Shown here: positions 1 to 64,000 of the stretch, piece after piece | Numbering within the stretch: the first letter of the stretch is position 1 | How the letters are laid out: each line of letters begins with the position of its first letter | Source of the DNA: Hansschlegelia beijingensis | Lineage (GTDB): Bacteria; Pseudomonadota; Alphaproteobacteria; Rhizobiales; Methylopilaceae | Assembly: GCF_014196425.1 (NCBI RefSeq) | Contig: NZ_JACIDR010000003.1 | Span: 434,001 to 498,000, forward strand | Reading direction: 5' to 3' | DNA length: 64,000 bases | Translations under genes and position numbers: made by a program | The notes under the pieces: model-generated | The model's database searches: none | What the model was told of the DNA's origin: nothing | Seen by the model: the letters and a program-made list of their open reading frames with translations, nothing else

Positions 1-470
1 CGGGCCACCGCATCTGACATTTCAATGCCGGTCGCCCGGCGCCCCACGCGCGGCGGTTTCGCGACGGCCGGGGGGATCGCGCTCCGGTCGCGGGCGGCCC
101 GCAGCCCCTTGCGGGGTCGGTCCCTTTGCGGCCCCGGACCGGGGCTCCCGAAGAAGCCCGAACCCGAAAGGCCATCCCGCGCCTTAAGGCGCTCGAAGGC
201 GCGGCCCCGTCCTAGTGCGGGGCGGGCGATCGCGTCTCGACCGGACGAGGGAAGAAAAACCTCAGCCGGAGAGCCCAGGCCGACGTCCCGAGCCGCGAAG
301 GTCCGGCCTCCGCGCCGCAGGCGCCGCCCTCACATCCCGCGCGAACGGCCGGTCCGGACGCGCCTCCCCGCGGGAGAAGGTCCTTTGAACATGCACGGGG
401 GGAGGGGAGGTGTCAAGGAAAAAAAACCTATAGCTCCTTCGATTTCCCACGGGCCTCGCAACCTGCCTTA
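1..470. other. GC-rich gene-free stretch, nothing recognised
   Basis: No convincing gene is seen. The open frame across about 25-510 has Arg/Pro/Ala-rich composition and no domain, as expected of chance frames in GC-rich DNA. The stretch is full of short GC-rich self-complementary segments, for example a 14-bp palindrome gcgccttaaggcgc near 181-196 and ccccg/cggg arms near 207-224. I looked for tRNA, tmRNA, SRP RNA, RNase P RNA and rRNA signatures and found none. Base composition shifts sharply to AT-richer sequence near 410-430, which I read as the left edge of the island carrying the next gene. Confidence 0.5.
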
Positions 471-3400
471 TCAGTGCTCTGCGGATGAATTGCCTTGCTC
501 TCGGAAATAGTCAGACTCCTCCATGCTCCTAAGAACGCCGTTTACTGCCTTGGCGCCAGGAGCATCTTTCCGTAGTTCACGCTTAGCTTGTATCAGTGCA
601 ATTAACCGTTTTAGGTCTTGCCTTTCTCTTAGAGAGTTCACGCCTGTCTGGAGTTGATCGAAAGTGACGAAGAGCATGGCTCTCATATAGAAGCTATTCC
701 GGTTTGTGTCAGTTATAACGGACTCGGCTATTCGTGGCCAATCATTTGCTTTCGACCGTAATATAAGCGCGTATTTCAAGAGGAGCGAAAATCCCACATC
801 TTTTCCATCCTCGACGATTTTCTTGAACGCCTCCGAAAGTTTTCTAGTGCCAATGTCATCTATTGCTTTCGAGGTGATGGTATTCGGGGTCGCGCACACG
901 ACCTCGTAAATACGTTCATCTATCCCAACGCTTTCTTCAAAGTTCATTTCATTTAAGAAAGCGATTCCGTTCCAAGCAAATATACGACTAGTCGCAATTA
1001 CCGGAGAGAAGAAAAGCGCTATCTGGAATACCGCTTCATAGCTCTCAAGCACACACTCAACCGCAGTTCGTTTTGCGTGCCCTGAGACGTAGCTGCTATT
1101 TACCAGAGCGTCAATCAGCGCACGCTGCATTCGTGCGAGAGCCTGCTTCATCCGGTCAAACCGCCGAATGACAACAGTTTGGTCATGAGTTCGTCTCTCA
1201 GACAGCAAAGATCGCTTTACGTTATCAATTTCGGAGGCGGAAGTGGGGCCGGCTTCTATCGCTCGATTTATTGGATCCCAAAGCGCTCTCTCCTCCGACG
1301 TATTAATCGGCCACTGAAAATCGAGAAGGGGATCAAACCGCTCATCGAAATAACGATCTTTAAATTCATCGAGAGATGATCTGAGCTTGTGTGTTAGATC
1401 AACTATTAGCTCTGTGCTATCTACGCTCGTTCCGGAAATTACATCAACAAGCCCATCTGTATCCATATGAGAATCGGACCGCAAAAAGTCTGCGAGCAAA
1501 GCAGGGCGATCTGAAACATGGCGACCGAGAAAATAACTGTAGAACAGCCGATACCTAAATCCGTACGTAGATTCGACACTACATAATATCTTTGAATCAA
1601 GGAGCTCAGTTAAGATGGCTAAAGAATCGAACTGAATTAGTGCCTCATTCATCCATTCTTCACAGAATGCCGACCACTCAGCTTTGGTGAACAGTGACTT
1701 CTGCTGAGAAAACAAACGGAATACAAACGACCCGACAAGGTCTATCTTATTCCGCGAGTTGAATGAATCGATATAGTCATTACTTGGACGCGTTAGCACC
1801 TGCTGTATGTATCTCTCCATAATTTGGACTCTATTTAAGGGCTGGAAATCACCTTCCTTGTACAATATCGTTATGTACATTATCACGTTCGTGGGCGTGA
1901 GAGGGATGCAGAGACTTAGCAGGTCTGAGTAGACGCGATCAACCACGGATGAGATGATGTTGCTGTCGCTCGTCTCAAACACCGACGCTGTTAGCGTGCG
2001 GATATCTTGCCGGTGAAGCCCTTCAAGTTCCGCAAGCTCAAGCTCAAAGGGAAAATCCGGATCTCGCAACATTGACTCGTCCCCAGTTCGAAATGAATGG
2101 GAAACTAAAATAAACCGGCTAAAAATACTCAGGCCGTGAAGTTCCCGAATTAGCCTCTCATGTCTTTCGATAGAGAAATTGTCGAGGATAAGTACGGCTC
2201 CTGGCGGAGTCTTGGACCCGTTGAATTCTTTCATTAATTTAGCTTGGTAGGCAGGCAATGAATTAGCGTCTTTGACAAGGCAAAACGATCCTGAATTAGT
2301 CAGGTCAAGTCGAAGGCGCCGACACAGCGTAGTAGCGCCATGCTCGGGTCGGCAAGATATCAGGTATGACGTTTTGCCTCCCACGACTTCAGACAACAGG
2401 ATGGGGATCGGGTGCTGATTTGTTTCATATTGTGATGCGTTCATTGGTTTGGTAAGGCGCGGATCAACATACAAGGGGCGGCCGGATCTCGTCATGAGGA
2501 GATCGTCGCCCAGATCCCTTAGATCATGCGCAGCAAGGGGGGCATTGGCGGGCAGCCTACCTGAGTTTGTGAAAGGGGAGCTTTCCGCTGGTGCGTCGGT
2601 GGCGCCGGGGGCAATATGTGGAGCGTAGATGCCTGTATTTGAGAGGAGAAGCTCAAGTAATGGCTGCAGACTTTCGTGAGACGAGAAGCCAGTGAGGGCA
2701 TCCTTATTTAACGCATAAAATATGGGTGAAATACGATATTTCCGCATAAACTGTTCGCGTATGAGAGGTGTGGTAGGTTGATCCGTTGGTCGTCCAATGA
2801 ACGCAAAATGCCGCTGACCAGTCTGCGCAGAACGCATTGAACCCTCTGCTAGACGACTTAAAAACGGATCGTTAAAGCTAAAGCCGATAAAAAGAACCTG
2901 CCGTGATGCTAACAGGTGCCTAATAAAGTTCGTGTTGTGGCTATCGCTATAGAATTGATCATAATCATCGGAGGTGAGCATCATACCATCGGGATCGGCA
3001 GCAGTGCCATGCCAGTGCAAAACTGTTGTACGTTCAGTGGAGAATACGTCGCCTTGCGTCCATCTAGCCAGCTCGGAGCGATCAGTGGCACGGGCCTGGA
3101 AGGCGGATTTCTGACAGGAGGCCGCGTAGGCCACCTCTAGGCCATCGTCGTAATTAGTCGTTATAAAAGCCGACGTCGGTAGCTTGCATAAATTGCTATG
3201 GGACGCCGTGTAATGAGCGTTACTGTTGCGGAAGATGTCCGCTATGAAAGATCGGAAGACGCTCTTGGTCATTCGCCTTTCTAGGGTCGAAGCAAGCTCA
3301 AGAGGATCGGATATAATCTGCGAGCGGCATAAGGCGACCTCACCGATATCTGTAATGAAGCCATCTAGCTGAGCTTTTTCGAGGAGCTTAGACAATAGTG

Positions 3401-3551
3401 AAGGCCACGTTGGGTATGCTGGCGCGCTTGCCCCAGCTCCAACGAACGGAACGATCTTGGAGCTGCGCATCTCATTCGATAACGCCGTAAACGCCTGAAT
3501 ATTTCCCGGGAAGGCGTCTTCGCGAAGTAACGACTCATCTGCCAGCGGCAA
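471..3551 (-). CDS. SIR2-domain / STAND-like NTPase protein (probable anti-phage defence)
   Basis: This is a 1026-residue protein. The N-terminal third (about residues 30-290) is a SIR2-like domain: the FVGAGAS nucleotide loop near residue 36, TTNYDD near 130 with the catalytic-type Asn, HWHG near 178 with the catalytic-type His, and GFSFNDP near 220. Such domains in prokaryotic defence proteins degrade NAD+. A P-loop-like segment CRPEHGATTLCRRL lies near residue 400, followed by LILDN near 454, and then a long alpha-helical part. The layout resembles STAND/NLR-like defence ATPases, but the Walker A lysine is not obvious (GATT instead of GKT/S). The start is TTG at 3551, preceded by GGAG 6 nt upstream. 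The gene stands alone and is visibly AT-richer than all its neighbours, which suggests horizontal acquisition. The defence role is inferred from domains; the NADase residues are seen. Confidence 0.75.
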   Translation of the reverse strand: MPLADESLLREDAFPGNIQAFTALSNEMRSSKIVPFVGAGASAPAYPTWPSLLSKLLEKAQLDGFITDIGEVALCRSQIISDPLELASTLERRMTKSVFRSFIADIFRNSNAHYTASHSNLCKLPTSAFITTNYDDGLEVAYAASCQKSAFQARATDRSELARWTQGDVFSTERTTVLHWHGTAADPDGMMLTSDDYDQFYSDSHNTNFIRHLLASRQVLFIGFSFNDPFLSRLAEGSMRSAQTGQRHFAFIGRPTDQPTTPLIREQFMRKYRISPIFYALNKDALTGFSSHESLQPLLELLLSNTGIYAPHIAPGATDAPAESSPFTNSGRLPANAPLAAHDLRDLGDDLLMTRSGRPLYVDPRLTKPMNASQYETNQHPIPILLSEVVGGKTSYLISCRPEHGATTLCRRLRLDLTNSGSFCLVKDANSLPAYQAKLMKEFNGSKTPPGAVLILDNFSIERHERLIRELHGLSIFSRFILVSHSFRTGDESMLRDPDFPFELELAELEGLHRQDIRTLTASVFETSDSNIISSVVDRVYSDLLSLCIPLTPTNVIMYITILYKEGDFQPLNRVQIMERYIQQVLTRPSNDYIDSFNSRNKIDLVGSFVFRLFSQQKSLFTKAEWSAFCEEWMNEALIQFDSLAILTELLDSKILCSVESTYGFRYRLFYSYFLGRHVSDRPALLADFLRSDSHMDTDGLVDVISGTSVDSTELIVDLTHKLRSSLDEFKDRYFDERFDPLLDFQWPINTSEERALWDPINRAIEAGPTSASEIDNVKRSLLSERRTHDQTVVIRRFDRMKQALARMQRALIDALVNSSYVSGHAKRTAVECVLESYEAVFQIALFFSPVIATSRIFAWNGIAFLNEMNFEESVGIDERIYEVVCATPNTITSKAIDDIGTRKLSEAFKKIVEDGKDVGFSLLLKYALILRSKANDWPRIAESVITDTNRNSFYMRAMLFVTFDQLQTGVNSLRERQDLKRLIALIQAKRELRKDAPGAKAVNGVLRSMEESDYFREQGNSSAEH

Positions 3552-3943
3552 GGGAAGCTCCGTCGATATGGGGTTCTTTCGGGTGTCAGAACGGCAGGAG
3601 AATGTGAATCGCGCAGGGCATATTGGTCAACTGACATTAGCCGACGGAGCTTCGTAGTTCCATGTCAGGGCCGCTGGCAAAGCCGGATATTCCAGCTGGT
3701 TGATGCAAGCAGGGTCGCCGATCGTCGAAACTTCCGCAGCAGAAAGCGATTGCGCGAAGCGCAATTGACGACGGGCAATTTGCCCGGACAAATCAAGGCT
3801 TGGATGGCTGCGCCTCTTCGATGCAACGTCTTCGTGTGTCGTTCGCCTTGTCGCTCCCCCGGAACCCTCCCCAGCCTCCCGCGTTTTCTCCCCCGAAGGG
3901 CACAGACGCTGAGCGGGCCCATGGGCCCGCCGGGAGGACTTAT
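3552..3943. other. Gene-free spacer with several inverted repeats
   Basis: Non-coding spacer between the SIR2 gene (minus) and the small secreted protein (plus). Besides the 12-bp repeat annotated separately it holds attgcgc-gaa-gcgcaat (3749-3765), cgggcaa-t-ttgcccg (3772-3786) and a perfect 18-bp palindrome gcgggcccatgggcccgc (3913-3930). A TTGACC hexamer on the minus strand (near 3625) could be a -35 element for the SIR2 gene, but its -10 partner is weak. The AT-rich composition ends near 3660, marking the likely right edge of the island. No tRNA or integrase is seen at either edge. Confidence 0.5.
3554..3653 (-). promoter_or_regulatory. 12-bp inverted repeat that includes the SIR2 gene Shine-Dalgarno
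   Basis: gaagctccgtcg at 3554-3565 is the exact reverse complement of cgacggagcttc at 3642-3653. Read on the minus strand, the arm next to the gene contains the GGAG ribosome binding site of the TTG start at 3551. If transcription starts upstream of 3653, the two arms could pair in the mRNA and hide the ribosome binding site. If it starts between them, the repeat could instead be a split operator. The match is seen; either mechanism is inference. Confidence 0.5.
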
Positions 3944-4240
3944 ATGACGCTGAAGAACACCGACATGCTTGGCCGCATGAAGCTGCTCGGCCCCGCGGCG
4001 GTCGTGGCGGCCGCGCTGGCGGCGAGCGGCGCCGCGCAGGCGCAGACCACCACCATCACCACCGACACGCCCTCGGTGTCGACCGAGCGCCAGACCACCA
4101 TCCGCACCGACGACGCCGCGGCGGTCGAGAAGCGCAAGACCGTCACCGAGCACAGCGACGGCTCCGTCACCAAGAAGACGACCACCACCAAGGTCGACGA
4201 GCCGGACACGACCACGCGCACCACGATCGAGGCGCGCTGA
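3944..4240 (+). CDS. Small Thr-rich secreted protein, function unknown
   Basis: This 98-residue protein has an N-terminal signal peptide (hydrophobic stretch around residues 13-28, likely cleavage after AQA). The mature part is low-complexity, dominated by Thr, Lys, Asp, Glu and Val, with runs such as TTTITTDTPSV and KKTTTTKVDE. The ATG at 3944 is chosen because gggagg lies 6 nt upstream; longer upstream frames lack a ribosome binding site. A strong intrinsic terminator follows directly, so it is a single-gene transcript. No family is recognised; an envelope-associated or structural role is possible but unsupported. Confidence 0.65.
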   Translation: MTLKNTDMLGRMKLLGPAAVVAAALAASGAAQAQTTTITTDTPSVSTERQTTIRTDDAAAVEKRKTVTEHSDGSVTKKTTTTKVDEPDTTTRTTIEAR

Positions 4241-4266
4241 TCTTTTCGTCCCAAGGAGAGCTGAAG

Positions 4267-4292
4267 ACGGCGGCCCACGGGCCGCCGTTTTT
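4267..4292 (+). terminator. Rho-independent terminator
   Basis: A GC-rich inverted repeat, acggcggcc (4267-4275) and ggccgccgt (4280-4288), has a 4-nt loop and is followed at once by a run of five T (4288-4292). It lies 27 nt after the stop of the small secreted protein and separates that gene from the nik-ure block. Confidence 0.85.
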
Positions 4293-4394
4293 CGTTTCGC
4301 AGCCGTCGAAGCTTTGCCGACGCGGGCGCGGGGGCTGGTCGGCGCCGGCCGGCGCGTCAGATGGTAGTATTGGTCTCGTCGCTGGAGTCTCGCG

Positions 4395-5171
4395 GTGGCC
4401 GGTTTCGCCTCGTTCACGCGCTGCGCCGCTTGGCTCCTGCTCGGCTCCGCGCCGGCCTTCGCGCATTTCCAGGAGATCATCCCTTCAGCCGACGTGCTGC
4501 CCGACGGCGGCGGCGTCACGGTCGACATGATCTTCACGCACCCCTTCGAGCGCGGCCCGACGATGGAGATGAAGCGCCCCCTCCGGGCGGGGGTGCTCAA
4601 GGACGGCAGGAAGCTCGATCTTACGTCGTCGCTGACCCAAAAAACCGTGGGCGGCGCGACCGGCTGGACGCTCGCGCATGAGATGGGCGAGCCGGGCGTC
4701 GCCATCTTCTATGTCGAGCCGGAACCCTATTTCGAGCCCGCCGAGAACAAGCAGATCGTCCACTACGCCAAGGTGATCGTCGACGGCTTCGCCTCCGGCG
4801 AGGGCTGGGACGCGCTGGTCGGCCTGCCGGTCGAGATCCGCCCGCTGACGCGGCCGACGGGGCTGTGGACCGGGAACCAGTTTTCCGGCGTCGTGCTGAA
4901 GGACGGAAGGCCGGCGCCCTTCGCCGAGATCGAGGTCGAGTTCATCAACGACGGCTCGGTGAAGGCGCCGAACGACGCCTTCGTCACCCAGGTGCTGAAG
5001 GCCGACGCCAACGGCGCGTTCTCCTACACGATGCCGCGCGGCGGCTGGTGGGGCTTCGCGGCGCTGATCGAGGGCGACGCGCCCGGCCGGTCGCCCGACG
5101 GCCGCGAGGTCGCGGTGGAGGAGGGCGGCCTCATCTGGGTCAAGGCGACCGACATGCCCGGCGCGCGGTGA
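4395..5171 (+). CDS. nikK: NikK, DUF4198-type periplasmic component of nickel uptake
   Basis: A 258-residue DUF4198-family protein with a signal peptide (cleavage near FAHF). The mature protein begins with the AHFQEIIPS motif typical of NikK/CbtJ-like accessory proteins of metal ECF transporters. The C-terminal half has a beta-sandwich look ([36 protein letters not shown]). In Brucella and relatives nikKMLQO supplies nickel to urease, and here nikMLQO follows at once. The start is GTG at 4395, with ggag 7 nt upstream. The exact role of NikK, extracytoplasmic Ni capture or delivery to NikM, is inferred from the family. Confidence 0.8.
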
Positions 5172-5179
5172 GGCGGCCC

Positions 5180-5788
5180 GTGGCGCACATCCCCGACGGC
5201 CTGCTCTCCGCGCCCGTGCTGGTCTCGGGCGCGGTCGCGGCCGTCGTGGGGGTGGGGCTCGGTCTGCGGCGCCTCGACGAGCGGCTCATTCCGCGCGCCG
5301 GCATTCTCGCCGCGGCGCTGTTCGTCGGCTCGCTGGTGGCGATCCCGGTCGGGCCGACCAGCGTGCATGTCCTGCTGAGCGGGCTGATGGGCCTGATGCT
5401 CGGCGTCGCGGCCTTCCCGGCGGTGTTCGTCATGCTGCTGCTGCAGGCGCTGCTGTTCGGTTTCGGCGGCCTGACGACGCTCGGCGTCAACACCGTCAAC
5501 ATCGCCCTGCCGGGGGTGGCGTTCGCGGCGCTGCTCGGGCCGATGATCCGGCGCGCCGACAACGGGCGGGCCGCGCTCGCGGGCCTGCTCGGCGCGCTCT
5601 CGGTCGCCGGAACCGGCGGGCTCGTCGCCCTGTCGCTCGCGCTGTCCTCCTCGGACTACACGCCGGTCGCGAGCGTGCTGCTCGCCACCTATGCGCCGCT
5701 GATGATCGGCGAGGCCTTCGTCACCGCCACCATCGTGGCGTTCCTCGGCCGCGTGCGGCCCGCCGCGCTGCAGCCCGCAGCCTCATGA
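5180..5788 (+). CDS. nikM: NikM, substrate-specificity membrane subunit of nickel ECF transporter
   Basis: A 202-residue CbiM/NikM-family integral membrane protein. It begins M-A-HIPDG, the signature N-terminus of the family, in which the N-terminal amine and the nearby His bind Ni2+ or Co2+; the second metal-region His is in TSVHVLLSGLMG near residue 60. Several hydrophobic helices fill the rest. The GTG at 5180 has gtgagg 6 nt upstream; an in-frame GTG at 5168, overlapping the nikK stop, would put four residues ahead of Ala-His and is less likely. The downstream urease genes suggest nickel rather than cobalt. Confidence 0.82.
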   Translation: MAHIPDGLLSAPVLVSGAVAAVVGVGLGLRRLDERLIPRAGILAAALFVGSLVAIPVGPTSVHVLLSGLMGLMLGVAAFPAVFVMLLLQALLFGFGGLTTLGVNTVNIALPGVAFAALLGPMIRRADNGRAALAGLLGALSVAGTGGLVALSLALSSSDYTPVASVLLATYAPLMIGEAFVTATIVAFLGRVRPAALQPAAS

Positions 5789-6342
5789 AACGCCTCGCCG
5801 CAGCGTTGCTGATCGCTGCGGCGACCGCCACGCCCGCGGCGGCCCACAAGCTGCGGGTGTTCGCGACCGTCGAGGGCGGGAGCGTGCGGGGCTACGCCTT
5901 CTTCGTCGGCGGCGGCCGGCCGGAGGGCAGCGCCTGGGCGGCGAAGGGCGGCGCGGGCGAACTCATCGCCTCCGGCGCGACCGACGCCGAGGGCCGCTTC
6001 GCCTTCGCGCTTGCGGACGCGGCGCCGGGCGACGTGACCGTGACGGTCGACACCCATGAGGGCCACGTCGCCTCCGCGACGCTGTCGGCGCGCAGGTTTT
6101 CCGGAACGGCCGCCGTCGCGGCGCCGGAGCCGGACGCGGCCACGGAGACGTCCGCCGCGGCGCGCGACGACGCCAGGCTCGCCGGCCTCGTGGCCGCCGC
6201 GGTGCAGAGGGAGATCGAGCCGCTTCTGGAGCGGCTGGAGGCGATGGACGCGCGGCTCCGCTACACCGACATGCTGTCCGGGGTGTTCCTGATCATCGGG
6301 CTCGCCGGCATCGGTCTGTGGGCGCGGCGGAGGCGCAGCTGA
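5785..6342 (+). CDS. nikL: NikL, membrane-anchored extracytoplasmic subunit of nickel transporter
   Basis: 185 residues: signal peptide (cleavage after AAAH or just before), a beta-sandwich-like extracytoplasmic domain (RVFATVEGGSVRGYAFFVGGG, ATDAEGRFAFAL), an Ala/Glu-rich linker, a short helical segment, and a C-terminal transmembrane helix (SGVFLIIGLAGIGLWA) ending in RRRRS. This matches NikL, which bridges NikM and the energising module in nikKMLQO systems. The start overlaps the nikM stop by 4 nt (ATGA), indicating translational coupling. Confidence 0.75.
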   Translation: MKRLAAALLIAAATATPAAAHKLRVFATVEGGSVRGYAFFVGGGRPEGSAWAAKGGAGELIASGATDAEGRFAFALADAAPGDVTVTVDTHEGHVASATLSARRFSGTAAVAAPEPDAATETSAAARDDARLAGLVAAAVQREIEPLLERLEAMDARLRYTDMLSGVFLIIGLAGIGLWARRRRS

Positions 6343-6344
6343 CC

Positions 6345-7052
6345 ATGCCGGACGATCCGCGGCTGCGCCTCGTCGCCGCGCTGGTCGCCGTCTCGGCGAT
6401 CTCGCTGCTGCGCACCGTGCCGGTCGCGGCGGCCGCCTTCGCGCTCGCGGCGCTGGCGACCGCGCTGCGGCGGCCGGAGCCGCGCTTCTGGCGCCGGCTG
6501 CTGCATGTCGAGATGTTCGTGCTGCTGCTGTTCGTGACGCTCCCCTTCACGGTGGCCGGGCCCGCCGTCGCCACGCTCGGGCCCTTCACGGTGAGCGGCG
6601 CCGGCCTGTGGCGCGCCACGCTGGTCGCGCTCAAGGTGTCGGCCTCCGTGCTGCTGCTGCGGGTGCTGCTCGGCGACCTGGAGCCGGAGCGGCTCGGCGC
6701 GGTGCTGCGGGCGCTGCTCGTGCCGGAGCGGCTCGCCCATCTGTTCGTGATGACCGCCCGCTATGTCGCGCTGATCCGCGACGAGGCGCGCCGCCTGATG
6801 GACGCCATGCGCGCGCGCAGCTTCCGGCCCCGCTCCAGCCGCCACACCTGGCGCAGCTATGGCAATCTTCTCGGCATGATCCTGGTGCGCGCGCTCGAAC
6901 GGGCGGAGCGCGTGCAGGAGGCGATGCTCTGCCGCGGCTATGCGGGGCGCTATCGCAGCCTGCCGCTCGACGCGCCGCAGGCCCGCGACTGGGCCTGCTT
7001 CGCGCTGCTTTCGGGCGCCGCGATCCTCGCAGTGGTGATCGACCGGCTATGA
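6345..7052 (+). CDS. nikQ: NikQ, energy-coupling transmembrane (T) subunit
   Basis: A 235-residue CbiQ/EcfT-family membrane protein. It has N-terminal hydrophobic helices, then the cytoplasmic coupling helices with two Ala-Arg-type motifs: RSFRPRSS near residue 157 and the later CRGYAGRYRSL. These motifs contact the ATPase dimer. The ATG at 6345 follows the nikL stop by 2 nt; a ggagg lies 11 nt upstream. An in-frame GTG at 6318 would lengthen the protein into nikL and is not preferred. It couples NikO ATP hydrolysis to NikM. Confidence 0.8.
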   Translation: MPDDPRLRLVAALVAVSAISLLRTVPVAAAAFALAALATALRRPEPRFWRRLLHVEMFVLLLFVTLPFTVAGPAVATLGPFTVSGAGLWRATLVALKVSASVLLLRVLLGDLEPERLGAVLRALLVPERLAHLFVMTARYVALIRDEARRLMDAMRARSFRPRSSRHTWRSYGNLLGMILVRALERAERVQEAMLCRGYAGRYRSLPLDAPQARDWACFALLSGAAILAVVIDRL

Positions 7053-7780
7053 ACCCGCTTCTCGAACTGACCGGTCTGACGGTCTTGCGCGACGGACGCC
7101 CGGTGCTGAGCGGGGTCGACCTGACGCTGCGGCCCGGCGAGCGGGTCGCGCTGGTCGGGCCCAACGGCGCCGGGAAGACCACCCTGCTGCGCGCCATCAT
7201 CGGGCTGGAGCCGGCGGCGGCGGGCCGGATCCGCCTGTTCGGCGAGGAGTGCGCGACCGAGCCGGCGTTCCGCAAGTTCCGCCCGCGCATCGGCTTCCTG
7301 TTCCAGGACAGCGACGACCAGCTGTTCTGCCCAACCGTGGTCGAGGACGTCGCCTTCGGGCCGCTCAATCTCGGTCTCGGCGCCGCGGAGGCGGAACGGC
7401 AGGCGATCGCGACGCTCGAGGAGCTGGGCATCGGCCATCTCGCCCAGCGCGTCACGCACCGTCTGTCCGGCGGAGAGAAGCGCCTCGTGTGCCTCGCGGG
7501 CCTGCTCGCAATGAAGCCGGACGTGATGATGCTCGACGAGCCGACCAACGGCGTCGACGACGAGCATGGCCGCCAGTTGCGGCAGGCGCTTCTCGATTGC
7601 CCGGCGGCGCTGCTGCTCGTGTCCCACGATTCACAGTTCGTGGGGGGACTGGCGACCCGGGCGATGATCATCCGGCAGGGTCGGCTGCTGCGCGCGGAGA
7701 TCCACGACCACCCGCACGTGCACCAGCATTTTCACATACACCTGGCCCATGATGCGCGCGGCGGCGCAGAAGATAATTGA
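7049..7780 (+). CDS. nikO: NikO, ATP-binding subunit of nickel ECF transporter, His-rich tail
   Basis: A 243-residue ABC ATPase of the CbiO/EcfA type: Walker A GPNGAGKTT near residue 37, Q-loop FQDSDDQLF, signature LSGGEK, Walker B VMMLDEP, and switch His in SHD. The C-terminus carries a His-rich tail (HDHPHVHQHFHIHLAHD), which probably binds cytoplasmic Ni2+; such a tail is not needed for ATPase function. The start overlaps the nikQ stop (ATGA). The stop codon overlaps an FNR/FixK-type box, so ureA may have its own promoter as well as read-through. Confidence 0.85.
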   Translation: MNPLLELTGLTVLRDGRPVLSGVDLTLRPGERVALVGPNGAGKTTLLRAIIGLEPAAAGRIRLFGEECATEPAFRKFRPRIGFLFQDSDDQLFCPTVVEDVAFGPLNLGLGAAEAERQAIATLEELGIGHLAQRVTHRLSGGEKRLVCLAGLLAMKPDVMMLDEPTNGVDDEHGRQLRQALLDCPAALLLVSHDSQFVGGLATRAMIIRQGRLLRAEIHDHPHVHQHFHIHLAHDARGGAEDN

Positions 7781-7790
7781 TCTAAGTCAA
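7777..7790 (+). promoter_or_regulatory. FNR/FixK-type (anaerobox-like) dyad upstream of ureA
   Basis: The sequence ttgatctaagtcaa has the TTGA-N6-TCAA architecture of CRP/FNR-family sites (FNR, FixK, FnrN). It straddles the nikO stop codon. A good -10 hexamer, tacaat, lies at 7845-7850; a start near 7857 would put the box centre at about -73, close to a class I activator position. The -35 region (ctggat near 7822) is poor, as expected for an activator-dependent promoter. Which regulator binds cannot be told from sequence. Confidence 0.5.
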
Positions 7791-7968
7791 TCGCGAGCCG
7801 TCTTCTTTTTTGCATCTTCGGCTGGATGTTTATTTCGGTCGCGGTACAATATTGCATTGCGGGCGGCCCTGTAGAATACGCCGCCGCCAAGGCTCTACGA
7901 TCCCGCAGTCCGATCCGGCGACGTCGTTTCGGCGGACGCGCAGGGCCGCCTCATCGAGGAAACCGCTC

Positions 7969-8271
7969 ATGCATTTCACGCCACGTGAAATCGACAAGCT
8001 CCTCATCTACACGCTCGCCCAGGTCGCGCAGAGGCGTAAGGACGAGGGATTGAAGCTCAATCATCCCGAAACCGTCTCGCTCATCGCGGTCGCGGCGCTC
8101 GACGGCGCCCGCGCCGGCAAGACCGTCGAGGAGGTGATGGAGCTCGCCGGCAAGGCGATCACCCGCGGCGACGTCATGGAGGGCGTCGTGGAGATGATCC
8201 CTTACGTGCAGGTCGAGGCCGTCTTCACCGACGGCAGTCGCCTCGTCACCGTGCACAACCCCATCAAGTAG
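7969..8271 (+). CDS. ureA: Urease subunit gamma
   Basis: A 100-residue protein, the normal length of free-standing UreA, starting [23 protein letters not shown] and ending in the conserved VHNPI. The segment [11 protein letters not shown] and the VEGVVEMIP-like stretch are family hallmarks. Gamma packs with the beta and alpha subunits to form the (alpha-beta-gamma) urease core. The ATG at 7969 has cgagga 8 nt upstream; the longer open frame starting in the intergenic region is not used. It is first in ureABC-crcB-crcB-EFGD. Confidence 0.93.
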
Positions 8272-8291
8272 CCGCGCGGGGAGAGGTCAGC

Positions 8292-8717
8292 ATGAGCAAG
8301 AACCAGCAGAACCAGAACCAGAAAAAGGCCGGAGTGGGCGGCCTTGTTCTTGGCGACGGCGACATCGAGATCAACGCGGGCTATCCGACGACCAAGATGA
8401 AGGTGCGCAACACCGGCGATCGGCCGGTGCAGGTCGGCTCCCATTTCCACTTCTTCGAAGTGAACGCGGCGCTCGAATTCGATCGCGAACACGCCTTCGG
8501 CAAGCGGCTCAACATTCCGGCCACCACGGCGCTGCGCTTCGAGCCCGGCGACGAGAAGGAGGTGGTGCTCGTGCCCTTTCAGGGCAAGCAACGGGTGCTG
8601 GGCTTCAACGGCCTCGTCAACGGCTGGGTCGGCGACGAGAACTACAACGACTATCGACCCCGCCTGACAGACGCCCTCGAGCGCGCCGGGCGCTACGGCT
8701 TCAAGAGCAAACCGTAA
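8292..8717 (+). CDS. ureB: Urease subunit beta
   Basis: A 141-residue UreB. After a polar N-terminal extension rich in Gln, Asn and Lys it has the conserved core: [56 protein letters not shown] and the [21 protein letters not shown] stretch. It forms the urease core together with UreA and UreC. It lies 20 nt after ureA and 34 nt before ureC, in one transcription unit. Confidence 0.93.
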
Positions 8718-8751
8718 GGGGCCGCCACGTTCTCGAAATGGAGCTCCGGAG

Positions 8752-10470
8752 ATGGTCAAGATCTCGAGGCAGCAATACTCCGACCTTTACGGCCCGACGA
8801 CCGGCGACAAGGTGCGGCTCGCCGACACCGATCTCTACATCGAGATCGAGAAGGATCTGCGCGTCTATGGCGAGGAGGCCGTCTATGGCGGCGGCAAGAC
8901 GCTGCGCGACGGAATGGGCTTCGACAACGAACTCACCAGCGCGGCCGGCGCGCCCGATCTCATCATCACCAATGTCACCGTGCTCGACGCCATCCAGGGC
9001 GTCGTCAAGGCCGATGTCGGGGTCAAGAACGGGCTGATCTGCGGCATCGGCAAGGCCGGCAACCCGTCCATCATGTCCGGCGTGACCCCGGGTCTTGCGC
9101 TCGGACCGGGGACCGACGCCATCTCGGGCGAGCACCTCATCCTCACCGCGGGCGGCATCGACGCGCATGTCCACTACATCTCGCCGCAGCAGGGGCTGGC
9201 GGCCCTGTCCAACGGCGTGACCACGCTGTTCGGCGGCGGCATCGGACCGAGCGACGGCACCAACGGCACCACCATCACTCCGGGCACCTGGAACATCGAG
9301 ATGATGCTCCGCTCGTTCGACGCCTGGCCCATCAACGCCGGCGTGCTCGGCAAGGGGAACGGCTCGGCGCCGGTTCCGCTGAAGGAGCAGCTCCGCGCCG
9401 GGGCGGCGGGCTTCAAGATTCATGAGGACTGGGGGTCGACCCCGGCCGCGATCCGCAACGCGCTCACCGTGGCGGACGCTTACGACGTTCAGGTCTGCAT
9501 CCACACGGACACGCTGAACGAGTCCGGCTTCGTCGAGAACACGATCGCGGCCTTCGAGGGCCGCACGATCCACACCTACCACACGGAGGGCGCCGGGGGC
9601 GGCCACGCCCCGGACATCATCCGCGTCGCCTCGCTCTCGAACGTCATACCGAGCTCGACCAATCCGACGCTGCCCTACGGCGTCAACTCGCAGGCCGAAT
9701 TGTTCGACATGACGATGATCTGTCACAATCTCAGCCCGAAGATCCCCACCGACGTCGCCTTCGCGGAAAGCCGCGTCCGCCCCGAGACCATCGCCGCGGA
9801 GAACGTGCTCCACGACCTCGGGGCGATCTCGATCCTGTCCAGCGACAGCCAGGCCATGGGGCGCGTCGGCGAGAACTGGGCGCGCGCCACCCAGACCGCG
9901 GATCTGATGAAGCAGCGCCGGGGCGCCTACAAGGGCGACAACTCGGGCAATGACAACGAACGCGTCCTGCGCTTCGTCGCCAAGATCACCATCAATCCCG
10001 CCATCGCACAGGGCGTGTCTCACGTCATCGGCTCGGTCGAGGTCGGCAAGATGGCGGACCTCGTGCTTTGGGAGCCGGCGTTCTTCGGCGCGAAGCCGAA
10101 GATGGTCATCAAGGGCGGCATGATCTCCTGGGCCCTGATGGGCGACCCGAACGCGTCACTGCCGACGCCCCAGCCGGTGATGTACCGGCCGATGTTCGGC
10201 GCCCAGGGCTCGGCGCTGACGAAAACCCGGGCGACCTTCACCTCGCACGCCGCCCTGGAGGACGGCATCGTGGAGCGTTACGAGCTGAAGTCTCAGGTCG
10301 TGCCGGTCTATCGCACGCGGACGATCACGAAGACCTCGATGGTGCGCAACACCGCGATGCCGGTCATCGAGGTCAATCCGGAGACGTTCGCCGTCACGGT
10401 CGATGGCGTTCACGCCACGATCGAGCCGGCGACCCGTCTCCCGCTCGCCCAGCTCTACTTCTTCAGCTGA
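8752..10470 (+). CDS. ureC: Urease subunit alpha (catalytic)
   Basis: A 572-residue Ni-dependent amidohydrolase that hydrolyses urea to ammonia and carbamate. Metal and active-site motifs are present: [14 protein letters not shown] (two Ni-binding His), [12 protein letters not shown] (carbamylated Lys bridging both Ni), [28 protein letters not shown], and [12 protein letters not shown] with the last ligand Asp. The mobile flap reads [11 protein letters not shown] where most ureases have CHHL: the flap Cys and the catalytic His next to it are kept, and the following His is Asn. The rest of the flap region is also divergent ([13 protein letters not shown]). Full length, so presumably active. 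Confidence 0.93.
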
Positions 10471-10485
10471 GCCCTGCGTCCTGCG

Positions 10486-10507
10486 GTGGAGGGCGGCGCC
10501 CCTCCAC
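10486..10507 (+). terminator. Strong hairpin between ureC and crcB, possible attenuator or mRNA processing signal
   Basis: gtggaggg (10486-10493) and ccctccac (10500-10507) form a perfect 8-bp stem with a 6-nt loop. There is no T-run after it, so it is not a classical intrinsic terminator. It could lower distal expression or protect the ureABC transcript 3' end. It does not fit the fluoride-riboswitch (crcB RNA) consensus. Confidence 0.5.
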
Positions 10508-10530
10508 ATGAACCGGGTGGCATGTTCCGT

Positions 10531-10914
10531 ATGAACGCGAGCGATTTCCTGTGGGTGGGCGTTGGAGGCGGCATCGGCTCCCTGCTGCGCTGGCAGGTCG
10601 GCGCTCTCATCGGCCGCTGGATCGATGCGCCGTTCAAGTTCGGCACCTTTTTCGTCAATGTCTCGGGCGCGTTCGTGATCGCCTATATTTCCGCCCTGCT
10701 GGCGATCGGCTGGGAAGAGCGCTTCGGAACGCTCATTTCTTCGCTGGTGCTCACCGGAGTGCTCGGCGGCTACACGACGTTCAGCACCATGCAGCTTGAC
10801 GCGGTCCAGATGACCGAGGGCGGGCGCAGCGCGCTGGCCCTCGTCTATCTCGTCACATCCGTCGGCGCCGGGCTTCTCGCCGCGGCCGCAGGCGTGATGC
10901 TGGCGCACGCATAG
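10531..10914 (+). CDS. crcB: CrcB/Fluc fluoride channel, subunit 1
   Basis: A 127-residue, four-helix membrane protein of the CrcB/Fluc family with its signatures GGGIGSLLRW, GTFFVNVSGAF and GVLGGYTTFSTM (the Thr-Thr-Phe-Ser box next to the fluoride pore). Fluc proteins are dual-topology dimers, or heterodimers encoded by gene pairs, that export fluoride. The ATG at 10531 has gggtgg 10 nt upstream; an ATG at 10522 and a GTG at 10486 are in-frame alternatives. It lies between ureC and ureE with its partner 9 nt downstream. Confidence 0.85.
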   Translation: MNASDFLWVGVGGGIGSLLRWQVGALIGRWIDAPFKFGTFFVNVSGAFVIAYISALLAIGWEERFGTLISSLVLTGVLGGYTTFSTMQLDAVQMTEGGRSALALVYLVTSVGAGLLAAAAGVMLAHA

Positions 10915-10923
10915 GAGGCGGGG

Positions 10924-11307
10924 ATGCTGGCGTCGGCGCTCATCGTCTTCGTCGGCGGCGGTTTAGGCGCGATGGCGCGCGAGCTCTCCATGCTCGCTCT
11001 CGGGCGCTACAGCGCCGCGTTCCCGTTCGACATCTTCGTGGCGAACATCCTCGCCTCGTTTCTTCTCGGTCTGGTGTTCGGCCTTCATCGCGCGCGCCGG
11101 GCGTCCGACAATGCTTCGCTGCTGCTGTCGACGGGCTTCTGCGGGGGCATGTCGACCTTCTCCTCCTTCGTCTACGGAACCTATTCGGAGATGACGAAGC
11201 CCGGGGAGTTCGGTCTTGCCATGCTCTATGTGCTGGCCAGCCTTGTCGTCGGTTACGCCGTTACTTGGTGCGGTCTTCGGGCGGCGACCTCGTTGCGCCG
11301 CGCCTGA
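10924..11307 (+). CDS. crcB: CrcB/Fluc fluoride channel, subunit 2
   Basis: A 127-residue CrcB/Fluc protein with GGGLGAMARE, DIFVANILASFLLGL and GFCGGMSTFSSF motifs; its TTFS-type box reads STFSS. It differs clearly from the preceding gene, which fits a heterodimeric Fluc pair of opposite topology rather than a recent duplication. gaggcggg precedes the ATG. Because fluoride is a known inhibitor of the urease dinickel centre, its place inside the urease operon suggests protection of the enzyme (inference). Confidence 0.85.
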   Translation: MLASALIVFVGGGLGAMARELSMLALGRYSAAFPFDIFVANILASFLLGLVFGLHRARRASDNASLLLSTGFCGGMSTFSSFVYGTYSEMTKPGEFGLAMLYVLASLVVGYAVTWCGLRAATSLRRA

Positions 11308-11330
11308 GGTCGAACTGCTTGGAGGCGGAC

Positions 11331-12017
11331 ATGATCCTCGTCGAAGGAACGCTCGGCAATCTCCGAGACCCGCTCTGGCGGGAGCGCGCGGCGTCAGGCG
11401 CGCTCGACCTGCTGGTGCTGGAGCAGTGGGAGGCGCCGAAGAGCCGGCTGCGCAAGGCGAGCGAAGGCGGCGTCGAGCTCGCCGTCTCGCTGCCGCGCTC
11501 CGAGCAACTGCATGACGGTGACGTGCTGCATTACGACGAGGCGACCAACACCGTCATCGCGGCGCGCATCGCCCTCAAGGACGTGCTGGTGATCGAGCTC
11601 GAAGGCGTCGAGAAGCTCTCGCCGCCAGAAATCCTGCGCACCTGCTTCGAGCTGGGCCACGGCCTCGGCAACCAGCACTGGCCGGCGGTCATCAAGGGAA
11701 CGACCGTCTATGTGCCGCTGTCGGTCGACCAGAAGGTCATGGCGTCGGTGATGCGCACCCACGCCTTCCAGCACGTGAAGACGCATTTCGCGCCCGGCGA
11801 GGAAATCGCCGCCAGGCTGGAGCCTCGCGAGGCGCGCATGCTGTTCGCCGGCGCGGACGCCACGCCGCACCACCATCACGACCTGCATCCGCACGAGCAC
11901 GACCATGCGCATGACCACGACCACGGCCATTCGCATGATCATGGCCACGCCCATTCGCATGATCATGATCATGACCACGGGCATGCGCACGCCCACAGCC
12001 ATGAGCCGGTGAAGTGA
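11331..12017 (+). CDS. ureE: Urease accessory protein UreE, nickel metallochaperone with long His tail
   Basis: 228 residues. The N-terminal peptide-binding domain and central metal-binding domain (CFELGHGLGNQHWPA with the conserved dimer-interface His; THAFQHV) are followed by a C-terminal tail of about 50 residues made largely of His, Asp, Ala and Gly with many H-x-H repeats. UreE delivers Ni2+ to the UreDFG-apo-urease complex. ggagg lies 5 nt before the ATG at 11331. The stop shares one base with the ureF start (TGATG). The tail length suggests substantial Ni storage. Confidence 0.92.
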   Translation: MILVEGTLGNLRDPLWRERAASGALDLLVLEQWEAPKSRLRKASEGGVELAVSLPRSEQLHDGDVLHYDEATNTVIAARIALKDVLVIELEGVEKLSPPEILRTCFELGHGLGNQHWPAVIKGTTVYVPLSVDQKVMASVMRTHAFQHVKTHFAPGEEIAARLEPREARMLFAGADATPHHHHDLHPHEHDHAHDHDHGHSHDHGHAHSHDHDHDHGHAHAHSHEPVK

Positions 12018-12736
12018 TGGCGGACCGGGCGAGCGGGCGCGGCGGCTCTCCGGGCATGGCGCATCTCGCGCGCCTGCTGCAGTTTTCCGACTCGACGCTG
12101 CCGATCGGATCTTTCGCCTTCTCCAACGGACTGGAGTCGGCGGTGCAGACCGGCGTCGTATCCGACCCTGAAAGCCTGCTGGCCTATGTCGATCTCATCC
12201 TGCGACAGACCGCGCGGATGGACGGGATCGCGCTGCTCCATGCGCATCGCGCCGCGCTCGCCCGCGACCATGAGGCGATCCTTCTGGCCGACCGCGAGCT
12301 GTTCTGCCGGAGGGTCGGCGAGGAGCAGCAGCTGATGCTGACCCGCGTCGGCAAGAAGTTCGCCGAGCTGGTGATCAAGATCATGCCGTCGCCGGCGCTG
12401 GAGCGCTGGCTCGCGGACATCAGGGCGAACGCGACGCCCGGTTGCCTGCCGGTCGGCCAGGCGATCGCGCTCGCGCACATGGACGTCGACGAGGCCGAGG
12501 CCTTCGTCATGCACCAGTACGCCATCGCCTCCATGATCATGAGCGCGGCGCTGCGGCTCATGCGCATCGATCATCTCGACACGCAGCGCATCCTGTTCAC
12601 CGCGCAGGGGCGCGTCGAGGGCGACTATCGGGCCGTCCGCGACCGCTCGCTCGATGAGATGGCGTCGTTCGCCCCGGTGTTCGACGTCCTGGTCGCCCAT
12701 CACACGACGACGCATGTCCGCCTGTTCATGAACTGA
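12017..12736 (+). CDS. ureF: Urease accessory protein UreF
   Basis: A 239-residue helical UreF with the family motif LLQFSDSTLPIGSFAFSNGLE near the N-terminus and later conserved DIRANATPGCLPVGQA and TTTHVRLFMN-like ends. UreF joins UreD and UreG in the GTP-dependent complex that inserts carbamylated-Lys-bound Ni into UreC. The ATG at 12017 overlaps the ureE stop; the GTG one codon upstream is an equivalent start. Confidence 0.9.
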   Translation: MADRASGRGGSPGMAHLARLLQFSDSTLPIGSFAFSNGLESAVQTGVVSDPESLLAYVDLILRQTARMDGIALLHAHRAALARDHEAILLADRELFCRRVGEEQQLMLTRVGKKFAELVIKIMPSPALERWLADIRANATPGCLPVGQAIALAHMDVDEAEAFVMHQYAIASMIMSAALRLMRIDHLDTQRILFTAQGRVEGDYRAVRDRSLDEMASFAPVFDVLVAHHTTTHVRLFMN

Positions 12737-12763
12737 ACACGGCATCGGCGAAGGAGCCGTCCA

Positions 12764-13411
12764 ATGAAGAAGATCACGCGCATCGGCATCGGCGGCCCGG
12801 TCGGCTCGGGCAAGACCGCCGTGATCGAGACGATCACGCCGCGGCTGATCGATCTCGGCGTCAAGCCGCTGATCATCACCAACGACGTCGTCACCACCGA
12901 GGACGCCAAGCAGGTGCGCCGCACGCTCAACGGCATCCTGGTCGAGGAGAAGATCGTCGGCGTCGAGACCGGCGCCTGCCCCCACACCGCGGTGCGCGAG
13001 GACCCGTCGATGAACATCGCCGCCGTCGAGGAGCTCGAGGCGGCCTATCCGGACAGCGACGTGATCCTGATCGAGTCCGGCGGCGACAACCTGACCCTGA
13101 CCTTCAGCCCGGCGCTGGCGGATTTCTACATCTACGTCATCGACGTCGCGGCCGGCGACAAGATCCCGCGCAAGAACGGCGCGGGCGTCTGCCAGTCCGA
13201 CATTCTCGTCATCAACAAGAAGGACCTCGCGCCCTATGTGGGCGCGAGCCTCGAGGTGATGGACCGCGACTCCCGGCTGATGCGCGGCAAGAAGCCGTTC
13301 GTCTTCACCAACTGCAAGACCGGGGAGGGCGTCGACGAGCTGATGCGCCTCATCCTCGACCTCGCGCTGTTCGACGTGAAGGTGGCCCGGCCCGAGAAGG
13401 TGGACGCCTGA
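12764..13411 (+). CDS. ureG: Urease accessory GTPase UreG
   Basis: A 215-residue SIMIBI-class GTPase: P-loop [13 protein letters not shown] near residue 8, metal-binding Cys-Pro-His ([12 protein letters not shown]) that forms the Ni site of the UreG dimer, [13 protein letters not shown], the guanine-specificity motif [10 protein letters not shown], and [12 protein letters not shown] hydrolysis drives nickel transfer from UreE to apo-urease. It lies 27 nt after ureF and 3 nt before ureD. Confidence 0.95.
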
Positions 13412-13414
13412 GGC

Positions 13415-14350
13415 ATGGCGCTTCTCGAGCAACTCGGACGTCTCGACTCGGCGCGGGAGCTGCGCGACTTCCAGACGGAGCCGGCGCAGATGCGCGCGGC
13501 CGCGCCGGGCAAGGTCGGAGAGCTGCGGCTCGGCTTCTCGCTGCGCGACGACCGTTCGGTGTTGCACGACCTCTACCGCGTGGCGCCGCTTCTGGTGCAG
13601 CAGGCGCTGTACTGGGACGAGGCGATGCCGGAACTGCCGATCTGCTCGATCATCTCGATCGGCGGCGGCATCCTCCAGGGCGACCGCTACAGGATCGACA
13701 TCACGGTCGCCGAGGGGGCGTGCGCCCACGTCACCTCGCAGAGCGCCAACAGAATTCACCAGATGGACGCGAACTACGCCTCGCAGCACCAGACGGTGAC
13801 GCTGGAGAGCGGCGCCTATCTCGAATACCTGCCCGATTTCACCATCGCGTATCGCGACTCCCGCTTCATCAATCACAGCGACATCGTCATCGCCGAAGAT
13901 GCGACGCTGCTCTATGGCGAGATGATGCTTGCGGGCCGCAAGCATCACCATGCGGATGAGCGCTTCGGCCTCGATCTGCTGTCGGTGGCGGTGGCGGTGC
14001 GCCGCCCGGACGGCCGCAAGCTGTTCGCCGAAAAGATCCTGATCGAGAAGGGCGACCCCACCATCGACTATCCGGCCGTGATGCGCGGCTACGACGCCTT
14101 CGCCAACATCATGTGCCTGACGCCGCCCGCCGTGGCGGCGCGCATCCGGGACCGCTACGAGACCAATTTCCCGCCGGAGGCGCCGCGCGCGATCTCCGGG
14201 GTCTGCCGCCTGCCCAACGACGCCGGACTGATGCTGCGCGCGGTGGGCGAGGAAACCTACGACGTGCGCAACGAGGTGCGCCGGTTCTGGCGCATCGTCC
14301 GCGAGGAGGCGCGCGGCCGGACGCTTCCAGAAGAGTTCCTCTGGCGCTGA
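13415..14350 (+). CDS. ureD: Urease accessory protein UreD
   Basis: 311 residues with the UreD/UreH core: GKVGELRLGFSLRDDRSVLHDLYRVAPL, GGGILQGDRYRIDITV, HVTSQSANRIHQMD, and the LEYLPDFTIAYRDSRF segment. UreD is the scaffold of the UreDFG activation complex and forms an internal tunnel for Ni passage to UreC. It directly follows ureG and completes the accessory set, so the operon should be self-sufficient for urease maturation. Confidence 0.92.
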   Translation: MALLEQLGRLDSARELRDFQTEPAQMRAAAPGKVGELRLGFSLRDDRSVLHDLYRVAPLLVQQALYWDEAMPELPICSIISIGGGILQGDRYRIDITVAEGACAHVTSQSANRIHQMDANYASQHQTVTLESGAYLEYLPDFTIAYRDSRFINHSDIVIAEDATLLYGEMMLAGRKHHHADERFGLDLLSVAVAVRRPDGRKLFAEKILIEKGDPTIDYPAVMRGYDAFANIMCLTPPAVAARIRDRYETNFPPEAPRAISGVCRLPNDAGLMLRAVGEETYDVRNEVRRFWRIVREEARGRTLPEEFLWR

Positions 14351-14364
14351 CAGAAGGAAACGTC

Positions 14365-15378
14365 ATGGCCCAGCAGAGCAGCAATATCGCCGTCGAATTC
14401 CTGAAGGGGGCCAGTCAGGTGTTCTTCATGGAGAACGCGGTCACGGGCGCCCTGTTCTTCGTCGCCATGGCCTACGCCTCCTATGTCACCGGCGTCTGGG
14501 CGACCACGATCGGCGCCGCGGTCGGCGTCGTGGTCGCGACGCTCACCGCCCGGCTCATGGATTGCGACCAGAAATCCGTGGCGTCCGGACTCTACGGCTT
14601 CAACGGGATCCTGGTCGGGGCCGCGCTGCCGACCTTCATCGCCGCGTCGCCTCAACTGTGGATCTACGTCGTCGTCGGCGCCGCGGTCAGCACCGTGGTC
14701 ACCGCCGCCTTCAGCGCCACGCTGACCGCGCGATGGGAGATTCCGGGATCGACCGGGCCGTTCGTGCTGACCGGGTGGCTCCTGGTGGCCGGCGCCTACG
14801 CCTTCGGCGGGCTGGACGTCACCGGGGACGAGCCGAAGCTCGCCACCGATTACGTGCAGGGGCTGGCGGCCGTTCCCGGGCCGCTCGAACTCGTCGAGAT
14901 CTTCTTCCGCAACATCGGGCAGGTCTATCTGCTCGGAAGCGCGGTCTCCGGGGCCATCATCCTGCTCGGCGTGTTCATCGCGTCGATCCCTGCAGGCGTC
15001 GCGGCGGCGGCGGGCTCGCTCATCGCGATGCTGGTGGCGATCGGATTGGGCGCCGATCCGGCGACCGTGAGCCAGGGGCTCTTCGGCTTCAGTCCGGTGC
15101 TGACGGCGATGGCCGTGGGCGTGATCTTCATGAAGACTTCGCCGAGGGTGGTCGTCTATGCGGCGCTCGCGACCGTGACCACCGTCTTCGTGCAGGGCGC
15201 GCTCGACGTGATGGTGGCGCCGGCGGGCCTTCCGTCCTTCACGGCGCCCTACGTCCTGACGATGTATCTCTTCATCGCCCCGAAGGAACTTCTGGCGCCG
15301 CACCCGCATCGCCCTGTGTCGGATCATCTCTTCGGACATCGGCATGCCGAAAAGAGTCCGTCCACCAAGACGACTTGA
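14365..15378 (+). CDS. Urea transporter (UT/SLC14-type channel)
   Basis: A 337-residue membrane protein of the urea transporter family. The characteristic repeated features are SGLYGFNGILVGAALPTF in the first half and SQGLFGFSPVLTAMAVG in the second, the two pseudo-symmetric halves that line the urea pore. About ten hydrophobic helices are visible. The His-containing C-terminal tail is polar. A Yut/UreT-type permease closes the Brucella urease operon as well. The ATG at 14365 has aaggaa close upstream and is 14 nt after ureD, so it is co-transcribed. It provides facilitated urea entry. Confidence 0.85.
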   Translation: MAQQSSNIAVEFLKGASQVFFMENAVTGALFFVAMAYASYVTGVWATTIGAAVGVVVATLTARLMDCDQKSVASGLYGFNGILVGAALPTFIAASPQLWIYVVVGAAVSTVVTAAFSATLTARWEIPGSTGPFVLTGWLLVAGAYAFGGLDVTGDEPKLATDYVQGLAAVPGPLELVEIFFRNIGQVYLLGSAVSGAIILLGVFIASIPAGVAAAAGSLIAMLVAIGLGADPATVSQGLFGFSPVLTAMAVGVIFMKTSPRVVVYAALATVTTVFVQGALDVMVAPAGLPSFTAPYVLTMYLFIAPKELLAPHPHRPVSDHLFGHRHAEKSPSTKTT

Positions 15379-15494
15379 GCAGGATCAGGGCGCGGCGACC
15401 GACAACAGGGTGATGTGGGCGACACACGGGCCCGCGGGGTTCGAGCGCGGCCGGGCGACGGTTCCGGGCGCGCGCGTCGGAAAGGGGAACTGGT

Positions 15495-16736
15495 ATGCAA
15501 GCGATCAACGCGGGCGATACCGCCTTCATGCTCCTGTGCACCGCCCTGGTCTGCATGATGACCCCGGCGCTAGCGCTGTTCTACGGCGGCCTGGTCAAGC
15601 AACGCGACATGCTGTCGATCATGATCCAGAACTTCGTCTGCATCGGCGTCGTCGGGCTGATCTGGGTGTTCGGCGGCTTCAGTCTCGCCTTCGGGCCTGA
15701 CGTCGGCGGCTTCATCGGAAGCATCGCGCCGTATTTCGGCATGTATCACGTCGGCGTTCAGCCCAATCCGGACCTTGGGCCGAACGTCCCGTTCATCATG
15801 GTCTTCGCCTATCAGATGATGTTCGCCATCATCACGCCGGCGCTGATGACTGGCGCGTTCGTCGGGCGGTTCCGCTTCGGCGCCTATCTGTTCTTCATCG
15901 CCTTCTGGACCATCTTCGTCTACCTGCCGGCGGCGCACTGGATCTGGGGCGGCGGCTTTCTGGCGACGTTCGGCGTCGTCGACTTCGCCGGGGGCATCGT
16001 CATTCACACCTCGGCAGGTTTCTCCGCGCTGGTGACGGCCGGTTATCTCGGCAAGCGCAAGCTCGCCCCGGGCGAGAGCGAGAGCGCGCCGGCCAGCCTG
16101 CCGCTCGTGGCGCTCGGCGCAGGCCTGCTGTGGTTCGGCTGGTTCGGCTTCAACGCCGGCGGGGCCTACGCCGCGGACGCGCTGGCGGCCTACGCCTTCA
16201 CGAACACGATGCTGGCCGGCTCGATCGCGATGCTCGTCTGGATGTTCTGGGAATGGCAGGAGAGCGGCCACCCGTCCTTCTCCGGCGTCCTGGTGGGCGC
16301 GGTGGCGGGCCTCGCCACCATCACGCCCGCGTCCGGCTATGTCGAGCCGATGGCCGCGCTGGTCATCGGCGCCATCGGCGCGACGGCCTGCTATCATGCC
16401 AAGCATGTGCAGGCATGGCTGAAGATCGACGACACGCTGGAGGTCTGGCGGGCGCATGGCGTCGGCGGCATGACGGGCGCGATGCTGATCGGCGTGCTGG
16501 CGAGTTCGCACATCAATCAGGTGTCGGCCGGCCTCGACCAGCTCGGCGTCCAGGTGCTCGCCGTGGCGATCGTCGCGGCCTATGCGAGCCTCGTCACCTT
16601 CATCCTGCTGAAGATCCTGGATGGGCTGGGCATCCTGCGGGTGTCGGAAACCATCCAGCAGACCGGGCTGGACGAGCCGTTCTACGGCGAGGCCGCCTTC
16701 AATCTCTGGGACATGGATCGCGGAAGGCCGAAATGA
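15495..16736 (+). CDS. amt: Ammonium transporter (Amt/MEP/Rh family)
   Basis: 413 residues with eleven expected helices. Family motifs: DTAFMLLCTALVCMMTPALALFYGGLV near the N-terminus, AAHWIWGGGFL, DFAGGIVIHTSAG (first pore His of the twin-His pair), WFGWFGFNAGG, and VWRAHGVGGMTGAMLIG (second pore His). It imports or recaptures ammonium released by urease. There is no glnK beside it, unlike most amt loci. The C-terminal cytoplasmic region through which PII regulates Amt is present (FNLWDMDRGRPK end), so a distant PII may control it. Confidence 0.92.
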   Translation: MQAINAGDTAFMLLCTALVCMMTPALALFYGGLVKQRDMLSIMIQNFVCIGVVGLIWVFGGFSLAFGPDVGGFIGSIAPYFGMYHVGVQPNPDLGPNVPFIMVFAYQMMFAIITPALMTGAFVGRFRFGAYLFFIAFWTIFVYLPAAHWIWGGGFLATFGVVDFAGGIVIHTSAGFSALVTAGYLGKRKLAPGESESAPASLPLVALGAGLLWFGWFGFNAGGAYAADALAAYAFTNTMLAGSIAMLVWMFWEWQESGHPSFSGVLVGAVAGLATITPASGYVEPMAALVIGAIGATACYHAKHVQAWLKIDDTLEVWRAHGVGGMTGAMLIGVLASSHINQVSAGLDQLGVQVLAVAIVAAYASLVTFILLKILDGLGILRVSETIQQTGLDEPFYGEAAFNLWDMDRGRPK

Positions 16737-16790
16737 CGCCAGCGCGCGACATGGATGCGCCGCTCCGCCCGCCGTCCCACGCGCCTGACG

Positions 16791-16817
16791 CCCGCTCCGG
16801 ACGCCCGCCGGAGCGGG
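16791..16817 (+). terminator. Strong hairpin after amt
   Basis: cccgctccgg (16791-16800) and ccggagcggg (16808-16817) are perfect 10-bp complements with a 7-nt loop, 54 nt after the amt stop. No T-run follows, so termination may be Rho-assisted. It separates the nitrogen block from the SLC13-like gene. Confidence 0.6.
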
Positions 16818-16848
16818 CGAGCCTGTTCAGCCTGTCCCGCCGCCTTGC

Positions 16849-18105
16849 TTGCGTGCCGCAGTGGACCTGACGCTCGCGATCTTCCTCCTGGTCTACGTCG
16901 CCATGGGCGTCGGCCATATGCCGGGCCTTCGGCTCGACAGGACCGGCGCGGCGATGGTCGGCGCGATGCTGCTCATCGCGACCCGGGAAATCTCGCCCGC
17001 CGCGGCGTGGGCGTCGGTCGACTTTCGGGTCCTCGGTCTGCTGTTCGGCCTGATGACGGTCTCGGCCGCCTTCGTGGTCTCCGGCTTCTACGACTGGGTC
17101 GCCGTCAAGGTCGGAAATCTCAAGGTCGGGCCGAAAGGGCTCCTCGCGATACTGATCGCCGTCACCGCCGCCATGGCGGCCCTGCTGAACAAGGATGTGG
17201 TGGCGGTCGCGATGACGCCGATCTTCTGCTCGGTCTGCGTAGCGCGGCGACTTAACCCGCTGCCCTTTCTGCTCGCCTTCTGCTTCGCGGCCAATTTCGG
17301 CTCCGCCGCGACCCTCCTTGGCAGTCCGCAGAACATGATCGTCGCCGAGACGCTGGAGCTTTCCTTCGCCAGCTTCATGGCTGCGACGGCGCTCCCGGCC
17401 GTGCTCAGCCTGCCGCTGACCTGGATCGTCATCGTGCTTTTCTATCGCGGGCGATGGCGCCTGTCCGAAGAAACGGCGCCCGCCGGCGCGACCGCTCCGG
17501 ACCCGCAGACGCCCGTGGAATTCGATCGCGGCGAGACCATCAAGACCGGCCTGGTGACCATCGCCATCCTGGCGGCGTTTCTCTTCAGCGACCTGCCGCA
17601 GATGCTGGTCGCCCTGATGGGGGCGAGCGTCCTGCTCATCAGCCGCCGCGTCTCCTCGAGCAATATGCTGCATCACGTCAATGGCGACCTGCTGCTGCTG
17701 CTGTTCGGCCTGTTCGTCGTCAACGGCGCGCTCGCCGCGACGGGACTTCCCGAGCAGGTGTTGCACGCGCTGCGCTCGGTCGGGCTGGACCTGCACAATC
17801 CGCCCTCAATGCTGGTCATCATGGCCGTGCTCAGCAACATCGTCGGAAACAACCCGTCCGTAATGCTGGTCGCCCCGTTGATCGGCGGCGCGCACCACCC
17901 GGAGGCGCTTGGCGCGGCGATCGTGCTGGGCACCTCGTTCTCGTCCAGCATCGTGGTCTTCGGCAGCATCGTCGGGATCGTGGTCGCCGAGGAATGCAGC
18001 AAGCGCGGCATCACGCTCAGCTTCGGCGAATTCGCGCGCGCGGGCGTCCCGACGTCGCTCCTGTGCCTGCTGATGGCGGCCGTCTGGATCTATCACCTCA
18101 ACTGA
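16849..18105 (+). CDS. SLC13/ArsB-like (ion transporter superfamily) permease
   Basis: About 418 residues, ten or more hydrophobic helices, with two inverted repeats of the ion-transporter superfamily: MAALLNKDVVAVAMTP in the first half and NIVGNNPSVMLVAPLIGG in the second. These Asn/Pro-rich hairpins bind Na+ and substrate in SLC13 and ArsB/NhaD relatives. Substrate cannot be deduced; dicarboxylate, arsenite or Na+/H+ roles are all possible. The start is uncertain: TTG at 16849 or GTG at 16861, neither with a good ribosome binding site. Confidence 0.7.
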   Translation: MRAAVDLTLAIFLLVYVAMGVGHMPGLRLDRTGAAMVGAMLLIATREISPAAAWASVDFRVLGLLFGLMTVSAAFVVSGFYDWVAVKVGNLKVGPKGLLAILIAVTAAMAALLNKDVVAVAMTPIFCSVCVARRLNPLPFLLAFCFAANFGSAATLLGSPQNMIVAETLELSFASFMAATALPAVLSLPLTWIVIVLFYRGRWRLSEETAPAGATAPDPQTPVEFDRGETIKTGLVTIAILAAFLFSDLPQMLVALMGASVLLISRRVSSSNMLHHVNGDLLLLLFGLFVVNGALAATGLPEQVLHALRSVGLDLHNPPSMLVIMAVLSNIVGNNPSVMLVAPLIGGAHHPEALGAAIVLGTSFSSSIVVFGSIVGIVVAEECSKRGITLSFGEFARAGVPTSLLCLLMAAVWIYHLN

Positions 18106-18191
18106 GTTCTCCGGCTCATGCCGAGCCTCGGGCCTGATCGACTCCACGGTCGCGTGGCGGTAACTCCTGCGCCTCCGCGCGGAGCCCAAGC

Positions 18192-18965
18192 ATGTCCTAT
18201 CCCAGCCTCGACCCCTCGACCCTCACCGTGTTCGTCACCGGCGCGACCTCGGGCTGCGGCGAGGCGATCGCCCGCCGTTTCGCGGGCGCGGGCGCAAAGG
18301 TGATCGGCACGGGCCGCCGCCGCGAGCGGCTGGAGAAGCTCAAGGCCGAGCTCGGCGAGGCGCTGCATGTCGCCGAGCTCGACGTGCGGGACTATGCGGC
18401 GATCGAGAAGCTGCTGGCCGAGCTGCCGGCGCCGTTCGCGGGCGTCAACGTCGTGGTGGCGAACGCCGGCCTCGCGCTCGGCCTCGGCCCGGCCGACACG
18501 GTCGGGATCGACGACTGGCACACGATGATCGACACCAACGTCACCGGCCTGGTGAACACCGTGCGGGCAAGCCTGCCGGGCATGATCGCCCGCGGCCGCG
18601 GGCATGTGTTCGGCGTCGGCTCGGTGGCGGGCGACTATCCCTATCCGGGAGGCAACACCTATGCGGGCACCAAGGCCTTCGTGAAGCAGTTCCTGCTCGC
18701 AACGCGCTCCGACATGCTCGGCAAGAACGTGCGGGTGACCAACATCGAGCCCGGCATGACCGAGACCGAGTTCTCGCTGGTGCGCTTCAAGGGCGACGAG
18801 GGCAGGGCGTCGAACGTCTACGCCAATACCCGCGCCTTGAAGGCCGAAGACGTCGCCGAGACGATCTTCTGGTGCGCGACGCTGCCCGAGCACGTCAACA
18901 TCAACCGGCTGCAGGTCATGCCGATCGATCAGGCCTTCAGCGCCACGACGGTGCATCGCGGCTGA
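18192..18965 (+). CDS. YdfG-like short-chain dehydrogenase/reductase
   Basis: A 257-residue classical SDR. It has the nucleotide loop TGATSGCGEAIA, the NAG motif VVVANAGLALG, catalytic Ser in GVGSVAGDYPYPGGN and the catalytic Y-x-x-x-K in TYAGTKAF. An Arg pair after beta-2 (GTGRRRERL) indicates NADP(H). The sequence is closest in style to YdfG, the NADP-dependent 3-hydroxy acid / L-allo-threonine dehydrogenase. It is a stand-alone gene with a possible hairpin terminator at its end. Confidence 0.8.
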   Translation: MSYPSLDPSTLTVFVTGATSGCGEAIARRFAGAGAKVIGTGRRRERLEKLKAELGEALHVAELDVRDYAAIEKLLAELPAPFAGVNVVVANAGLALGLGPADTVGIDDWHTMIDTNVTGLVNTVRASLPGMIARGRGHVFGVGSVAGDYPYPGGNTYAGTKAFVKQFLLATRSDMLGKNVRVTNIEPGMTETEFSLVRFKGDEGRASNVYANTRALKAEDVAETIFWCATLPEHVNINRLQVMPIDQAFSATTVHRG

Positions 18966-18990
18966 AACGCGCGCGTTGCGCGCAATTTCA
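18963..18990 (+). terminator. Hairpin at the end of the SDR gene
   Basis: Arms gcgcgc (18969-18974) and gcgcgc (18978-18983) are flanked by tgaaa and tttca, giving a longer imperfect stem that overlaps the SDR stop codon. A short T-run follows within the right arm. Plausible bidirectional or Rho-independent terminator. Confidence 0.45.
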
Positions 18991-19058
18991 GCGGTCGGCG
19001 AAACCAAATGGTAGGTGGTCCGGCCGCATCATCCGGGCTGGTTTGAGGGGGGTCTGCG

Positions 19059-20882
19059 TTGTCACTGTCGCGCGCGCGCATGGTCCAGGGCGTCCTGCTC
19101 GCGCTCGGCTACTTCCTCGTCGCCTATGTGACGCTGGTCTATGGCCGCGCCCATGGGGTGGCGGCGGTGGTGTGGCCCGCGAACGCCATGGCGCTCGGCG
19201 CGCTGATCTTCCTCAAGCGCGCCGGCGGCATGCCCGAATTCGCCGCGCTCGCCGCCTCGAACGCGCTCGCGCACTGGGCGATCGGCGACGGCGTCGGCCC
19301 CTCGATCGCGATCGGCCTCGCCAACGGCATGACGATCGGCGCGACCGGCTGGCTGCTGGTCCGCACCGGCGTCACCCAGGAACAGCCGACCCGCACGCGG
19401 TCGGTGCTGGCGCTGTTCTTCATCTCCGTCGTCGGGCCATTTCCGGGCGCGGTGCTGGGCAGCATCCCGCTCAGCTTCGCCTTCGGCCAGACGGTCGGGA
19501 TCGCGCCGCTCGCCTTCTCCTGGTGGCTGATCGAGGCGGTCAACTTCCTGATCCTGCTGCCGCCCTGCCTGTTCTGGCGCAGCGCCGAGCAGCGGCGCGT
19601 CGCGGCCGAGTTCCGCCGGCGCTTCTCGAACGAGCCTTCGGCGCGGCTGAGGACGCTCGAGCTCGCCGCCGCCTCGCTGACGCTCGCCATGGCGGGCGCG
19701 CTGGTGCCGCTGACCGGCGAGCTCTGGCTGATCGAGCTGTCCGGCACCGCGCTGCTCTGGTTCGCGCTGCGCTTCGGCATGTTCTACACGGCCGTCACCG
19801 CGCTGATCTTCTCGGTCTGCGCGGTGACGAGCGCGCTGCTCGGCTACTGGCCCGGCGCCCATGACGCCAACGCGCCCCAGGTGCTGCTGCCGCTGCAGGC
19901 GATGCTGGGGCTCACCATGCTGCCGGCGCTGGTGGTCGCCGCGATCGTATCGCAGCGCGAGCGCGCCCGCCGGGCGCTGCACGCCGACGCCCGCCGGCTC
20001 GCCTATGCGCTCGAGGGCGCCAATGACGGGCTGTGGGACTGGGACCTGCCGAGCGGCCAGGGCTTCTTCAGCCAGCGCGCCGCGCGGATGTTCGGCTACG
20101 GCCCGGAGGAGTTCAGGACCGCGTCGCGCTGGGACCTGCTGATCCACGAGGACGACCGCGGCCCCGCCAAGGCGGCGTTCGAGGCCCATGCGCGCGGCGA
20201 GACGCCGTTCTACGAGGCCGAGGTCCGATGCCGCCACAAGGACGGCAGCTGGATCTGGATCCACGACCGCGGCAAGATCGTCGAGCGCGCCGCCGACGGA
20301 ACCGCGATCCGCGCCGTCGGCACCTATACGGACATCTCCGACCGCAAGCGCCTCGAAAGCGCGCTCGAACATCTCGCCAATCATGACGCGCTGACGGAGC
20401 TCGCCAACCGCGTCGTGTTCGAGCGCGAGCTGGATCGGGCGGCCGGGCGGATGGAGCGCCATGGCGGCCGCGTCGCGGTGCTGCTGATCGACGTCGACCA
20501 CTTCAAGTCAGTCAACGACACCTTCGGTCACGCGGCCGGGGACGCCCTGCTGGTCACGGTCGCGCGGCGGCTGCGGAGCACGGTGCGGAGCGCCGACCTG
20601 GCCGCCCGGCTCGGCGGCGACGAATTCGCCGTGGTGGCCTCAGGCCAGAGCGCGGCCGAGTTCGACATCCTGGCGGAGCGGCTGTGCGCGGCGCTCTCGG
20701 AGCCGCTCGAGGGGCCGGGCTACGTCATCAAGCCGAGCGTCTCGATCGGGGTCGCGGTCGCGAATTCCCCGTCCGCCGTCGGCGAGGAGATCGTCGCGCG
20801 CGCCGATCGCGCGCTCTACGCGGCGAAAAGGGACGGCCGGGCCACCTGGCGGTACTTCGCCGGCGCGGGCAAGGTCGCCTGA
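19059..20882 (+). CDS. MASE1-PAS-GGDEF diguanylate cyclase
   Basis: 607 residues: an N-terminal MASE1 membrane-sensor domain (about residues 5-300, several helices), a PAS domain with PAC motif (about 315-430, with DGLWDWDLPSG and GTYTDISDRKRLE), and a GGDEF domain (about 435-600). The catalytic motif is an intact RLGGDEF. Five residues before it is R-S-A-D, the RxxD primary inhibitory site, so product feedback by c-di-GMP is expected. There is no EAL domain. The TTG start at 19059 has a gaggggggt ribosome binding site. It synthesises c-di-GMP in response to an unknown membrane or periplasmic cue. Confidence 0.88.
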   Translation: MSLSRARMVQGVLLALGYFLVAYVTLVYGRAHGVAAVVWPANAMALGALIFLKRAGGMPEFAALAASNALAHWAIGDGVGPSIAIGLANGMTIGATGWLLVRTGVTQEQPTRTRSVLALFFISVVGPFPGAVLGSIPLSFAFGQTVGIAPLAFSWWLIEAVNFLILLPPCLFWRSAEQRRVAAEFRRRFSNEPSARLRTLELAAASLTLAMAGALVPLTGELWLIELSGTALLWFALRFGMFYTAVTALIFSVCAVTSALLGYWPGAHDANAPQVLLPLQAMLGLTMLPALVVAAIVSQRERARRALHADARRLAYALEGANDGLWDWDLPSGQGFFSQRAARMFGYGPEEFRTASRWDLLIHEDDRGPAKAAFEAHARGETPFYEAEVRCRHKDGSWIWIHDRGKIVERAADGTAIRAVGTYTDISDRKRLESALEHLANHDALTELANRVVFERELDRAAGRMERHGGRVAVLLIDVDHFKSVNDTFGHAAGDALLVTVARRLRSTVRSADLAARLGGDEFAVVASGQSAAEFDILAERLCAALSEPLEGPGYVIKPSVSIGVAVANSPSAVGEEIVARADRALYAAKRDGRATWRYFAGAGKVA

Positions 20883-20889
20883 CGCGGCG

Positions 20890-21960
20890 TCAGGCGACGA
20901 AGCCGAGCACCTCGACGGCGAGCTCCGCGTCCTCCAGCCGCTCGACCGCGGCGGTGAAGTAAGGCTCGTCGCAGGGCGCGGCGACGATCAGCACCCCGTA
21001 GGGCTCGCCGCCGGCGGCGCCGAGCGAGCCAGCCACGATGCCGAGGTCGAAGCCGAGCTCGCGCGCCACGCTGGTCAGCACCGGGCGCGTCGCGCTGACG
21101 CCCTCGAAGGCAAGTCTGATCAGCGCGCGGCCGCGCGGGGTGGGCTCGTCCTGCAGCTTCTCGGCCAGGAAGGGCGGCAGCGTCGCGCCGGTCGCGGCCG
21201 CCGCGAAGCGCCGCGTCACCGGGTGCTCCGGCCGCGCCAGCACGCGCGCCGTGGAGCCCTGCTCGACGAGCCGGCCGCCGTCCAGCACCGCGACGCGCGG
21301 CGCGATCGCGGTCACGGCCGTCATGTCGTGCGTGATCAGCAGGATGGTCAGACCGGTCTCCGCGTTGACGCGGGTGAGCGCCGTCAGGAAGAAGCCCGCG
21401 ACCTCCGGGTCGAGCCCGGCCGTGACCTCGTCGAGGATCAGCAGCCGCGGATTGCCCGCGAGCGCGCGGGCGAGCGCGGCGCGGCGGCGGCCGCCCTCGG
21501 AGAGCTCGTCCGGATAGCGGTCGAGATCGGCCTCCATGTCGAGCAGCTCGAACAGCCGCGCGAGTTCGAGCCCCGGCGCCTGGCCGTGGGCGCAGACCGC
21601 GCGGCGCTCGGCGACGATGTCGCGCAGCGTGCGGCCGCAGGGCAGGTCGGGGCTGGCGTCGAGGATCGCGATCCCGCGCCGCGCGCGCGGTCCGGCGGCG
21701 GCGATGTCGAGCCCCTCGAACGCGACCAGGCCGGCGGTCGGCGCGGCGAGGCCGGCCGCGAGCTGCGCCAGGGTCGACTTGCCGGAGCCGCAGGAGCCGA
21801 TCAGCGCCAGCACCTCGCCCGCCGGAAGGTCGAGCGAGACGCCAGCGAGCGCGAGGCGTTCGCCGCCGTCCCGCAGGGCGTAGCTCATGTGCAGGTCCTG
21901 GAGCCGCAGCAGCGGTTCGGCGAAGATGGGCGTCGGCGCGAGGCGCAACGGAGCGTTCAT
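20890..21960 (-). CDS. Orphan MetN-type ABC ATPase with C-terminal NIL domain
   Basis: A 356-residue ABC ATPase: Walker A GSCGSGKST near residue 56, signature motif (LSEGGRRR, degenerate at the usual SGGQ), Walker B LLILDE, switch His in THD. The C-terminal 80 residues (LIRLAFEGVSATRPVLTSVARELG onwards) form an ACT-like NIL domain, the substrate-sensing domain of MetN methionine importers. No MetI permease or MetQ binding protein is adjacent, which is unusual for metN. The upstream region holds a candidate Cys-Cys leader peptide. A methionine/sulphur link is inferred. Confidence 0.75.
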   Translation of the reverse strand: MNAPLRLAPTPIFAEPLLRLQDLHMSYALRDGGERLALAGVSLDLPAGEVLALIGSCGSGKSTLAQLAAGLAAPTAGLVAFEGLDIAAAGPRARRGIAILDASPDLPCGRTLRDIVAERRAVCAHGQAPGLELARLFELLDMEADLDRYPDELSEGGRRRAALARALAGNPRLLILDEVTAGLDPEVAGFFLTALTRVNAETGLTILLITHDMTAVTAIAPRVAVLDGGRLVEQGSTARVLARPEHPVTRRFAAAATGATLPPFLAEKLQDEPTPRGRALIRLAFEGVSATRPVLTSVARELGFDLGIVAGSLGAAGGEPYGVLIVAAPCDEPYFTAAVERLEDAELAVEVLGFVA

Positions 21961-22047
21961 GGCGGAACCCCGGAATTCTGGTCCCCAGGAGGGGACGGGC
22001 GAGCGGAACGGAAACGCGGCGGCGGCGCTACAGCGCGGCCAAGAGCT

Positions 22048-22080
22048 TCAACAGCACCAACGTTTCGATACGTTCGCCAC
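22048..22080 (-). CDS. Candidate Cys-Cys leader peptide (uORF) before the MetN-like gene
   Basis: A ten-codon ORF, GTG start at 22080, encodes M-A-N-V-S-K-R-W-C-C followed by TGA; AGGG lies 9 nt upstream. The two last sense codons are Cys. It overlaps a small aacgt/acgtt hairpin and is followed by a gcgc-tgta-gcgc hairpin, an arrangement reminiscent of ribosome-mediated attenuation by charged tRNA-Cys. Short ORFs arise by chance, so only the tandem Cys codons, the ribosome binding site and the neighbourhood support it. Confidence 0.35.
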   Translation of the reverse strand: MANVSKRWCC

Positions 22081-22226
22081 GGCTATTCGCCCTGCTGCTC
22101 TCCGTCTGCGGAGAGAATGATCCCGTTCCACGACGAGAGAGTGACGCGGGACAGCCGGTCTCGACGGGGTGTGTTAACTTTCGTTCGGAGTAGCGAACGT
22201 GTCAATCAGTCGAAAGGTGGGGAATC

Positions 22227-22256
22227 ATGTTTTTCATCCTAAGAAATTCTGAATAA
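22227..22256 (+). CDS. Candidate short uORF before the aminotransferase
   Basis: ATG at 22227 encodes the nine-residue peptide MFFILRNSE and is preceded by the strong Shine-Dalgarno-like aaaggtgggg at 5 nt. It lies 106 nt before the aminotransferase start, whose own ribosome binding site is weak. It could be a leader peptide or a chance ORF; no amino-acid bias gives a regulatory clue. Confidence 0.25.
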   Translation: MFFILRNSE

Positions 22257-22362
22257 GACGGTCCCAAAGTGGAGCGTCCCGGATTCCGCGCTCATTCGCA
22301 GTCACGGCGCCGGTTTCGCTGCCGCGAAGGCCGATCGAATCGTTCTAAATAAAGAACACCGC

Positions 22363-23523
22363 ATGCTGTCCTTCAACGCTGTCTTCGCCGGCCTGCCGGT
22401 CACGGTGTTCGAGACCATGTCGCGGCTCGCCCGCGACCTCGGCGCGATCAATCTCGGCCAGGGCTTCCCGGACGATCCGGGCCCGGAGGATGTCCGGCGC
22501 AGAGCCGCCGAGGCGGTGCTCCACGGCTCGAACCAGTATCCGCCCATGATGGGCGCGGCCGAGCTGAGAGCCGCGGTCGCCGGGCACTACGGGCGCTTCC
22601 AGGGCGTGAGCCTCGATCCGGAGAGCGAAGTCCTGATCACGTCCGGCGCGACCGAGGCCATCGCGTGCGCGCTGCTGGCGCTGCTGGAGCCCGGCGACGA
22701 GGCGGTGCTGCTGCAGCCGCTCTACGACGCCTATCTGCCGCTCGTGCGTCGCGCCGGCGGCCTGCCGCGGCTCGTCAGCCTGACGCCGCCGGACTGGCGG
22801 CTGGACGCCGACGCGATCCGCGCCGCCGTCGGCCCGCGCACCAAGCTCGTCCTGCTCAACAACCCGCTCAATCCGGCCGGCGCCGTCTATGGCCGGGCGG
22901 AGCTGGAGGAGCTGGCCCGGGCGCTCGAGGGGACCGACGCCGTGGTGGTCGCCGACGAGGTCTGGGAGCACGTCGTTTTCGACGGCCGCGCCCATGTCTC
23001 CGTGCTCTCCGTTCCCGGCCTCGCCGAGCGCGCCGTGAAGATCGGCTCGGCCGGCAAGATCTTCGGGCTGACCGGCTGGAAGGTCGGCTTCGTCTGCGCG
23101 CCTGCCGAGATCCTGCGGGTGATCGCCAGGGCGCATCAGTTCCTCACCTTCACCACGCCGCCCAATCTGCAGGCGGCGGTGGCCTATGGGCTCGGCAAGG
23201 AGGCCGGCTGGTTCGACGCCATGCGGCGCGGGCTGCAGGCCAAGCGCGACCGGCTGGCGGACGGCCTCGCGGAGGCGGGGCTGACGCCGCTGCCGAGCGC
23301 CGGGACCTATTTCCTCAATGTCGACCTCGCCCGGCTCGGGGTCGCGGACGACGCAGCGTTCTGCGAACGGCTGGTGCGCGAGGCCGGGGTGGCGGCGATC
23401 CCGGTTTCGAGCTTCTACGCAGAGAACAAGGTGACGACCGTCGCCCGCTTCTGCTTCGCCAAGGACGACGACACGCTCGACCGCGCGGTCGAGCGTCTGG
23501 CCGCCTTCGCCCGCGGCCTCTGA
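22363..23523 (+). CDS. PLP aminotransferase, methionine/kynurenine/glutamine-K type (YbdL-like)
   Basis: A 386-residue fold-type I aminotransferase of class I/II. The N-terminal VFETMSRLARDLGAINLGQGFPDDPGP is characteristic of the YbdL methionine aminotransferase / kynurenine aminotransferase group. PLP contacts are seen in GATEAIACA, NNPLNPAG (Asn), VADEVWEH (Asp) and SAGKIFGLTGWKVG (Schiff-base Lys near residue 233). Such enzymes transaminate methionine, glutamine or aromatic amino acids with 2-oxo acids. The divergent MetN-like gene is compatible with methionine salvage. Confidence 0.82.
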   Translation: MLSFNAVFAGLPVTVFETMSRLARDLGAINLGQGFPDDPGPEDVRRRAAEAVLHGSNQYPPMMGAAELRAAVAGHYGRFQGVSLDPESEVLITSGATEAIACALLALLEPGDEAVLLQPLYDAYLPLVRRAGGLPRLVSLTPPDWRLDADAIRAAVGPRTKLVLLNNPLNPAGAVYGRAELEELARALEGTDAVVVADEVWEHVVFDGRAHVSVLSVPGLAERAVKIGSAGKIFGLTGWKVGFVCAPAEILRVIARAHQFLTFTTPPNLQAAVAYGLGKEAGWFDAMRRGLQAKRDRLADGLAEAGLTPLPSAGTYFLNVDLARLGVADDAAFCERLVREAGVAAIPVSSFYAENKVTTVARFCFAKDDDTLDRAVERLAAFARGL

Positions 23524-23575
23524 GGGCGCCTGCGGCATGCGAATTGCCCCGCTGGGCGGAGAGGGAGGCGGCGTC

Positions 23576-24871
23576 ATGCTGGAGCGGATCTTCGGGCTGG
23601 GCGCGCACGGGACCAGCGTGCGCGGCGAACTCCTCGCCGGCCTGACGACCTTCCTCACGATGGCCTACATCGTCTTCGTCAACCCGGAGATCCTCGCCGC
23701 GGCCGGCGTCCCGAAGGAGGCCGCCTTCGTGGCGACCTGCCTGGCGGCCGCCTTCGGCAGTCTGCTCATGGCGTTCATCGCCAACGTGCCGGTGGCGATC
23801 GCGCCGGGCATGGGGCTCAACGCGTTCTTCGCCTACGTCGTTGTCGTGCAGATGCACTACAGCTGGCAGGCGGCGCTCGGCTGCGTGTTCCTCTCCGGCT
23901 GCCTGTTCGTTCTGGTGACGGTCACGGGCGTCCGCGAGGCCATCGTCGGCGGCGTCCCGCGCTCCCTCAGGATCGCGATCACGGCCGGCATCGGACTGTT
24001 CCTGGCGATCATCGCGCTCAAGAGCGCCGGCCTGGTGGCCGCCAGCCCGGCGACCTTCGTCACGCTCGGCGACCTGCATGAGCCCGGCGTGATCCTCGCC
24101 GCCCTCGGCTTCCTGTGCGTCGCGGGGCTCTCCGCATGGGGTTTCCGGGGCGCGCTGCTGGCGGGCATCCTGGCCGTCACGGCGCTCAGCTTCGTCTTCG
24201 CCGGCAACGTCTTCCAAGGGGTGTTCGCCGCGCCGCCGTCGATCGCCCCGACGCTGTTCGCGCTCGACATTCCGGGCGCGCTTTCGGGCGGGCTGATCAA
24301 CGTCATTCTCGTGTTCTTCATGGTGGAGCTGTTCGACGCGACCGGCACGCTGATCGCCGTCGCGGGCCGCGCCGGGCTGATGCGGGAGAAGGGCGACCGC
24401 AGGCTCAGCCGCGCGCTGCTCGCCGACAGCCTTTCGATCCCGGTCGGCGCCATGCTCGGCACGTCGAGCACGACCGCCTATCTGGAGAGCGCGGCCGGCG
24501 TCGCGGCGGGCGGCCGCACCGGGCTGACGGCCGCGACCGTCGCGGCGCTGTTCCTCCTCTGCCTGTTCTTCGCGCCGCTCGCAGGCTCCGCGCCCGCCTA
24601 CGCCACCGCGCCGGCGCTGCTCTACGTCGCCTGCCTGATGCTGCGCGACATCGCGGAGCTCGACTGGGACGACGTCACCGAATGGGCCCCGGCCTGCGTG
24701 GCGGCGCTCGCCATGCCGTTCACCTACTCGATCGCCAACGGCGTCGCCTGCGGCTTCATCGGCTACGCCGCGCTGAAGCTCGTGACCGGGCGCGCCCGGG
24801 AGGCGAAGCCGGTGGTCTGGATCGTCGCGGCGCTGTTCCTGCTGCGCTACGCGGTGATGCCTGCAGGATAG
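23576..24871 (+). CDS. AzgA-type NCS2 purine (adenine/guanine/hypoxanthine) permease
   Basis: A 431-residue membrane protein with 12-14 helices. AzgA features: [55 protein letters not shown], and [25 protein letters not shown]. These differ from the xanthine/uric acid branch and fit high-affinity adenine/guanine/hypoxanthine uptake. The ATG at 23576 has gggagg 7 nt upstream; the upstream in-frame ATG at 23537 lacks one. Adenine deaminase follows after 68 nt, a functional pair. Confidence 0.85.
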
Positions 24872-24939
24872 CGACGCCCGAGCTTGACCGCGCGCCGCGC
24901 GCGCCCAAGATCGCGGCGCACGCGGGGAGACGCTTAAGC

Positions 24940-26661
24940 ATGAGCTACGAGTCCGAAGGTCAGGAAGCCGCGATCGAGCGGCGGATCGTGCAGGGCAGGG
25001 GGCTCGAGCTCGCCGACCTGGTGATCAAGGGCGCGCAGGTGCTCGACGTCGTCACCGCCACGCTGTTCGAGAGCGACGTCGCGATCTGCGGCGACACGAT
25101 CGTCGGCACCTTCGCCTCCTATGACGGCGTCGAGACCATCGACGGGCGCGGGCTCACCGTCGTCCCCGGCTTCATCGACAGCCATCTGCACATCGAATCC
25201 TCGCTGCTGACGCCGCTCGAGTTCGACCGCTGCGTGCTGCCGCACGGCGTCACGACCGCGATCTGGGACCCGCACGAGATCGCCAACGTGCTGGGGCAGG
25301 GCGGCATCGAGTACGCGCTCGCCGGCGCCGAGGCCGCGCTGATGGACATCCGCGTGAACCTGTCCTCCTGCGTGCCGGCCTCGCCGCTGGAGACCTCCGG
25401 CGCGCGGCTGGAGATCGAGCATCTGCTGCCGTTCCGCGATCACCCCAAGGTCATCGGGCTCGCCGAGTTCATGAACTTTCCCGGCGTGCTGGCGCGCGAC
25501 CCCGGCTGCCTCGCCAAGCTCGCGGCGTTCCAGGACGGCCATATCGACGGCCACGCGCCGCTGGTCCGCGGCAAGGACCTCAACGGCTATCTGGCGGCCG
25601 GCATCCGCACCGACCACGAGGCCACCTCCTACGAGGAAGCGCTGGAGAAGCTCCGCAAGGGCATGAGCGTGCTGATCCGCGAGAGCTCGATCGCCAAGGA
25701 CCTGCACGCGCTGTGGCCGCTGATCCGGACCGAGACCTCGGCCTTCATCGGCTTCTGCACCGACGACCGCAACCCGGTCGAGATCGCCGAGGAAGGCCAC
25801 ATCGACCACATGATCCGCTGGACGATCGCGCAGGGCGTTCCGGCCGCTCATGTCTACCGGGTCGCCAGCTGGTCGGCCGCCAACGCCTTCGGACTGCGCG
25901 ACCGTGGCGTCGTGGCGCCGGGCAAGCGGGCCGACCTCGTGCTGCTTTCCGACTACGAGACCTGCGAGATCGCGCATGTGATCGCGGGCGGCGGGCTCGT
26001 CACCCCAGAACGGTTCGCGGCCCGCAAGGCGCCGCGGCCGGTCGGCCTCGACAGCATGAAGGTCGCCCCGGTGTCGGCCGCGGACCTGATCGTGCGCGGC
26101 GCCGGCGGGCCGCGCCCCGTGATCGGCGTGGTCCCTGGCAAGATCGTCACCGAGAGCCTGACGCTCGACCTCAAGGAGCGTGGCGGCTTCGTGCCCCCGG
26201 ACCCGCAGAAGGACGCGGCCGCCGTCGCGGTGATCGCCCGGCACGGCGTCAACCAGAACATCGGCCGCGGCTTCGTGAAGGGTTTTGATCTCGAGCGCGG
26301 CGCGATCGCCTCCTCGGTCGGCCATGACAGCCACAACATCTGCGTGGTGGGCGCCGACGCCGAGTCGATGGCGATCGCCGCCAACCGGGTGATCGCGCTC
26401 GGGGGCGGCATCGTGGTCGCGGCCGGGGGCGAGGTGCGGAGCGAGCTCGCGCTGCCGCTCGCGGGCCTGATGAGCCTCGATCCGCATGAGAGCGTGCGCG
26501 AGAAGCTGCTCGAGTTGCGCGCCGCCGCGCGCGAACTCGGCTGCCAGCTGTCCGAGCCGTTCCTGCAGGTCGCCTTCCTGCCGCTCGCGGTGATCCCGCA
26601 TCTCAAGATCACCGACCTGGGCATGGTGGACGTCGACCGCTTCGAGGTGCTGGCGGACTAA
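24940..26661 (+). CDS. ade: Adenine deaminase
   Basis: A 573-residue amidohydrolase of the Ade family, converting adenine to hypoxanthine and ammonia. The binuclear metal-site motif [16 protein letters not shown] (H-x-H) appears near residue 90, followed by [22 protein letters not shown] and [10 protein letters not shown]; the C-terminal domain with [12 protein letters not shown] and [10 protein letters not shown] is typical of adenine deaminases and absent from other amidohydrolases. The ATG at 24940 is chosen as the family-like N-terminus. Together with the permease it lets adenine serve as nitrogen source. Confidence 0.9.
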
Positions 26662-26666
26662 CGGGG

Positions 26667-28037
26667 ATGCCCGCATCCGGCGAGCTGCCGCCGCGCGACG
26701 TGCTGGTGGTCTCCGATCGCTATCCGCCCGACGTGGCCGGCGGCGCCGAGCTCAGCCTGCACCTCGTGCTGCGCGAGCCTCGCCTGCGCGACCGCGTCCT
26801 CGTGGTGACCTTCGACAAGGCGCTCGCGGCGCCGGCGCGGCGCAGCCTCGACGGCGTCGAGATTCTCGCGCTGCCGGCGCCCGCCGCTTGGCCGCTGCAC
26901 CGGCTGTCGCAGGCGCGGGTCGACCGGCTGAAGCGCCTGCCGTTCCGGCTCAAATGGCCGTTCTTCTGGGCCGAGGCCGCGGCGGGCGGCGTGCGGGCGC
27001 CCGGGGCGGCGCTCGGGCCGCTCGCGGTGCGGTTCTCGGGGGAGGATCCGCCCGGCGGGCTGCGGATGGACCATGTGACGGCGCGCGAGAGCGCGGCGGC
27101 GGGCGAGCTGCGCGCCCTTGTCCGGCGCCTGCGGCCGCGGCTGGTGCACGCCGACAACGCCCGCGCCATCCTGCTCGCGGCCGTGGCGCTGGAGGGGAGC
27201 AGGGTTCCGCTGCTCGCGCTGGTGCGCGACCACCGCTTCACCAGCGCCCGCTTCGACCAGACCTTCGAGGACGCGCCGGCCGATGACTGGCGCGGGCGCG
27301 TCGCGGCTCTCGCGGCGGAGCGCGCGCTGCGCTTCCGGCAGGAGATGCTGCGCCGCGCCGCCCGGGTGGCGGCCACCAGCCGGCATCTCGCGGCCTCGCT
27401 CGAGGGGCTGCTCGCCGCGGACCGGCTGGTCCGCCTGCCGCTGATCCCGATCGCGAGCCCCGCCGAGGCCCCGGGCCCGCGTCCGGCCGACGGGCGCTTC
27501 CGCATGCTGCTGGTCGGCGCGCTGACGCCCAACAAGGGTCAGGCCCATCTGCTGGAGGCGTGGCCGGAGATCGCGGCGCGCGTTCCGGGCGCGGAGATCG
27601 ACGTCGCGGGCGACGGGCCCTCGCGGCCGCGGCTCGCGGAGATCGCCGCAGCCGCGCGGGGCCGCATCCGTCTGCACGGCCGCCTCGCGCCCGAGGCGCT
27701 CGCCGATCTCTACGCCGCCTGCGACGTGGTCGTGCTGCCGACGCTGTGGGACGAACCGTTCGGGCGGGTGCCGCTGGAGGCCGGCGGCTTTGCCCGGCCG
27801 GTGGTCGCCTATGCGGCCGGCGGGCTCGCCGAGACGGTGCGCGACGGCGAGACCGGGCGGCTGGTCCGCCGCGGCGATCGCGCCGGCTTCATCGCGGCGC
27901 TTGCGGAGCTCGCCGCCGCGCCGGAGCTGCGGGCCCGGATGGGAGCCGCCGGCCGCCGTCAGGCGCTCGACCACGCGCCGGACCGCCAGGCCTCGCGGCT
28001 TGAGGCGCTGTGGCAGGAGATGATGGGAAGCGACTGA
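26667..28037 (+). CDS. GT4-family glycosyltransferase
   Basis: 456 residues with a GT-B fold. The N-terminal domain opens VVSDRYPPDVAGGAELSLH and the C-terminal nucleotide-sugar domain has MLLVGALTPNKGQAHLLEAW, VAGDGPSRPRL, and the EPFGRVPLEAGGFARPVVAYAAGG motif carrying the GT4 E-x7-E. It starts only 5 nt after ade but belongs functionally with the glycan genes that follow. Acceptor and sugar donor are unknown. Confidence 0.82.
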   Translation: MPASGELPPRDVLVVSDRYPPDVAGGAELSLHLVLREPRLRDRVLVVTFDKALAAPARRSLDGVEILALPAPAAWPLHRLSQARVDRLKRLPFRLKWPFFWAEAAAGGVRAPGAALGPLAVRFSGEDPPGGLRMDHVTARESAAAGELRALVRRLRPRLVHADNARAILLAAVALEGSRVPLLALVRDHRFTSARFDQTFEDAPADDWRGRVAALAAERALRFRQEMLRRAARVAATSRHLAASLEGLLAADRLVRLPLIPIASPAEAPGPRPADGRFRMLLVGALTPNKGQAHLLEAWPEIAARVPGAEIDVAGDGPSRPRLAEIAAAARGRIRLHGRLAPEALADLYAACDVVVLPTLWDEPFGRVPLEAGGFARPVVAYAAGGLAETVRDGETGRLVRRGDRAGFIAALAELAAAPELRARMGAAGRRQALDHAPDRQASRLEALWQEMMGSD

Positions 28038-28091
28038 TCGACGGGTCGTCCATCCGCTCGCGCAACCCTGCGCTCCGGTGTATCGAAGCTC

Positions 28092-29192
28092 ATGACCCCC
28101 GCCGTCGACCTCGTGGTCGTCTCCTCGCCCCTGCAGGTCCTCAACGCCATCGAGTGGCGGCGCCGCGACGTCGACGCGCCGGCCGACCTCGTGCTGCTCG
28201 GCGACCGCGCCGGCGGACGCGACGCGGCCCTTGCTCTGCTGAAGCGCGAGCCCGGCCTGTGGCGCAAGATCCTCGAACATCCCGGCCGCCCCCGGCCCGC
28301 CGGGTGGCTGCCGGCCTTCGGGCGCGACGTGCTGGACGCCGGCCACCGGGCCAGCCTGGAGCGGCTCGCCGCGCAGCTCGGCCCGCGCCGCACCCTGGTG
28401 TTCGGCGACTATCGCAACGTCTCGCAGCGCGCGCTGGCGGCCGCGGTCGCTCATGAGGAGCTGATCCTGCTCGACGACGGTTCGGTCGCGCCCCAGGTCG
28501 CGGCGGCCCGCGCAGGCCTCGCCGCGCCGGCGCCCGAGCGCTTCCGGCCGGGCTGGCTCCGCACGGAGCTCGGCCGCCGCACGCTCGGGGAGCGGGCGCC
28601 CGCCGCGCCGCCGCGGCTCGCCTTCTTCACGATCTACGAACCCCTGATGCGCGGCCGGCTGGCGGGCTCCGACCGGATCGTCCCGCATTCTTACGAGGGA
28701 TGGCGCGCTGCGGCCGCCAGCGCCGGGCGCGGCGACGAGGTCTGGGTGCTGGGCTCGAACCACGCCGAGGCGGGAATCTGCTCGGGCGAGGACTACGCGC
28801 GGGTGGTCCTGGCGGGGCTCGCGGCCCTCAGGGCCGAGGGCCGGCCCGGACCGTTCCTGTACAGGCCGCACCGCGGCGAGGACAAAGCCAAGGCCGCGGC
28901 GCTCGCCCGCGCGGGCGGCATGGAGCTCGCCGAGGACGGCGCCCCGGCGGAGCTCGCCTATCTCGAGGCGCGACGCCGCCCGGCGGCGGTGCTGGTGGTC
29001 GCCTCCTCGGCCGCCGACACGCTGAGCGTGCTCGATCCCGGGCTCGAGATCCTTCGCGTGGCGCTGCCGGCGAACTATCTGCGCCGCCAGCGCGACCATA
29101 TCCTGGCCGTGGTCGCAGGGCACGACGCGTTCAATCCGCGCCTCCGACTCATCGGCGCGCCTGAGGATCAAGCCGGAGGTCGCCCCGTTTGA
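28092..29192 (+). CDS. GT52-like glycosyltransferase, candidate sialyl/nonulosonyl transferase
   Basis: A 366-residue protein. The opening VVVSSPLQVLNAIEW resembles the SPLQ-x-LNA start of GT52 and polysialyltransferase-type proteins. LLDDGS near residue 130 matches the D/E-D/E-G motif and YRPHRGED near 258 resembles the His-containing donor motif (HP in classical enzymes, here HR) of bacterial sialyltransferases. The C-terminal VVASSAADTLS fits the Ser-Ser motif. Its place just before NeuB and NeuA homologues supports transfer of a CMP-activated nonulosonate. The call is based on motifs; similarity to characterised enzymes is low. Confidence 0.6.
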   Translation: MTPAVDLVVVSSPLQVLNAIEWRRRDVDAPADLVLLGDRAGGRDAALALLKREPGLWRKILEHPGRPRPAGWLPAFGRDVLDAGHRASLERLAAQLGPRRTLVFGDYRNVSQRALAAAVAHEELILLDDGSVAPQVAAARAGLAAPAPERFRPGWLRTELGRRTLGERAPAAPPRLAFFTIYEPLMRGRLAGSDRIVPHSYEGWRAAAASAGRGDEVWVLGSNHAEAGICSGEDYARVVLAGLAALRAEGRPGPFLYRPHRGEDKAKAAALARAGGMELAEDGAPAELAYLEARRRPAAVLVVASSAADTLSVLDPGLEILRVALPANYLRRQRDHILAVVAGHDAFNPRLRLIGAPEDQAGGRPV

Positions 29193-30490
29193 GCACCGCT
29201 CCTGCCTCGCAGACCGCCGCGGAAGGCCGCTTCGCCGGCCGCCGCGTGCTGGCGCTCGGGACGTTCGACAGCTTCGTCAAGACCGCGGCCCAGATCGGCC
29301 GGCTGTTCGAGGCCGAGGGCGCGAGCATGCGGGTCGCGGCGCTTGCGGCGGAGCCGGGCCAGCTCACCGCGCGCCAGCTGCGCGCCGGCGGCGTGCATGA
29401 GAGCATCCCGGTGGTGGCGGCCGAGAGGCTGGTCGGCTCCCGCCTGTTCCGCGACGCGCAGGTGGTGGTCGCGGTGGTGGACGGCGGACGGGCGCGCGAG
29501 CTGTTCCTGTCGCTGGCCGCGGCCGACCTGTCGCGCGAGCCGTCCCGGCCGATCGTGGCGGTGGCCTCGCCCGGCGTGGTGCTGGCCGACCATCTCGCCG
29601 GTTTCATGAGCCGCGCCCCGGCCGACGTGCTCTGCTTCAACACCGAGGCCGACCGCGCGCTCTATACGGCGGCGGCGGCCGAGATCGGCCTCGACGCCAC
29701 CAACGCGGTCGTGACGGGGCTGCTCGGCCTGGAAAAACGGCCATGGAGCAGGCCCGTCGGCCGTCCGGCCGTGATCTTCTTCGAGCAGCCGGTCATCCCC
29801 GCGCGGCGCATGCAGCGCGCCCATCTGCTCGCCGGCCTCGCCGAGCTCGCGCGGCGCTTCCCGCAGGCCGACGTGCTGGTGAAGCTGCGTCACGGCCGCG
29901 ACGAGCGCGCCCATCACGCGACGCGCTTCCACCTCGAGGACATCGCCCGGGAGCTGTTCGCCCGCGGCGGGCGCCCCCGCAACCTCAGCTTCACGCACGA
30001 TCCGGCCCACGAGCTTCTCGACCGCGCCTCGCTCGCCGTGACGGTCAGCTCCACTATCGCGGTCGAGGCCATGGCGCGCGGCGTGCCGACCCGGATCGTC
30101 TCGGATTTCGGGATCTCGGAGCTTCTCGGCACGACCTATTTCGTCGGCTCGGGCTGTTTCGCCCGGCTCGCCGATCTCAGTCCGGACATGGCGGCCGTCG
30201 TGCGGCCGGACTGGCTCGCCGAGTCCGGCGCCGCGACGCGGCCCGAAGCCCTGCTCGACCAGTGCGCGGTGCTGCTCGGCGGACAGGACGCGCTCGGGGC
30301 CGCGCTGCCGCTTCGTCCGCTCACCCCCGCCTATGGCTCGCCGGACTGGATGGCCTACGCGCTCGGGAACGGCGGCCCGATGGCGGTCCATGCGCCGCAT
30401 CTGCTTGAAAAGCCGCGCCGCGGCCTCGGCTTCGTGGCCGCCGTGGCGAACCGGCTGAAGGAGGGCCGCCGGTTCGTTCCGCGCGGCTGA
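29189..30490 (+). CDS. Putative glycan transferase (DUF6716-like), paralogue of the gene at 32696-34078
   Basis: 433 residues, start overlapping the previous stop by 4 nt. The opening GRRVLALGTFDSFVKTAAQIGRLFEAEGA and the central blocks VIFFEQPVIP, VLVKLRHGRDERAHH, RASLAVTVSSTIAVEAMARGVP and TRIVSDFGI look like a GT-B-type nucleotide-sugar fold with an SS-T motif. The same blocks occur in the same order in the minus-strand gene at the end of the cluster, so the two are paralogues. I recall this architecture as DUF6716 putative glycosyltransferases found beside nonulosonate genes. Catalysis is unproven. Confidence 0.55.
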   Translation: MSTAPASQTAAEGRFAGRRVLALGTFDSFVKTAAQIGRLFEAEGASMRVAALAAEPGQLTARQLRAGGVHESIPVVAAERLVGSRLFRDAQVVVAVVDGGRARELFLSLAAADLSREPSRPIVAVASPGVVLADHLAGFMSRAPADVLCFNTEADRALYTAAAAEIGLDATNAVVTGLLGLEKRPWSRPVGRPAVIFFEQPVIPARRMQRAHLLAGLAELARRFPQADVLVKLRHGRDERAHHATRFHLEDIARELFARGGRPRNLSFTHDPAHELLDRASLAVTVSSTIAVEAMARGVPTRIVSDFGISELLGTTYFVGSGCFARLADLSPDMAAVVRPDWLAESGAATRPEALLDQCAVLLGGQDALGAALPLRPLTPAYGSPDWMAYALGNGGPMAVHAPHLLEKPRRGLGFVAAVANRLKEGRRFVPRG

Positions 30491-30576
30491 CGAGAAGGTT
30501 TTCTGTTACAACCCTGCGCAGCTGCTCTAGGTTGCGCCGCACAGCGCGCCGCGGGGCGCGCGCCCGGAGCGTCTCG

Positions 30577-31452
30577 ATGGTCAAGGTTATCGCGGAGATC
30601 GGCTGCAACCATATGGGCCGGCTCGACATCGCGAAGCGCATGGTCGAGGTGGCGGCCCGCGAATGCCGCGCCGACGTCGCCAAGTTCCAGAAGCGCAACA
30701 ATCGCGAGCTTCTGTCGCCGAAGCAGTATGGCGAGCCGCATCCGGTCCCGGCCAACGCCTATGGCGAGAGCTACGGCGCGCACCGCGAGGCGCTGGAGTT
30801 CAGCGTCGAGCAGCACGCCGAGCTCAAGGCCCATTGCGAGGAGCTCGGCGTCGTCTACGCGACCTCGGTCTGGGACATGACCTCGGCGCGCGAGATCGCC
30901 GGGCTCAATCCCGCCCTGATCAAGATCCCCTCCGCCACGAACCTCAATTTCGAGTTGCAGGGCTGGCTCTGCGAGAATTTCGCGGGCGAGATCCATGTCT
31001 CCACCGGCATGACCACGCGCGACGAGATCGAGGTCGTGGTGGAATTCTACGAGCAGCGCGGGCGCGCCCAGGACGTCGTGCTCTACGCCTGCACCTCGGG
31101 CTATCCGGTCAGCTTCGACGACCTGTGCCTGCTGGAGGTGGCGCGGCTGCGCGACGTCTATGAGGGGCGTGTGAAGCAGATCGGCTTCTCCGGGCATCAT
31201 CTGGGCATCGCGGCCGACGTGGCGGCGCTGACGCTCGGCGCCGCCTGGGTGGAGCGGCACTTCACGCTCGACCGCACCTGGAAGGGCACCGATCACGCCG
31301 CATCGCTCGAGCCTGATGGGCTGCGCCGGCTGTGCCGGGACCTCCGCAACGTCGAGATCGCGTTGTCCTACAAGGACAAGGACCTGCTCGACGTCGAGGA
31401 GGAGCAACGCAAGAAGCTGAAGTGGCTGCCGGGGCTTAGGGCCGTCGGCTGA
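30577..31452 (+). CDS. NeuB-family nonulosonate synthase lacking the SAF domain
   Basis: A 291-residue TIM-barrel synthase that would condense phosphoenolpyruvate with a six-carbon amino sugar. Conserved features: VIAEIGCNHMGRLDIAKRM, AKFQKRNN, SATNLNF, HVSTGMTTRDEIE, ERHFTLDRTWKGTDHAASLEPDGL. Typical NeuB proteins are about 345 residues and end in a C-terminal antifreeze-like SAF domain; here the chain stops after the barrel. The ATG at 30577 gives the family N-terminus, with ggag 8 nt upstream. Whether the product is sialic, legionaminic or another nonulosonate cannot be told: no NeuC, epimerase or aminotransferase lies nearby. Confidence 0.78.
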   Translation: MVKVIAEIGCNHMGRLDIAKRMVEVAARECRADVAKFQKRNNRELLSPKQYGEPHPVPANAYGESYGAHREALEFSVEQHAELKAHCEELGVVYATSVWDMTSAREIAGLNPALIKIPSATNLNFELQGWLCENFAGEIHVSTGMTTRDEIEVVVEFYEQRGRAQDVVLYACTSGYPVSFDDLCLLEVARLRDVYEGRVKQIGFSGHHLGIAADVAALTLGAAWVERHFTLDRTWKGTDHAASLEPDGLRRLCRDLRNVEIALSYKDKDLLDVEEEQRKKLKWLPGLRAVG

Positions 31453-31525
31453 CAGGCGCCTTGCGGCCTTCGCCGGCCCGTGCGACAGGCTCGGCGAGCA
31501 TCTTCTTGATCCGGAGCAGACCAGC

Positions 31526-32692
31526 GTGCGTTGCGTCGCGGTGATCCCCGCCAGGGGCGGGTCGAAGGGACTGCCGCGCAAGAACCTGACGCCGCTCGGC
31601 GGGGTTCCGCTGGTGGTCCGCACGATCGCGGCCGCGCGCGGCGCCGCGCTGGTCCAGGCGGTCTACGTCTCGACCGACGATCCCGAGATCGCCGCGGCGT
31701 CGCGCGCCGCCGGCGCGGCGGTGATCGACCGTCCCGCCGAGATCGCCACCGACGAGGCTTCCTCCGAGAGCGCGCTGCTGCACGCGCTCGAGATGATCGA
31801 GGCCGAGAGCGACCCGGTCGACGTGCTGGTCTTCCTGCAGTGCACCTCGCCGTTCACGACCCCGGCGGAGGTCGACGCCTGCGTCTCCGCCATCGGCCGC
31901 GGCGGCGCGGTCTGCGCCTTCACGGCGGCGCCCGACCATGGCTTCCTGTGGACGGTCGGCGAGGACGGCTTCGCGGCCGGCCTGAACCACGACCACACGG
32001 CCCCGCGCCGGCGCCGCCAGGAGCTGCCGCCGCAGTTCCGCGAGACCGGCGCGGTCTATGCGATGGATGCGACCGCCTTCCGCGCGGCCGGCGCCCGCTT
32101 CTGCGGTCCGGCGGCTGTGGTTCCGGTGGAGACCGCTCCGGTCGAGATCGACAGCGCGGCCGATCTCGCGCTGGCGGAGGCGCTTCTCGCGCCGCGCCGG
32201 CCCGCGCCGCTCGCCTTCTCGGCGGGGGTGAAGGCGCTGGTGATGGATTTCGACGGGGTGTTCACCGACGACCGCGTTTTGGTCGACCAGGACGGCCGCG
32301 AGGCGGTGTTCGCCAGCCGCTCCGACGGCATGGGGCTCGACCGGCTGCGCAAGCTGACCGCGATCCGCACGCTGATCCTGTCGAAGGAGGTCAACCCGGT
32401 GGTCTCGGCGCGGGCGCGCAAGCTCAGGATCGAGGCCCGCCAGGGCATCGACGACAAGCTGCCCGAGCTCGACCGCTGGCTCGCCGAGAACGGCCTGACG
32501 CGCGCCGAGACGGCCTATATCGGCAATGACGTCAACGACCTCGACTGCCTGAACGCGGTCGGCTTCCCGATCGCGCCGTGCGACGCGCGGCCCGAGGCGC
32601 TCGCCGTCGCGCGCCACGTCACCTCCGCGCCGGGCGGCCGCGGCGCGCTGCGCGAGCTCTGCGAGGCGCTGATCCGCGCAGGCGGGGACTGA
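31526..32692 (+). CDS. CMP-nonulosonate synthetase fused to a KdsC-type HAD domain
   Basis: A 388-residue two-domain protein. Residues 1-220: NeuA-type cytidylyltransferase with IPARGGSKGLPRKNL, STDDPEIA, FLQCTSPF, and FRETGAVYAM. Residues 230-388: HAD phosphatase-like domain of the KdsC family with DFDGVFTDD, SKEVNPVVSARARKL and IGNDVNDLDCL. The same fusion exists in some bacterial and in animal CMP-sialic acid synthetases, where the second domain aids tetramer formation or removes the 9-phosphate. The GTG at 31526 has ccggag about 10 nt upstream. It should activate the NeuB product with CTP. Confidence 0.82.
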   Translation: MRCVAVIPARGGSKGLPRKNLTPLGGVPLVVRTIAAARGAALVQAVYVSTDDPEIAAASRAAGAAVIDRPAEIATDEASSESALLHALEMIEAESDPVDVLVFLQCTSPFTTPAEVDACVSAIGRGGAVCAFTAAPDHGFLWTVGEDGFAAGLNHDHTAPRRRRQELPPQFRETGAVYAMDATAFRAAGARFCGPAAVVPVETAPVEIDSAADLALAEALLAPRRPAPLAFSAGVKALVMDFDGVFTDDRVLVDQDGREAVFASRSDGMGLDRLRKLTAIRTLILSKEVNPVVSARARKLRIEARQGIDDKLPELDRWLAENGLTRAETAYIGNDVNDLDCLNAVGFPIAPCDARPEALAVARHVTSAPGGRGALRELCEALIRAGGD

Positions 32693-32695
32693 GGC

Positions 32696-34078
32696 TCAGC
32701 TCGGGAACTCGCCGAGCAGCCGCGTTCTGAGCGCCTTGTAGGTTCCGTAGAGGCCGAGCCGGCGGGCATAGCGCGCGCCCTTGCCTTCGCGCGTCCGCCA
32801 AGCCTCGTCCATCGCCCGCTGGCGGTCGGAGCGCTCGAGCGCCTGGCCGAGCTTGCCGAGAGCTGCGCGCGCGCCCGCCTTGTCGCCCGCCGCGAGCGCG
32901 GCCTCCGCTGCCTCGCGCGCCGCCGAGATCGGCGCCGAGTAGCGGCCCGAAGGCGCCGCGCCGCGCGCCGCCTCGTCGAAGCCGTAGAGCGCCGGCGGCA
33001 GCGGCGCCGTGGGGTCGAACGCCTCGAGCCTGTCGATCAGCGCGCCCGCCGAATGGGCCGGGCCATAGCCGACGCGGTCGAGCCAGCGCGGGTTCGGCCG
33101 CCGCCGCGGGGCGTCGTCCAGCGAGGCGAGCTCGCCGAGCCGCACCGACACGCCGCTGCCGAGCATCAGATGGGTGCCGTGGGCGTTGCGGACGCCGAAA
33201 TCCGCCGCCAGCACGGCCGGCACGCCGTGGTCCAGCGCGTCGAACAGCGCGGTCGAGGAGATCGTGCCGAACAGGTCGGCGGCGGCCAGCAGACCGTCGA
33301 TCGGCGCGTAGGAGACCAGCAGATTGGCCGGGCGCACGGCGAGCTTCGCCACCAGATGTTCGACATGGTGCGTCTGGTCGTGGAACGTCTGCTCCTGGGG
33401 CCGGACGCGGGCCTTGACCACGACGTCCCAGTCGGGGCTTGCGGCCGCAAGCCTTGCGAGCGCCGCGACGAGTTCGCCGCGCCGCCTCGGGTCGCCCGGC
33501 ACCGCGACCTGCTCGGCGAACACAAAGACCTTGCGGCGTCCCGGCTCCGGCGGCGGCTTCAGGCCGCGCAGCGGCGAATCCGGCCGGCGGCGGAGCCCGG
33601 TGATCACCGCGGGCTGCCCCGAGAAGTCCGTGGTGGCGAGAAACGCCGCGAAGGCGTCGCGGTCGCGGGGCCCGTTGAGGCAGATCTGGTCGTAGCCCAG
33701 CCGCCACGCGACGCCTTCCTCGAAGCGGCCGAGCACCAGCCCGTTGAAGCCGCAGAACAGCGCCGGCCGCGGCCGCTCCAGCGCGCGGGCCGCGAGCTCG
33801 CAGACATGCCGGAACAGCAGCACGCGGCTGCCGGTGGCGTAGACCCCGACCGCGTCGCTGCCGAGCGCGGCCTCGTCGAGCGCGAGCGCGCCGAGCGAAC
33901 GCTCGATGATCTCGAACCGTCCCCCGAGGCGCTCGGCGGCCGACGTGGTCAGCCCCCGCCCGGCGTCGATCGCGAAGGTCGGCCGCCAGCCGCGCGCCTC
34001 GAAGGCGAGCGCGAGCGGCAGCGCGCCGAAGACCTGGCTGTCGAGGTCGCAGGCGAACAGGACGCGGCGGTCACTCAT
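32696..34078 (-). CDS. Putative glycan transferase (DUF6716-like), convergent paralogue
   Basis: 460 residues, ending 3 nt from the NeuA-type gene on the opposite strand. It shares with the gene at 29189-30490 the opening RRVLFACDLDSQVFGALPLALAFEARG, the VFVFAEQVAVPG block, VVVKARVRPQEQTFHDQ, TISSTALFDALDHGVPAVLAADFGV and the length of the core; it adds a helical, charged C-terminal extension of about 90 residues (SAAREAAEAALAAGDKAGARAALGKL...). Likely another GT-B-type transferase of the surface-glycan cluster. Function not established. Confidence 0.5.
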   Translation of the reverse strand: MSDRRVLFACDLDSQVFGALPLALAFEARGWRPTFAIDAGRGLTTSAAERLGGRFEIIERSLGALALDEAALGSDAVGVYATGSRVLLFRHVCELAARALERPRPALFCGFNGLVLGRFEEGVAWRLGYDQICLNGPRDRDAFAAFLATTDFSGQPAVITGLRRRPDSPLRGLKPPPEPGRRKVFVFAEQVAVPGDPRRRGELVAALARLAAASPDWDVVVKARVRPQEQTFHDQTHHVEHLVAKLAVRPANLLVSYAPIDGLLAAADLFGTISSTALFDALDHGVPAVLAADFGVRNAHGTHLMLGSGVSVRLGELASLDDAPRRRPNPRWLDRVGYGPAHSAGALIDRLEAFDPTAPLPPALYGFDEAARGAAPSGRYSAPISAAREAAEAALAAGDKAGARAALGKLGQALERSDRQRAMDEAWRTREGKGARYARRLGLYGTYKALRTRLLGEFPS

Positions 34079-34239
34079 GCGGGCGGGATGATCTCGTGCG
34101 GAGGCGGTTCGGGCGCAGGGGAGCGGGCTGATCGGAACGGGAGGGCGCGGTCCCGTTCAGGCCCGCGATCGCTCGAATCCGAGGCCCAATGTTCTATATT
34201 CGCTTTTCCGCCGCGAGGCGCGCGCACCCGGCGGCCACC

Positions 34240-35049
34240 ATGAGAATTCGCATCGGCTTCGAGATCGTCCACACCTTCCCGCAACCGACGCCGTTGCTGG
34301 CGGTGCTCAACGTGCATCCGAGCCGTGAGAAGGATCTTCTCATCCCGGACCGGATCAACGCCTGGCCGCCCACGCCGATCTCGACCTACGTGGATGATTT
34401 CGGCAATGTCTGCAGCCGGATGCTGGCGCCGGCCGGCGATTTCACGCTGCAGACCGACGCGCTGGTGGCCGACAGCGGCGAGCCCGACCTCTACGCGCCG
34501 GACGCCGCCCAGGTGGCGGTGGAGGAACTTCCGGACGACGCGCTGCTCTACCTGCTCGGCAGCCGCTATTGCGAGACCGACCGGATGAGCGACATGGCGT
34601 GGTCGCTGTTCGGAAACGTTCCGGGGGGGTGGGGCCGCGTGCAGGCGATCGTCGACTATGTGCACGACCGCGTCGCCTTCGGCTATCAGCACGCACGCTC
34701 CACCAAATCCGCCTACGAGGCGCATGAGGAGCGGCAGGGCGTCTGCCGCGACTTCGCGCATCTCGCCGTCACGCTGTGCCGCTGCATGAACATCCCGGCC
34801 CGCTACGCGACCGGCTATCTCGGCGACATCGGCGTGCCGAAGGATCCCGCGCCGATGGATTTCAGCGCCTGGTTCGAGGTCTATCTCGGCGGGCGCTGGT
34901 ACACGTTCGACGCGCGCCACAACCAGCGGCGGATCGGCCGCATCGTGATGGGCCGCGGCCGCGACGCCTCCGACGTCGCGCTCACCAACACTTTCGGGCC
35001 CGGCGTGCTCAAGAGCTTCAAGGTCTGGACCGACGAGGTGACCGCATAG
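34240..35049 (+). CDS. Transglutaminase-like protein with Ser at the usual catalytic His position
   Basis: 269 residues: an N-terminal beta-rich domain, then a transglutaminase-like core. The nucleophile motif RQGVCRDFAHLAVTLCR (Cys near residue 169) is intact. In the next conserved block, DFSAWFEVYLGGRWYTFDARHN, the residue aligned to the catalytic His of H-A-W-x-E is Ser; the Asp in FDARHN is present. I believe this Ser form recurs in alphaproteobacterial relatives, so it may be a subfamily feature with altered chemistry. The ATG at 34240 begins the family domain; the longer frame is not needed. Confidence 0.7.
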   Translation: MRIRIGFEIVHTFPQPTPLLAVLNVHPSREKDLLIPDRINAWPPTPISTYVDDFGNVCSRMLAPAGDFTLQTDALVADSGEPDLYAPDAAQVAVEELPDDALLYLLGSRYCETDRMSDMAWSLFGNVPGGWGRVQAIVDYVHDRVAFGYQHARSTKSAYEAHEERQGVCRDFAHLAVTLCRCMNIPARYATGYLGDIGVPKDPAPMDFSAWFEVYLGGRWYTFDARHNQRRIGRIVMGRGRDASDVALTNTFGPGVLKSFKVWTDEVTA

Positions 35050-35120
35050 CGGCGCCCGGTTTCGGCGCGCCCGCGCCTCGCGTATAACCCGGCCTCCCGG
35101 CCTCCCAATCCAAGACGCCC

Positions 35121-36140
35121 TTGACCCGCTTCCGCTCCCACCGCTTCTCCGTCGCGCCGATGATGGACTGGACCGACCGGCATTGTCGGCTGTTCCACCG
35201 CGCGCTGACCAGCCAGGCGCTGCTCTACACCGAGATGGTCACGACCGGCGCGGTCCGGTTCGGGCCGCGCGAGCGGCTGCTCGGCTTTTCGTCCGAGGAG
35301 CGGCCGCTCGCGGCGCAGCTCGGCGGCTCGGAGCCCGAAGAACTCGCCGAGGCGGCGCGGATCTGCGAGGGCTTCGGCTATGACGAGATCAACCTCAATG
35401 TCGGCTGCCCCTCCGACCGCGTGCAGGACGGCCGCTTCGGCGCCTGCCTGATGGCCGAGCCGGACCGCGTCGCCCGGGGCGTCGCGGCCATGAAGGCCGC
35501 CGTCTCGATTCCCGTGACGGTGAAGTGCCGCATCGGGATCGACGACCAGGACCCGGAAGAGGCGCTCGACCGGCTCGCCGACGCCGTGGTGGCGGCCGGC
35601 TGCGACGCTCTGATCGTCCACGCCCGCAAGGCCTGGCTGAAGGGGCTGAGCCCGAAGGAGAACCGGGACGTCCCGCCGCTCGATTACGACCGCGTCTTCC
35701 GCCTCAAGCGGCGTTTCCCGGACCTGCCGGTCTCGATCAATGGCGGGATCGGCTCGATCGAGCAGGCGAGGGCGCTGCTCGAGCCGCGCGACGGCGTCAC
35801 GCTCGACGGCGTGATGCTCGGCCGGGCGGCCTATCAGAACGCGGAACTGCTGCTCGCCGTCGATCCGCTGCTGTTCGGCGAGGCGGCCCCGCACGCCGAC
35901 GCGCGGGCGGCCGTCGAAAGCCTGTTCCCGGCGATCGAAGCGCATCTTGCGCGCGGTGGCCGGCTGTCGAACTTCACGCGCCACATGCTCGGCCTGTTCC
36001 CAGGCCGCCCCGGGGCGCGCGCGTTCCGCCGGCTGCTGAGCGAGGAGGGGCCGAAGGCCGGCGCCGGGCTCGACGTGCTGCGCGCGGCGCTCGACCTCGT
36101 CGGCGACGCGAGGCCGTCCGCCGTCGCCGCCGCCGCGTGA
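35121..36140 (+). CDS. dusA: tRNA-dihydrouridine(20/20a) synthase
   Basis: A 339-residue FMN enzyme of the DusA group reducing U20/U20a in tRNA D-loops. Motifs: FSVAPMMDWTDRHCRLFHRAL at the N-terminus, INLNVGCPSDRVQDGRFGACLM (active-site Cys), PVTVKCRIGIDD, IVHARKAWLKGLSPKENR (DusA-specific) and INGGIGS. The TTG at 35121 gives the standard N-terminus but has only a weak ribosome binding site. The next gene starts 7 nt downstream. Confidence 0.9.
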   Translation: MTRFRSHRFSVAPMMDWTDRHCRLFHRALTSQALLYTEMVTTGAVRFGPRERLLGFSSEERPLAAQLGGSEPEELAEAARICEGFGYDEINLNVGCPSDRVQDGRFGACLMAEPDRVARGVAAMKAAVSIPVTVKCRIGIDDQDPEEALDRLADAVVAAGCDALIVHARKAWLKGLSPKENRDVPPLDYDRVFRLKRRFPDLPVSINGGIGSIEQARALLEPRDGVTLDGVMLGRAAYQNAELLLAVDPLLFGEAAPHADARAAVESLFPAIEAHLARGGRLSNFTRHMLGLFPGRPGARAFRRLLSEEGPKAGAGLDVLRAALDLVGDARPSAVAAAA

Positions 36141-36147
36141 CCGCCGG

Positions 36148-36987
36148 ATGGAGCTGATCGCCGGCCTCCCGGCCGCGGAGATCGGCTGGCTGGTCGCCGG
36201 GCTCGTCATCGGCGGGATCGTCACCGGCATCCTCTCGGGGCTGTTCGGCGTCGGCGGCGGGGCGGTCATCGTGCCCGTGCTGGCCGAGCTGTTCGACCAT
36301 GTGGGGGCCGGCCCGGACGCCCAGATGCACCTCGCGGTCGGGACCTCGCTCGCCATCATCATTCCGACGTCGCTCAGATCCTTCGCCGCCCAGCGGGCGC
36401 GGGGCGCGGTCGACATGGCGGCGCTGCGGCTGTGGATCCTGCCCGTGGCGGCGGGCGCGGCCGCGGGCGCCGCGATCGCCGCCGTGGCGAGCTCCGACGC
36501 GCTCAAGGCGGTGTTCGCCGTCTTCGCGCTCTCGATGTCGGCCAATCTGCTGTTCGGGAGCGATCGCTGGCGGCTCGCCGACGATCTGCCGAGCCGCGCC
36601 GCCACGTCGCTCTGGGGCTTCCTGATCGCGGTCGTGTCGGCGCTGATCGGCATCGGCGGCGGCGCGCTCGCCGCGCTGTTCCTCACGCTCCACAACCGGC
36701 CGATCCACACCGCGCTCGGCACCTCGTCCGGGTTCGGCGTGCTGGTCGCCATTCCGGGGGCGATCGGCTACGCGGCGGCGGGCCTGCCGCATCTGGGCGA
36801 GCTGCCGCCGCTCTCGATCGGCTATGTCTCGCTGCTCGGCCTCGTGCTGATGGCGCCGATCTCCGTGCTCGCCGCCCCGCTCGGGGTGCGGCTCGCGCAC
36901 CGGCTGTCGAAGCGGCGACTGCGGATGGCCTTCGGCTGCTTTCTGGCGCTGGTCGCGACGCGCTTCATCGTCGACCTGCTGACCTGA
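36148..36987 (+). CDS. TauE/SafE (DUF81) family membrane permease
   Basis: 279 residues with about eight helices. Two copies of the family signature: GILSGLFGVGGGAVIVPVL near residue 31 and ALIGIGGGALAALFL near 165; TSLAIIIPTSLRSF is also typical. Members export sulphite, sulphoacetate or other organosulphur anions or import similar ions; specificity cannot be read here. It follows dusA by 7 nt with no related neighbour. Confidence 0.8.
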   Translation: MELIAGLPAAEIGWLVAGLVIGGIVTGILSGLFGVGGGAVIVPVLAELFDHVGAGPDAQMHLAVGTSLAIIIPTSLRSFAAQRARGAVDMAALRLWILPVAAGAAAGAAIAAVASSDALKAVFAVFALSMSANLLFGSDRWRLADDLPSRAATSLWGFLIAVVSALIGIGGGALAALFLTLHNRPIHTALGTSSGFGVLVAIPGAIGYAAAGLPHLGELPPLSIGYVSLLGLVLMAPISVLAAPLGVRLAHRLSKRRLRMAFGCFLALVATRFIVDLLT

Positions 36988-36996
36988 GCGAAAGCG

Positions 36997-37296
36997 TCAG
37001 TCGATGTTGACGCCGAGCCCGAACAGAACGTCCTTGCCGTAGACGTAGAGCAGGGCGAACGCGCAGGCGATCGCGAGCCAGATCGCGATCGCGCGGAGCG
37101 CTCCGGCGCCGTCGCCGGCGTAGCGCCGCAGCAGCCCCGGGCCGATCCACACCGCAAGGCAGATCATCGCGATCGCGCTCGCCCAGCTGGCGTTCGGAAA
37201 GGTCCCGAAGCCGCCGGCGAGGTCCGCCACCACGAAGGTCGCGATCGCGGCCAGCGTGACGGCGATCAGCAGCTCGGCGACGCCCCGGCGCTTCAT
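36997..37296 (-). CDS. Small membrane protein, unknown
   Basis: 99 residues, three predicted transmembrane helices (LLIAVTLAAIATFVVADLAG, SAIAMICLAVWIGPGLL, AIAIWLAIACAFALLYVYG) and a short ending VLFGLGVNID. Its ATG overlaps the stop of the DUF1289 gene by 4 nt, indicating translational coupling. In related bacteria DUF1289 genes are often followed by a membrane-anchored retropepsin-like protease; this resembles only such an N-terminal membrane part, so a remnant is possible. No function assigned. Confidence 0.6.
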   Translation of the reverse strand: MKRRGVAELLIAVTLAAIATFVVADLAGGFGTFPNASWASAIAMICLAVWIGPGLLRRYAGDGAGALRAIAIWLAIACAFALLYVYGKDVLFGLGVNID

Positions 37297-37505
37297 GTGT
37301 CGGACTCCAGGACGGCGGGCGCCGCGCGCGCCGTCTTGCGACGGGCGGGCAGCAGCCGCATCACCCGCTCGCGCTCCTCGGGCGAGTAGCGCGCCCACGC
37401 CCCGATCTCGGCGAGGGTGCGGAAGCAGCCCTCGCACCAGCCGGTCGACGGGTCCATGACGCAGACCGAGATGCAGGGACTCTTGATCGGACGATGCTCC
37501 AGCAT
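37293..37505 (-). CDS. DUF1289 small Cys-motif protein
   Basis: 70 residues with the DUF1289 pattern: IKSPCISVCVMDPSTGWCEGCFRTLAEIGAWARYSPEER. The four Cys (C-x3-C, then C-x2-C) probably bind a metal ion or Fe-S cluster. The C-terminal third is basic. It is translationally coupled to the small membrane protein downstream. Family function unknown. Confidence 0.78.
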   Translation of the reverse strand: MLEHRPIKSPCISVCVMDPSTGWCEGCFRTLAEIGAWARYSPEERERVMRLLPARRKTARAAPAVLESDT

Positions 37506-37563
37506 CGCCGATGGATGGCGCGGCCGGCCGGGCGACGCAAGGCGCCATTTCGTGCGCCGGCCG

Positions 37564-38376
37564 TCAGCCGGCCGCCGCAGCCACCAGCGCGACCAGCGCC
37601 GCGATCTCGGCGACCTCGGTCGCCGCGCCGCAGACGTCGCCCGTGTAGCCGCGGATCTGCGCGCGCGACAGCGCGGTCACGCCGAGCGCCGCCACGGCGG
37701 CGGCGGCGGCGGCCGCCAGGCCCGCTCCGACGCCCGCCAGCAGCAGAGCCGCCAGCGCGCCGAGCCCGCATCCCACCGCGACCGAGGCCGCGCGCGGCCG
37801 CGCCGCCCGGCCCGCCCCGTCGGCGCGCGCTGGCTTGAGCAGCAGCGCGGGCAGCAGCGCGAGCGGCCGGGACAGCGCCGCTGCGGCGATCAGCGCGAGC
37901 AGCGCGCCTTCCTCGCCGAGCCGCTCCGCGAGCGCCGCGACCAGCGTGATGCGCGCGCCGAGCGCGAGCGTCAGCGCGGAGACGCCGTAGGCTCCGACGC
38001 TGCTGTCGCGCATGATCTCGAGCTTGCGCTTGCGGGTCGCGCCGCCGCCGAACCCGTCGGCCACGTCTGCGAGCGCGTCCTGATGCAGGGCGCCGGTCAG
38101 TGCGACGCCGGCGATCACCGCGAAGGCGGCGGCCGGCAGGGCGGGCAGGCCGAGCGCGAGGCCGGCCCCGAGCGCCTCGCCCGCGACCGCGCCCGCGACC
38201 GCGCCCGCGAGCGGCGCGGCCGCGGCGACGCCGTCGAAGATCCGCTCCGGCTGCGGCGTCGACCAGGCGGACGGGACCGGCAGCCGCGTGAAGAAGCGGA
38301 GCGCGTCGCCGGCCGCGTCGAGCGCCCGGCGCGGCGACGAACGCCCGGATGGCGGCGGCGGGCCGTTCGGCGTCAT
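37564..38376 (-). CDS. cobS: Adenosylcobinamide-GDP ribazoletransferase
   Basis: A 270-residue, very Ala-rich integral membrane enzyme that joins adenosylcobinamide-GDP and alpha-ribazole in the last step of cobalamin assembly. The diagnostic segment is HQDALADVADGFGGGATRKRKLEIMRDSSVGAYG (the usual HxDGLAD has A for G), preceded by FFTRLPVP near the N-terminus. Divergent from cobT with a 117-nt spacer, in which I see no cobalamin riboswitch. Confidence 0.88.
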   Translation of the reverse strand: MTPNGPPPPSGRSSPRRALDAAGDALRFFTRLPVPSAWSTPQPERIFDGVAAAAPLAGAVAGAVAGEALGAGLALGLPALPAAAFAVIAGVALTGALHQDALADVADGFGGGATRKRKLEIMRDSSVGAYGVSALTLALGARITLVAALAERLGEEGALLALIAAAALSRPLALLPALLLKPARADGAGRAARPRAASVAVGCGLGALAALLLAGVGAGLAAAAAAAVAALGVTALSRAQIRGYTGDVCGAATEVAEIAALVALVAAAAG

Positions 38377-38493
38377 GGGCTTCTCCGGCAGAGTGACCTG
38401 CGGCCTTTAGCACGTCGCCGCGCGGCCGGCCCGGCTTGGCGCGCGCAGGCGGTTCGGTTATGCCGCTCGTCCCCCCACCGTCACGGTTTCGAA

Positions 38494-39543
38494 ATGCCGC
38501 AATCGACCGGCGCGGTCATCCCGCCCAACCCGACGGGCCTTCCCTTCGACGACATCCGGGCGCTGCTCGCCCGCATGCCCGGCCCGGACGAGGCGTCGGC
38601 CGCTTCCGTGCGCGCCCGCGAGGCCGAGCTGATCAAGCCGGCCGGCGCGCTCGGGCGGCTGGAGGAGATCGCCGAGTGGCTCGCCGCCTGGCAGCGCAAG
38701 CCGACGCCGACCGTGGACCGGCCGCTGGTCGCGATCTTCGCCGGCGCCCACGGCGTCGCGGCGCGCGGCGTCTCGGCCTATCCGGCCGCCGTCACGCGGC
38801 AGATGCTGGACGCGTTCTCTTCCGGTCAGGCGGCGATCAACCAGATCTGCGGCGCCTTCGGCCTCGGGCTCAAGGTGTTCGACCTCGCCACCGAGAAGCC
38901 GACGCCGGACTTCACCGAGGACGCGGCGATGACGGAGGCCGAATGCGCCGCCACCATGGCCTACGGCATGGAGGCGATCGCGGGCGGCGTCGACCTGCTG
39001 GTCGTCGGCGAGATGGGCATCGGCAACACCACCGTGGCTTCCGCGCTCGCGGCGGCGCTGTTCGGCGGGGACGTGGCCGACTGGGTCGGCCGCGGCACCG
39101 GCGTCGACGAGGAGGGGGTCGCCCGCAAGGTCGCGGCCGTGGAAGCCGCGCTCGAGCGCCACGCCGGCAATCTGGACGACCCGCTGGAGGCGCTGCGCCG
39201 CGTCGGCGGCCGCGAGTTCGCAGCGATCGGCGGCGCGATCCTGGCCGCCCGCCTCGAAGGCGTGCCGGTGGTCATCGACGGCTTCGTGGCGACGGCTGCG
39301 GCCGCCGTGCTGCACGCCTATGACGCGAGCGCGCTCGCGCATTGCGTCGCGGGCCACAAATCAGCCGAGGCCGGCCACAAGCGGCTGCTGAAGCGGCTGG
39401 AGCTCAAGCCGCTCCTCGATCTCGACATGCGCCTCGGGGAAGGCTCCGGCGGCGCGCTCGCGGTGACGATCGTCAAGGCCGCGGTCGCCTGCCACACCGG
39501 CATGGCGACCTTCGCCGAAGCCGCGGTGTCGGAGAAGGGCTGA
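38494..39543 (+). CDS. cobT: Nicotinate-nucleotide-dimethylbenzimidazole phosphoribosyltransferase
   Basis: 349 residues. CobT activates the lower ligand base to alpha-ribazole phosphate. Motifs: KPAGALGRLEEIAEWLA, VAIFAGAHGVAARGVSAYP, VGEMGIGNTT, GRGTGVDEEG, VVIDGFVATAAA, GHKSAEAGHKRLL, and the C-terminal FAEAAV with the catalytic-type Glu. The ATG at 38494 follows gaaa and is the natural N-terminus; the far longer open frame runs through the cobS antisense and is not used. Confidence 0.92.
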   Translation: MPQSTGAVIPPNPTGLPFDDIRALLARMPGPDEASAASVRAREAELIKPAGALGRLEEIAEWLAAWQRKPTPTVDRPLVAIFAGAHGVAARGVSAYPAAVTRQMLDAFSSGQAAINQICGAFGLGLKVFDLATEKPTPDFTEDAAMTEAECAATMAYGMEAIAGGVDLLVVGEMGIGNTTVASALAAALFGGDVADWVGRGTGVDEEGVARKVAAVEAALERHAGNLDDPLEALRRVGGREFAAIGGAILAARLEGVPVVIDGFVATAAAAVLHAYDASALAHCVAGHKSAEAGHKRLLKRLELKPLLDLDMRLGEGSGGALAVTIVKAAVACHTGMATFAEAAVSEKG

Positions 39544-39550
39544 GAGCCCG

Positions 39551-39784
39551 TCAGATCGGCAGCTCGACCGGCTCCTCGGAGAGCGGAATGTCAGCCGAGC
39601 GGCGGGCGCTTTCCAGCGCGGCGTAGTGCAGGGCGGCGTCGCGGCTGGCGAACAGGCCGCCGCCATGCCCCTGGCGCTCCACCGCGACCCACTGGCCGAG
39701 GCGGTTCTGGCCGACGATGAAGTCGGGCGTCGGGGCGAGCCCGAAGCGGGCGGAGGGAGGCTTCGTGTCTGCGGGCGTGCTCAT
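39551..39784 (-). CDS. Hypothetical protein, 77 residues
   Basis: A small soluble protein rich in Ala, Pro and Arg with a central FIVGQNRLGQWVAVERQGHGGGLF that looks like a short beta-hairpin domain, followed by a helical ASRDAALHYAALESARRS. The middle part resembles small DUF2188-like beta-beta-alpha proteins, but I cannot assign it. The ATG at 39784 is preceded by few ribosome-binding bases. It is convergent with cobT, 7 nt from its end. Confidence 0.5.
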   Translation of the reverse strand: MSTPADTKPPSARFGLAPTPDFIVGQNRLGQWVAVERQGHGGGLFASRDAALHYAALESARRSADIPLSEEPVELPI

Positions 39785-39907
39785 GAGGGTTCGTTCGGTG
39801 AACGGCGCGACGGGTGCGCCGCGCAGGAAAGCTATGAGGGCCTTTGTGAGGGCGCGATGCGGCGCTGGCGGTCCGGGCGTTGGGTTTCCGTGAGCGTCGC
39901 GGCCTGA

Positions 39908-41467
39908 TCAGCCGGCCCGCCTAAGCGCGGCGGCCGGGGCCTCCGCCCGGGCTCTGGCCGGGGCGCCTTTCTCGGGGATCGGCGCGAGCGGGGCCATCAC
40001 GCGGGTCGCGGGAAGCGTCACGATCACCTCTGTGCCTTCGCGCAGGCGGCTCTTCAGGGAGAAGCTTCCGCCGTGGAGGTCGATCAGCCCCTTCACGATC
40101 GGCAGGCCGAGCCCGGCGCCCTGTTCGGCGGTCTTGATCGCGAGCGTGCCCTGGCCGAACGAGGCGAGCACGGTCGGGATCTCGTTCTCCGGAATGCCCG
40201 GCCCGGTGTCGGCGACCGAGATGTACTGGCCGCCCGAGGCGGTCCAGCCGACCTTCAGCCGGATCTCGCCGCCCTGCGGGGTGAACTTGATGGCGTTCGA
40301 CAGCAGGTTGAGCGTGATCTGGCGCATGGCGCGCTCGTCCGCCCAAACCGGCGGCAGGCCGGCCTCCACCGCCTCGCGGATGACGATGCCGCGGTTCTTG
40401 GCGCGCAGCTTCAGCAGATGGTGGCAATCCTCCACCACATAGGCGAGGTGGACGCTCTCCTCGTTGAGCTCGTAGCGCCCCGCCTCGATGCGCGACAGGT
40501 CGAGGATCTCGTTGATCAGGTTGAGCAAATGCTGCCCGCTCTGGTGGATGTCGCCGGCGTATTCCTTGTAGGTCGGCGTCGCGTGCGGGCCGAAGATCTC
40601 CGACTTCATCACCTCCGAGAAGCCGAGGATCGCGTTCAGCGGCGTGCGCAGCTCGTGGCTCATGGTGGCGAGGAAGCGGGACTTGGCGAGGTTCGCCTCC
40701 TCGGCGCGGCGCCGGGCTTCGTCGGAGTTCGCCTTGGCCTGTTCGAGCTCGCCGATCAGGGCGTCCTTCTCGGCCCTGAACTCGAGAGTCTCCAGCGTGT
40801 TGCGGTAGAGCCGGTGGGCGAGCAGCAGGAAGTAGACCTCGGTGCCGGCCGTCATCGCGGCGACCGCCGTCGAGGCCGCGCCGCCATGCAGCGTGTAGAC
40901 GGCGATCACCAGCGAGGCGATCGGCAGGGTCGCGGCCCACACCGCCGCCGGAACGCTCGCGGCCAGCATGGTGGCGACCGCGACGCCGACCAGCATCACG
41001 AACAGCGAGATGACCTCGGCCGTCACGCCCCCCGGATCGGCGCGCCCGAGCAGCACGATGATCGACGCCCAGGCGACGCCGTTGACGGCCTCCGCCAGCA
41101 CGAAGCGCAGCTTCCACGTCCTGATCTTCAGCTTGTCGGCGGGCCTGCGCAGGAAGCGGCGCGCGAACAGCGCGATCATGCCGTGCCCGAGCGCGACCGC
41201 GGCGAGCCAGGCCGCGGCCATCTGCGGCGCGATCCAGAGCGTCGCGACCGCCGCGATCACGCTCGCCAGCGCGAGCGCCACCACCGCGGCCGAGAGCCGG
41301 TTCTGCGCATAGATGCGGGCGAGTTCGAGGTCGAAGGCCGGGCGGACGCCGCTCGACGAGGTCAGCCGCTCGCGCTCCGCGCGCAGCTTGGCGGTCACGG
41401 CGCGACGGCGATCGGGCGTGTCGTTCGGCCTGCGGTCGGACGTCCCGTCCGACGGAAGATCGAACAT
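39908..41467 (-). CDS. Membrane histidine kinase of the DivJ/PleC type
   Basis: 519 residues: a polar N-terminus, five or six transmembrane helices (about residues 55-220), a short coiled coil, then HisKA and HATPase_c. The H-box FLATMSHELRTPLNAILGFSEVMKSE and the following GDIHQSGQHLLNLINEILDLSRIEAGRYEL are typical of alphaproteobacterial DivJ/PleC/PdhS-like kinases that act on DivK-type receivers. N-box NLLSNAIKFTP, G1 DTGPGIP and G2 GAGLGLPIVKGL are intact. No receiver gene is adjacent. A start at 41509 is also possible, but neither start has a strong ribosome binding site. Confidence 0.85.
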   Translation of the reverse strand: MFDLPSDGTSDRRPNDTPDRRRAVTAKLRAERERLTSSSGVRPAFDLELARIYAQNRLSAAVVALALASVIAAVATLWIAPQMAAAWLAAVALGHGMIALFARRFLRRPADKLKIRTWKLRFVLAEAVNGVAWASIIVLLGRADPGGVTAEVISLFVMLVGVAVATMLAASVPAAVWAATLPIASLVIAVYTLHGGAASTAVAAMTAGTEVYFLLLAHRLYRNTLETLEFRAEKDALIGELEQAKANSDEARRRAEEANLAKSRFLATMSHELRTPLNAILGFSEVMKSEIFGPHATPTYKEYAGDIHQSGQHLLNLINEILDLSRIEAGRYELNEESVHLAYVVEDCHHLLKLRAKNRGIVIREAVEAGLPPVWADERAMRQITLNLLSNAIKFTPQGGEIRLKVGWTASGGQYISVADTGPGIPENEIPTVLASFGQGTLAIKTAEQGAGLGLPIVKGLIDLHGGSFSLKSRLREGTEVIVTLPATRVMAPLAPIPEKGAPARARAEAPAAALRRAG

Positions 41468-41536
41468 GTCCACGATTTGGCCTGCCCCGCGCCCTAGGTT
41501 GAGACGCATGGACGATGACGGGAAACGATTAAGGCC

Positions 41537-42214
41537 GTGCTGACGGATCCGTTCGAATTGGCTTCGCCGCTCGAGACGCCGGAGCAGCCGGACGCCGAGG
41601 CGCGTCTCGACGCGCTGCTCGGGCGGGTGCGGGCCTGCCGGATCTGCCGCGAGGCGCCCCTGCGGCGACCGCTGCCGCACGAGCCGCGCCCTGTCGTGCG
41701 GGCGCGCGCGACCGCCCGGATCGCGATCTGCGGCCAGGCCCCGGGGACCCGCGTGCATGCGAGCGGGGCGCCGTTCTCCGATCCCTCGGGCGTCCGGCTG
41801 CGCCGCTGGCTCGGGGTGACGGACGAGGAGTTCTATGACGAGAGCCGGATCGCGATCGTGCCGATGGGCTTCTGCTTCCCCGGGCTGACGGCGGACGGCG
41901 CGGATCTGCCGCCGCGCCCGGAATGCGCCCCGGCCTGGCGGGCGGCGGTGTTCGCCGAGCTGCCGAAGGTCGAGCTCGTGCTCGCGATCGGGCGGCCGGC
42001 GCAGCTCTGGCACCTCGGCCCGGACGCGGGAAAGAGCCTGACCGAGACGGTGGCGCGCTGGCGCGAGCTGCTGGGCCGGCCGGGCGCGCCCAGGATCGCG
42101 CCGCTGCCGCACCCGTCCTGGCGCAACAACAGCTGGCTGAAGAAGAATCCGTGGTTCGAGGACGAGGCCGCGCCGGAGCTGCGCCGCCTCGTTCGCGCCG
42201 CGTTGGAGCGTTAG
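41537..42214 (+). CDS. Uracil-DNA glycosylase superfamily protein
   Basis: 225 residues with a CxxC pair near the N-terminus (ACRICREAP), ICGQAPGTRVHASGAPFSDPSGVRLRRWLG as motif 1, and LPHPSWRNNSWLKKNPWF as the C-terminal DNA-intercalation motif. It resembles the uracil-DNA glycosylase family proteins with unsettled substrate rather than UngA; uracil, hypoxanthine or other lesions are possible. The GTG at 41537 is divergent from the histidine kinase with a 69-nt spacer. Confidence 0.7.
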   Translation: MLTDPFELASPLETPEQPDAEARLDALLGRVRACRICREAPLRRPLPHEPRPVVRARATARIAICGQAPGTRVHASGAPFSDPSGVRLRRWLGVTDEEFYDESRIAIVPMGFCFPGLTADGADLPPRPECAPAWRAAVFAELPKVELVLAIGRPAQLWHLGPDAGKSLTETVARWRELLGRPGAPRIAPLPHPSWRNNSWLKKNPWFEDEAAPELRRLVRAALER

Positions 42215-42305
42215 CGGAGATCGATGCGCGGCCGCGCAGGGAGAAGCGTTCGGCGGCGTGAGACGCACTGAGGACGAGGGGCACACCAGCAAAGGAGCTT
42301 CCCTC

Positions 42306-42860
42306 ATGGAGCGAACCATCGCGGCCACTCTTTTCGCCGCCGTCATGGCGACCGCCGCAACCGGCGCCGCCACGGCGCAGACGGCCGAACCTGCGGCGAA
42401 GTCGGGCGCGACCGCCGGCGAGACCGCCGGCCCCGCCCGCGCCGAGCGCATGCAGAAATGGTCGAACCGCCTCAACAAGCGCTTCGAGGCGGACGACAAG
42501 AACCGCGACGGCGCGCTTGATCGCGCCGAGGTCGAGGCGCGGCTGAACAAGGCGTTCGACCGGCGCGACAAGAACCGTGACGGCTCGCTCGACGCCGACG
42601 AGGTCAAGGCGATCGGCGCGAGGCAGGGCGGCAAGGGCGCCAAAGCCCTGCAGGCCCGCTTCAAGCGCGCCGACGCCGACCGCGACGGCAAGATCAGCCG
42701 CCAGGAGTTTCTGGCGACGCTGCCGCCCTGGTTCGTGCGGGCGGACGCGGACAAGGACGAGAAGGTGACGAAGCAGGAGCTCGACGCCTTCATCGCCAAG
42801 CGCGGCAAGCAGGCCAAGGCCGCCGTGAAGGCCGACGACGACGAGGACGACGACAACTGA
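42306..42860 (+). CDS. Secreted EF-hand calcium-binding protein
   Basis: 184 residues: signal peptide (cleavage near ATAQT) and four EF-hand loops: DDKNRDGALDRAE, DKNRDGSLDADE, DADRDGKISRQE and DADKDEKVTKQE. The first three have complete Asp/Asn-x-Asp-Gly ligand sets; the fourth has Glu for the central Gly and is likely weaker. The tail is acidic. aaagga lies before the ATG at 42306. It precedes an ECF sigma gene by 28 nt, so it may be periplasmic input or target of that system. Confidence 0.82.
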   Translation: MERTIAATLFAAVMATAATGAATAQTAEPAAKSGATAGETAGPARAERMQKWSNRLNKRFEADDKNRDGALDRAEVEARLNKAFDRRDKNRDGSLDADEVKAIGARQGGKGAKALQARFKRADADRDGKISRQEFLATLPPWFVRADADKDEKVTKQELDAFIAKRGKQAKAAVKADDDEDDDN

Positions 42861-42888
42861 TGCGGCGCGCGGGGGGCGGGGGTGCGGC

Positions 42889-43527
42889 ATGACGGTCGCC
42901 GCGCGACGGATGGCGTCGGTCTCCGGCGGCAGCCGCATGGCGGCCGCTGACCGCGTGCGGCCGCCGCGCGCCGACACGGAGGCCGACGAAGACGACGACC
43001 TGATGGCGCGGATCGCGGCGGGCGACCAGCGCGCCTTCGCCACGCTGGTCGCGCGTCACGGCGCGCGCGCCCAGGCGCTGGCGCACCGGTTCACCGGTTC
43101 GGCCGTGGACGCGGAGGAGGTCGCGCAGGAGGCGTTCTGGAGGGTCTGGCGCTCGGCCGATCGGTGGACCGCCGGCGGCGCCCGGTTCACGACCTGGCTG
43201 CACCGGATCGTGGTCAATCTCTGCGTTGACCACGACCGCCGGCGCCGGATCAGGCGGCTGCTGCCGTTCGCCGAAACCTTCGACCCGCCATCAGATGAGG
43301 CCGGGCCGGAGCAGACGCTCGTCGCGCAGGACGAGGTGGCCGCCGTGCGGCGCGACATCCTCGAACTGCCGGCCCGCCAGCGCGCGGCGCTGCTGCTGTC
43401 GGCGGACGGCGAAAAATCGAACGCGGAGATCGCGCGGATCTTGCAGACGAGCGAGAAGGCGGTGGAATCCATGCTGGTGCGCGCCCGGCGCATGCTTCGG
43501 ACGCGGCTCGCCGCCCGTGGAGAATGA
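42889..43527 (+). CDS. ECF-type RNA polymerase sigma factor
   Basis: 212 residues: sigma-70 region 2 (DLMARIAAGDQRAFATLVARHG, then AEEVAQEAFWRVWRSADRW and FTTWLHRIVVNLCVDHDRRRR) and region 4 (LELPARQRAALLLSADGEKSNAEIARILQTSEKAVESMLVRARRML). An N-terminal extension of about 30 residues rich in Arg/Asp precedes region 2. The stop overlaps the next start (ATGA), as is usual for sigma/anti-sigma pairs. Confidence 0.88.
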   Translation: MTVAARRMASVSGGSRMAAADRVRPPRADTEADEDDDLMARIAAGDQRAFATLVARHGARAQALAHRFTGSAVDAEEVAQEAFWRVWRSADRWTAGGARFTTWLHRIVVNLCVDHDRRRRIRRLLPFAETFDPPSDEAGPEQTLVAQDEVAAVRRDILELPARQRAALLLSADGEKSNAEIARILQTSEKAVESMLVRARRMLRTRLAARGE

Positions 43528-43961
43528 GGATGACCGTGGAAGCGGGCCTGAAGGATTTTGAGCGGCGGCTCGACGCGCTTGGCGCCGATCTCGACCGCTG
43601 GCCGGCGAGCGCGGCCGCCGAGGCGCGCGCGCTGATGGCGCGTTCGCCCGAAGCCCGCGCGCAGCACGACGCGGCGGCGCGGCTCGCCCGGCTGCTGGCG
43701 GCCGCGGCCCAGGCGGAGGCTCCGAACGGTCTCGCGTTCCGGATCGTCGGCGAGGTCGCCGCCCGGCGAACGCAGCGGTTTGCGTGGCTGGCGTCGCCGG
43801 GACGGCTCAGCCTCGCGGGCGCGAGCCTCGGCGCGGCCGCGCTGGCCTGCGGGCTGATGCTGGGCGTGGTCTCGGGGGCGAACTCCTCGCAGAGCGCCTT
43901 CGCCGGCGGACTCGGTTTTGGCGGGCCCTTCGAGGTCTCGCTCGCGACCGGCGATCTCTGA
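43524..43961 (+). CDS. Putative membrane anti-sigma factor
   Basis: 145 residues: a cytoplasmic N-terminal helical part (FERRLDALGADLDRWPASAAAEARALM), one transmembrane helix (LAGASLGAAALACGLMLGVVSG) and a short periplasmic tail. No zinc-binding anti-sigma motif is seen. The assignment rests on topology, position directly after the sigma gene with 4-nt overlap, and the downstream metal-sensor-like gene. Confidence 0.6.
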   Translation: MRMTVEAGLKDFERRLDALGADLDRWPASAAAEARALMARSPEARAQHDAAARLARLLAAAAQAEAPNGLAFRIVGEVAARRTQRFAWLASPGRLSLAGASLGAAALACGLMLGVVSGANSSQSAFAGGLGFGGPFEVSLATGDL

Positions 43962-43962
43962 C

Positions 43963-44388
43963 ATGAAGCGACGCGCGCCCGGCGTTCTCTACGCCGTCCT
44001 GGCTGTCTCGATCGCGCTCAATCTGGCGGCCGCCGGCTATCTTGGGGTCACGCGCTTCCATTCCAGAACGCCGCCGCGCACCGTCGAGACCACGATCGGC
44101 TTCATCAGCAGCCGCTATCCGCCCTCGGTCGGCGCGGTGATCCGCGAGAAGCTGGAGGCGCGGCGCGACGAACTCACCCAGGCGCTGCAGGAGATGAAGG
44201 AGGCCCGGCGGGCGACGCGGGACACGATGAGCCAGGCGCCGCTCGACCGGGCGCAGATCGACGCGGCTTTCGCCAACGCCCGCGTCAAGGCCGCGAACTT
44301 CCAGAAGGTGATCCACGAGGCGATCACCGAGGCCCTGCCGGGCGTGCCGGAAGCGGACCGGGCCAAGATCGACCGCGATCCGGACTGA
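43963..44388 (+). CDS. Periplasmic heavy-metal sensor-like protein (CnrX/CpxP-like)
   Basis: 141 residues with one N-terminal membrane anchor (VLYAVLAVSIALNLAAAGYLGV) and a helical periplasmic domain of heptad-like segments (REKLEARRDELTQALQEMKEARRATRDTM, then LDRAQIDAAFANARVKAANFQ). This fits the CnrX/ZraP/CpxP-like heavy-metal-sensor fold. It starts 1 nt after the anti-sigma stop. No Cys or multiple-His site is visible, so the ligand is unclear. Confidence 0.65.
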   Translation: MKRRAPGVLYAVLAVSIALNLAAAGYLGVTRFHSRTPPRTVETTIGFISSRYPPSVGAVIREKLEARRDELTQALQEMKEARRATRDTMSQAPLDRAQIDAAFANARVKAANFQKVIHEAITEALPGVPEADRAKIDRDPD

Positions 44389-44400
44389 GCGCTTTCCGCG

Positions 44401-45195
44401 TCAGTAGATGCTGAACGGGAAATATCTGGCGTTGATCCGCTCGTAGGTTCCGTCGGCCCGGATCTGCGCGAGCGCCCCGTCGATCATCGCCTTGAGGTCG
44501 GCGTCCTGCTTGCGCAGGGCCGCCCCGACGCCCTCGCCGAAATAGGCCGGGTCCGCGAGGTCGTGGCCGATGACCTGGCAGCAATCGCCGTCCCCGGCGT
44601 TCTTGAGCCACGGCAGCATGACCAGCTTGTCGGCGAGCACCGCGTCGAGCCGGCCGGCGGAGAGGTCCAGATTGGCCTCCTCCTGGGTCGCGTAGAGCTT
44701 CACCTTGGCGCCGGCGGGCGCATAGACCTCCTCGAGATAGCGCGCGTTCACGGTGCCGCTCTTGGCGCCGAGCGTCCTGCCCGCGAGCGCCCTGGGCGAG
44801 GAATCCATCAGCCCGCTCGTCTTGTCGGCCACGAAAAGGGCCGGCGAGGCGTAGTAGCGCTCCGAGAAGGCGACCACCTTCCTGCGCTCGGCCGTGATCG
44901 ACATCGAGGCGAAGACGACGTCGAACTTGCCCGCGAGCAGCGCCGGGATCAGGCCTTCCCAGTCCTGCGCGACGAATTCGCAGCTCACCTTGGCGGCGGC
45001 GCAGACCGCGCGGGCGACGTCGACATCGAAGCCTTCGAGCTGATTGTCCGCGTTCAGCATGTTGAACGGCGGATAGGCGCCCTCGGAGGCGATCCGGATC
45101 CGGGTCCACTGCTTCGCCTGCGCGTCGTCCCAGGAGAGCGTCGCCGCCGCGACCGCGAGGCCGAGCAGGAGGCGGCGCAGGGATTTGGGGGCCAT
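44401..45195 (-). CDS. Polar amino-acid-type ABC solute-binding protein
   Basis: 264 residues, signal peptide (cleavage after AQA), then a family-3 periplasmic binding protein: IRIASEGAYPPFNMLNADNQLEGFDVDVARAVC, VAQDWEGLIPALLAGKFDVVFASMSIT, VNARYLEEV and ADGTYERINARYF. The Arg/Asp/Glu contacts typical of basic or polar amino acid binding are in the usual places. No permease or ATPase genes flank it. The ATG at 45195 is chosen over an upstream in-frame start because it begins the signal peptide. Confidence 0.82.
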   Translation of the reverse strand: MAPKSLRRLLLGLAVAAATLSWDDAQAKQWTRIRIASEGAYPPFNMLNADNQLEGFDVDVARAVCAAAKVSCEFVAQDWEGLIPALLAGKFDVVFASMSITAERRKVVAFSERYYASPALFVADKTSGLMDSSPRALAGRTLGAKSGTVNARYLEEVYAPAGAKVKLYATQEEANLDLSAGRLDAVLADKLVMLPWLKNAGDGDCCQVIGHDLADPAYFGEGVGAALRKQDADLKAMIDGALAQIRADGTYERINARYFPFSIY

Positions 45196-45258
45196 GGCTC
45201 GTCTCCGCCTGCTCGCCCGTCCGAACGTTCCACCGGCCGCCGAGGCCCGCATCGCGCG

Positions 45259-45846
45259 TTACGTCCCGAGCGCGCGCGCTTGCGCCCGCGCGAGATCGTC
45301 CGGCGTGTCGACGTCGAGAAAGGCGTTCGGGTCGGTGAAGTCCACCGGCGCCGCCGCCAGCATTTCGAGCGCGCGCTTCGGCGACCGCACGCCGTCCGCG
45401 AGCGACAACGTCAGCCGCTCGCGCGCGGCGAGCGGCCACAGCGCATGCAGCGGCTCGACGCCGTTCGGACCCATTGCGACGGCGGCGCCGTCGGCCGCGG
45501 CCGCGGCGAGGCGGGCGACGAGGTCATGCGGCGGGAAGGGGCCGTCTCCGGGGATCGTGGCGAGATGGCTGACGCCCGGCAGCGCGGCCGCCCATGCGAG
45601 GCCGGCGAGCACGCCGGCGAGCGGCCCGCCAGGACCGTTTGCGGCGTCGGGCAGCACCGGCAGGCCGAAGCTCGCGAAGCGCTCGGGATCGCCGTTCGCC
45701 GACAGCGCCAGCAGTCCGACCTGCGGCGCGAAGCGGTCGAGCGCATGCGCCAGGATCGGCCGCCCGGCGAGCTCCAGCAGCGCCTTGTCGCCGCCGCCCA
45801 TGCGCGAGGCGAGGCCGCCCATCAGAACCAGGCCGGCGATAGTCAT
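45259..45846 (-). CDS. mobA: Molybdenum cofactor guanylyltransferase
   Basis: 195 residues. MobA attaches GMP to molybdopterin. Motifs: LVLMGGLASRMGGGDKALLELAGRPIL at the N-terminus (the family has LAGG; here LMGG), GPLAGVLAGL, IPGDGPFPPHDLV, and the C-terminal DVDTPDDLARAQ. No mobB follows. The MobA-only arrangement is common in alphaproteobacteria. Confidence 0.85.
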   Translation of the reverse strand: MTIAGLVLMGGLASRMGGGDKALLELAGRPILAHALDRFAPQVGLLALSANGDPERFASFGLPVLPDAANGPGGPLAGVLAGLAWAAALPGVSHLATIPGDGPFPPHDLVARLAAAAADGAAVAMGPNGVEPLHALWPLAARERLTLSLADGVRSPKRALEMLAAAPVDFTDPNAFLDVDTPDDLARAQARALGT

Positions 45847-46023
45847 GAGGATCGGCTCCTTCGAGTGGCCCGGCCGGCCGCGACCGCGAATCCGCGTCGT
45901 TCAGGCTAGCCGCTGGGAGCCCTGCGCCCAAAGCCCCGCCATGGGAGGTCCCGTGGCGGCATGCGACGTTTGACCTCGGGGGCCGGGAAGGTCCATAGCG
46001 CGGCGGACAAGATGGAGTGCGCG

Positions 46024-47190
46024 ATGGCTGCGACTGAAGACGACATCCGGCGGGCCCTTGCTGCGGTGCCCGCGCCTGACGGCGCGACGAGCCTCGCGGA
46101 GTCGCCCTCGCTGTCGAGCATCGCGCTGATGCCGGGTGGTCGCGTGATCTTCTCGATCGAGACCACGCCCGAGCAGGCCGCCGGCGCCGAGAGCATCCGG
46201 CGCGCCGCCGAAGCGGCGGTGCGGGCGCTTCCGGGCGTGTCGGACGTTCTGGTCGCGCTCACCGCCGAGCGCGCGCCCGGCAGCGCGCCTGCGCCCCGGC
46301 CGCAGCCGCCGTCGATGAGCCGCGCGCCGCGCCCCGCCGCGCCCGGCGCGGAGACGCCCGCGCGTCCAGCGGGCGACACGCGCGGCGCCGGAATTCCGGG
46401 CGTCCGTCACATCGTGGCCGTCGCCTCCGGCAAGGGCGGCGTCGGCAAGTCGACGACCGCCGCCAATCTCGCGCTCGCGCTCAAGGCGCAGGGCCTGCGC
46501 GTCGGCCTGATGGACGCCGACGTCTACGGCCCCTCCGTGCCCACCCTGTTCTCGCTGCATGCGCGGCCGCAGGTCGAGAACCGGATGATGCAGCCGCTCG
46601 AGGCCCACGGCCTGAAGATCATGTCGATCGGCTTCCTGGTCGACGCCGGCACGGCGATGATCTGGCGCGGGCCGATGGTGATGTCGGCGCTGACCCAGAT
46701 GCTGACCGAGGTCGCCTGGGGCGAGCTCGACGTGCTGATCGTCGACATGCCGCCCGGCACCGGCGACGCGCAGCTCACCATGGCGCAGCGGGTGAAGCTT
46801 TCCGGCGCGGTGATCGTCTCGACCCCGCAGGATCTGGCGCTCGCGGACGCGAGGCGCGGCGTCGCCATGTTCCGCAAGGTCGACGTGCCGATCCTCGGGC
46901 TCGTCGAGAACATGAGCTACTACAACTGCCCGAACTGCGGCCACCACGCCCATCTGTTCGGCCATGGCGGGGCGCGCGCCGAGGCGCAGGCGATGGGGAC
47001 GCCGTTCCTCGGCGAGGTCCCGCTCGCGCTCGACATCCGCGAGACCTCCGACGCCGGCGCTCCGATCGTCGCCTCCTCGCCGAACTCGGAATACGCCGCC
47101 GCCTATGGCCGCATCGCCGAGGCGCTCTGGGCGCGACTGTCGACCGGCGCACCCGGCCGCGCGGCCCCGAGGATCGTCATCGAACGTTAG
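46024..47190 (+). CDS. mrp: Mrp/ApbC-type Fe-S cluster carrier ATPase
   Basis: 388 residues: N-terminal MIP18-like domain (about 1-85, IRRALAAVPAPDGATSL), a Pro/Ala-rich linker, and a P-loop ATPase domain with the deviant Walker A GKGGVGKSTTAANLA near residue 138, DADVYGPSVP, VDMPPGTGDAQLTM and the cluster-binding C-x2-C in YYNCPNCGHH. It transfers Fe-S clusters to apo-proteins. The ATG at 46024 starts the domain; upstream in-frame starts are less likely. Confidence 0.88.
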   Translation: MAATEDDIRRALAAVPAPDGATSLAESPSLSSIALMPGGRVIFSIETTPEQAAGAESIRRAAEAAVRALPGVSDVLVALTAERAPGSAPAPRPQPPSMSRAPRPAAPGAETPARPAGDTRGAGIPGVRHIVAVASGKGGVGKSTTAANLALALKAQGLRVGLMDADVYGPSVPTLFSLHARPQVENRMMQPLEAHGLKIMSIGFLVDAGTAMIWRGPMVMSALTQMLTEVAWGELDVLIVDMPPGTGDAQLTMAQRVKLSGAVIVSTPQDLALADARRGVAMFRKVDVPILGLVENMSYYNCPNCGHHAHLFGHGGARAEAQAMGTPFLGEVPLALDIRETSDAGAPIVASSPNSEYAAAYGRIAEALWARLSTGAPGRAAPRIVIER

Positions 47191-47363
47191 GCCCGGCGGA
47201 GGCGGGTCCGTCCCGCCCCGCACTGTCTGGACTTATTCAAAGTCGACGCCGGAGCAGAAAAACGCCAAGGATCAAAGGCCCTTAGGGGCCGATTGACTTC
47301 CCCTCGGAGCAGGTTCTCCGTGGCCCCCGACGCGGCGTGCGCCGGGGCAGGGGAGACAGGCGG

Positions 47364-48638
47364 ATGACTAGCAGATGGATCGCGGCGCTCGCGGGGGCGG
47401 GCCTCAGCGCGCTTGCGATGACGGCCGCGTTCGCCGATGCGCCGGCCCCGAAGGACGTGGTGAAGACCTACGCGGACATCGCCCTGGCGATGTATGGCGA
47501 CTCGGTCACGACCGCGAAGGCGCTCGACGCCAAGGTCGACGCCTTCCTCGCCAATCCGACCGACGAGACGCTCGCCGAAGCCCGGAAGGCCTGGATCGCG
47601 GCCCGGGCGCCGTACCAGCAGACCGAGGGCTACCGCTTCGGCAACAAGGCCGTCGACGACCTCGAGGGCGCGGTCAACGCCTGGCCGCTCGACGAGGGGC
47701 TGATCGACTATGTCGACGCCAGCTATGGCGAGACGTCCGACGAGAACCCGTACTACCGGCTCAACGTCATCGCGAACCCCAAGTTCAAGATCGGCCGCAA
47801 GACCGTCGACGCCTCCAGGATCGACAAGAAGCTGCTGGCCTCGCTGAACGAGGCCGGCGAGGTCGAGTCCAATGTCGCGGCCGGCTACCACGCGATCGAG
47901 TTCCTGCTGTGGGGCCAGGACCTGAACGGGACGGGCCCGGGCGCCGGGAACCGTCCGGCGACCGACTACGTCCAAGGCGCCGGCTGCACGCATGACAATT
48001 GCGACCGCCGCGCCGCCTATCTCAAGGCGGCGAGCGACCTTCTGGTCGACGACCTGACCGCGATGGAGAAGCTCTGGGGGCCGAAGGGCAAGGCCCGCGC
48101 CGCGCTGATGAAGAAGAAGGGCGCGGCCGCGCTGGCGCCGATCTTCACCGGCCTCGGCAGCCTGTCCTATGGCGAGCTCGCGGGCGAGCGCATGAAGCTC
48201 GGCCTCATCCTCCACGATCCGGAGGAGGAGCACGACTGCTTCTCGGACAACACCCACAACTCGCACTTCTATGACATCCTCGGCATGACCGAGATCTGGC
48301 GGGGCAAGTACACCCGTCTTGACGGCACGGTGGTCGAGGGCCCCTCGCCGAAGGCTTACGCCGAAGCCAAGGCGCCCGAAGAGGCGAAGAAGCTCGACGC
48401 GCTGTTCGACGAGACGCTCGCCCGGGCCCAGGCGATGAAGGACAAGGGCGACGGCGGCATGGCCTATGACCAGATGATCGGCGAGGGCAACGCCGAGGGG
48501 AACAAGCTGGTGCAGGAGGTGATCGACGCCCTCGTCGCGCAGACCCGCGGCATCGAGGCCGTGGTGGCGAAGCTCGGCGTGAAGATCACCGTCGAGGGCT
48601 CCGACAGCCTCGACAGCCCCGAGAAGGTGACGCAGTAA
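47364..48638 (+). CDS. Imelysin-like (M75) periplasmic iron-regulated protein
   Basis: 424 residues with a signal peptide and the imelysin fold. The GxHxxE motif is present as AGYHAIEFLLWGQD near residue 176; EGYRFG and FSDNTHNSHFYDILG are further hallmarks. Imelysin-like proteins are iron-repressed periplasmic or outer-membrane-associated proteins of IrpA/ICMP type. The gene opens a cluster with a multicopper oxidase, a di-haem enzyme, a second imelysin and DUF1513. A possible dyad gactt-attca-aagtc lies upstream at 47230-47244. Confidence 0.85.
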   Translation: MTSRWIAALAGAGLSALAMTAAFADAPAPKDVVKTYADIALAMYGDSVTTAKALDAKVDAFLANPTDETLAEARKAWIAARAPYQQTEGYRFGNKAVDDLEGAVNAWPLDEGLIDYVDASYGETSDENPYYRLNVIANPKFKIGRKTVDASRIDKKLLASLNEAGEVESNVAAGYHAIEFLLWGQDLNGTGPGAGNRPATDYVQGAGCTHDNCDRRAAYLKAASDLLVDDLTAMEKLWGPKGKARAALMKKKGAAALAPIFTGLGSLSYGELAGERMKLGLILHDPEEEHDCFSDNTHNSHFYDILGMTEIWRGKYTRLDGTVVEGPSPKAYAEAKAPEEAKKLDALFDETLARAQAMKDKGDGGMAYDQMIGEGNAEGNKLVQEVIDALVAQTRGIEAVVAKLGVKITVEGSDSLDSPEKVTQ

Positions 48639-48650
48639 GCGTCTTCGATC

Positions 48651-48673
48651 GGTCCGGGGCATGCTCCCGGACC
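48651..48673 (+). terminator. Hairpin between imelysin and multicopper oxidase genes
   Basis: ggtccggg (48651-48658) and cccggacc (48666-48673) form a perfect 8-bp stem with a 7-nt loop. The ATG at 48661, a possible start of the next gene, lies in the loop, which favours the later start at 48718. There is no T-run; partial termination or transcript stabilisation is likely. Confidence 0.5.
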
Positions 48674-48717
48674 GGTCCTCCGGGCCGCCCGCGCCGCGGC
48701 CCATCCGGACGTCCCCC

Positions 48718-50178
48718 ATGCCGAACGCTCTCTCCCGCAGGATGCTGCTCGGCGGCGGCCTCGCCGTCGCCGGGGCGGCGCTCGTCTCCGCCCGCGGCTT
48801 CGCGCGCGCTCCTGCGGCGCTGCCGGAGAGGGCCGAAGCGGCCGCTTCCGGCGAGGTGAAGCTTTCGCTGGTCGCCTCCGAAATGCAGGCGCGGCTGCTC
48901 GGCCCGGAGGGTCCCGCGACCCCGGTCTGGAGCTATGGCGAGACGCCGTTCCGGCTGGTGCGCATCCGCCAGGGGCAGACGCTCTCGATCGACTTCGAGA
49001 ACCGGCTGCCGGAGCACACCTCGATCCACTGGCACGGGCTGAGAATCCCGAACGACCAGGACGGCGTGCCCTACGTCACCCAGCAGCCGGTGCGGCCCGG
49101 CGAGCGCCACGCCTACCGCTTCACCCCGCCCGACACCGGCACCTTCTGGTTCCATCCGCATTGCGACACCGTCGCCCAGCTTGGCCGCGGGCTCGCGGGC
49201 GTGATGATCGTCGAGGGCGACGAGAGCCGGCCCTACGACGCCGACCTCGCGCTCGTGCTGAAGGACTGGCGGCTCGACCCGAAGACCGGCGGCTATCTGC
49301 CGTTCGCCACGCGGCGCGGCGAGCTGCGCGCGGGCACCTTCGGCACGGTCCGGACCGCCAACGCGGAGGTCGCGCCGCGGCTGGAGATCCCGGCCGGCGG
49401 CGACGTGCGGCTCAGGCTGCTGAACCTGGACTCGACGCGCGTCGGCAGCGTCGGCTTCGAGGGCATGGAGGCGGCCGTGATCGCGATCGACGGCAATCCG
49501 ATCGCGCCCTTTCCGCTGAGCGAGTGGCGGCTCGGGCCGGCGATGCGGCTCGACGTCGTGGTGCGGGCCCCGGCCGAAGGCGCCGAGGGGCGGCTGATCG
49601 ACTTCTTCGCCGCGGAGCCGGTGAGGCTCGCGACCTTCGTGGGGACGGGCGCGGCCCAGCCGAAGCGGGATTTCGACCCGGCGCCGCTGACCCGCAGCGC
49701 GATCCCCGAGCCGCGGCGGAAGGGCGCCGGCCGGCTGCGGCTCGCCTTCGCGACCGCTTCGGGCGGCAAGGCCGCGCTCACGGTCGATGACGATGACCCC
49801 CTGTCTCAGGCGCTGCTCGACAGCCTGTGCGCCGCGAGCGGCGTCAACTGGAGCATCAACGGCCAGGCCTGGCCGGGTGGGGACCATTCCCGCCTGCCGC
49901 CGCCGCTGTTCACGCTGCAGGCAGGGCGCTCCTACGTCGCGGAGCTGACGAACGAGACCCCGCACGTGCATCCGGTTCATCTGCACGGCGCGACCTTCAA
50001 GGTGGTGAAGTCGACGCGCGCCGACCTGCCGGTCCACTTCGCCGACACCGTGCTGCTCACGCCCAAGGACCGCGTCACGATCGCCTTCGTCGCGCCCGAG
50101 CCCGGCGCCTGGATGGTGCACTGCCACCTCTTGGAACACCAGGACAGCGGCATGATGGGCTATGTGAGGGTGGCGTGA
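48718..50178 (+). CDS. Multicopper oxidase (CueO/FtsP-like), Tat-exported
   Basis: 486 residues with a twin-Arg signal (SRRMLLGGGLAVAGAA). All four copper-ligand motifs are present: HWHGLRIPNDQDG, FWFHPHCDT, HVHPVHLHGATF and VHCHLLEHQDSGMMGY, with Met at the type 1 axial position. In this cluster a ferroxidase or cuprous-oxidase role is plausible. Start chosen at 48718 because the earlier ATG lies in a hairpin loop. The stop overlaps the di-haem gene. Confidence 0.85.
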   Translation: MPNALSRRMLLGGGLAVAGAALVSARGFARAPAALPERAEAAASGEVKLSLVASEMQARLLGPEGPATPVWSYGETPFRLVRIRQGQTLSIDFENRLPEHTSIHWHGLRIPNDQDGVPYVTQQPVRPGERHAYRFTPPDTGTFWFHPHCDTVAQLGRGLAGVMIVEGDESRPYDADLALVLKDWRLDPKTGGYLPFATRRGELRAGTFGTVRTANAEVAPRLEIPAGGDVRLRLLNLDSTRVGSVGFEGMEAAVIAIDGNPIAPFPLSEWRLGPAMRLDVVVRAPAEGAEGRLIDFFAAEPVRLATFVGTGAAQPKRDFDPAPLTRSAIPEPRRKGAGRLRLAFATASGGKAALTVDDDDPLSQALLDSLCAASGVNWSINGQAWPGGDHSRLPPPLFTLQAGRSYVAELTNETPHVHPVHLHGATFKVVKSTRADLPVHFADTVLLTPKDRVTIAFVAPEPGAWMVHCHLLEHQDSGMMGYVRVA

Positions 50179-51431
50179 CGGCGCCCCCGGAGGCCGCGTC
50201 GCCCCCCGGCGCGCGGACGCGTCTTCTCCGCCTGGCCCTGCTCTCCCTGCTCGTCGGCGCCCTGACGGCGACGGCGGGCCTCGCGGCGACCGACGGGCTG
50301 GACGTCGCGATCGGCAAGGCGGTGTTCGACCGCATGTGGGTGCGGGCTCCGTCCTCGACCCGACACGCCGACGGGCTCGGGCCGCTGTTCGCGGCGCGCT
50401 CCTGCGCGAGCTGCCACGCCGGCGGCGGCCGCACCACCTTCCGCCTCGGCCGCGACGATCCGGCGGCCCATCCCGGCCTCGTGGTCCGGCTGGGCGACGC
50501 CTCCGGCGCGGGCGACGCCCTCTACGGCCAGGAGCTTCAGCCGGAAGGGCTCGGGGACGTCCCCGGGGAGGGCCGTCCCGCGGTGCGCTTCGCGGCCGCC
50601 GCGGCCGGCTTCCCGCCGCGGCCCGAATGGCGGGTCGAACGCTGGGGCTATGGCGCGCCCTCCGCAGGCCTGCGGCTCTCGCCGCGCGTCGCGCCGGCGC
50701 TCGACGGGCTCGGCCTGCTGGCGCGCGTGCCGGACGCCGAGATCCTGTCGCGCGAAGATCCGGACGACCGCGACGGCGACGGCGTCTCCGGCCGCGCCAA
50801 CCGCGTCGGCGGCGGGATCGGCCGCTTCGGCTGGAAGGCCGCGGAGCCAACGCTGGAGGCGCAGGCCGCGCTCGCCTTCTCGCTCGATCTCGGCCTGTCC
50901 ACGGCGTTCCGGCCCGACGGCGCGGGCGATTGCACCGCCGCGCAGGCGGCGTGCCGCGCCGCGCCCCACGGCGCCGCGACCGGCGAACCCGAGGTGGCGC
51001 CGGCCCTGATGGCGAGCCTGATGGCCTTTCTGGAAGCCCGGCCTGCGCCCCCGGCCGCGAAGACAGGCGGCCGCGGCGCGGTCCTGTTCGCCTCGGTCGG
51101 TTGCGCCGCCTGCCACGCGCCGGCGCTGAAGCTCGCGGGCGGCGGCGTCGCCGCGGCCTATACGGACCTGCTGCTGCACGACATGGGAGACGGGCTCGAC
51201 GACGGCATGGGCGAGGCGGGCGCGGCCGGCGCGGAGTGGCGCACCGCGCCGCTCTGGGGTCTGTCGCGGGCGCTCGCGCAGGGCTCCGGCTTGCTCCATG
51301 ACGGCCGCGCCGCCAACGTGCCCGCGGCGGTCGCCTGGCACGCCGGGGAGGCGGCCGGCGCCCGGGCGCGCTTCGACGCGCTCTCCGCCGGCGACCGCAA
51401 GGCGCTGGTCGATTTCGTGAACGGCCTCTGA
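50175..51431 (+). CDS. Di-haem oxidoreductase (DUF1111, putative thiol oxidoreductase)
   Basis: 418 residues: N-terminal membrane or signal segment (LLRLALLSLLVGALTATAGLA) and two haem c motifs, SCASCH near residue 77 and GCAACH near 312. The DRDGDGVSGRANRV segment is a family hallmark and may bind calcium. Members are found beside imelysins in iron-regulated operons and probably transfer electrons in the periplasm. The GTG at 50175 overlaps the multicopper oxidase stop. Confidence 0.82.
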   Translation: MTAPPEAASPPGARTRLLRLALLSLLVGALTATAGLAATDGLDVAIGKAVFDRMWVRAPSSTRHADGLGPLFAARSCASCHAGGGRTTFRLGRDDPAAHPGLVVRLGDASGAGDALYGQELQPEGLGDVPGEGRPAVRFAAAAAGFPPRPEWRVERWGYGAPSAGLRLSPRVAPALDGLGLLARVPDAEILSREDPDDRDGDGVSGRANRVGGGIGRFGWKAAEPTLEAQAALAFSLDLGLSTAFRPDGAGDCTAAQAACRAAPHGAATGEPEVAPALMASLMAFLEARPAPPAAKTGGRGAVLFASVGCAACHAPALKLAGGGVAAAYTDLLLHDMGDGLDDGMGEAGAAGAEWRTAPLWGLSRALAQGSGLLHDGRAANVPAAVAWHAGEAAGARARFDALSAGDRKALVDFVNGL

Positions 51432-51450
51432 TCTGGACAGGATGCTCGCC

Positions 51451-52494
51451 ATGCGGCTGCGGCTCGCCCTCATCGCCCTTCTGATCGGCGCCGCTCCTGC
51501 GCTCGCCGGGCCGCCCGCGCCGGGTCCGCTCGCCTCCGCCATGATCGAGAGCTACCTCCTGCCGCGATACGAGGCGTTCGGCCGCGCCACGGCGGAGCAG
51601 GCGCGGGCCTGGAAAGACGCCTGCCAGGACGGCGACTTCTCCGCGGATCTTGAGACGCTGCGCGAGCGCTTCCAGGTCGCTGCGGACGGCTGGGCCGCCG
51701 TCGAGCACGTCACGATCGGCCCGGCGAGCGTCGGCCTGCGCGCCGACCGGATCTATTTCGGGCCGGACCGGCGCAACGCCGTCGCCAAGGCTCTCGGCGA
51801 ACTGGAGGCGAAGGCCAGCGAAGGCGACGTCGCCGAGGAGGCGGTCCAGCGCCTGAGCGTCGCCGGTCAGGGCTTTCCGGCGCTCGAGCGGCTGCTCTAC
51901 GAGACCGACAAGGCGACGCCGCAGGCGCGCTGCCGGGCTGGCGTCGCGATATCCCGCAATCTCGCGATGATCGCCGAAGAGATCCTCTCCGGATGGCGGG
52001 CCGCGGACGGACCGCTGGCGCGGCTGAAGCGCGGCGAGGGCGACCCGGTGCATTTCGCAGATCCGGCGCAGGCGGCCGCCCGGCTGATGACCGACCTCGC
52101 GGGCGGCTTCCAGCGCGTCAACGACATGAAGCTGTTTCCGGTGCTGGGGAGCGCGCCCGACATGGCGCGCCCGAAGGCCGCGGAGGGCTGGCGCTCCGGC
52201 CGCTCGGCGCGGGCGATCAGGGCAGCGGTGGCCAGTCTCGCCGCGCAGGCGCGGATCTTCGCCGCGGCCGCGCCGAAGGATGTCGCGGCCGCCGTCGACA
52301 AGGACCTCGCCGCCGCCGAGGCGGCTGTCGCGAAGCTGCCGGACGATCTCGGGCAGGCCGCCGAGGACCCGAAGCGCCGCCCGGCGATGGAGGCCGCGAT
52401 CGCCGCGCTGAAGACTGCGCAGAACGACCTCGCGAAGAGCATCGCGCCGGCGCTTGGCGTCCCGCTCGGCTTCAACGCGCTCGACGGGGACTGA
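51451..52494 (+). CDS. Second imelysin-family protein
   Basis: 347 residues with a signal peptide (RLRLALIALLIGAAPALAG). It belongs to the imelysin branch in which the GxHxxE motif is replaced: here GQGFPALERLLYE, so the His is Pro and the Glu is kept. The ATG at 51451 has agga 7-8 nt upstream; an ATG at 51442 is the alternative. The di-haem enzyme - imelysin - DUF1513 order is a recurring gene set. Confidence 0.8.
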   Translation: MRLRLALIALLIGAAPALAGPPAPGPLASAMIESYLLPRYEAFGRATAEQARAWKDACQDGDFSADLETLRERFQVAADGWAAVEHVTIGPASVGLRADRIYFGPDRRNAVAKALGELEAKASEGDVAEEAVQRLSVAGQGFPALERLLYETDKATPQARCRAGVAISRNLAMIAEEILSGWRAADGPLARLKRGEGDPVHFADPAQAAARLMTDLAGGFQRVNDMKLFPVLGSAPDMARPKAAEGWRSGRSARAIRAAVASLAAQARIFAAAAPKDVAAAVDKDLAAAEAAVAKLPDDLGQAAEDPKRRPAMEAAIAALKTAQNDLAKSIAPALGVPLGFNALDGD

Positions 52495-52498
52495 GGCG

Positions 52499-53617
52499 AT
52501 GCACCTGACGCGCCGGGCGATCATCGGCGGGGCGGCCGCCGCCTCGCTTGCGGCCGTGGCTCCGAAGCCGCTGCGGTCGGCGGGCCTCGAGCCGCGCCTG
52601 CTCGGCTCGGCGATGGACGCCACAGGAGGGTTCCGGGTCGGGCTGCTCGACGGCGCGCTGGACGGGTCCGGCGGCGCCCCGGTCCCGGTGCGGCTGCACG
52701 CGCTGTCGCCCCGCCCGGACGGCCGCGAGGCGGTCGCGGTCGGCAGGCGGCCGGGCGACGTGTCCTTCGTGCTCGACGGCGAGGGGCGGCGCCTGCGCGG
52801 CAGCTTCCGCGCAAGCCCCGGCCGGCGATTCTCCGGTCATGGCGCCTATGCGGAGGGCGGCCGGACTTTCCTCTCCGCCGAGATCGACGCAGCAACGGGC
52901 GAAGGCTTCGTGGTGGTCCGCGACGTCCGCGAAGGCTATGCGCCCAGAGGCGAGCTCCGCTCCGGCGGGGTCGGGCCGCATGAGGTCATATCCGCCGGCG
53001 GCCTGATCGCGGTCGCGAACGGCGCGAAGGAGCCCAAGAGCGAGCCCGGCGTCGCGGCGCTCGGGACGACGCGCGCCCGCTCGAACCTCGCGCTGGTGCG
53101 GCCGGAGAGCGGAGCGCTCGAGACGGTGGCGGAGGTCGACGAGGACTTCGCCACGCTTTCGCTGCGTCATCTGGCGCTCACGCCCGACGGCGGCGTGCTG
53201 GTCGCGGCGCAGGACACCGCGGCCGGAGCCCATGATCGTCCGCTGGTGGCGCGGCTCGACGGCGCGCGGCTCCGATGGCTCGACGCCGGCTATGCGGTGA
53301 ACGCCTGCATCGGCGGCTCCGTCGGCTCGCTCGCGATCGACCGCTCCGGCCGCTTCCTCGCAGCCTCGGGGCCGAGAGGCGGCGTGGTGGTGGTCTACGA
53401 TCTCGCGGTCGAGGACGCCGTCGGGGTGGTGACGATCCCGGATTGCTGCGGGCTCGCGGCCGAGCCGGAGCCCGGCAGGTTCATCGCGAGCAACGGGCTG
53501 GGCGAGGTGGTCCGCATCGCGGCCGACGAGGACGGCGCGGCCATCGTCGCCCGGCGCATCGGCGCGCTGCGCTGGGATAACCATCTCGCGACCTTGCCGC
53601 AGTCCGCGCCCGGATGA
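52499..53617 (+). CDS. DUF1513 beta-propeller-like periplasmic protein, Tat-exported
   Basis: 372 residues with a twin-Arg signal (LTRRAIIGGAAAASLAAVAP). The body shows repeats such as GHGAYAEGGRTFLSAE, LRHLALTPDGGVLVAAQD, SVGSLAIDRSGRFLAASGPRGGVVVVYD and WDNHLATL, consistent with a beta-propeller. DUF1513 genes regularly follow imelysin genes. Specific activity unknown. It starts 4 nt after the second imelysin. Confidence 0.78.
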   Translation: MHLTRRAIIGGAAAASLAAVAPKPLRSAGLEPRLLGSAMDATGGFRVGLLDGALDGSGGAPVPVRLHALSPRPDGREAVAVGRRPGDVSFVLDGEGRRLRGSFRASPGRRFSGHGAYAEGGRTFLSAEIDAATGEGFVVVRDVREGYAPRGELRSGGVGPHEVISAGGLIAVANGAKEPKSEPGVAALGTTRARSNLALVRPESGALETVAEVDEDFATLSLRHLALTPDGGVLVAAQDTAAGAHDRPLVARLDGARLRWLDAGYAVNACIGGSVGSLAIDRSGRFLAASGPRGGVVVVYDLAVEDAVGVVTIPDCCGLAAEPEPGRFIASNGLGEVVRIAADEDGAAIVARRIGALRWDNHLATLPQSAPG

Positions 53618-53705
53618 ACGCGCGCCGGCTTGCGGCTGCGGTCGAGGCTGCTATCTAGCCGGTCCTACGCTTGTTTTCCGCGTAAGTTCTGGTCCGGGAG
53701 CAGCC

Positions 53706-54497
53706 ATGCCGGATGGCATTGTCGACGCGCGCCACGCCGGCGCCAGGGAGCTCACGCCGCCGCCCGCGCAGCCGGACGGCTTTCCGGACAGGCTCGCGCT
53801 GTTTCTCGACCTCGACGGCACGGTTCTCGATCTCGCGCCGACGCCGGACGCCGTGTGGATCGCGCCCGAGACGGTGGCGGCGATCGACCGGCTCGCGGAG
53901 CGGCTGGGCGGCGCGCTCGCGGTGATCACCGGCCGGGCGCTCGACGACGCCGACCAGATCCTGGCGCCACTGCGGCTTCCGACCGCCGCGCTGCACGGCG
54001 CGGAGCTGCGCCGGAGCGGCGGCAGCCGCGTGGCGGCGGCCGGCGAGCCGCCCTCCGAGCGGCTGAGGGCCGCGCTGACGGCCTTCGCGGACGCCCGTCC
54101 GGGCCTGATGCTCGAAGACAAGGGCCAGAGCGTCGCGCTGCATTACCGGGCGGTCCCGGAGCTCGAGGACGAGGTGCGGGCGCGCGTCTCCGAACTCGTC
54201 GCCCAGTTCGCGCCGGACCACGAGCTTCAGCCCGGCAAGATGGTCGTGGAGATCCGCCCGCATGGCTGCGACAAGGGCGGCGCGGTGCGCGCGCTGATGA
54301 GCGAGCCGCCTTTCGCGGGCAGGATCCCGCTGGTTCTGGGCGACGACCTCACCGACGAGTTCGCCTTCGAGGCCGCCGTCGGCCTCGGCGGCGGCGCGAT
54401 CCTGATCGGCGCCGCCGATCGCCCCACCGCGGCCGCGCACGTCCTGCGCGATCCGGAGGCGGCGCGCCGCTGGCTGGCCGAGCTCGCCCGCGCCTGA
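53706..54497 (+). CDS. otsB: Trehalose-6-phosphate phosphatase
   Basis: A 263-residue HAD-family phosphatase: LALFLDLDGTVLDLAPTPDAV (nucleophile Asp) near residue 30, ITGRALDDADQIL, ALHGAELR, the cap, and GDDLTDEFAFEAA near the C-terminus. It removes phosphate from trehalose-6-phosphate. No otsA lies nearby, so the partner must be elsewhere. The 88-nt upstream spacer shows no clear motif. Confidence 0.87.
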   Translation: MPDGIVDARHAGARELTPPPAQPDGFPDRLALFLDLDGTVLDLAPTPDAVWIAPETVAAIDRLAERLGGALAVITGRALDDADQILAPLRLPTAALHGAELRRSGGSRVAAAGEPPSERLRAALTAFADARPGLMLEDKGQSVALHYRAVPELEDEVRARVSELVAQFAPDHELQPGKMVVEIRPHGCDKGGAVRALMSEPPFAGRIPLVLGDDLTDEFAFEAAVGLGGGAILIGAADRPTAAAHVLRDPEAARRWLAELARA

Positions 54498-54512
54498 CGG
54501 CGCCGCCGCGCT

Positions 54513-54523
54513 GCAATAATTGC
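54513..54523 (+). promoter_or_regulatory. Small perfect dyad upstream of sigma-54 promoter
   Basis: gcaat-a-attgc lies about 75-85 nt before the -24 element, a usual distance for a bacterial enhancer-binding protein site. It does not fit the NtrC consensus, so the binder is open. Only the symmetry and position support it. Confidence 0.3.
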
Positions 54524-54595
54524 CCTTTGCTCAATCCTTAGGCGCCGCGTGGGCGACGGCCCGCGCGTGACCGCTACGGCGCGCCCGAGGCGGGG

Positions 54596-54612
54596 CTGGC
54601 ATGGCGCTTGCT
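54596..54612 (+). promoter_or_regulatory. Sigma-54 (RpoN) promoter of the guanidine-type ABC operon
   Basis: ctggcatggcgcttgct matches the -24/-12 consensus (YTGGCACG-N4-TTGCW) at all but one position, with the invariant GG (54598-54599) and GC (54610-54611) exactly 10 nt apart. Transcription would start near 54622, just ahead of the riboswitch aptamer, so the promoter-riboswitch spacing also fits. Confidence 0.8.
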
Positions 54613-54627
54613 CGATCATGATCGTGC

Positions 54628-54732
54628 AGAGCGTCTAGGGTTCCGGCCGTCATAGCGGCGGCGCTGGTCCGAGAGACGCACTTTCCGCGGCCTCAGAGCG
54701 GGAAGACACGGCGGGGCAAAAGCCCGGGAGGT
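54628..54732 (+). ncRNA. Guanidine-I (ykkC) riboswitch
   Basis: The three conserved blocks of the guanidine-I class occur in order: ctagggttccg (54635-54645), ctggtccgagag (54664-54675) and acacggcggggcaaaag (54706-54722), followed by cccgggag. The variable stem between the last two is GC-rich. Directly downstream, ggaggtc (54727-54733), part of the aptamer 3' end, can pair with gacctcc (54760-54766) around an inner ggttcgc/gcgaacc hairpin (54742-54759), giving a competing structure as in transcriptional or translational switches. It precedes the ABC solute-binding gene by about 100 nt. Confidence 0.92.
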
Positions 54733-54829
54733 CACTGCACGGGTTCGCCGCCGCGAACCGACCTCCACGCTTGCGGCGAACTCCCCTGGAAACGACGCGG
54801 CCGAGACGCCGCACGACCGAGGAGCAGCC

Positions 54830-55888
54830 ATGCTGCGCAAACTGACCGCCGCGCTCGCCCTTTCGCTCATGGCCTTCGCCGCGCCGGCCGAGGCCGCGCC
54901 GAAGAAGAGCTTCAACGTCGCCTGGACGATCTATGTCGGCTGGATGCCGTGGCAGTACGCCGCCGAGAACGGCATCGTCAAAAAGTGGGCCGACAAATAC
55001 GGCATCGACATCAAGTTCACGCAGCTCAACGACTACGTGGAGTCGATCAACCAGTTCACCGCCGGCAAGTTCGACGCGGTCGGGCTGACCAACATGGACG
55101 GACTGACGATCCCGGCCGCCGGCGGCGTCGACACCACGCTGCTGATCGTGGGCGACTTCTCGAACGGCAATGACGGCATCGTCTCCAAGACCGCCAAGTC
55201 GATCCCGGACCTGAAGGGCGAGAGCATCAACCTCGTCGAGCTTTCCGTGTCGCACTACCTGCTGGCGCGCGCCCTCGACATGTCCGGCATGAGCGAGCAG
55301 GACGTGAAGGTCGTCAACACCTCCGACGCCGACATCGCCAGCGCCTACAAGTCGCCGGACGTCACGCATGTCGTGACCTGGAACCCGATGCTGGCCGAGG
55401 TGAAGGCCGAGCCCGGCACGACCGAGCTGTTCGACAGCTCCAAGATTCCCGGCGAGATCATCGACTGCCTCGCCGTCAACACCGAGACGCTCAAGGACAA
55501 CCCGGACTTCGGCAAGGCGCTCACGGGGATCTGGTACGAGACCCTGGCGCTGATGTCGGGCGACGGCGACAAGGCCCGCGAGGCCAAGACCGCGATGGCC
55601 AAGGCCTCCGGCACGGACCTCGCCGGCTTCGAGGCGCAGCTGCGCGGCACCAGGCTGTTCTCCGATCCGGCCGAGGCGGTCGCGCTCATCCAGAGCCCCG
55701 ACGTCGTGAAGACCATGGAGCTCGTCCGCACCTTCTCGTTCGACCACGGCCTGCTCGGCGAAGGCGCCAAGTCGAAGGACGTCGTCGGGATCGGCTTCCC
55801 GGGCGGCAAGACCCTGGGCGACGCGAACAACGTGAAGCTGCGCTTCGACTCGACCTACGCGAAGATGGCGGCCGACGGAAAGCTTTGA
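54830..55888 (+). CDS. Guanidine-riboswitch-associated ABC solute-binding protein (NitT/TauT type)
   Basis: 352 residues, signal peptide (cleavage near AEAAP), then an SBP of the urea-carboxylase-region / NitT-TauT kind: FNVAWTIYVGWMPWQYAAENGIVKKWADKYGIDIKF, NDYVESINQFTAGKFDAVGLTNMDG, THVVTWNPML. Such importers were annotated as urea-related, but their repeated association with guanidine-I riboswitches points to guanidinium or a related cation. Preceded by sigma-54 promoter and riboswitch. Substrate is inference from the riboswitch class. Confidence 0.82.
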   Translation: MLRKLTAALALSLMAFAAPAEAAPKKSFNVAWTIYVGWMPWQYAAENGIVKKWADKYGIDIKFTQLNDYVESINQFTAGKFDAVGLTNMDGLTIPAAGGVDTTLLIVGDFSNGNDGIVSKTAKSIPDLKGESINLVELSVSHYLLARALDMSGMSEQDVKVVNTSDADIASAYKSPDVTHVVTWNPMLAEVKAEPGTTELFDSSKIPGEIIDCLAVNTETLKDNPDFGKALTGIWYETLALMSGDGDKAREAKTAMAKASGTDLAGFEAQLRGTRLFSDPAEAVALIQSPDVVKTMELVRTFSFDHGLLGEGAKSKDVVGIGFPGGKTLGDANNVKLRFDSTYAKMAADGKL

Positions 55889-55912
55889 GCGGAGACGCTC
55901 CCCGCGCCCGAT

Positions 55913-55937
55913 CCGGACGGCGCCTCGCGCCGCCCGG
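55913..55937 (+). terminator. Intercistronic hairpin after the solute-binding gene
   Basis: ccgg-a-cggcgc-ctc-gcgccg-c-ccgg folds into a ten-pair stem with one internal mismatch. Such hairpins commonly lower permease/ATPase expression relative to the abundant binding protein. No T-run, so read-through is expected. Confidence 0.55.
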
Positions 55938-55981
55938 GACGACTTCCCCGCGTCATCCCGCGCGGCTTTGATGAGGTGTGT

Positions 55982-56803
55982 ATGCGTCGCGCGATGAATG
56001 TCCGTCCGGGCGCGGGGGCCCGGCTCCTGCTCGCCCTGCTGCCCTTCGCGCTGCTCGCGGCCGTCTATGTCCTGGGCTCGGCCGAGCGGCGCGCCGCGAA
56101 CCCGAACGACAAGCTGCTGCCGCCGATCTCCGAGATGGCCGCCACGGTGGGGCGCCTGGCCACCGAGCAGGACCGCCGCACCGGCGAGATCACCATGGTG
56201 GCCGACACCGCCTCGAGCCTCCGACGGCTCGCGATCGGGCTCGGATGCGCGACCCTGATCGGCCTGACGCTCGGCGTCGCGATCGGCGCGCTGCCGGTGG
56301 TCACGGCCGCCGGCGGCCCGCTGGTCGCCGTCATATCCATGATCCCGCCGATGGCGGTGCTGCCGATCCTGTTCATCGTCTTCGGGCTCGGCGAACTGTC
56401 GAAGGTGGTGCTCATCATCGTGGGCGTCGCGCCGCCGATCGTGCGCGACGTCACGCTCGCCGTGCAGGCGATCCCGAGCGAGCAGCTCGTGAAGGCCCAG
56501 ACGCTCGGCGCCTCGAGCTGGACGGCGGTGCTCAGGGTGGTGCTGCCGCAGATCACGCCGCGGCTCATCGAGACCGTCCGGCTGCAGCTCGGCCCGGCCT
56601 TCCTGTTCCTGATCGCCGCCGAGGCGATCGCCTCGGATTCCGGCCTCGGCTACCGGATCTTCCTGGTGCGCCGCTACCTCGCGATGGACGTCATCCTGCC
56701 TTACGTGGCCTGGATCACGCTGATCGCCTTCGTGATGGACTTCGGGCTCGCGCGGCTGGCGCGCTCGGCCTTTCCCTGGGCCTATGCGGAAGAGCGGCGA
56801 TGA
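55982..56803 (+). CDS. ABC permease of the guanidine-type importer
   Basis: 273 residues with six expected helices in a BPD_transp_1 fold. The EAA coupling loop reads LVKAQTLGASSWTAVLRVVLPQITPRLIETVRLQLG. An extended periplasmic N-terminal loop (PNDKLLPPISEMAATVGRLATEQDRRTGEITMVADT) is characteristic of the urea-carboxylase-region permeases. ATG at 55982 has tgagg 6 nt upstream; GTG at 55976 is the alternative. The stop overlaps the ATPase start. Confidence 0.82.
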   Translation: MRRAMNVRPGAGARLLLALLPFALLAAVYVLGSAERRAANPNDKLLPPISEMAATVGRLATEQDRRTGEITMVADTASSLRRLAIGLGCATLIGLTLGVAIGALPVVTAAGGPLVAVISMIPPMAVLPILFIVFGLGELSKVVLIIVGVAPPIVRDVTLAVQAIPSEQLVKAQTLGASSWTAVLRVVLPQITPRLIETVRLQLGPAFLFLIAAEAIASDSGLGYRIFLVRRYLAMDVILPYVAWITLIAFVMDFGLARLARSAFPWAYAEERR

Positions 56804-57597
56804 GCGCGATCACGGTCGAGAACGTCTGGGTCGAGTATGGCGACCAGATCGTGCTCGAGAACCTCAATCTCGAGGTCGCGTCCGGCGCCTTCCTGGCGAT
56901 CGTCGGCCCCTCAGGCTGCGGCAAGAGCACCTTCCTGCGCATGGTTCTGGGGCAGGAGCGGCCGACCCGCGGCCGGATGCTGATCGACGGCGAGCCGCTT
57001 CCCGACGAGCCGGGGCCTGATCGCGGGGTCGTGTTCCAGCGCTATTCGGTGTTCCCGCACCTCACGGTCCTGGGGAACGTGCTGCTCGCCTACGAGCTCG
57101 GCAGATCCCGGGTCTTCGGCCGCCTGTTCGGGGCGGCGCGGCGCGAGGCGCGCGACAAGGCGGAGGCGCTGATCGCGCGGGTCGGGCTCTCCGCCCATCG
57201 CGACAAGCATCCGAGCGCGCTTTCGGGCGGCATGCAGCAGCGCCTCGCGATCGCGCAGGCGCTGGCCAAGAACCCGAAGGTCCTGCTGCTCGACGAGCCG
57301 TTCGGCGCGCTCGATCCCGGCACCCGGGCGCAGATGCACGCACTGATCAAGCCGCTGTGGGCGAAGCTCGGCATGACGGTCGTCATGGTGACGCACGACC
57401 TCAAGGAGGCCTTCAGCCTCGGCACCCGCGTGATCGCCTTCGACAAGGTGCGGCACGATCCCCAGGCGCCCGGGCGCTACGGCGCGCGCGTCACCTACGA
57501 TCTCGATCTGACCCGCGAGGGGCCGGTGCCGGTGCTGGGCGCCGTCAAGCCCGACATCGGGGCGCCGTGGAGCGTCCGCGTCGTGGCGGCGGGCTAG
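56800..57597 (+). CDS. ABC ATPase of the guanidine-type importer
   Basis: 265 residues: Walker A GPSGCGKST near residue 36, Q-loop VFQRYSVFPHLTV, signature LSGGMQQRL, Walker B LLLDEPFGALD, switch His THD. The C-terminal extension (VRHDPQAPGRYGARVTYDLDLTREG...) is typical of this subfamily and of the NitT/TauT group. It ends 4 nt inside the convergent MocR gene. Confidence 0.85.
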   Translation: MSAITVENVWVEYGDQIVLENLNLEVASGAFLAIVGPSGCGKSTFLRMVLGQERPTRGRMLIDGEPLPDEPGPDRGVVFQRYSVFPHLTVLGNVLLAYELGRSRVFGRLFGAARREARDKAEALIARVGLSAHRDKHPSALSGGMQQRLAIAQALAKNPKVLLLDEPFGALDPGTRAQMHALIKPLWAKLGMTVVMVTHDLKEAFSLGTRVIAFDKVRHDPQAPGRYGARVTYDLDLTREGPVPVLGAVKPDIGAPWSVRVVAAG

Positions 57598-58970
57598 AGA
57601 AAGCTCGCCACCGGCGCCTCGCCGAGGGCGTGCTCCATGAATTCGAGCCCGTGACGGATCTTGTCGCGGCTCGCCGGCCCGCCGAGACAGACGCGCACCG
57701 CCTCCTCGGGCGCGCCGCCGGCCGTGAACGCGTCGCTCGCCACCATGCCGAGGCCCGTCGGCCGCATCTGGTCGACGAAGGCCGCGCGGGTCCAGGGCTT
57801 GGGCAGCGTGACCCAGAGGTTGAAGCTCAGCGGATCGGCCCGGAACGAGCCCGCCGGCAGGATCTCGGCCGCCAGCGCCTGCCGGGCCATCGTCTCGCGC
57901 CGGATGAAGCGCAGGATGGTGTCGGCGGTGCCGTCCTCGATCCAGCGGGTGGCGAGCGCGACCGTGAGCGGCGACGCCATCACGTTCGCGGCCTTCAGGG
58001 CCGCCGCGAAGGGAAAGCCGGCGCGCGCGGTCGGCAGCACCACATAGGCCGCCCTGAGCCCGGCCCCGATGCATTTGGCCAGGCCCGCTATGTGCCAGGT
58101 CAGGTCCGGCGCGAGCGCCGCGAAGGGCGAGATCTTGGCGGTCGGCACGAAGCCATAGGCGTCGTCCTCGACGATCGGCAGCGAGAAGCTGCGGGCGATC
58201 GCGGCGAGCTCGGCGCGCCGATCCTCCGGGATCGTCAGCGTCGTCGGGTTCTGCAGCGTGGGGTTGAGGTAGAGCGCCTTCGGGGCGAGCCGCTCGCACG
58301 CCTCCGTCAGCGCCTCCGGCGTCACCCCGTGCTCGTCCATCGGCAGGCCGGCGAGCCGCAGGCCGAGCTGCGCCGCGATGGCGCGGGCGCCCGGATAGGT
58401 GATCGCCTCGCACAGCACGACGTCCGATCGACGGGCCAGAACCCCGAAGACGCCCAGCAGCGCCGCATGCGCCCCGGGCGTGACGAACACGCGGTCCTGG
58501 GTAGGCACCAGCGCGCGCCGGCCGAGCCAGGCGGTCGCGGCGTCCTTGTCCGCGGGCGCGCCGCCGAACGGGTGGTAGCGCAGCAGCGAGACGAGATCGC
58601 GGCCGACCTCCGCCATGCCCTCCTGCATGCGGGCGACAAGCGCCGGGTCGTCGATCTCCGGTGGCAGGTTCATCGAGAGGTCGACGAGTTCCGGCCGCGA
58701 GGAGCGCGGCGCCGGCGCGGCTGACGGGCGGCCGACCACGAAGGTGCCCTGGCCGACGCGCGACTCCACGAGGCCGCGCTTGCGCGCCTCCACATAGCCG
58801 CGCGCGACGGTGGTGAAGTCGATCGTCAGCCTGCCGGCGAGCGTGCGCTGCGGGGGAAGCCGGTCTCCGACCGACAGGCGGCCCGTCTCGATGTCGCGCG
58901 CGACGGCGTCGGCGATCGCCAGGTAGCGGGGCTTTCCGCTGGCGGCCAGGTCGGGCGTCCAGTCGTGCAT
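57594..58970 (-). CDS. MocR-type GntR/aminotransferase-like regulator
   Basis: 458 residues: winged-helix GntR domain (about 1-75: YLAIADAVARDIETGRLSVGDRLPPQRTLAGRL, then FTTVARGYVEARKRGLVESRVGQGTFV) joined to a fold-type I PLP domain. PLP residues are kept: NPTLQNPTT (Asn), VEDDAYG (Asp) and GLAKCIGAGLRAAYV (Schiff-base Lys). MocR proteins sense an amino-compound through PLP. It is divergent from the nitrilase cluster; direct repeats in the spacer are candidate operators. Confidence 0.85.
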   Translation of the reverse strand: MHDWTPDLAASGKPRYLAIADAVARDIETGRLSVGDRLPPQRTLAGRLTIDFTTVARGYVEARKRGLVESRVGQGTFVVGRPSAAPAPRSSRPELVDLSMNLPPEIDDPALVARMQEGMAEVGRDLVSLLRYHPFGGAPADKDAATAWLGRRALVPTQDRVFVTPGAHAALLGVFGVLARRSDVVLCEAITYPGARAIAAQLGLRLAGLPMDEHGVTPEALTEACERLAPKALYLNPTLQNPTTLTIPEDRRAELAAIARSFSLPIVEDDAYGFVPTAKISPFAALAPDLTWHIAGLAKCIGAGLRAAYVVLPTARAGFPFAAALKAANVMASPLTVALATRWIEDGTADTILRFIRRETMARQALAAEILPAGSFRADPLSFNLWVTLPKPWTRAAFVDQMRPTGLGMVASDAFTAGGAPEEAVRVCLGGPASRDKIRHGLEFMEHALGEAPVASFL

Positions 58971-58992
58971 CTGCCTCTCCTGCGGCGGCTAA

Positions 58993-59143
58993 TTGACTGT
59001 ATATTGTTGCAGAGCCGGCTTGTCACCTTCTTGATCTCGATCGGGTCGCTTTGCGAAGACTTGCTGATGCTGTCGGTTTGAGCGGGCGCCGCCCAGCGTT
59101 TCGGCAGTCATGCGCGACAATTGAATGCATTTTGACTGCAAAT
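58993..59143. promoter_or_regulatory. Direct repeats between mocR and the nitrilase cluster, candidate MocR operators
   Basis: ttgactgtatat (58993-59004) and ttgactgcaaat (59132-59143) match at 10 of 12 positions. A weaker copy, ttgaatgcattt (59121-59132), precedes the second by exactly 11 bp, about one helical turn. Tandem direct repeats are the usual MocR target. The 58993 copy lies near the MocR start, the 59121/59132 pair about 45-60 nt upstream of the sigma-54 promoter of the nitrilase cluster. Confidence 0.5.
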
Positions 59144-59179
59144 AAGACGGGATAGCTGGCGCGCCGTGCAGGCCGGTCG

Positions 59180-59196
59180 CTGGCACGTCGTTTGCT
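59180..59196 (+). promoter_or_regulatory. Sigma-54 (RpoN) promoter of the Nit1C-type cluster
   Basis: ctggcacgtcgtttgct is a full match to the -24/-12 consensus (YTGGCACG-N4-TTGCW), GG at 59182-59183 and GC at 59194-59195 with 10-nt spacing. The predicted start near 59207 is 38 nt before the first ATG, whose ribosome binding site is ggagga. Confidence 0.88.
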
Positions 59197-59244
59197 GATC
59201 TTCCTCCGTCGTCGGCGATCCCGCCGCGTGGAGGAGAGGCGCTC

Positions 59245-59727
59245 ATGCCAGCCGTGACCAAGGCCGCCCATAAGAAGGGCGATTTCTTCGTCGACTACGA
59301 GGACAAGAAGTTCGAGGACGTGAAGGCGCTGCCGGGCGAGAAGGCGCTCGTCACCTTCCACACCGTCGCGTTCGAGGGCTCGATCGGCCTGGTCAACCTG
59401 CTGCAGGCCACGCGGCTGCTGCGCAAGGGCTTCGAGACCTCGGTGCTGCTCTACGGCCCCGGCGTGACGCTCGGCGTGCAGCGCGGCTTCCCGACGCTCG
59501 GCGACGAGGCCTTTCCGGGCCACCTGAACTTCAACAACCAGATCACCAAGTTCATGAGCGAAGGCGGCAAGGTCTACGCCTGCCGGTTCGCGCTGCAGGC
59601 GCTCTACGGCCATGGCGAGCCCTCGCTGATCGAGGGCATCACGCCGATCAGCCCGCTCGACGTGCTCGACCTCGTGCTTCTCCACCGGCGCGACAACGCC
59701 TTCATCCTGGACAGCTGGACGCTCTGA
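59245..59727 (+). CDS. Sll0783/MSMEG_0572-family nitrogen-starvation-response protein
   Basis: 160 residues. The family core [41 protein letters not shown], then [16 protein letters not shown] and [29 protein letters not shown]. The pattern suggests a DsrE-like small alpha/beta fold. The family is known only from nitrilase (Nit1C-type) clusters, and cyanobacterial Sll0783 is induced by nitrogen starvation. Biochemical role unknown. ggagga precedes the ATG. Confidence 0.85.
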
Positions 59728-59755
59728 GCGTCCGCGGCGCGCCGGGGAGGCGGGC

Positions 59756-60811
59756 ATGGCGGAGAAGCGCATCGTACGGGCCGCGGCGGTCCAGATCGCG
59801 CCGGACCTCGAACAGCCCGGCGGCACGCTCGATCGCGTGCTGGCGGCGCTCGCCGAGGCGGCCGGCAAGGGGGCGGAGTTCGTCGTCTTCCCCGAGACCT
59901 TCGTGCCCTGGTACCCGTATTTCTCCTTCGTGCGCCCGCCGGTCGCGATCGGGGCCGAGCATCTGCGGCTCTATGACGAGGCGCCGGTCGTGCCCGGCCC
60001 CGTCACGGACGCGGTCTCGGCCGCGGCGCGCCGGCACGGCGCGGTGGTCGTGCTCGGCGTCAACGAGCGCGACCACGGCTCGCTCTACAACGCCCAGCTG
60101 ATCTTCGACGCCGACGGCGCGCTGAAGCTCAAGCGCCGCAAGATCACGCCGACCTATCACGAGCGGATGATCTGGGGGCAGGGCGACGGCGCCGGCCTCA
60201 GGGTCGTGGACACGAGGGTCGGCCGGGTCGGCGCGCTGGCCTGCTGGGAGCACTACAACCCGCTCGCCCGCTACGCCCTGATGGCGCAGCACGAGGAGAT
60301 CCACGCCGCGCAGTTTCCGGGCTCGATGGTCGGGCCGATCTTCGCCGACCAGATGGAGGTGACGATCCGTCACCACGCGCTCGAGAGCGCCTGCTTCGTG
60401 GTCAACGCCACCGGCTGGCTGACCGACGAGCAGCGCGCCGCGATCTCGCCCGACGAGGGCCTGCGCAAGGCGCTCACCGGCGGTTGCATGACCGCGATCG
60501 TGTCGCCCGAAGGCGCGCATCTGGCCCCGCCGCTGACCGCCGGCGAGGGGATCCTGATCGCCGATCTCGACCTCGCGCTCGTCACCAAGCGCAAGCGGAT
60601 GATGGATTCGGTCGGCCATTACGCCCGCCCCGAACTGCTCAGCGTGACGCTCGACGACCGGCCGCAGGCGCCGGTGCGCCGCCCGCATTCCTCACCCGCA
60701 TCCGGGAGGACGCACGATGAAGCCGATGCCCCCCAAGGCTCCGATCCCGGTGAGGACGGAGGAGCTGATCAACGCGTTGCAGTCCTCAGGAGTGCGGCTG
60801 GTCGACCCTAG
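59756..60811 (+). CDS. Nit6803-type nitrilase of the Nit1C cluster
   Basis: 351 residues. Catalytic triad of nitrilases: Glu in [16 protein letters not shown], Lys in [22 protein letters not shown], and Cys in [17 protein letters not shown]. This is the nitrilase1 type of Sll0784 (Nit6803), with broad activity on aliphatic and aromatic nitriles in vitro; the in vivo substrate is uncertain. The reading frame runs 95 nt into the next gene, so the last roughly 32 residues are out-of-frame overlap and lack conservation. A frameshift near the end, or a truly long overlap, would explain this. Confidence 0.85.
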
Positions 60812-61850
60812 CGCGGGGGCGGACAGCCGCCGCGGCGGCGCCGGACCTTCGGACCACAAGGCGATCACCATCGACGGCATGACCGTGATGGCGCCGGTCC
60901 ACACCGCGCCGGCCTTCGACAGCCCCTATCTGGTCGAGAAGCCGGACGCCTTCGGGCGCTCCCGGCTGACGCGCGACGGCAAGGTCATCGCCGACGTGTC
61001 GTTCCCGCTCCGGCCGCGCTTCTACGAGCTCAGCACCGCCGACGGCGTCGAATACTGGAAGATCGCGACCCTGCACGGCCGCGACGTGCTGGCGACGACC
61101 GTGCTGCAGAGCTGCGTGCGCTACCAGAGCCGCGCCAAGACCTGCCAGTTTTGCGCGATCGGCGAGTCGCTCGCCGCCGGCCGCACCGTGGAGCGCAAGA
61201 CCCCGGCGCAGCTCGCCGAGGTGGCTGAGGCCGCGGTGCGGCTCGACGGCGTGCGGCACATGGTGATGACCACCGGCACTCCGCCCGGCAAGGACCGCGG
61301 CGCGGCCATTCTGGCCGAGAGCGCCGCGGCCGTGAGGGCGGCGGTCGACCTGCCGATCCAGGCGCAGTGCGAGCCGCCGAACGACGACGCCTGGTTCGGA
61401 CGCCTCAGGGAGGCCGGCGTGGACGCGCTCGGCATGCATCTCGAGGCGGTCACGCCCGAGGTGCGGGCCCGGATCATGCCCGGCAAGGCGCAGGTCTCGC
61501 TCGAACGCTATGACGCCGCCTTCGCGGCGGCCGTGCCGGTGTTCGGGCGCGGGCAGGTCTCGACCTACATCCTCGCGGGCCTCGGCGACGCCCCGGAGGC
61601 GATCCTGGCGACCTGCGAGCGGCTGATCGGGCTCGGCGTCTATCCCTTCGTGGTGCCGTTCGTCCCGATCTCCGGCACGCCGCTCGAGCGTCACCCGACG
61701 CCCTCGGCCGACTTCATGGACGCCATCCTGCGGCCGCTCGCCCGGATGCTGGTCGCGGGCGGCCTGAAGGCCACGGACGTCAAGGCCGGCTGCGCCAAAT
61801 GCGGCGCCTGCTCGGCGCTCTCCACCTATGAAAGGGCGCTGGCGTCATGA
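60717..61850 (+). CDS. MSMEG_0568-family radical SAM protein
   Basis: 377 residues. The N-terminal cluster motif is [14 protein letters not shown] near residues 129-142, a C-x9-C-x2-C pattern rather than the canonical C-x3-C-x2-C. A barrel follows with [37 protein letters not shown] and [15 protein letters not shown]. The C-terminus holds [10 protein letters not shown], possibly an auxiliary Fe-S site. Found only in Nit1C-type clusters. Reaction unknown. Overlaps the nitrilase frame by 95 nt and the next gene by 4 nt. Confidence 0.85.
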
Positions 61851-62389
61851 TCTTCGAGCCCGTCCGCCCCTTCGTGCCCGGCGGCTACCAGATCAAGTGG
61901 GCGACCGATCCGTGGGAGGTCGCCGGCGCGATGGCGCTGCGGCGCGACGTGTTCTGCGCCGAGCAGGGGCTGTTCGACGCCTCCGACCGCGACGCGATCG
62001 ACGACGTCGCGACGCCGATCGTGGCGCTGTCGTCCTTCGTGGTCGCGACCGACGCGGTGGTCGGCACGGTGCGCATCCACGAGGAGGCGCCGGGGGTCTG
62101 GTGGGGCTCCCGGCTCGCAGTCGCGCAGTCGCACCGGCGGGTCGGCGCGCTCGGCGCCTCGCTGATCCGGCTTGCGGTGTCGTCCGCGCACGCCCGCGGC
62201 TGCACGCGCTTCCTCGCCCATGTGCAGGCGCAGAACGGCCCGCTGTTCCGCCGCCTGCGGTGGCGGACGCTGGAGGAGATCGAGCTGCGCGGCCACCCGC
62301 ATCTCAAGATGGAGGCGGACCTCGCCTTCTATCCCCCCTTCGAGACGCCGCAGATCGGCTTCCTGGCGCTGACCCGGCGGGCCGCCTGA
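61847..62389 (+). CDS. MSMEG_0567-family GNAT acetyltransferase
   Basis: 180 residues with a GNAT fold: [26 protein letters not shown], and the acyl-CoA loop region [31 protein letters not shown]. Typical of Nit1C-type clusters (MSMEG_0567 / Sll0786 kind). Acceptor unknown. Start ATGA overlaps the radical SAM stop, and its stop shares a base with the next ATG (TGATG), so the block is translationally coupled. Confidence 0.82.
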
Positions 62390-63369
62390 TGATCCCCGAA
62401 GGCGCGCTCGAGCGGATCGCGGAGCGGCTGCGGGGCAGCCGGGCCTTCGCGGCCAAGGCCGACATCGCCGCGACCGCGGCGCGGCTCGGGCTCGACGGCG
62501 CCTCCGCCATTCCGGTCGGCGACGACTGCGCCGCGATCCCCGACGGCGAGGGCTTCCTGCTGCTCGCCCAGGAGGGCTTTCTGGACGCCTTCGTCGACCA
62601 GGACCCCTGGTTCGCGGGCTGGTGCGGCGTGATGGTCAACGTCTCGGACGTCGCCGCCATGGGCGGCCGGCCGATCGCGGTGGTTGACGCGCTGTGGGCC
62701 GACGGCGACGCCTCGGCCGCCCCGGTGCTGGACGGGCTGCGGGCGGCCTCGGAGCGTTTCGGCGTGCCGGTGGTGGGCGGCCACGCGAATCTCTCCTCGG
62801 ACGCGCGCCGGCTTTCGGTCGCGATCCTTGGCCGCGCCCGGCGCCTTCTCACGAGTTTCGACGCGGCCCCGGGGGACCGGCTGGTCGCCGCGATCGACCT
62901 GCGTGGGCGCTACCGCGAACCGTTCTCGAACTGGGAGGCCGCGACCGCGGCGCCCGCGCCGCGGCTGCGCGGCGATCTGGAGCTGCTGCCCGAGATCGCC
63001 GAGGCGGGGCTTTCGCGGGCCGCCAAGGACGTCAGCCAAGCGGGCGTTGTGGGCACCGCCGCGATGCTCGCGGAGTGTTCAGGGGTCGGGGTCGAGATCG
63101 ATCTCGACGCGCTGCCGAAGCCGGAAGGCGCGAAGCTCGAGCGGTGGCTGCTGAGCTTTCCGAGCTTCGGCTATCTGCTCGCGGTGCGGCCGCCGGACGT
63201 CGCGGCCGTGACGGCGCGCTTCCATGCGCGCGGGATCGCGGCCGCCGATTGCGGCCAGATCAGCGAGGGCGGGCTGGTCTCCGTCGCGTCAGGCGGGGCG
63301 CGCGCCACGGTCTGGGATCTCGCTCAAAAACCTCTGATCGGCTGCGCGCCGCGGCGGGTGACGGCATGA
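62389..63369 (+). CDS. AIR-synthase-like (PurM-fold) protein of the Nit1C cluster, Sll0787 family
   Basis: 326 residues with a PurM/AIR synthase fold: AIPVGDDCAAIPDGEGFLLLAQEGF, VMVNVSDVAAMGGRPIAVVDALW, VPVVGGHANLSSD and SRAAKDVSQAGVVGTAAML. Members bind ATP and phosphorylate carbonyl or amide oxygen or act in selenophosphate-like chemistry; the substrate here is unknown. Part of the coupled Nit1C-type operon. The Asp-rich metal and ATP residues are kept. Confidence 0.85.
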   Translation: MIPEGALERIAERLRGSRAFAAKADIAATAARLGLDGASAIPVGDDCAAIPDGEGFLLLAQEGFLDAFVDQDPWFAGWCGVMVNVSDVAAMGGRPIAVVDALWADGDASAAPVLDGLRAASERFGVPVVGGHANLSSDARRLSVAILGRARRLLTSFDAAPGDRLVAAIDLRGRYREPFSNWEAATAAPAPRLRGDLELLPEIAEAGLSRAAKDVSQAGVVGTAAMLAECSGVGVEIDLDALPKPEGAKLERWLLSFPSFGYLLAVRPPDVAAVTARFHARGIAAADCGQISEGGLVSVASGGARATVWDLAQKPLIGCAPRRVTA

Positions 63370-64000
63370 GGGCTCCTCTCCGGATCGCGATCCTGTGCCA
63401 CTCCACCAATCCGCGCGGCGGCGTCGTCCATGCGCTGGAGCTCGGCGACGCGCTGGCGCGGCTCGGTCACGCGCCGACGGTGCTCGCGCCAGCCGGCGCC
63501 GGGTTCTTCCGCAAGACGCTGTGCGAGACGGTCGTCATTCCCGCGCGGAGCTTTTCGGGCGGCGTGCTCGAGATGGCGGAAGCGCGCATCGCCGACTACC
63601 TCGCCTGGTTCGACGTTCCGTCGCTCCGGGGCTTCGACCTCTTCCACGCCCAGGACAGCATCTCGGGCAACGCCCTCGCGACCCTCAAGGAGCAGGGCGC
63701 GATCGACCGCTTCGCCCGCACCGTGCACCATGTCGACGCCTTCTCCAGCCCTGCGCTCGAGGCGCTGCAGCGCCGCGCGATCGTCTCGGCGGACGTCCAT
63801 TTCGCGGTGAGCGAGACCTGGCGCGCGCAGCTGTCCGGCACGCATGGCCTGAAGCCGGTCGTGGTCGGCAACGGCGTCGACGCCGACCGCTTCAGTCCCA
63901 TCGCCGACGGGCGCGAGGCGGCGTTGCGCGCGCGGCTCGGCCTCGGGTCCGGCCCGGTGGTGCTGTCGGTCGGCGGGGTCGAGAGCCGCAAGAACAGCCG
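63366..64000 (+). CDS. MSMEG_0565-family glycosyltransferase (partial, runs off the window)
   Basis: 211 codons are visible from the ATG at 63366. N-terminal GT-B domain: LRIAILCHSTNPRGGVVHALELGDALARLGHAP, LFHAQDSISGNALA, then VVVGNGVDADRFSPIADG and VLSVGGVESRKNS at the edge. This is the GT4-type protein that accompanies Nit1C clusters (MSMEG_0565). ATGA overlap with the previous gene. More cluster genes, for example an FAD-dependent oxidase, may lie beyond the end. Confidence 0.83.
   Translation, partial: MRAPLRIAILCHSTNPRGGVVHALELGDALARLGHAPTVLAPAGAGFFRKTLCETVVIPARSFSGGVLEMAEARIADYLAWFDVPSLRGFDLFHAQDSISGNALATLKEQGAIDRFARTVHHVDAFSSPALEALQRRAIVSADVHFAVSETWRAQLSGTHGLKPVVVGNGVDADRFSPIADGREAALRARLGLGSGPVVLSVGGVESRKNS

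Follow-up and report, generated by a model that had tools for sequence, protein, structure and literature searches.

Given that a guanidine-sensing RNA and a nitrogen-type promoter appear side by side ahead of an importer operon in Hansschlegelia beijingensis, we asked whether both elements are real and whether they could make one operon answer both to nitrogen status and to guanidine. The window, i.e., the whole 64-kb stretch of DNA that was analysed, contains the features collected in Table 1. The original prediction had placed a ykkC aptamer at 54628-54732 and had named a covariance-model search as its check; Rfam scores this RNA as Guanidine-I, above the family cut-off, with a 5' end four bases longer than claimed. 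The aptamer ends 97 bases ahead of the start codon of the TIGR03427 protein, in a 5' leader position, and the importer operon foreseen downstream is borne out by matches for a substrate-binding protein, a permease and an ATPase. The TIGR03427 family name reads 'putative urea ABC transporter', and the context (the riboswitch and a carboxylase operon elsewhere in the genome) points to guanidine as the substrate. The permease has TauC as its best NCBIfam match, below the TauC cut-off. By importer protein, the closest named records among the matches listed are Methylopila jiangsuensis, a Methylopila MAG and Chelatococcus sambhunathii.

Table 1. Features of the importer locus and of the neighbouring Nit1C cluster (positions in the window)
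Feature	Position	Strand	Details
NtrC-like site TGCTCAATCCTTAGGCG (TGC-N11-GCG), putative	54528..54544		P-II-promoter matrix; centred near -87 relative to the predicted +1
-24/-12 (sigma-54) promoter TGGCATGGCGCTTGCT, predicted	54597..54612	+	near-consensus; conserved in its own genus and widely in the phylum samples
Transcription start (+1), predicted	54623	+	from the standard -12 placement of the GC
Guanidine-I (ykkC) riboswitch aptamer	54624..54732	+	cmscan RF00442, 86.4 bits, E 4.7e-14, cut-off 63
Hairpin A, possible expression platform	54726..54766	+	GGAGGUC (54727-54733) with GACCUCC (54760-54766)
Competing hairpin B	54741..54783	+	GGGUUCGCCGC (54741-54751) with GCGGCGAACUC (54773-54783); in the minimum-energy fold
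Importer substrate-binding protein, TIGR03427	54830..55888	+	546.5 bits, cut-off 333.9
ABC permease	55976..56803	+	PF00528, 70.4 bits, cut-off 26.4; start codon as in the ORF list
ABC ATPase	56800..57597	+	PF00005, 122.1 bits, cut-off 25
Nit1C cluster	59245-63369		MSMEG_0572, Nit6803-type nitrilase, radical SAM, GNAT, AIR synthase-like

Upstream of the aptamer, a near-consensus -24/-12 promoter had been claimed at 54596-54612, and such a box is indeed present one base further in. TGGCATGGCGCTTGCT differs by one mismatch from TGGCACGNNNNTTGCW in a consensus comparison and has the sigma-54 layout, i.e., GG at -24, GC at -12 and the correct spacing, near TGGCAC-N5-TTGC. Taking the C of TTGC (54611) as -12, we infer a start one base ahead of the start of the covariance model and seven ahead of P1 (54630), so that the earlier placing of it, about 6 nt before the aptamer, is correct to within a base or two for this sequence-predicted +1. 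A loose consensus search of the window (at most two mismatches) returned 5 matches against 8.45 expected, fewer than in the window's shuffles, and taken alone is not beyond chance. With a weighted sigma-54 matrix, just 6 sites in the 64 kb reached a score of 10, and TGGCATGGCGCTTGCT was the second best of these (18.4), behind a site at 59181 (19.0). The matrix frequencies came from general knowledge, and their consensus agrees with TGGCAC-N5-7-TTGCT, the sigma-54 consensus stated in the available part of PMC12316311.

We then assessed how general the pairing of box and aptamer is, using every Guanidine-I match in 289 class, 18 family and 398 phylum genomes (96 distinct aptamers after removal of repeats and of L023, which lies at a contig end) and counting as a box any sigma-54 score of at least 10 within 130 bases upstream of the aptamer. 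A box preceded 74 of the 96 aptamers, as against 1/96 on the antisense strand and 74/1920 in dinucleotide shuffles, and position-shuffled matrices yielded boxes at 1.5/96 on average and at most 15. When the threshold was raised to 14, 67/96 were boxed versus 0/96 antisense and 15/1920 shuffles. Boxes were found at 73/89 aptamers above the Rfam cut-off and at 1/7 below it. Among those above it, importer-first leaders were boxed in 32/39 alphaproteobacterial cases and 28/30 cases from other classes, and the leaders that are not importer-first in 4/10 and 9/10, respectively. For a second set, loci were selected solely on their importer protein (80 named loci, ranking highest among at least 532 relatives): 73 of these loci had the aptamer core, 66 of the 73 had a box (62 at score 13), and a box occurred in 1 of the 7 loci without an aptamer. 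The seven loci of this set with an aptamer but no box were L202, L204, L205, L229, L235, L237 and L253. Fifteen loci of the set were given to Rfam, of which the 13 with the motif core passed and the 2 without it failed. As loci share descent and the two sets partly overlap, none of these locus counts represent independent events. In the sampled Pseudomonadota the predicted pairing is common, and it is the usual case for importer-first Guanidine-I leaders, a point new to this analysis.

Conservation at closer range revealed the same box as a footprint. Across nine genus members (L033, a near-copy of L032, was excluded, and L035, which has no box, was not in the set), mean column identity was 0.94 in TGGCAYG, 1.00 in TTGCT and 0.69 in the four bases between, against 0.44-0.56 in the flanks; the aptamer start reached 0.97. 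The distance from box to CTAGGG was likewise constrained, ranging from 15 to 24 in the 37 boxed alphaproteobacterial cases with a single exception of 28 (L022, whose aptamer is below cut-off); smaller printed distances (12 in L015, and those of two aptamers in L094) are anchor artefacts. A distance of 15 would make the opening base of P1 the +1, and the 22 of the window would place +1 seven bases ahead of P1. In the other classes the distance was about 44 to 94, and in the importer-chosen set (best 80 of at least 532) it was at most 25 in 59/66 boxed loci. The split is not strictly one of class, since the short-distance loci include gammaproteobacteria (Solimonas, Steroidobacter and MAGs). These distances add a further new point, namely that in alphaproteobacteria the expected start abuts the aptamer. 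By the comparative evidence of the aptamer sets, the importer-chosen set and the genus footprint, the predicted box is far beyond chance, and both box and aptamer are real as judged by score and by conservation.

A sigma-54 promoter calls for RpoN and an enhancer-binding protein, and the genome encodes rpoN (430.3 bits, cut-off 277.35) along with seven strong Sigma54_activat matches, one of which is a full NtrC (720.9 bits, cut-off 558.6) with GAFTGA present. NtrC sites were scanned for with a matrix whose training set, chosen to avoid circularity, was 22 promoters of P-II genes from beyond the window's own family; with equal starts, this learning scored 122 versus 27 to 33 in shuffles. The matrix picked out TGCTCAATCCTTAGGCG, 69 bases upstream of the box, with a score of 8.1, the 4th best position in the 64 kb; 1/200 resampled upstream sequences did as well (p 0.005), and the site is single, weak for its kind and ends in GCG. 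At p<0.05 versus resampled sequence, the same matrix found sites at 26/37 boxed alphaproteobacterial aptamers versus 4/19 unboxed ones, and the 11/37 boxed loci where no NtrC-like site reached that level include five of the window's genus (L029, L031, L032, L033, L036). Rhizobium etli CIAT 652 and R. tropici CIAT 899 show the order seen in the window, with an NtrC-like site first, then a box and then the aptamer. A de novo search upstream of the boxes returned two palindromic motifs: for alphaproteobacteria TGCcnAaanttTngGCA, and for other classes cGCaCcannntgGtGCg, whose CGCACC-N5-GGTGCG type we take to be that of NtrC sites. The two motifs scored 145 and 147 versus 21 to 27 in shuffles, a contrast that is only indicative because the single-base shuffles had fewer starts and iterations. 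In Sinorhizobium, the NtrC motif is given as TGC-N11-GCA with an A/T-rich middle (available part of PMC10746234). The putative site of this kind in the window sits at a distance similar to that of the P-II genes of the same genomes. The enterobacterial NtrC core is TGCAC-N7-GTGCA, and a scan with it was weak in alphaproteobacteria.

The presence of these factors was compared with that of the box. RpoN was above cut-off in 36 of the 40 genomes checked, and the four failing ones, all of family f24, comprise two with no match (G521, G492), one with a fragment (G616) and one with two full-length matches (G659; 275.1 and 225.5 bits against 277.35); no box was found in any of them. A full NtrC occurred in 20/25 genomes, with a box in 13 of these 20 and in none of the five without it (G124, G391, G521, G616, G659), counts to which we attach no probability since the genomes were hand-picked. 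The absent NtrC of G124 may be a gap, as its assembly is a draft of 410 contigs at 93% completeness. Seven genomes have a full NtrC but no box: G266, G169 and G042 belong to one family, with the permease gene first and another common upstream sequence; in G346 the match to rpoN runs across two frames; in G305 the aptamer precedes an arginase-family gene; in G298 just a breakdown-type aptamer was found; and the seventh is G642. The upstream sites, and the lack of a box in the five hand-picked genomes without a full NtrC, make NtrC the likely activator, acting at a putative site that the original prediction had not named.

Of note, three loci of family f44 (L010, L014, L016) have permease-first importer operons without a -24 element and share an upstream sequence around TTTGCTGTAATTG(T/C)ATACAG; rpoN and a full NtrC are present there.

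The 3.66-Mb genome holds one further Guanidine-I aptamer, which precedes a DUF1989 / UAAP1 protein (TIGR03425, 252.7 bits against 205.95) and a second similar gene, both of which we take to be carboxyguanidine deiminases; the same operon includes a guanidine/urea carboxylase (TIGR02712, 1826.2 bits as a joined match, cut-off 1303.85). Import and breakdown are thus divided between two operons, and an aptamer heads each of them. Ahead of the breakdown-operon aptamer we found no box (best score 1.2), and the same was true of the breakdown-first aptamers of three other genus members (L030, L037 and L039; best scores 7.3, 1.5 and 6.1). In the sister genus (L112-L114), a box is present at both the import and the breakdown operons. 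This genome keeps its breakdown operon outside the predicted sigma-54 gate, with only the importer boxed, and aptamers without a box, in this genome as in its genus, show that other promoters also serve the aptamer.

Downstream of the sensor, hairpin A overlaps the aptamer's 3' end, its second arm following 26 bases after the first. GGGUUCGCCGC, which lies inside hairpin A, can pair instead with GCGGCGAACUC beyond it, making A and B mutually exclusive. The arms of hairpin A are identical in 10/10 aligned genus leaders; those of B, judged by eye in the 10 genus leaders, vary one-sidedly with pairing mostly kept, a pair being apparently lost in L029 and in L036. Because the arms of A are invariant and the changes in B one-sided, covariation says little here. 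As for how such a switch might act, the leaders examined contained no sequence complementary to the aptamer's GGGAG with a run of Ts behind it, as an intrinsic terminator would have, and no U-tract follows the hairpins. Masking of the Shine-Dalgarno sequence by one hairpin was unsupported, its modelled exposure in folding being nearly equal (0.29 with A and 0.34 with B). Our guess would be Rho-dependent or translational control at this possible platform.

Taken together, these elements probably make 54528-54732 a two-input control region, NtrC/sigma-54 first and guanidine second. Under nitrogen limitation, phosphorylated NtrC would bind the upstream site and activate sigma-54 RNA polymerase at the box, with transcription starting at about 54623. 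The Guanidine-I aptamer would be the first thing transcribed, and guanidine binding would permit expression of the substrate-binding protein, the permease and the ATPase. With an NtrC/sigma-54 start and a guanidine-bound aptamer both required, the importer would reach full expression only under nitrogen shortage with guanidine available. Such AND switching is probable because a nitrogen-type promoter adjoins a guanidine-sensing RNA and because this pairing recurs in most related loci examined; the dual-control logic first proposed for the locus is probably right.

Several other readings were weighed against this one. That the box is a chance match, leaving the riboswitch alone in control, might be argued from the loose consensus with its deficit relative to the shuffles, yet the 74/96 versus 1/96 antisense, the 66/73 in the importer-chosen set and the genus footprint make this highly improbable. 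We regard as equally improbable that the conserved stretch is an additional RNA or protein-binding element of the riboswitch and no promoter at all: its near-fixed distance to the aptamer in alphaproteobacteria would fit such an element, whereas the wider spacing in other classes, a sequence that is that of sigma-54 promoters, the NtrC-type sites upstream and its absence from the four f24 genomes, in which rpoN is missing, fragmentary or sub-cut-off, all speak against it.

More weight is due to readings that accept the sigma-54 promoter and alter what surrounds it. The activator could be another enhancer-binding protein, for which the genome offers six other strong candidates, and the 11 boxed loci lacking an NtrC-like site would be accounted for; we nevertheless think this unlikely, as the motif learned de novo outside the alphaproteobacteria has the NtrC form, the P-II-derived matrix finds sites, the five genomes without a full NtrC have no box, and an ntrC mutant shows the dependence described below (available part of PMC5491218). 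Somewhat less unlikely, although still a minority reading, is that the riboswitch receives additional transcription, from a sigma-70 promoter or by read-through from an otsB-like gene (53706-54497), and that the gate is therefore not a strict AND. The otsB-like gene shares the strand of the box, its end being some 100 bases ahead of it, and the genome's second aptamer, being unboxed, must have another promoter. Against this, a box set right at the beginning of the aptamer and better preserved than its flanks suggests that the main start is here. We therefore retain the NtrC/sigma-54 and guanidine gate as the favoured reading.

How does this locus compare with known systems? Like other Guanidine-I (RF00442) systems, it has an above-cut-off aptamer, a TIGR03427-type importer downstream and a carboxylase operon with its own aptamer; what sets it apart is a predicted sigma-54-type promoter directly adjoining the aptamer. 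Riboswitch control of guanidine import/carboxylase operons is known (PMC12186494, PMC12508155), and the available text of these papers names no sigma factor or NtrC ('sigma' 0 and 'ntrc' 0 occurrences, respectively). In Vreelandella, a riboswitch operon was expressed more highly on guanidine than on ammonium, a comparison in which both inputs change at once (available part of PMC12508155). With NtrC/sigma-54 scavenging promoters (P-II genes, glutamine synthetase, urea and nitrate transport) the locus shares the -24/-12 box and a nitrogen-source operon, and differs from them in that an RNA test for the substrate directly follows the expected start.

Previous studies appear to have met these operons from the promoter side. 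The available part of PMC12316311 lists 102 COG3665 genes predicted to be sigma-54-regulated in alpha-, beta- and gammaproteobacteria, 59% of them annotated 'urea carboxylase'; these are probably the same operons, and in that text 'guanidin' occurs 0 times and 'riboswitch' once, in the reference list. In a Burkholderia cenocepacia H111 ntrC mutant, 'urea carboxylase' stands at log2 -6.0 in the NtrC table, where the 'urea carboxylase-related ABC transporter' is entered as 'na(m)' (available part of PMC5491218, with 0 occurrences of 'guanidin'). These genes, I35_7282-7286, form an ntrC-dependent carboxylase and importer operon that resembles the present genes by annotation. In the literature searched, seen partly as available text, we found no paper that pairs a guanidine riboswitch with sigma-54/NtrC; the core guanidine papers may hold an earlier mention.

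On a broader scale, we consider it somewhat more likely than not that import and carboxylase Guanidine-I switches of Pseudomonadota stand as a rule on NtrC/sigma-54 promoters, forming a standard nitrogen-AND-guanidine gate, that promoter type separates nutrient-type switches from others, and that alphaproteobacterial RNAs begin at P1 or at most about 10 bases before it. With such a start, the sensor would be the first RNA that the sigma-54 polymerase makes, and the idea of a riboswitch that acts immediately upon sigma-54 initiation could be put to the test here. For some bacteria guanidine is described as a source of nitrogen, for others as a cause of stress (available part of PMC12186494), and a conserved nitrogen-starvation-type promoter ahead of the sensor suggests that these cells take it up as a nitrogen source. 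Guanidine switches could then be sorted by purpose according to their promoters; none of the small number of leaders ahead of EamA-transporter or arginase-family genes had a box.

The EamA group comprises five loci (L021, L043, L045, L100, L101) in which sub-cut-off Guanidine-I-like aptamers precede EamA transporters (PF00892 above cut-off in 5/5); these may represent a variant that differs in ligand or role. In L035 and L076, above-cut-off aptamers without a sigma-54 box precede arginase-family genes (PF00491), which we would guess encode guanidinase, and L035 retains a strong NtrC-like site (19.3) along with an apparent decayed box.

The best-scoring site of the window, a perfect -24/-12 box (19.0) at 59181-59196, begins 64 bases ahead of the Nit1C cluster. 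Across 41 genomes, 14 above-cut-off MSMEG_0572 genes, the window's included, have a box of at least 12.9 starting 67-75 bases upstream, and one sub-cut-off MSMEG_0572 match (L199) has none. We rejected the idea that the Nit1C cluster belongs to the same module: among 12 relatives with both a Guanidine-I aptamer and MSMEG_0572, the two lie on different contigs in 9 and share a contig, more than 1 Mb apart, in 3.

Other regulatory RNAs were encountered as well. On the Rhizobium etli CIAT 652 plasmid pC, a Guanidine-II aptamer (L280 5615-5664; 40.6 bits, cut-off 32) lies in the corresponding operon, within the 3'-terminal part of the gene annotated as the ATPase and just ahead of the next gene. 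A gammaproteobacterial MAG contig carries two divergent Guanidine-I aptamers within ~700 bases (L214 611-753 on the minus strand and 1131-1316 on the plus strand), and L094 holds a similar divergent pair. Lastly, Rfam reports a 5_ureB_sRNA match on the minus strand of the window (8907-9198; 45.2 bits, cut-off 40), perhaps merely urease-gene sequence.
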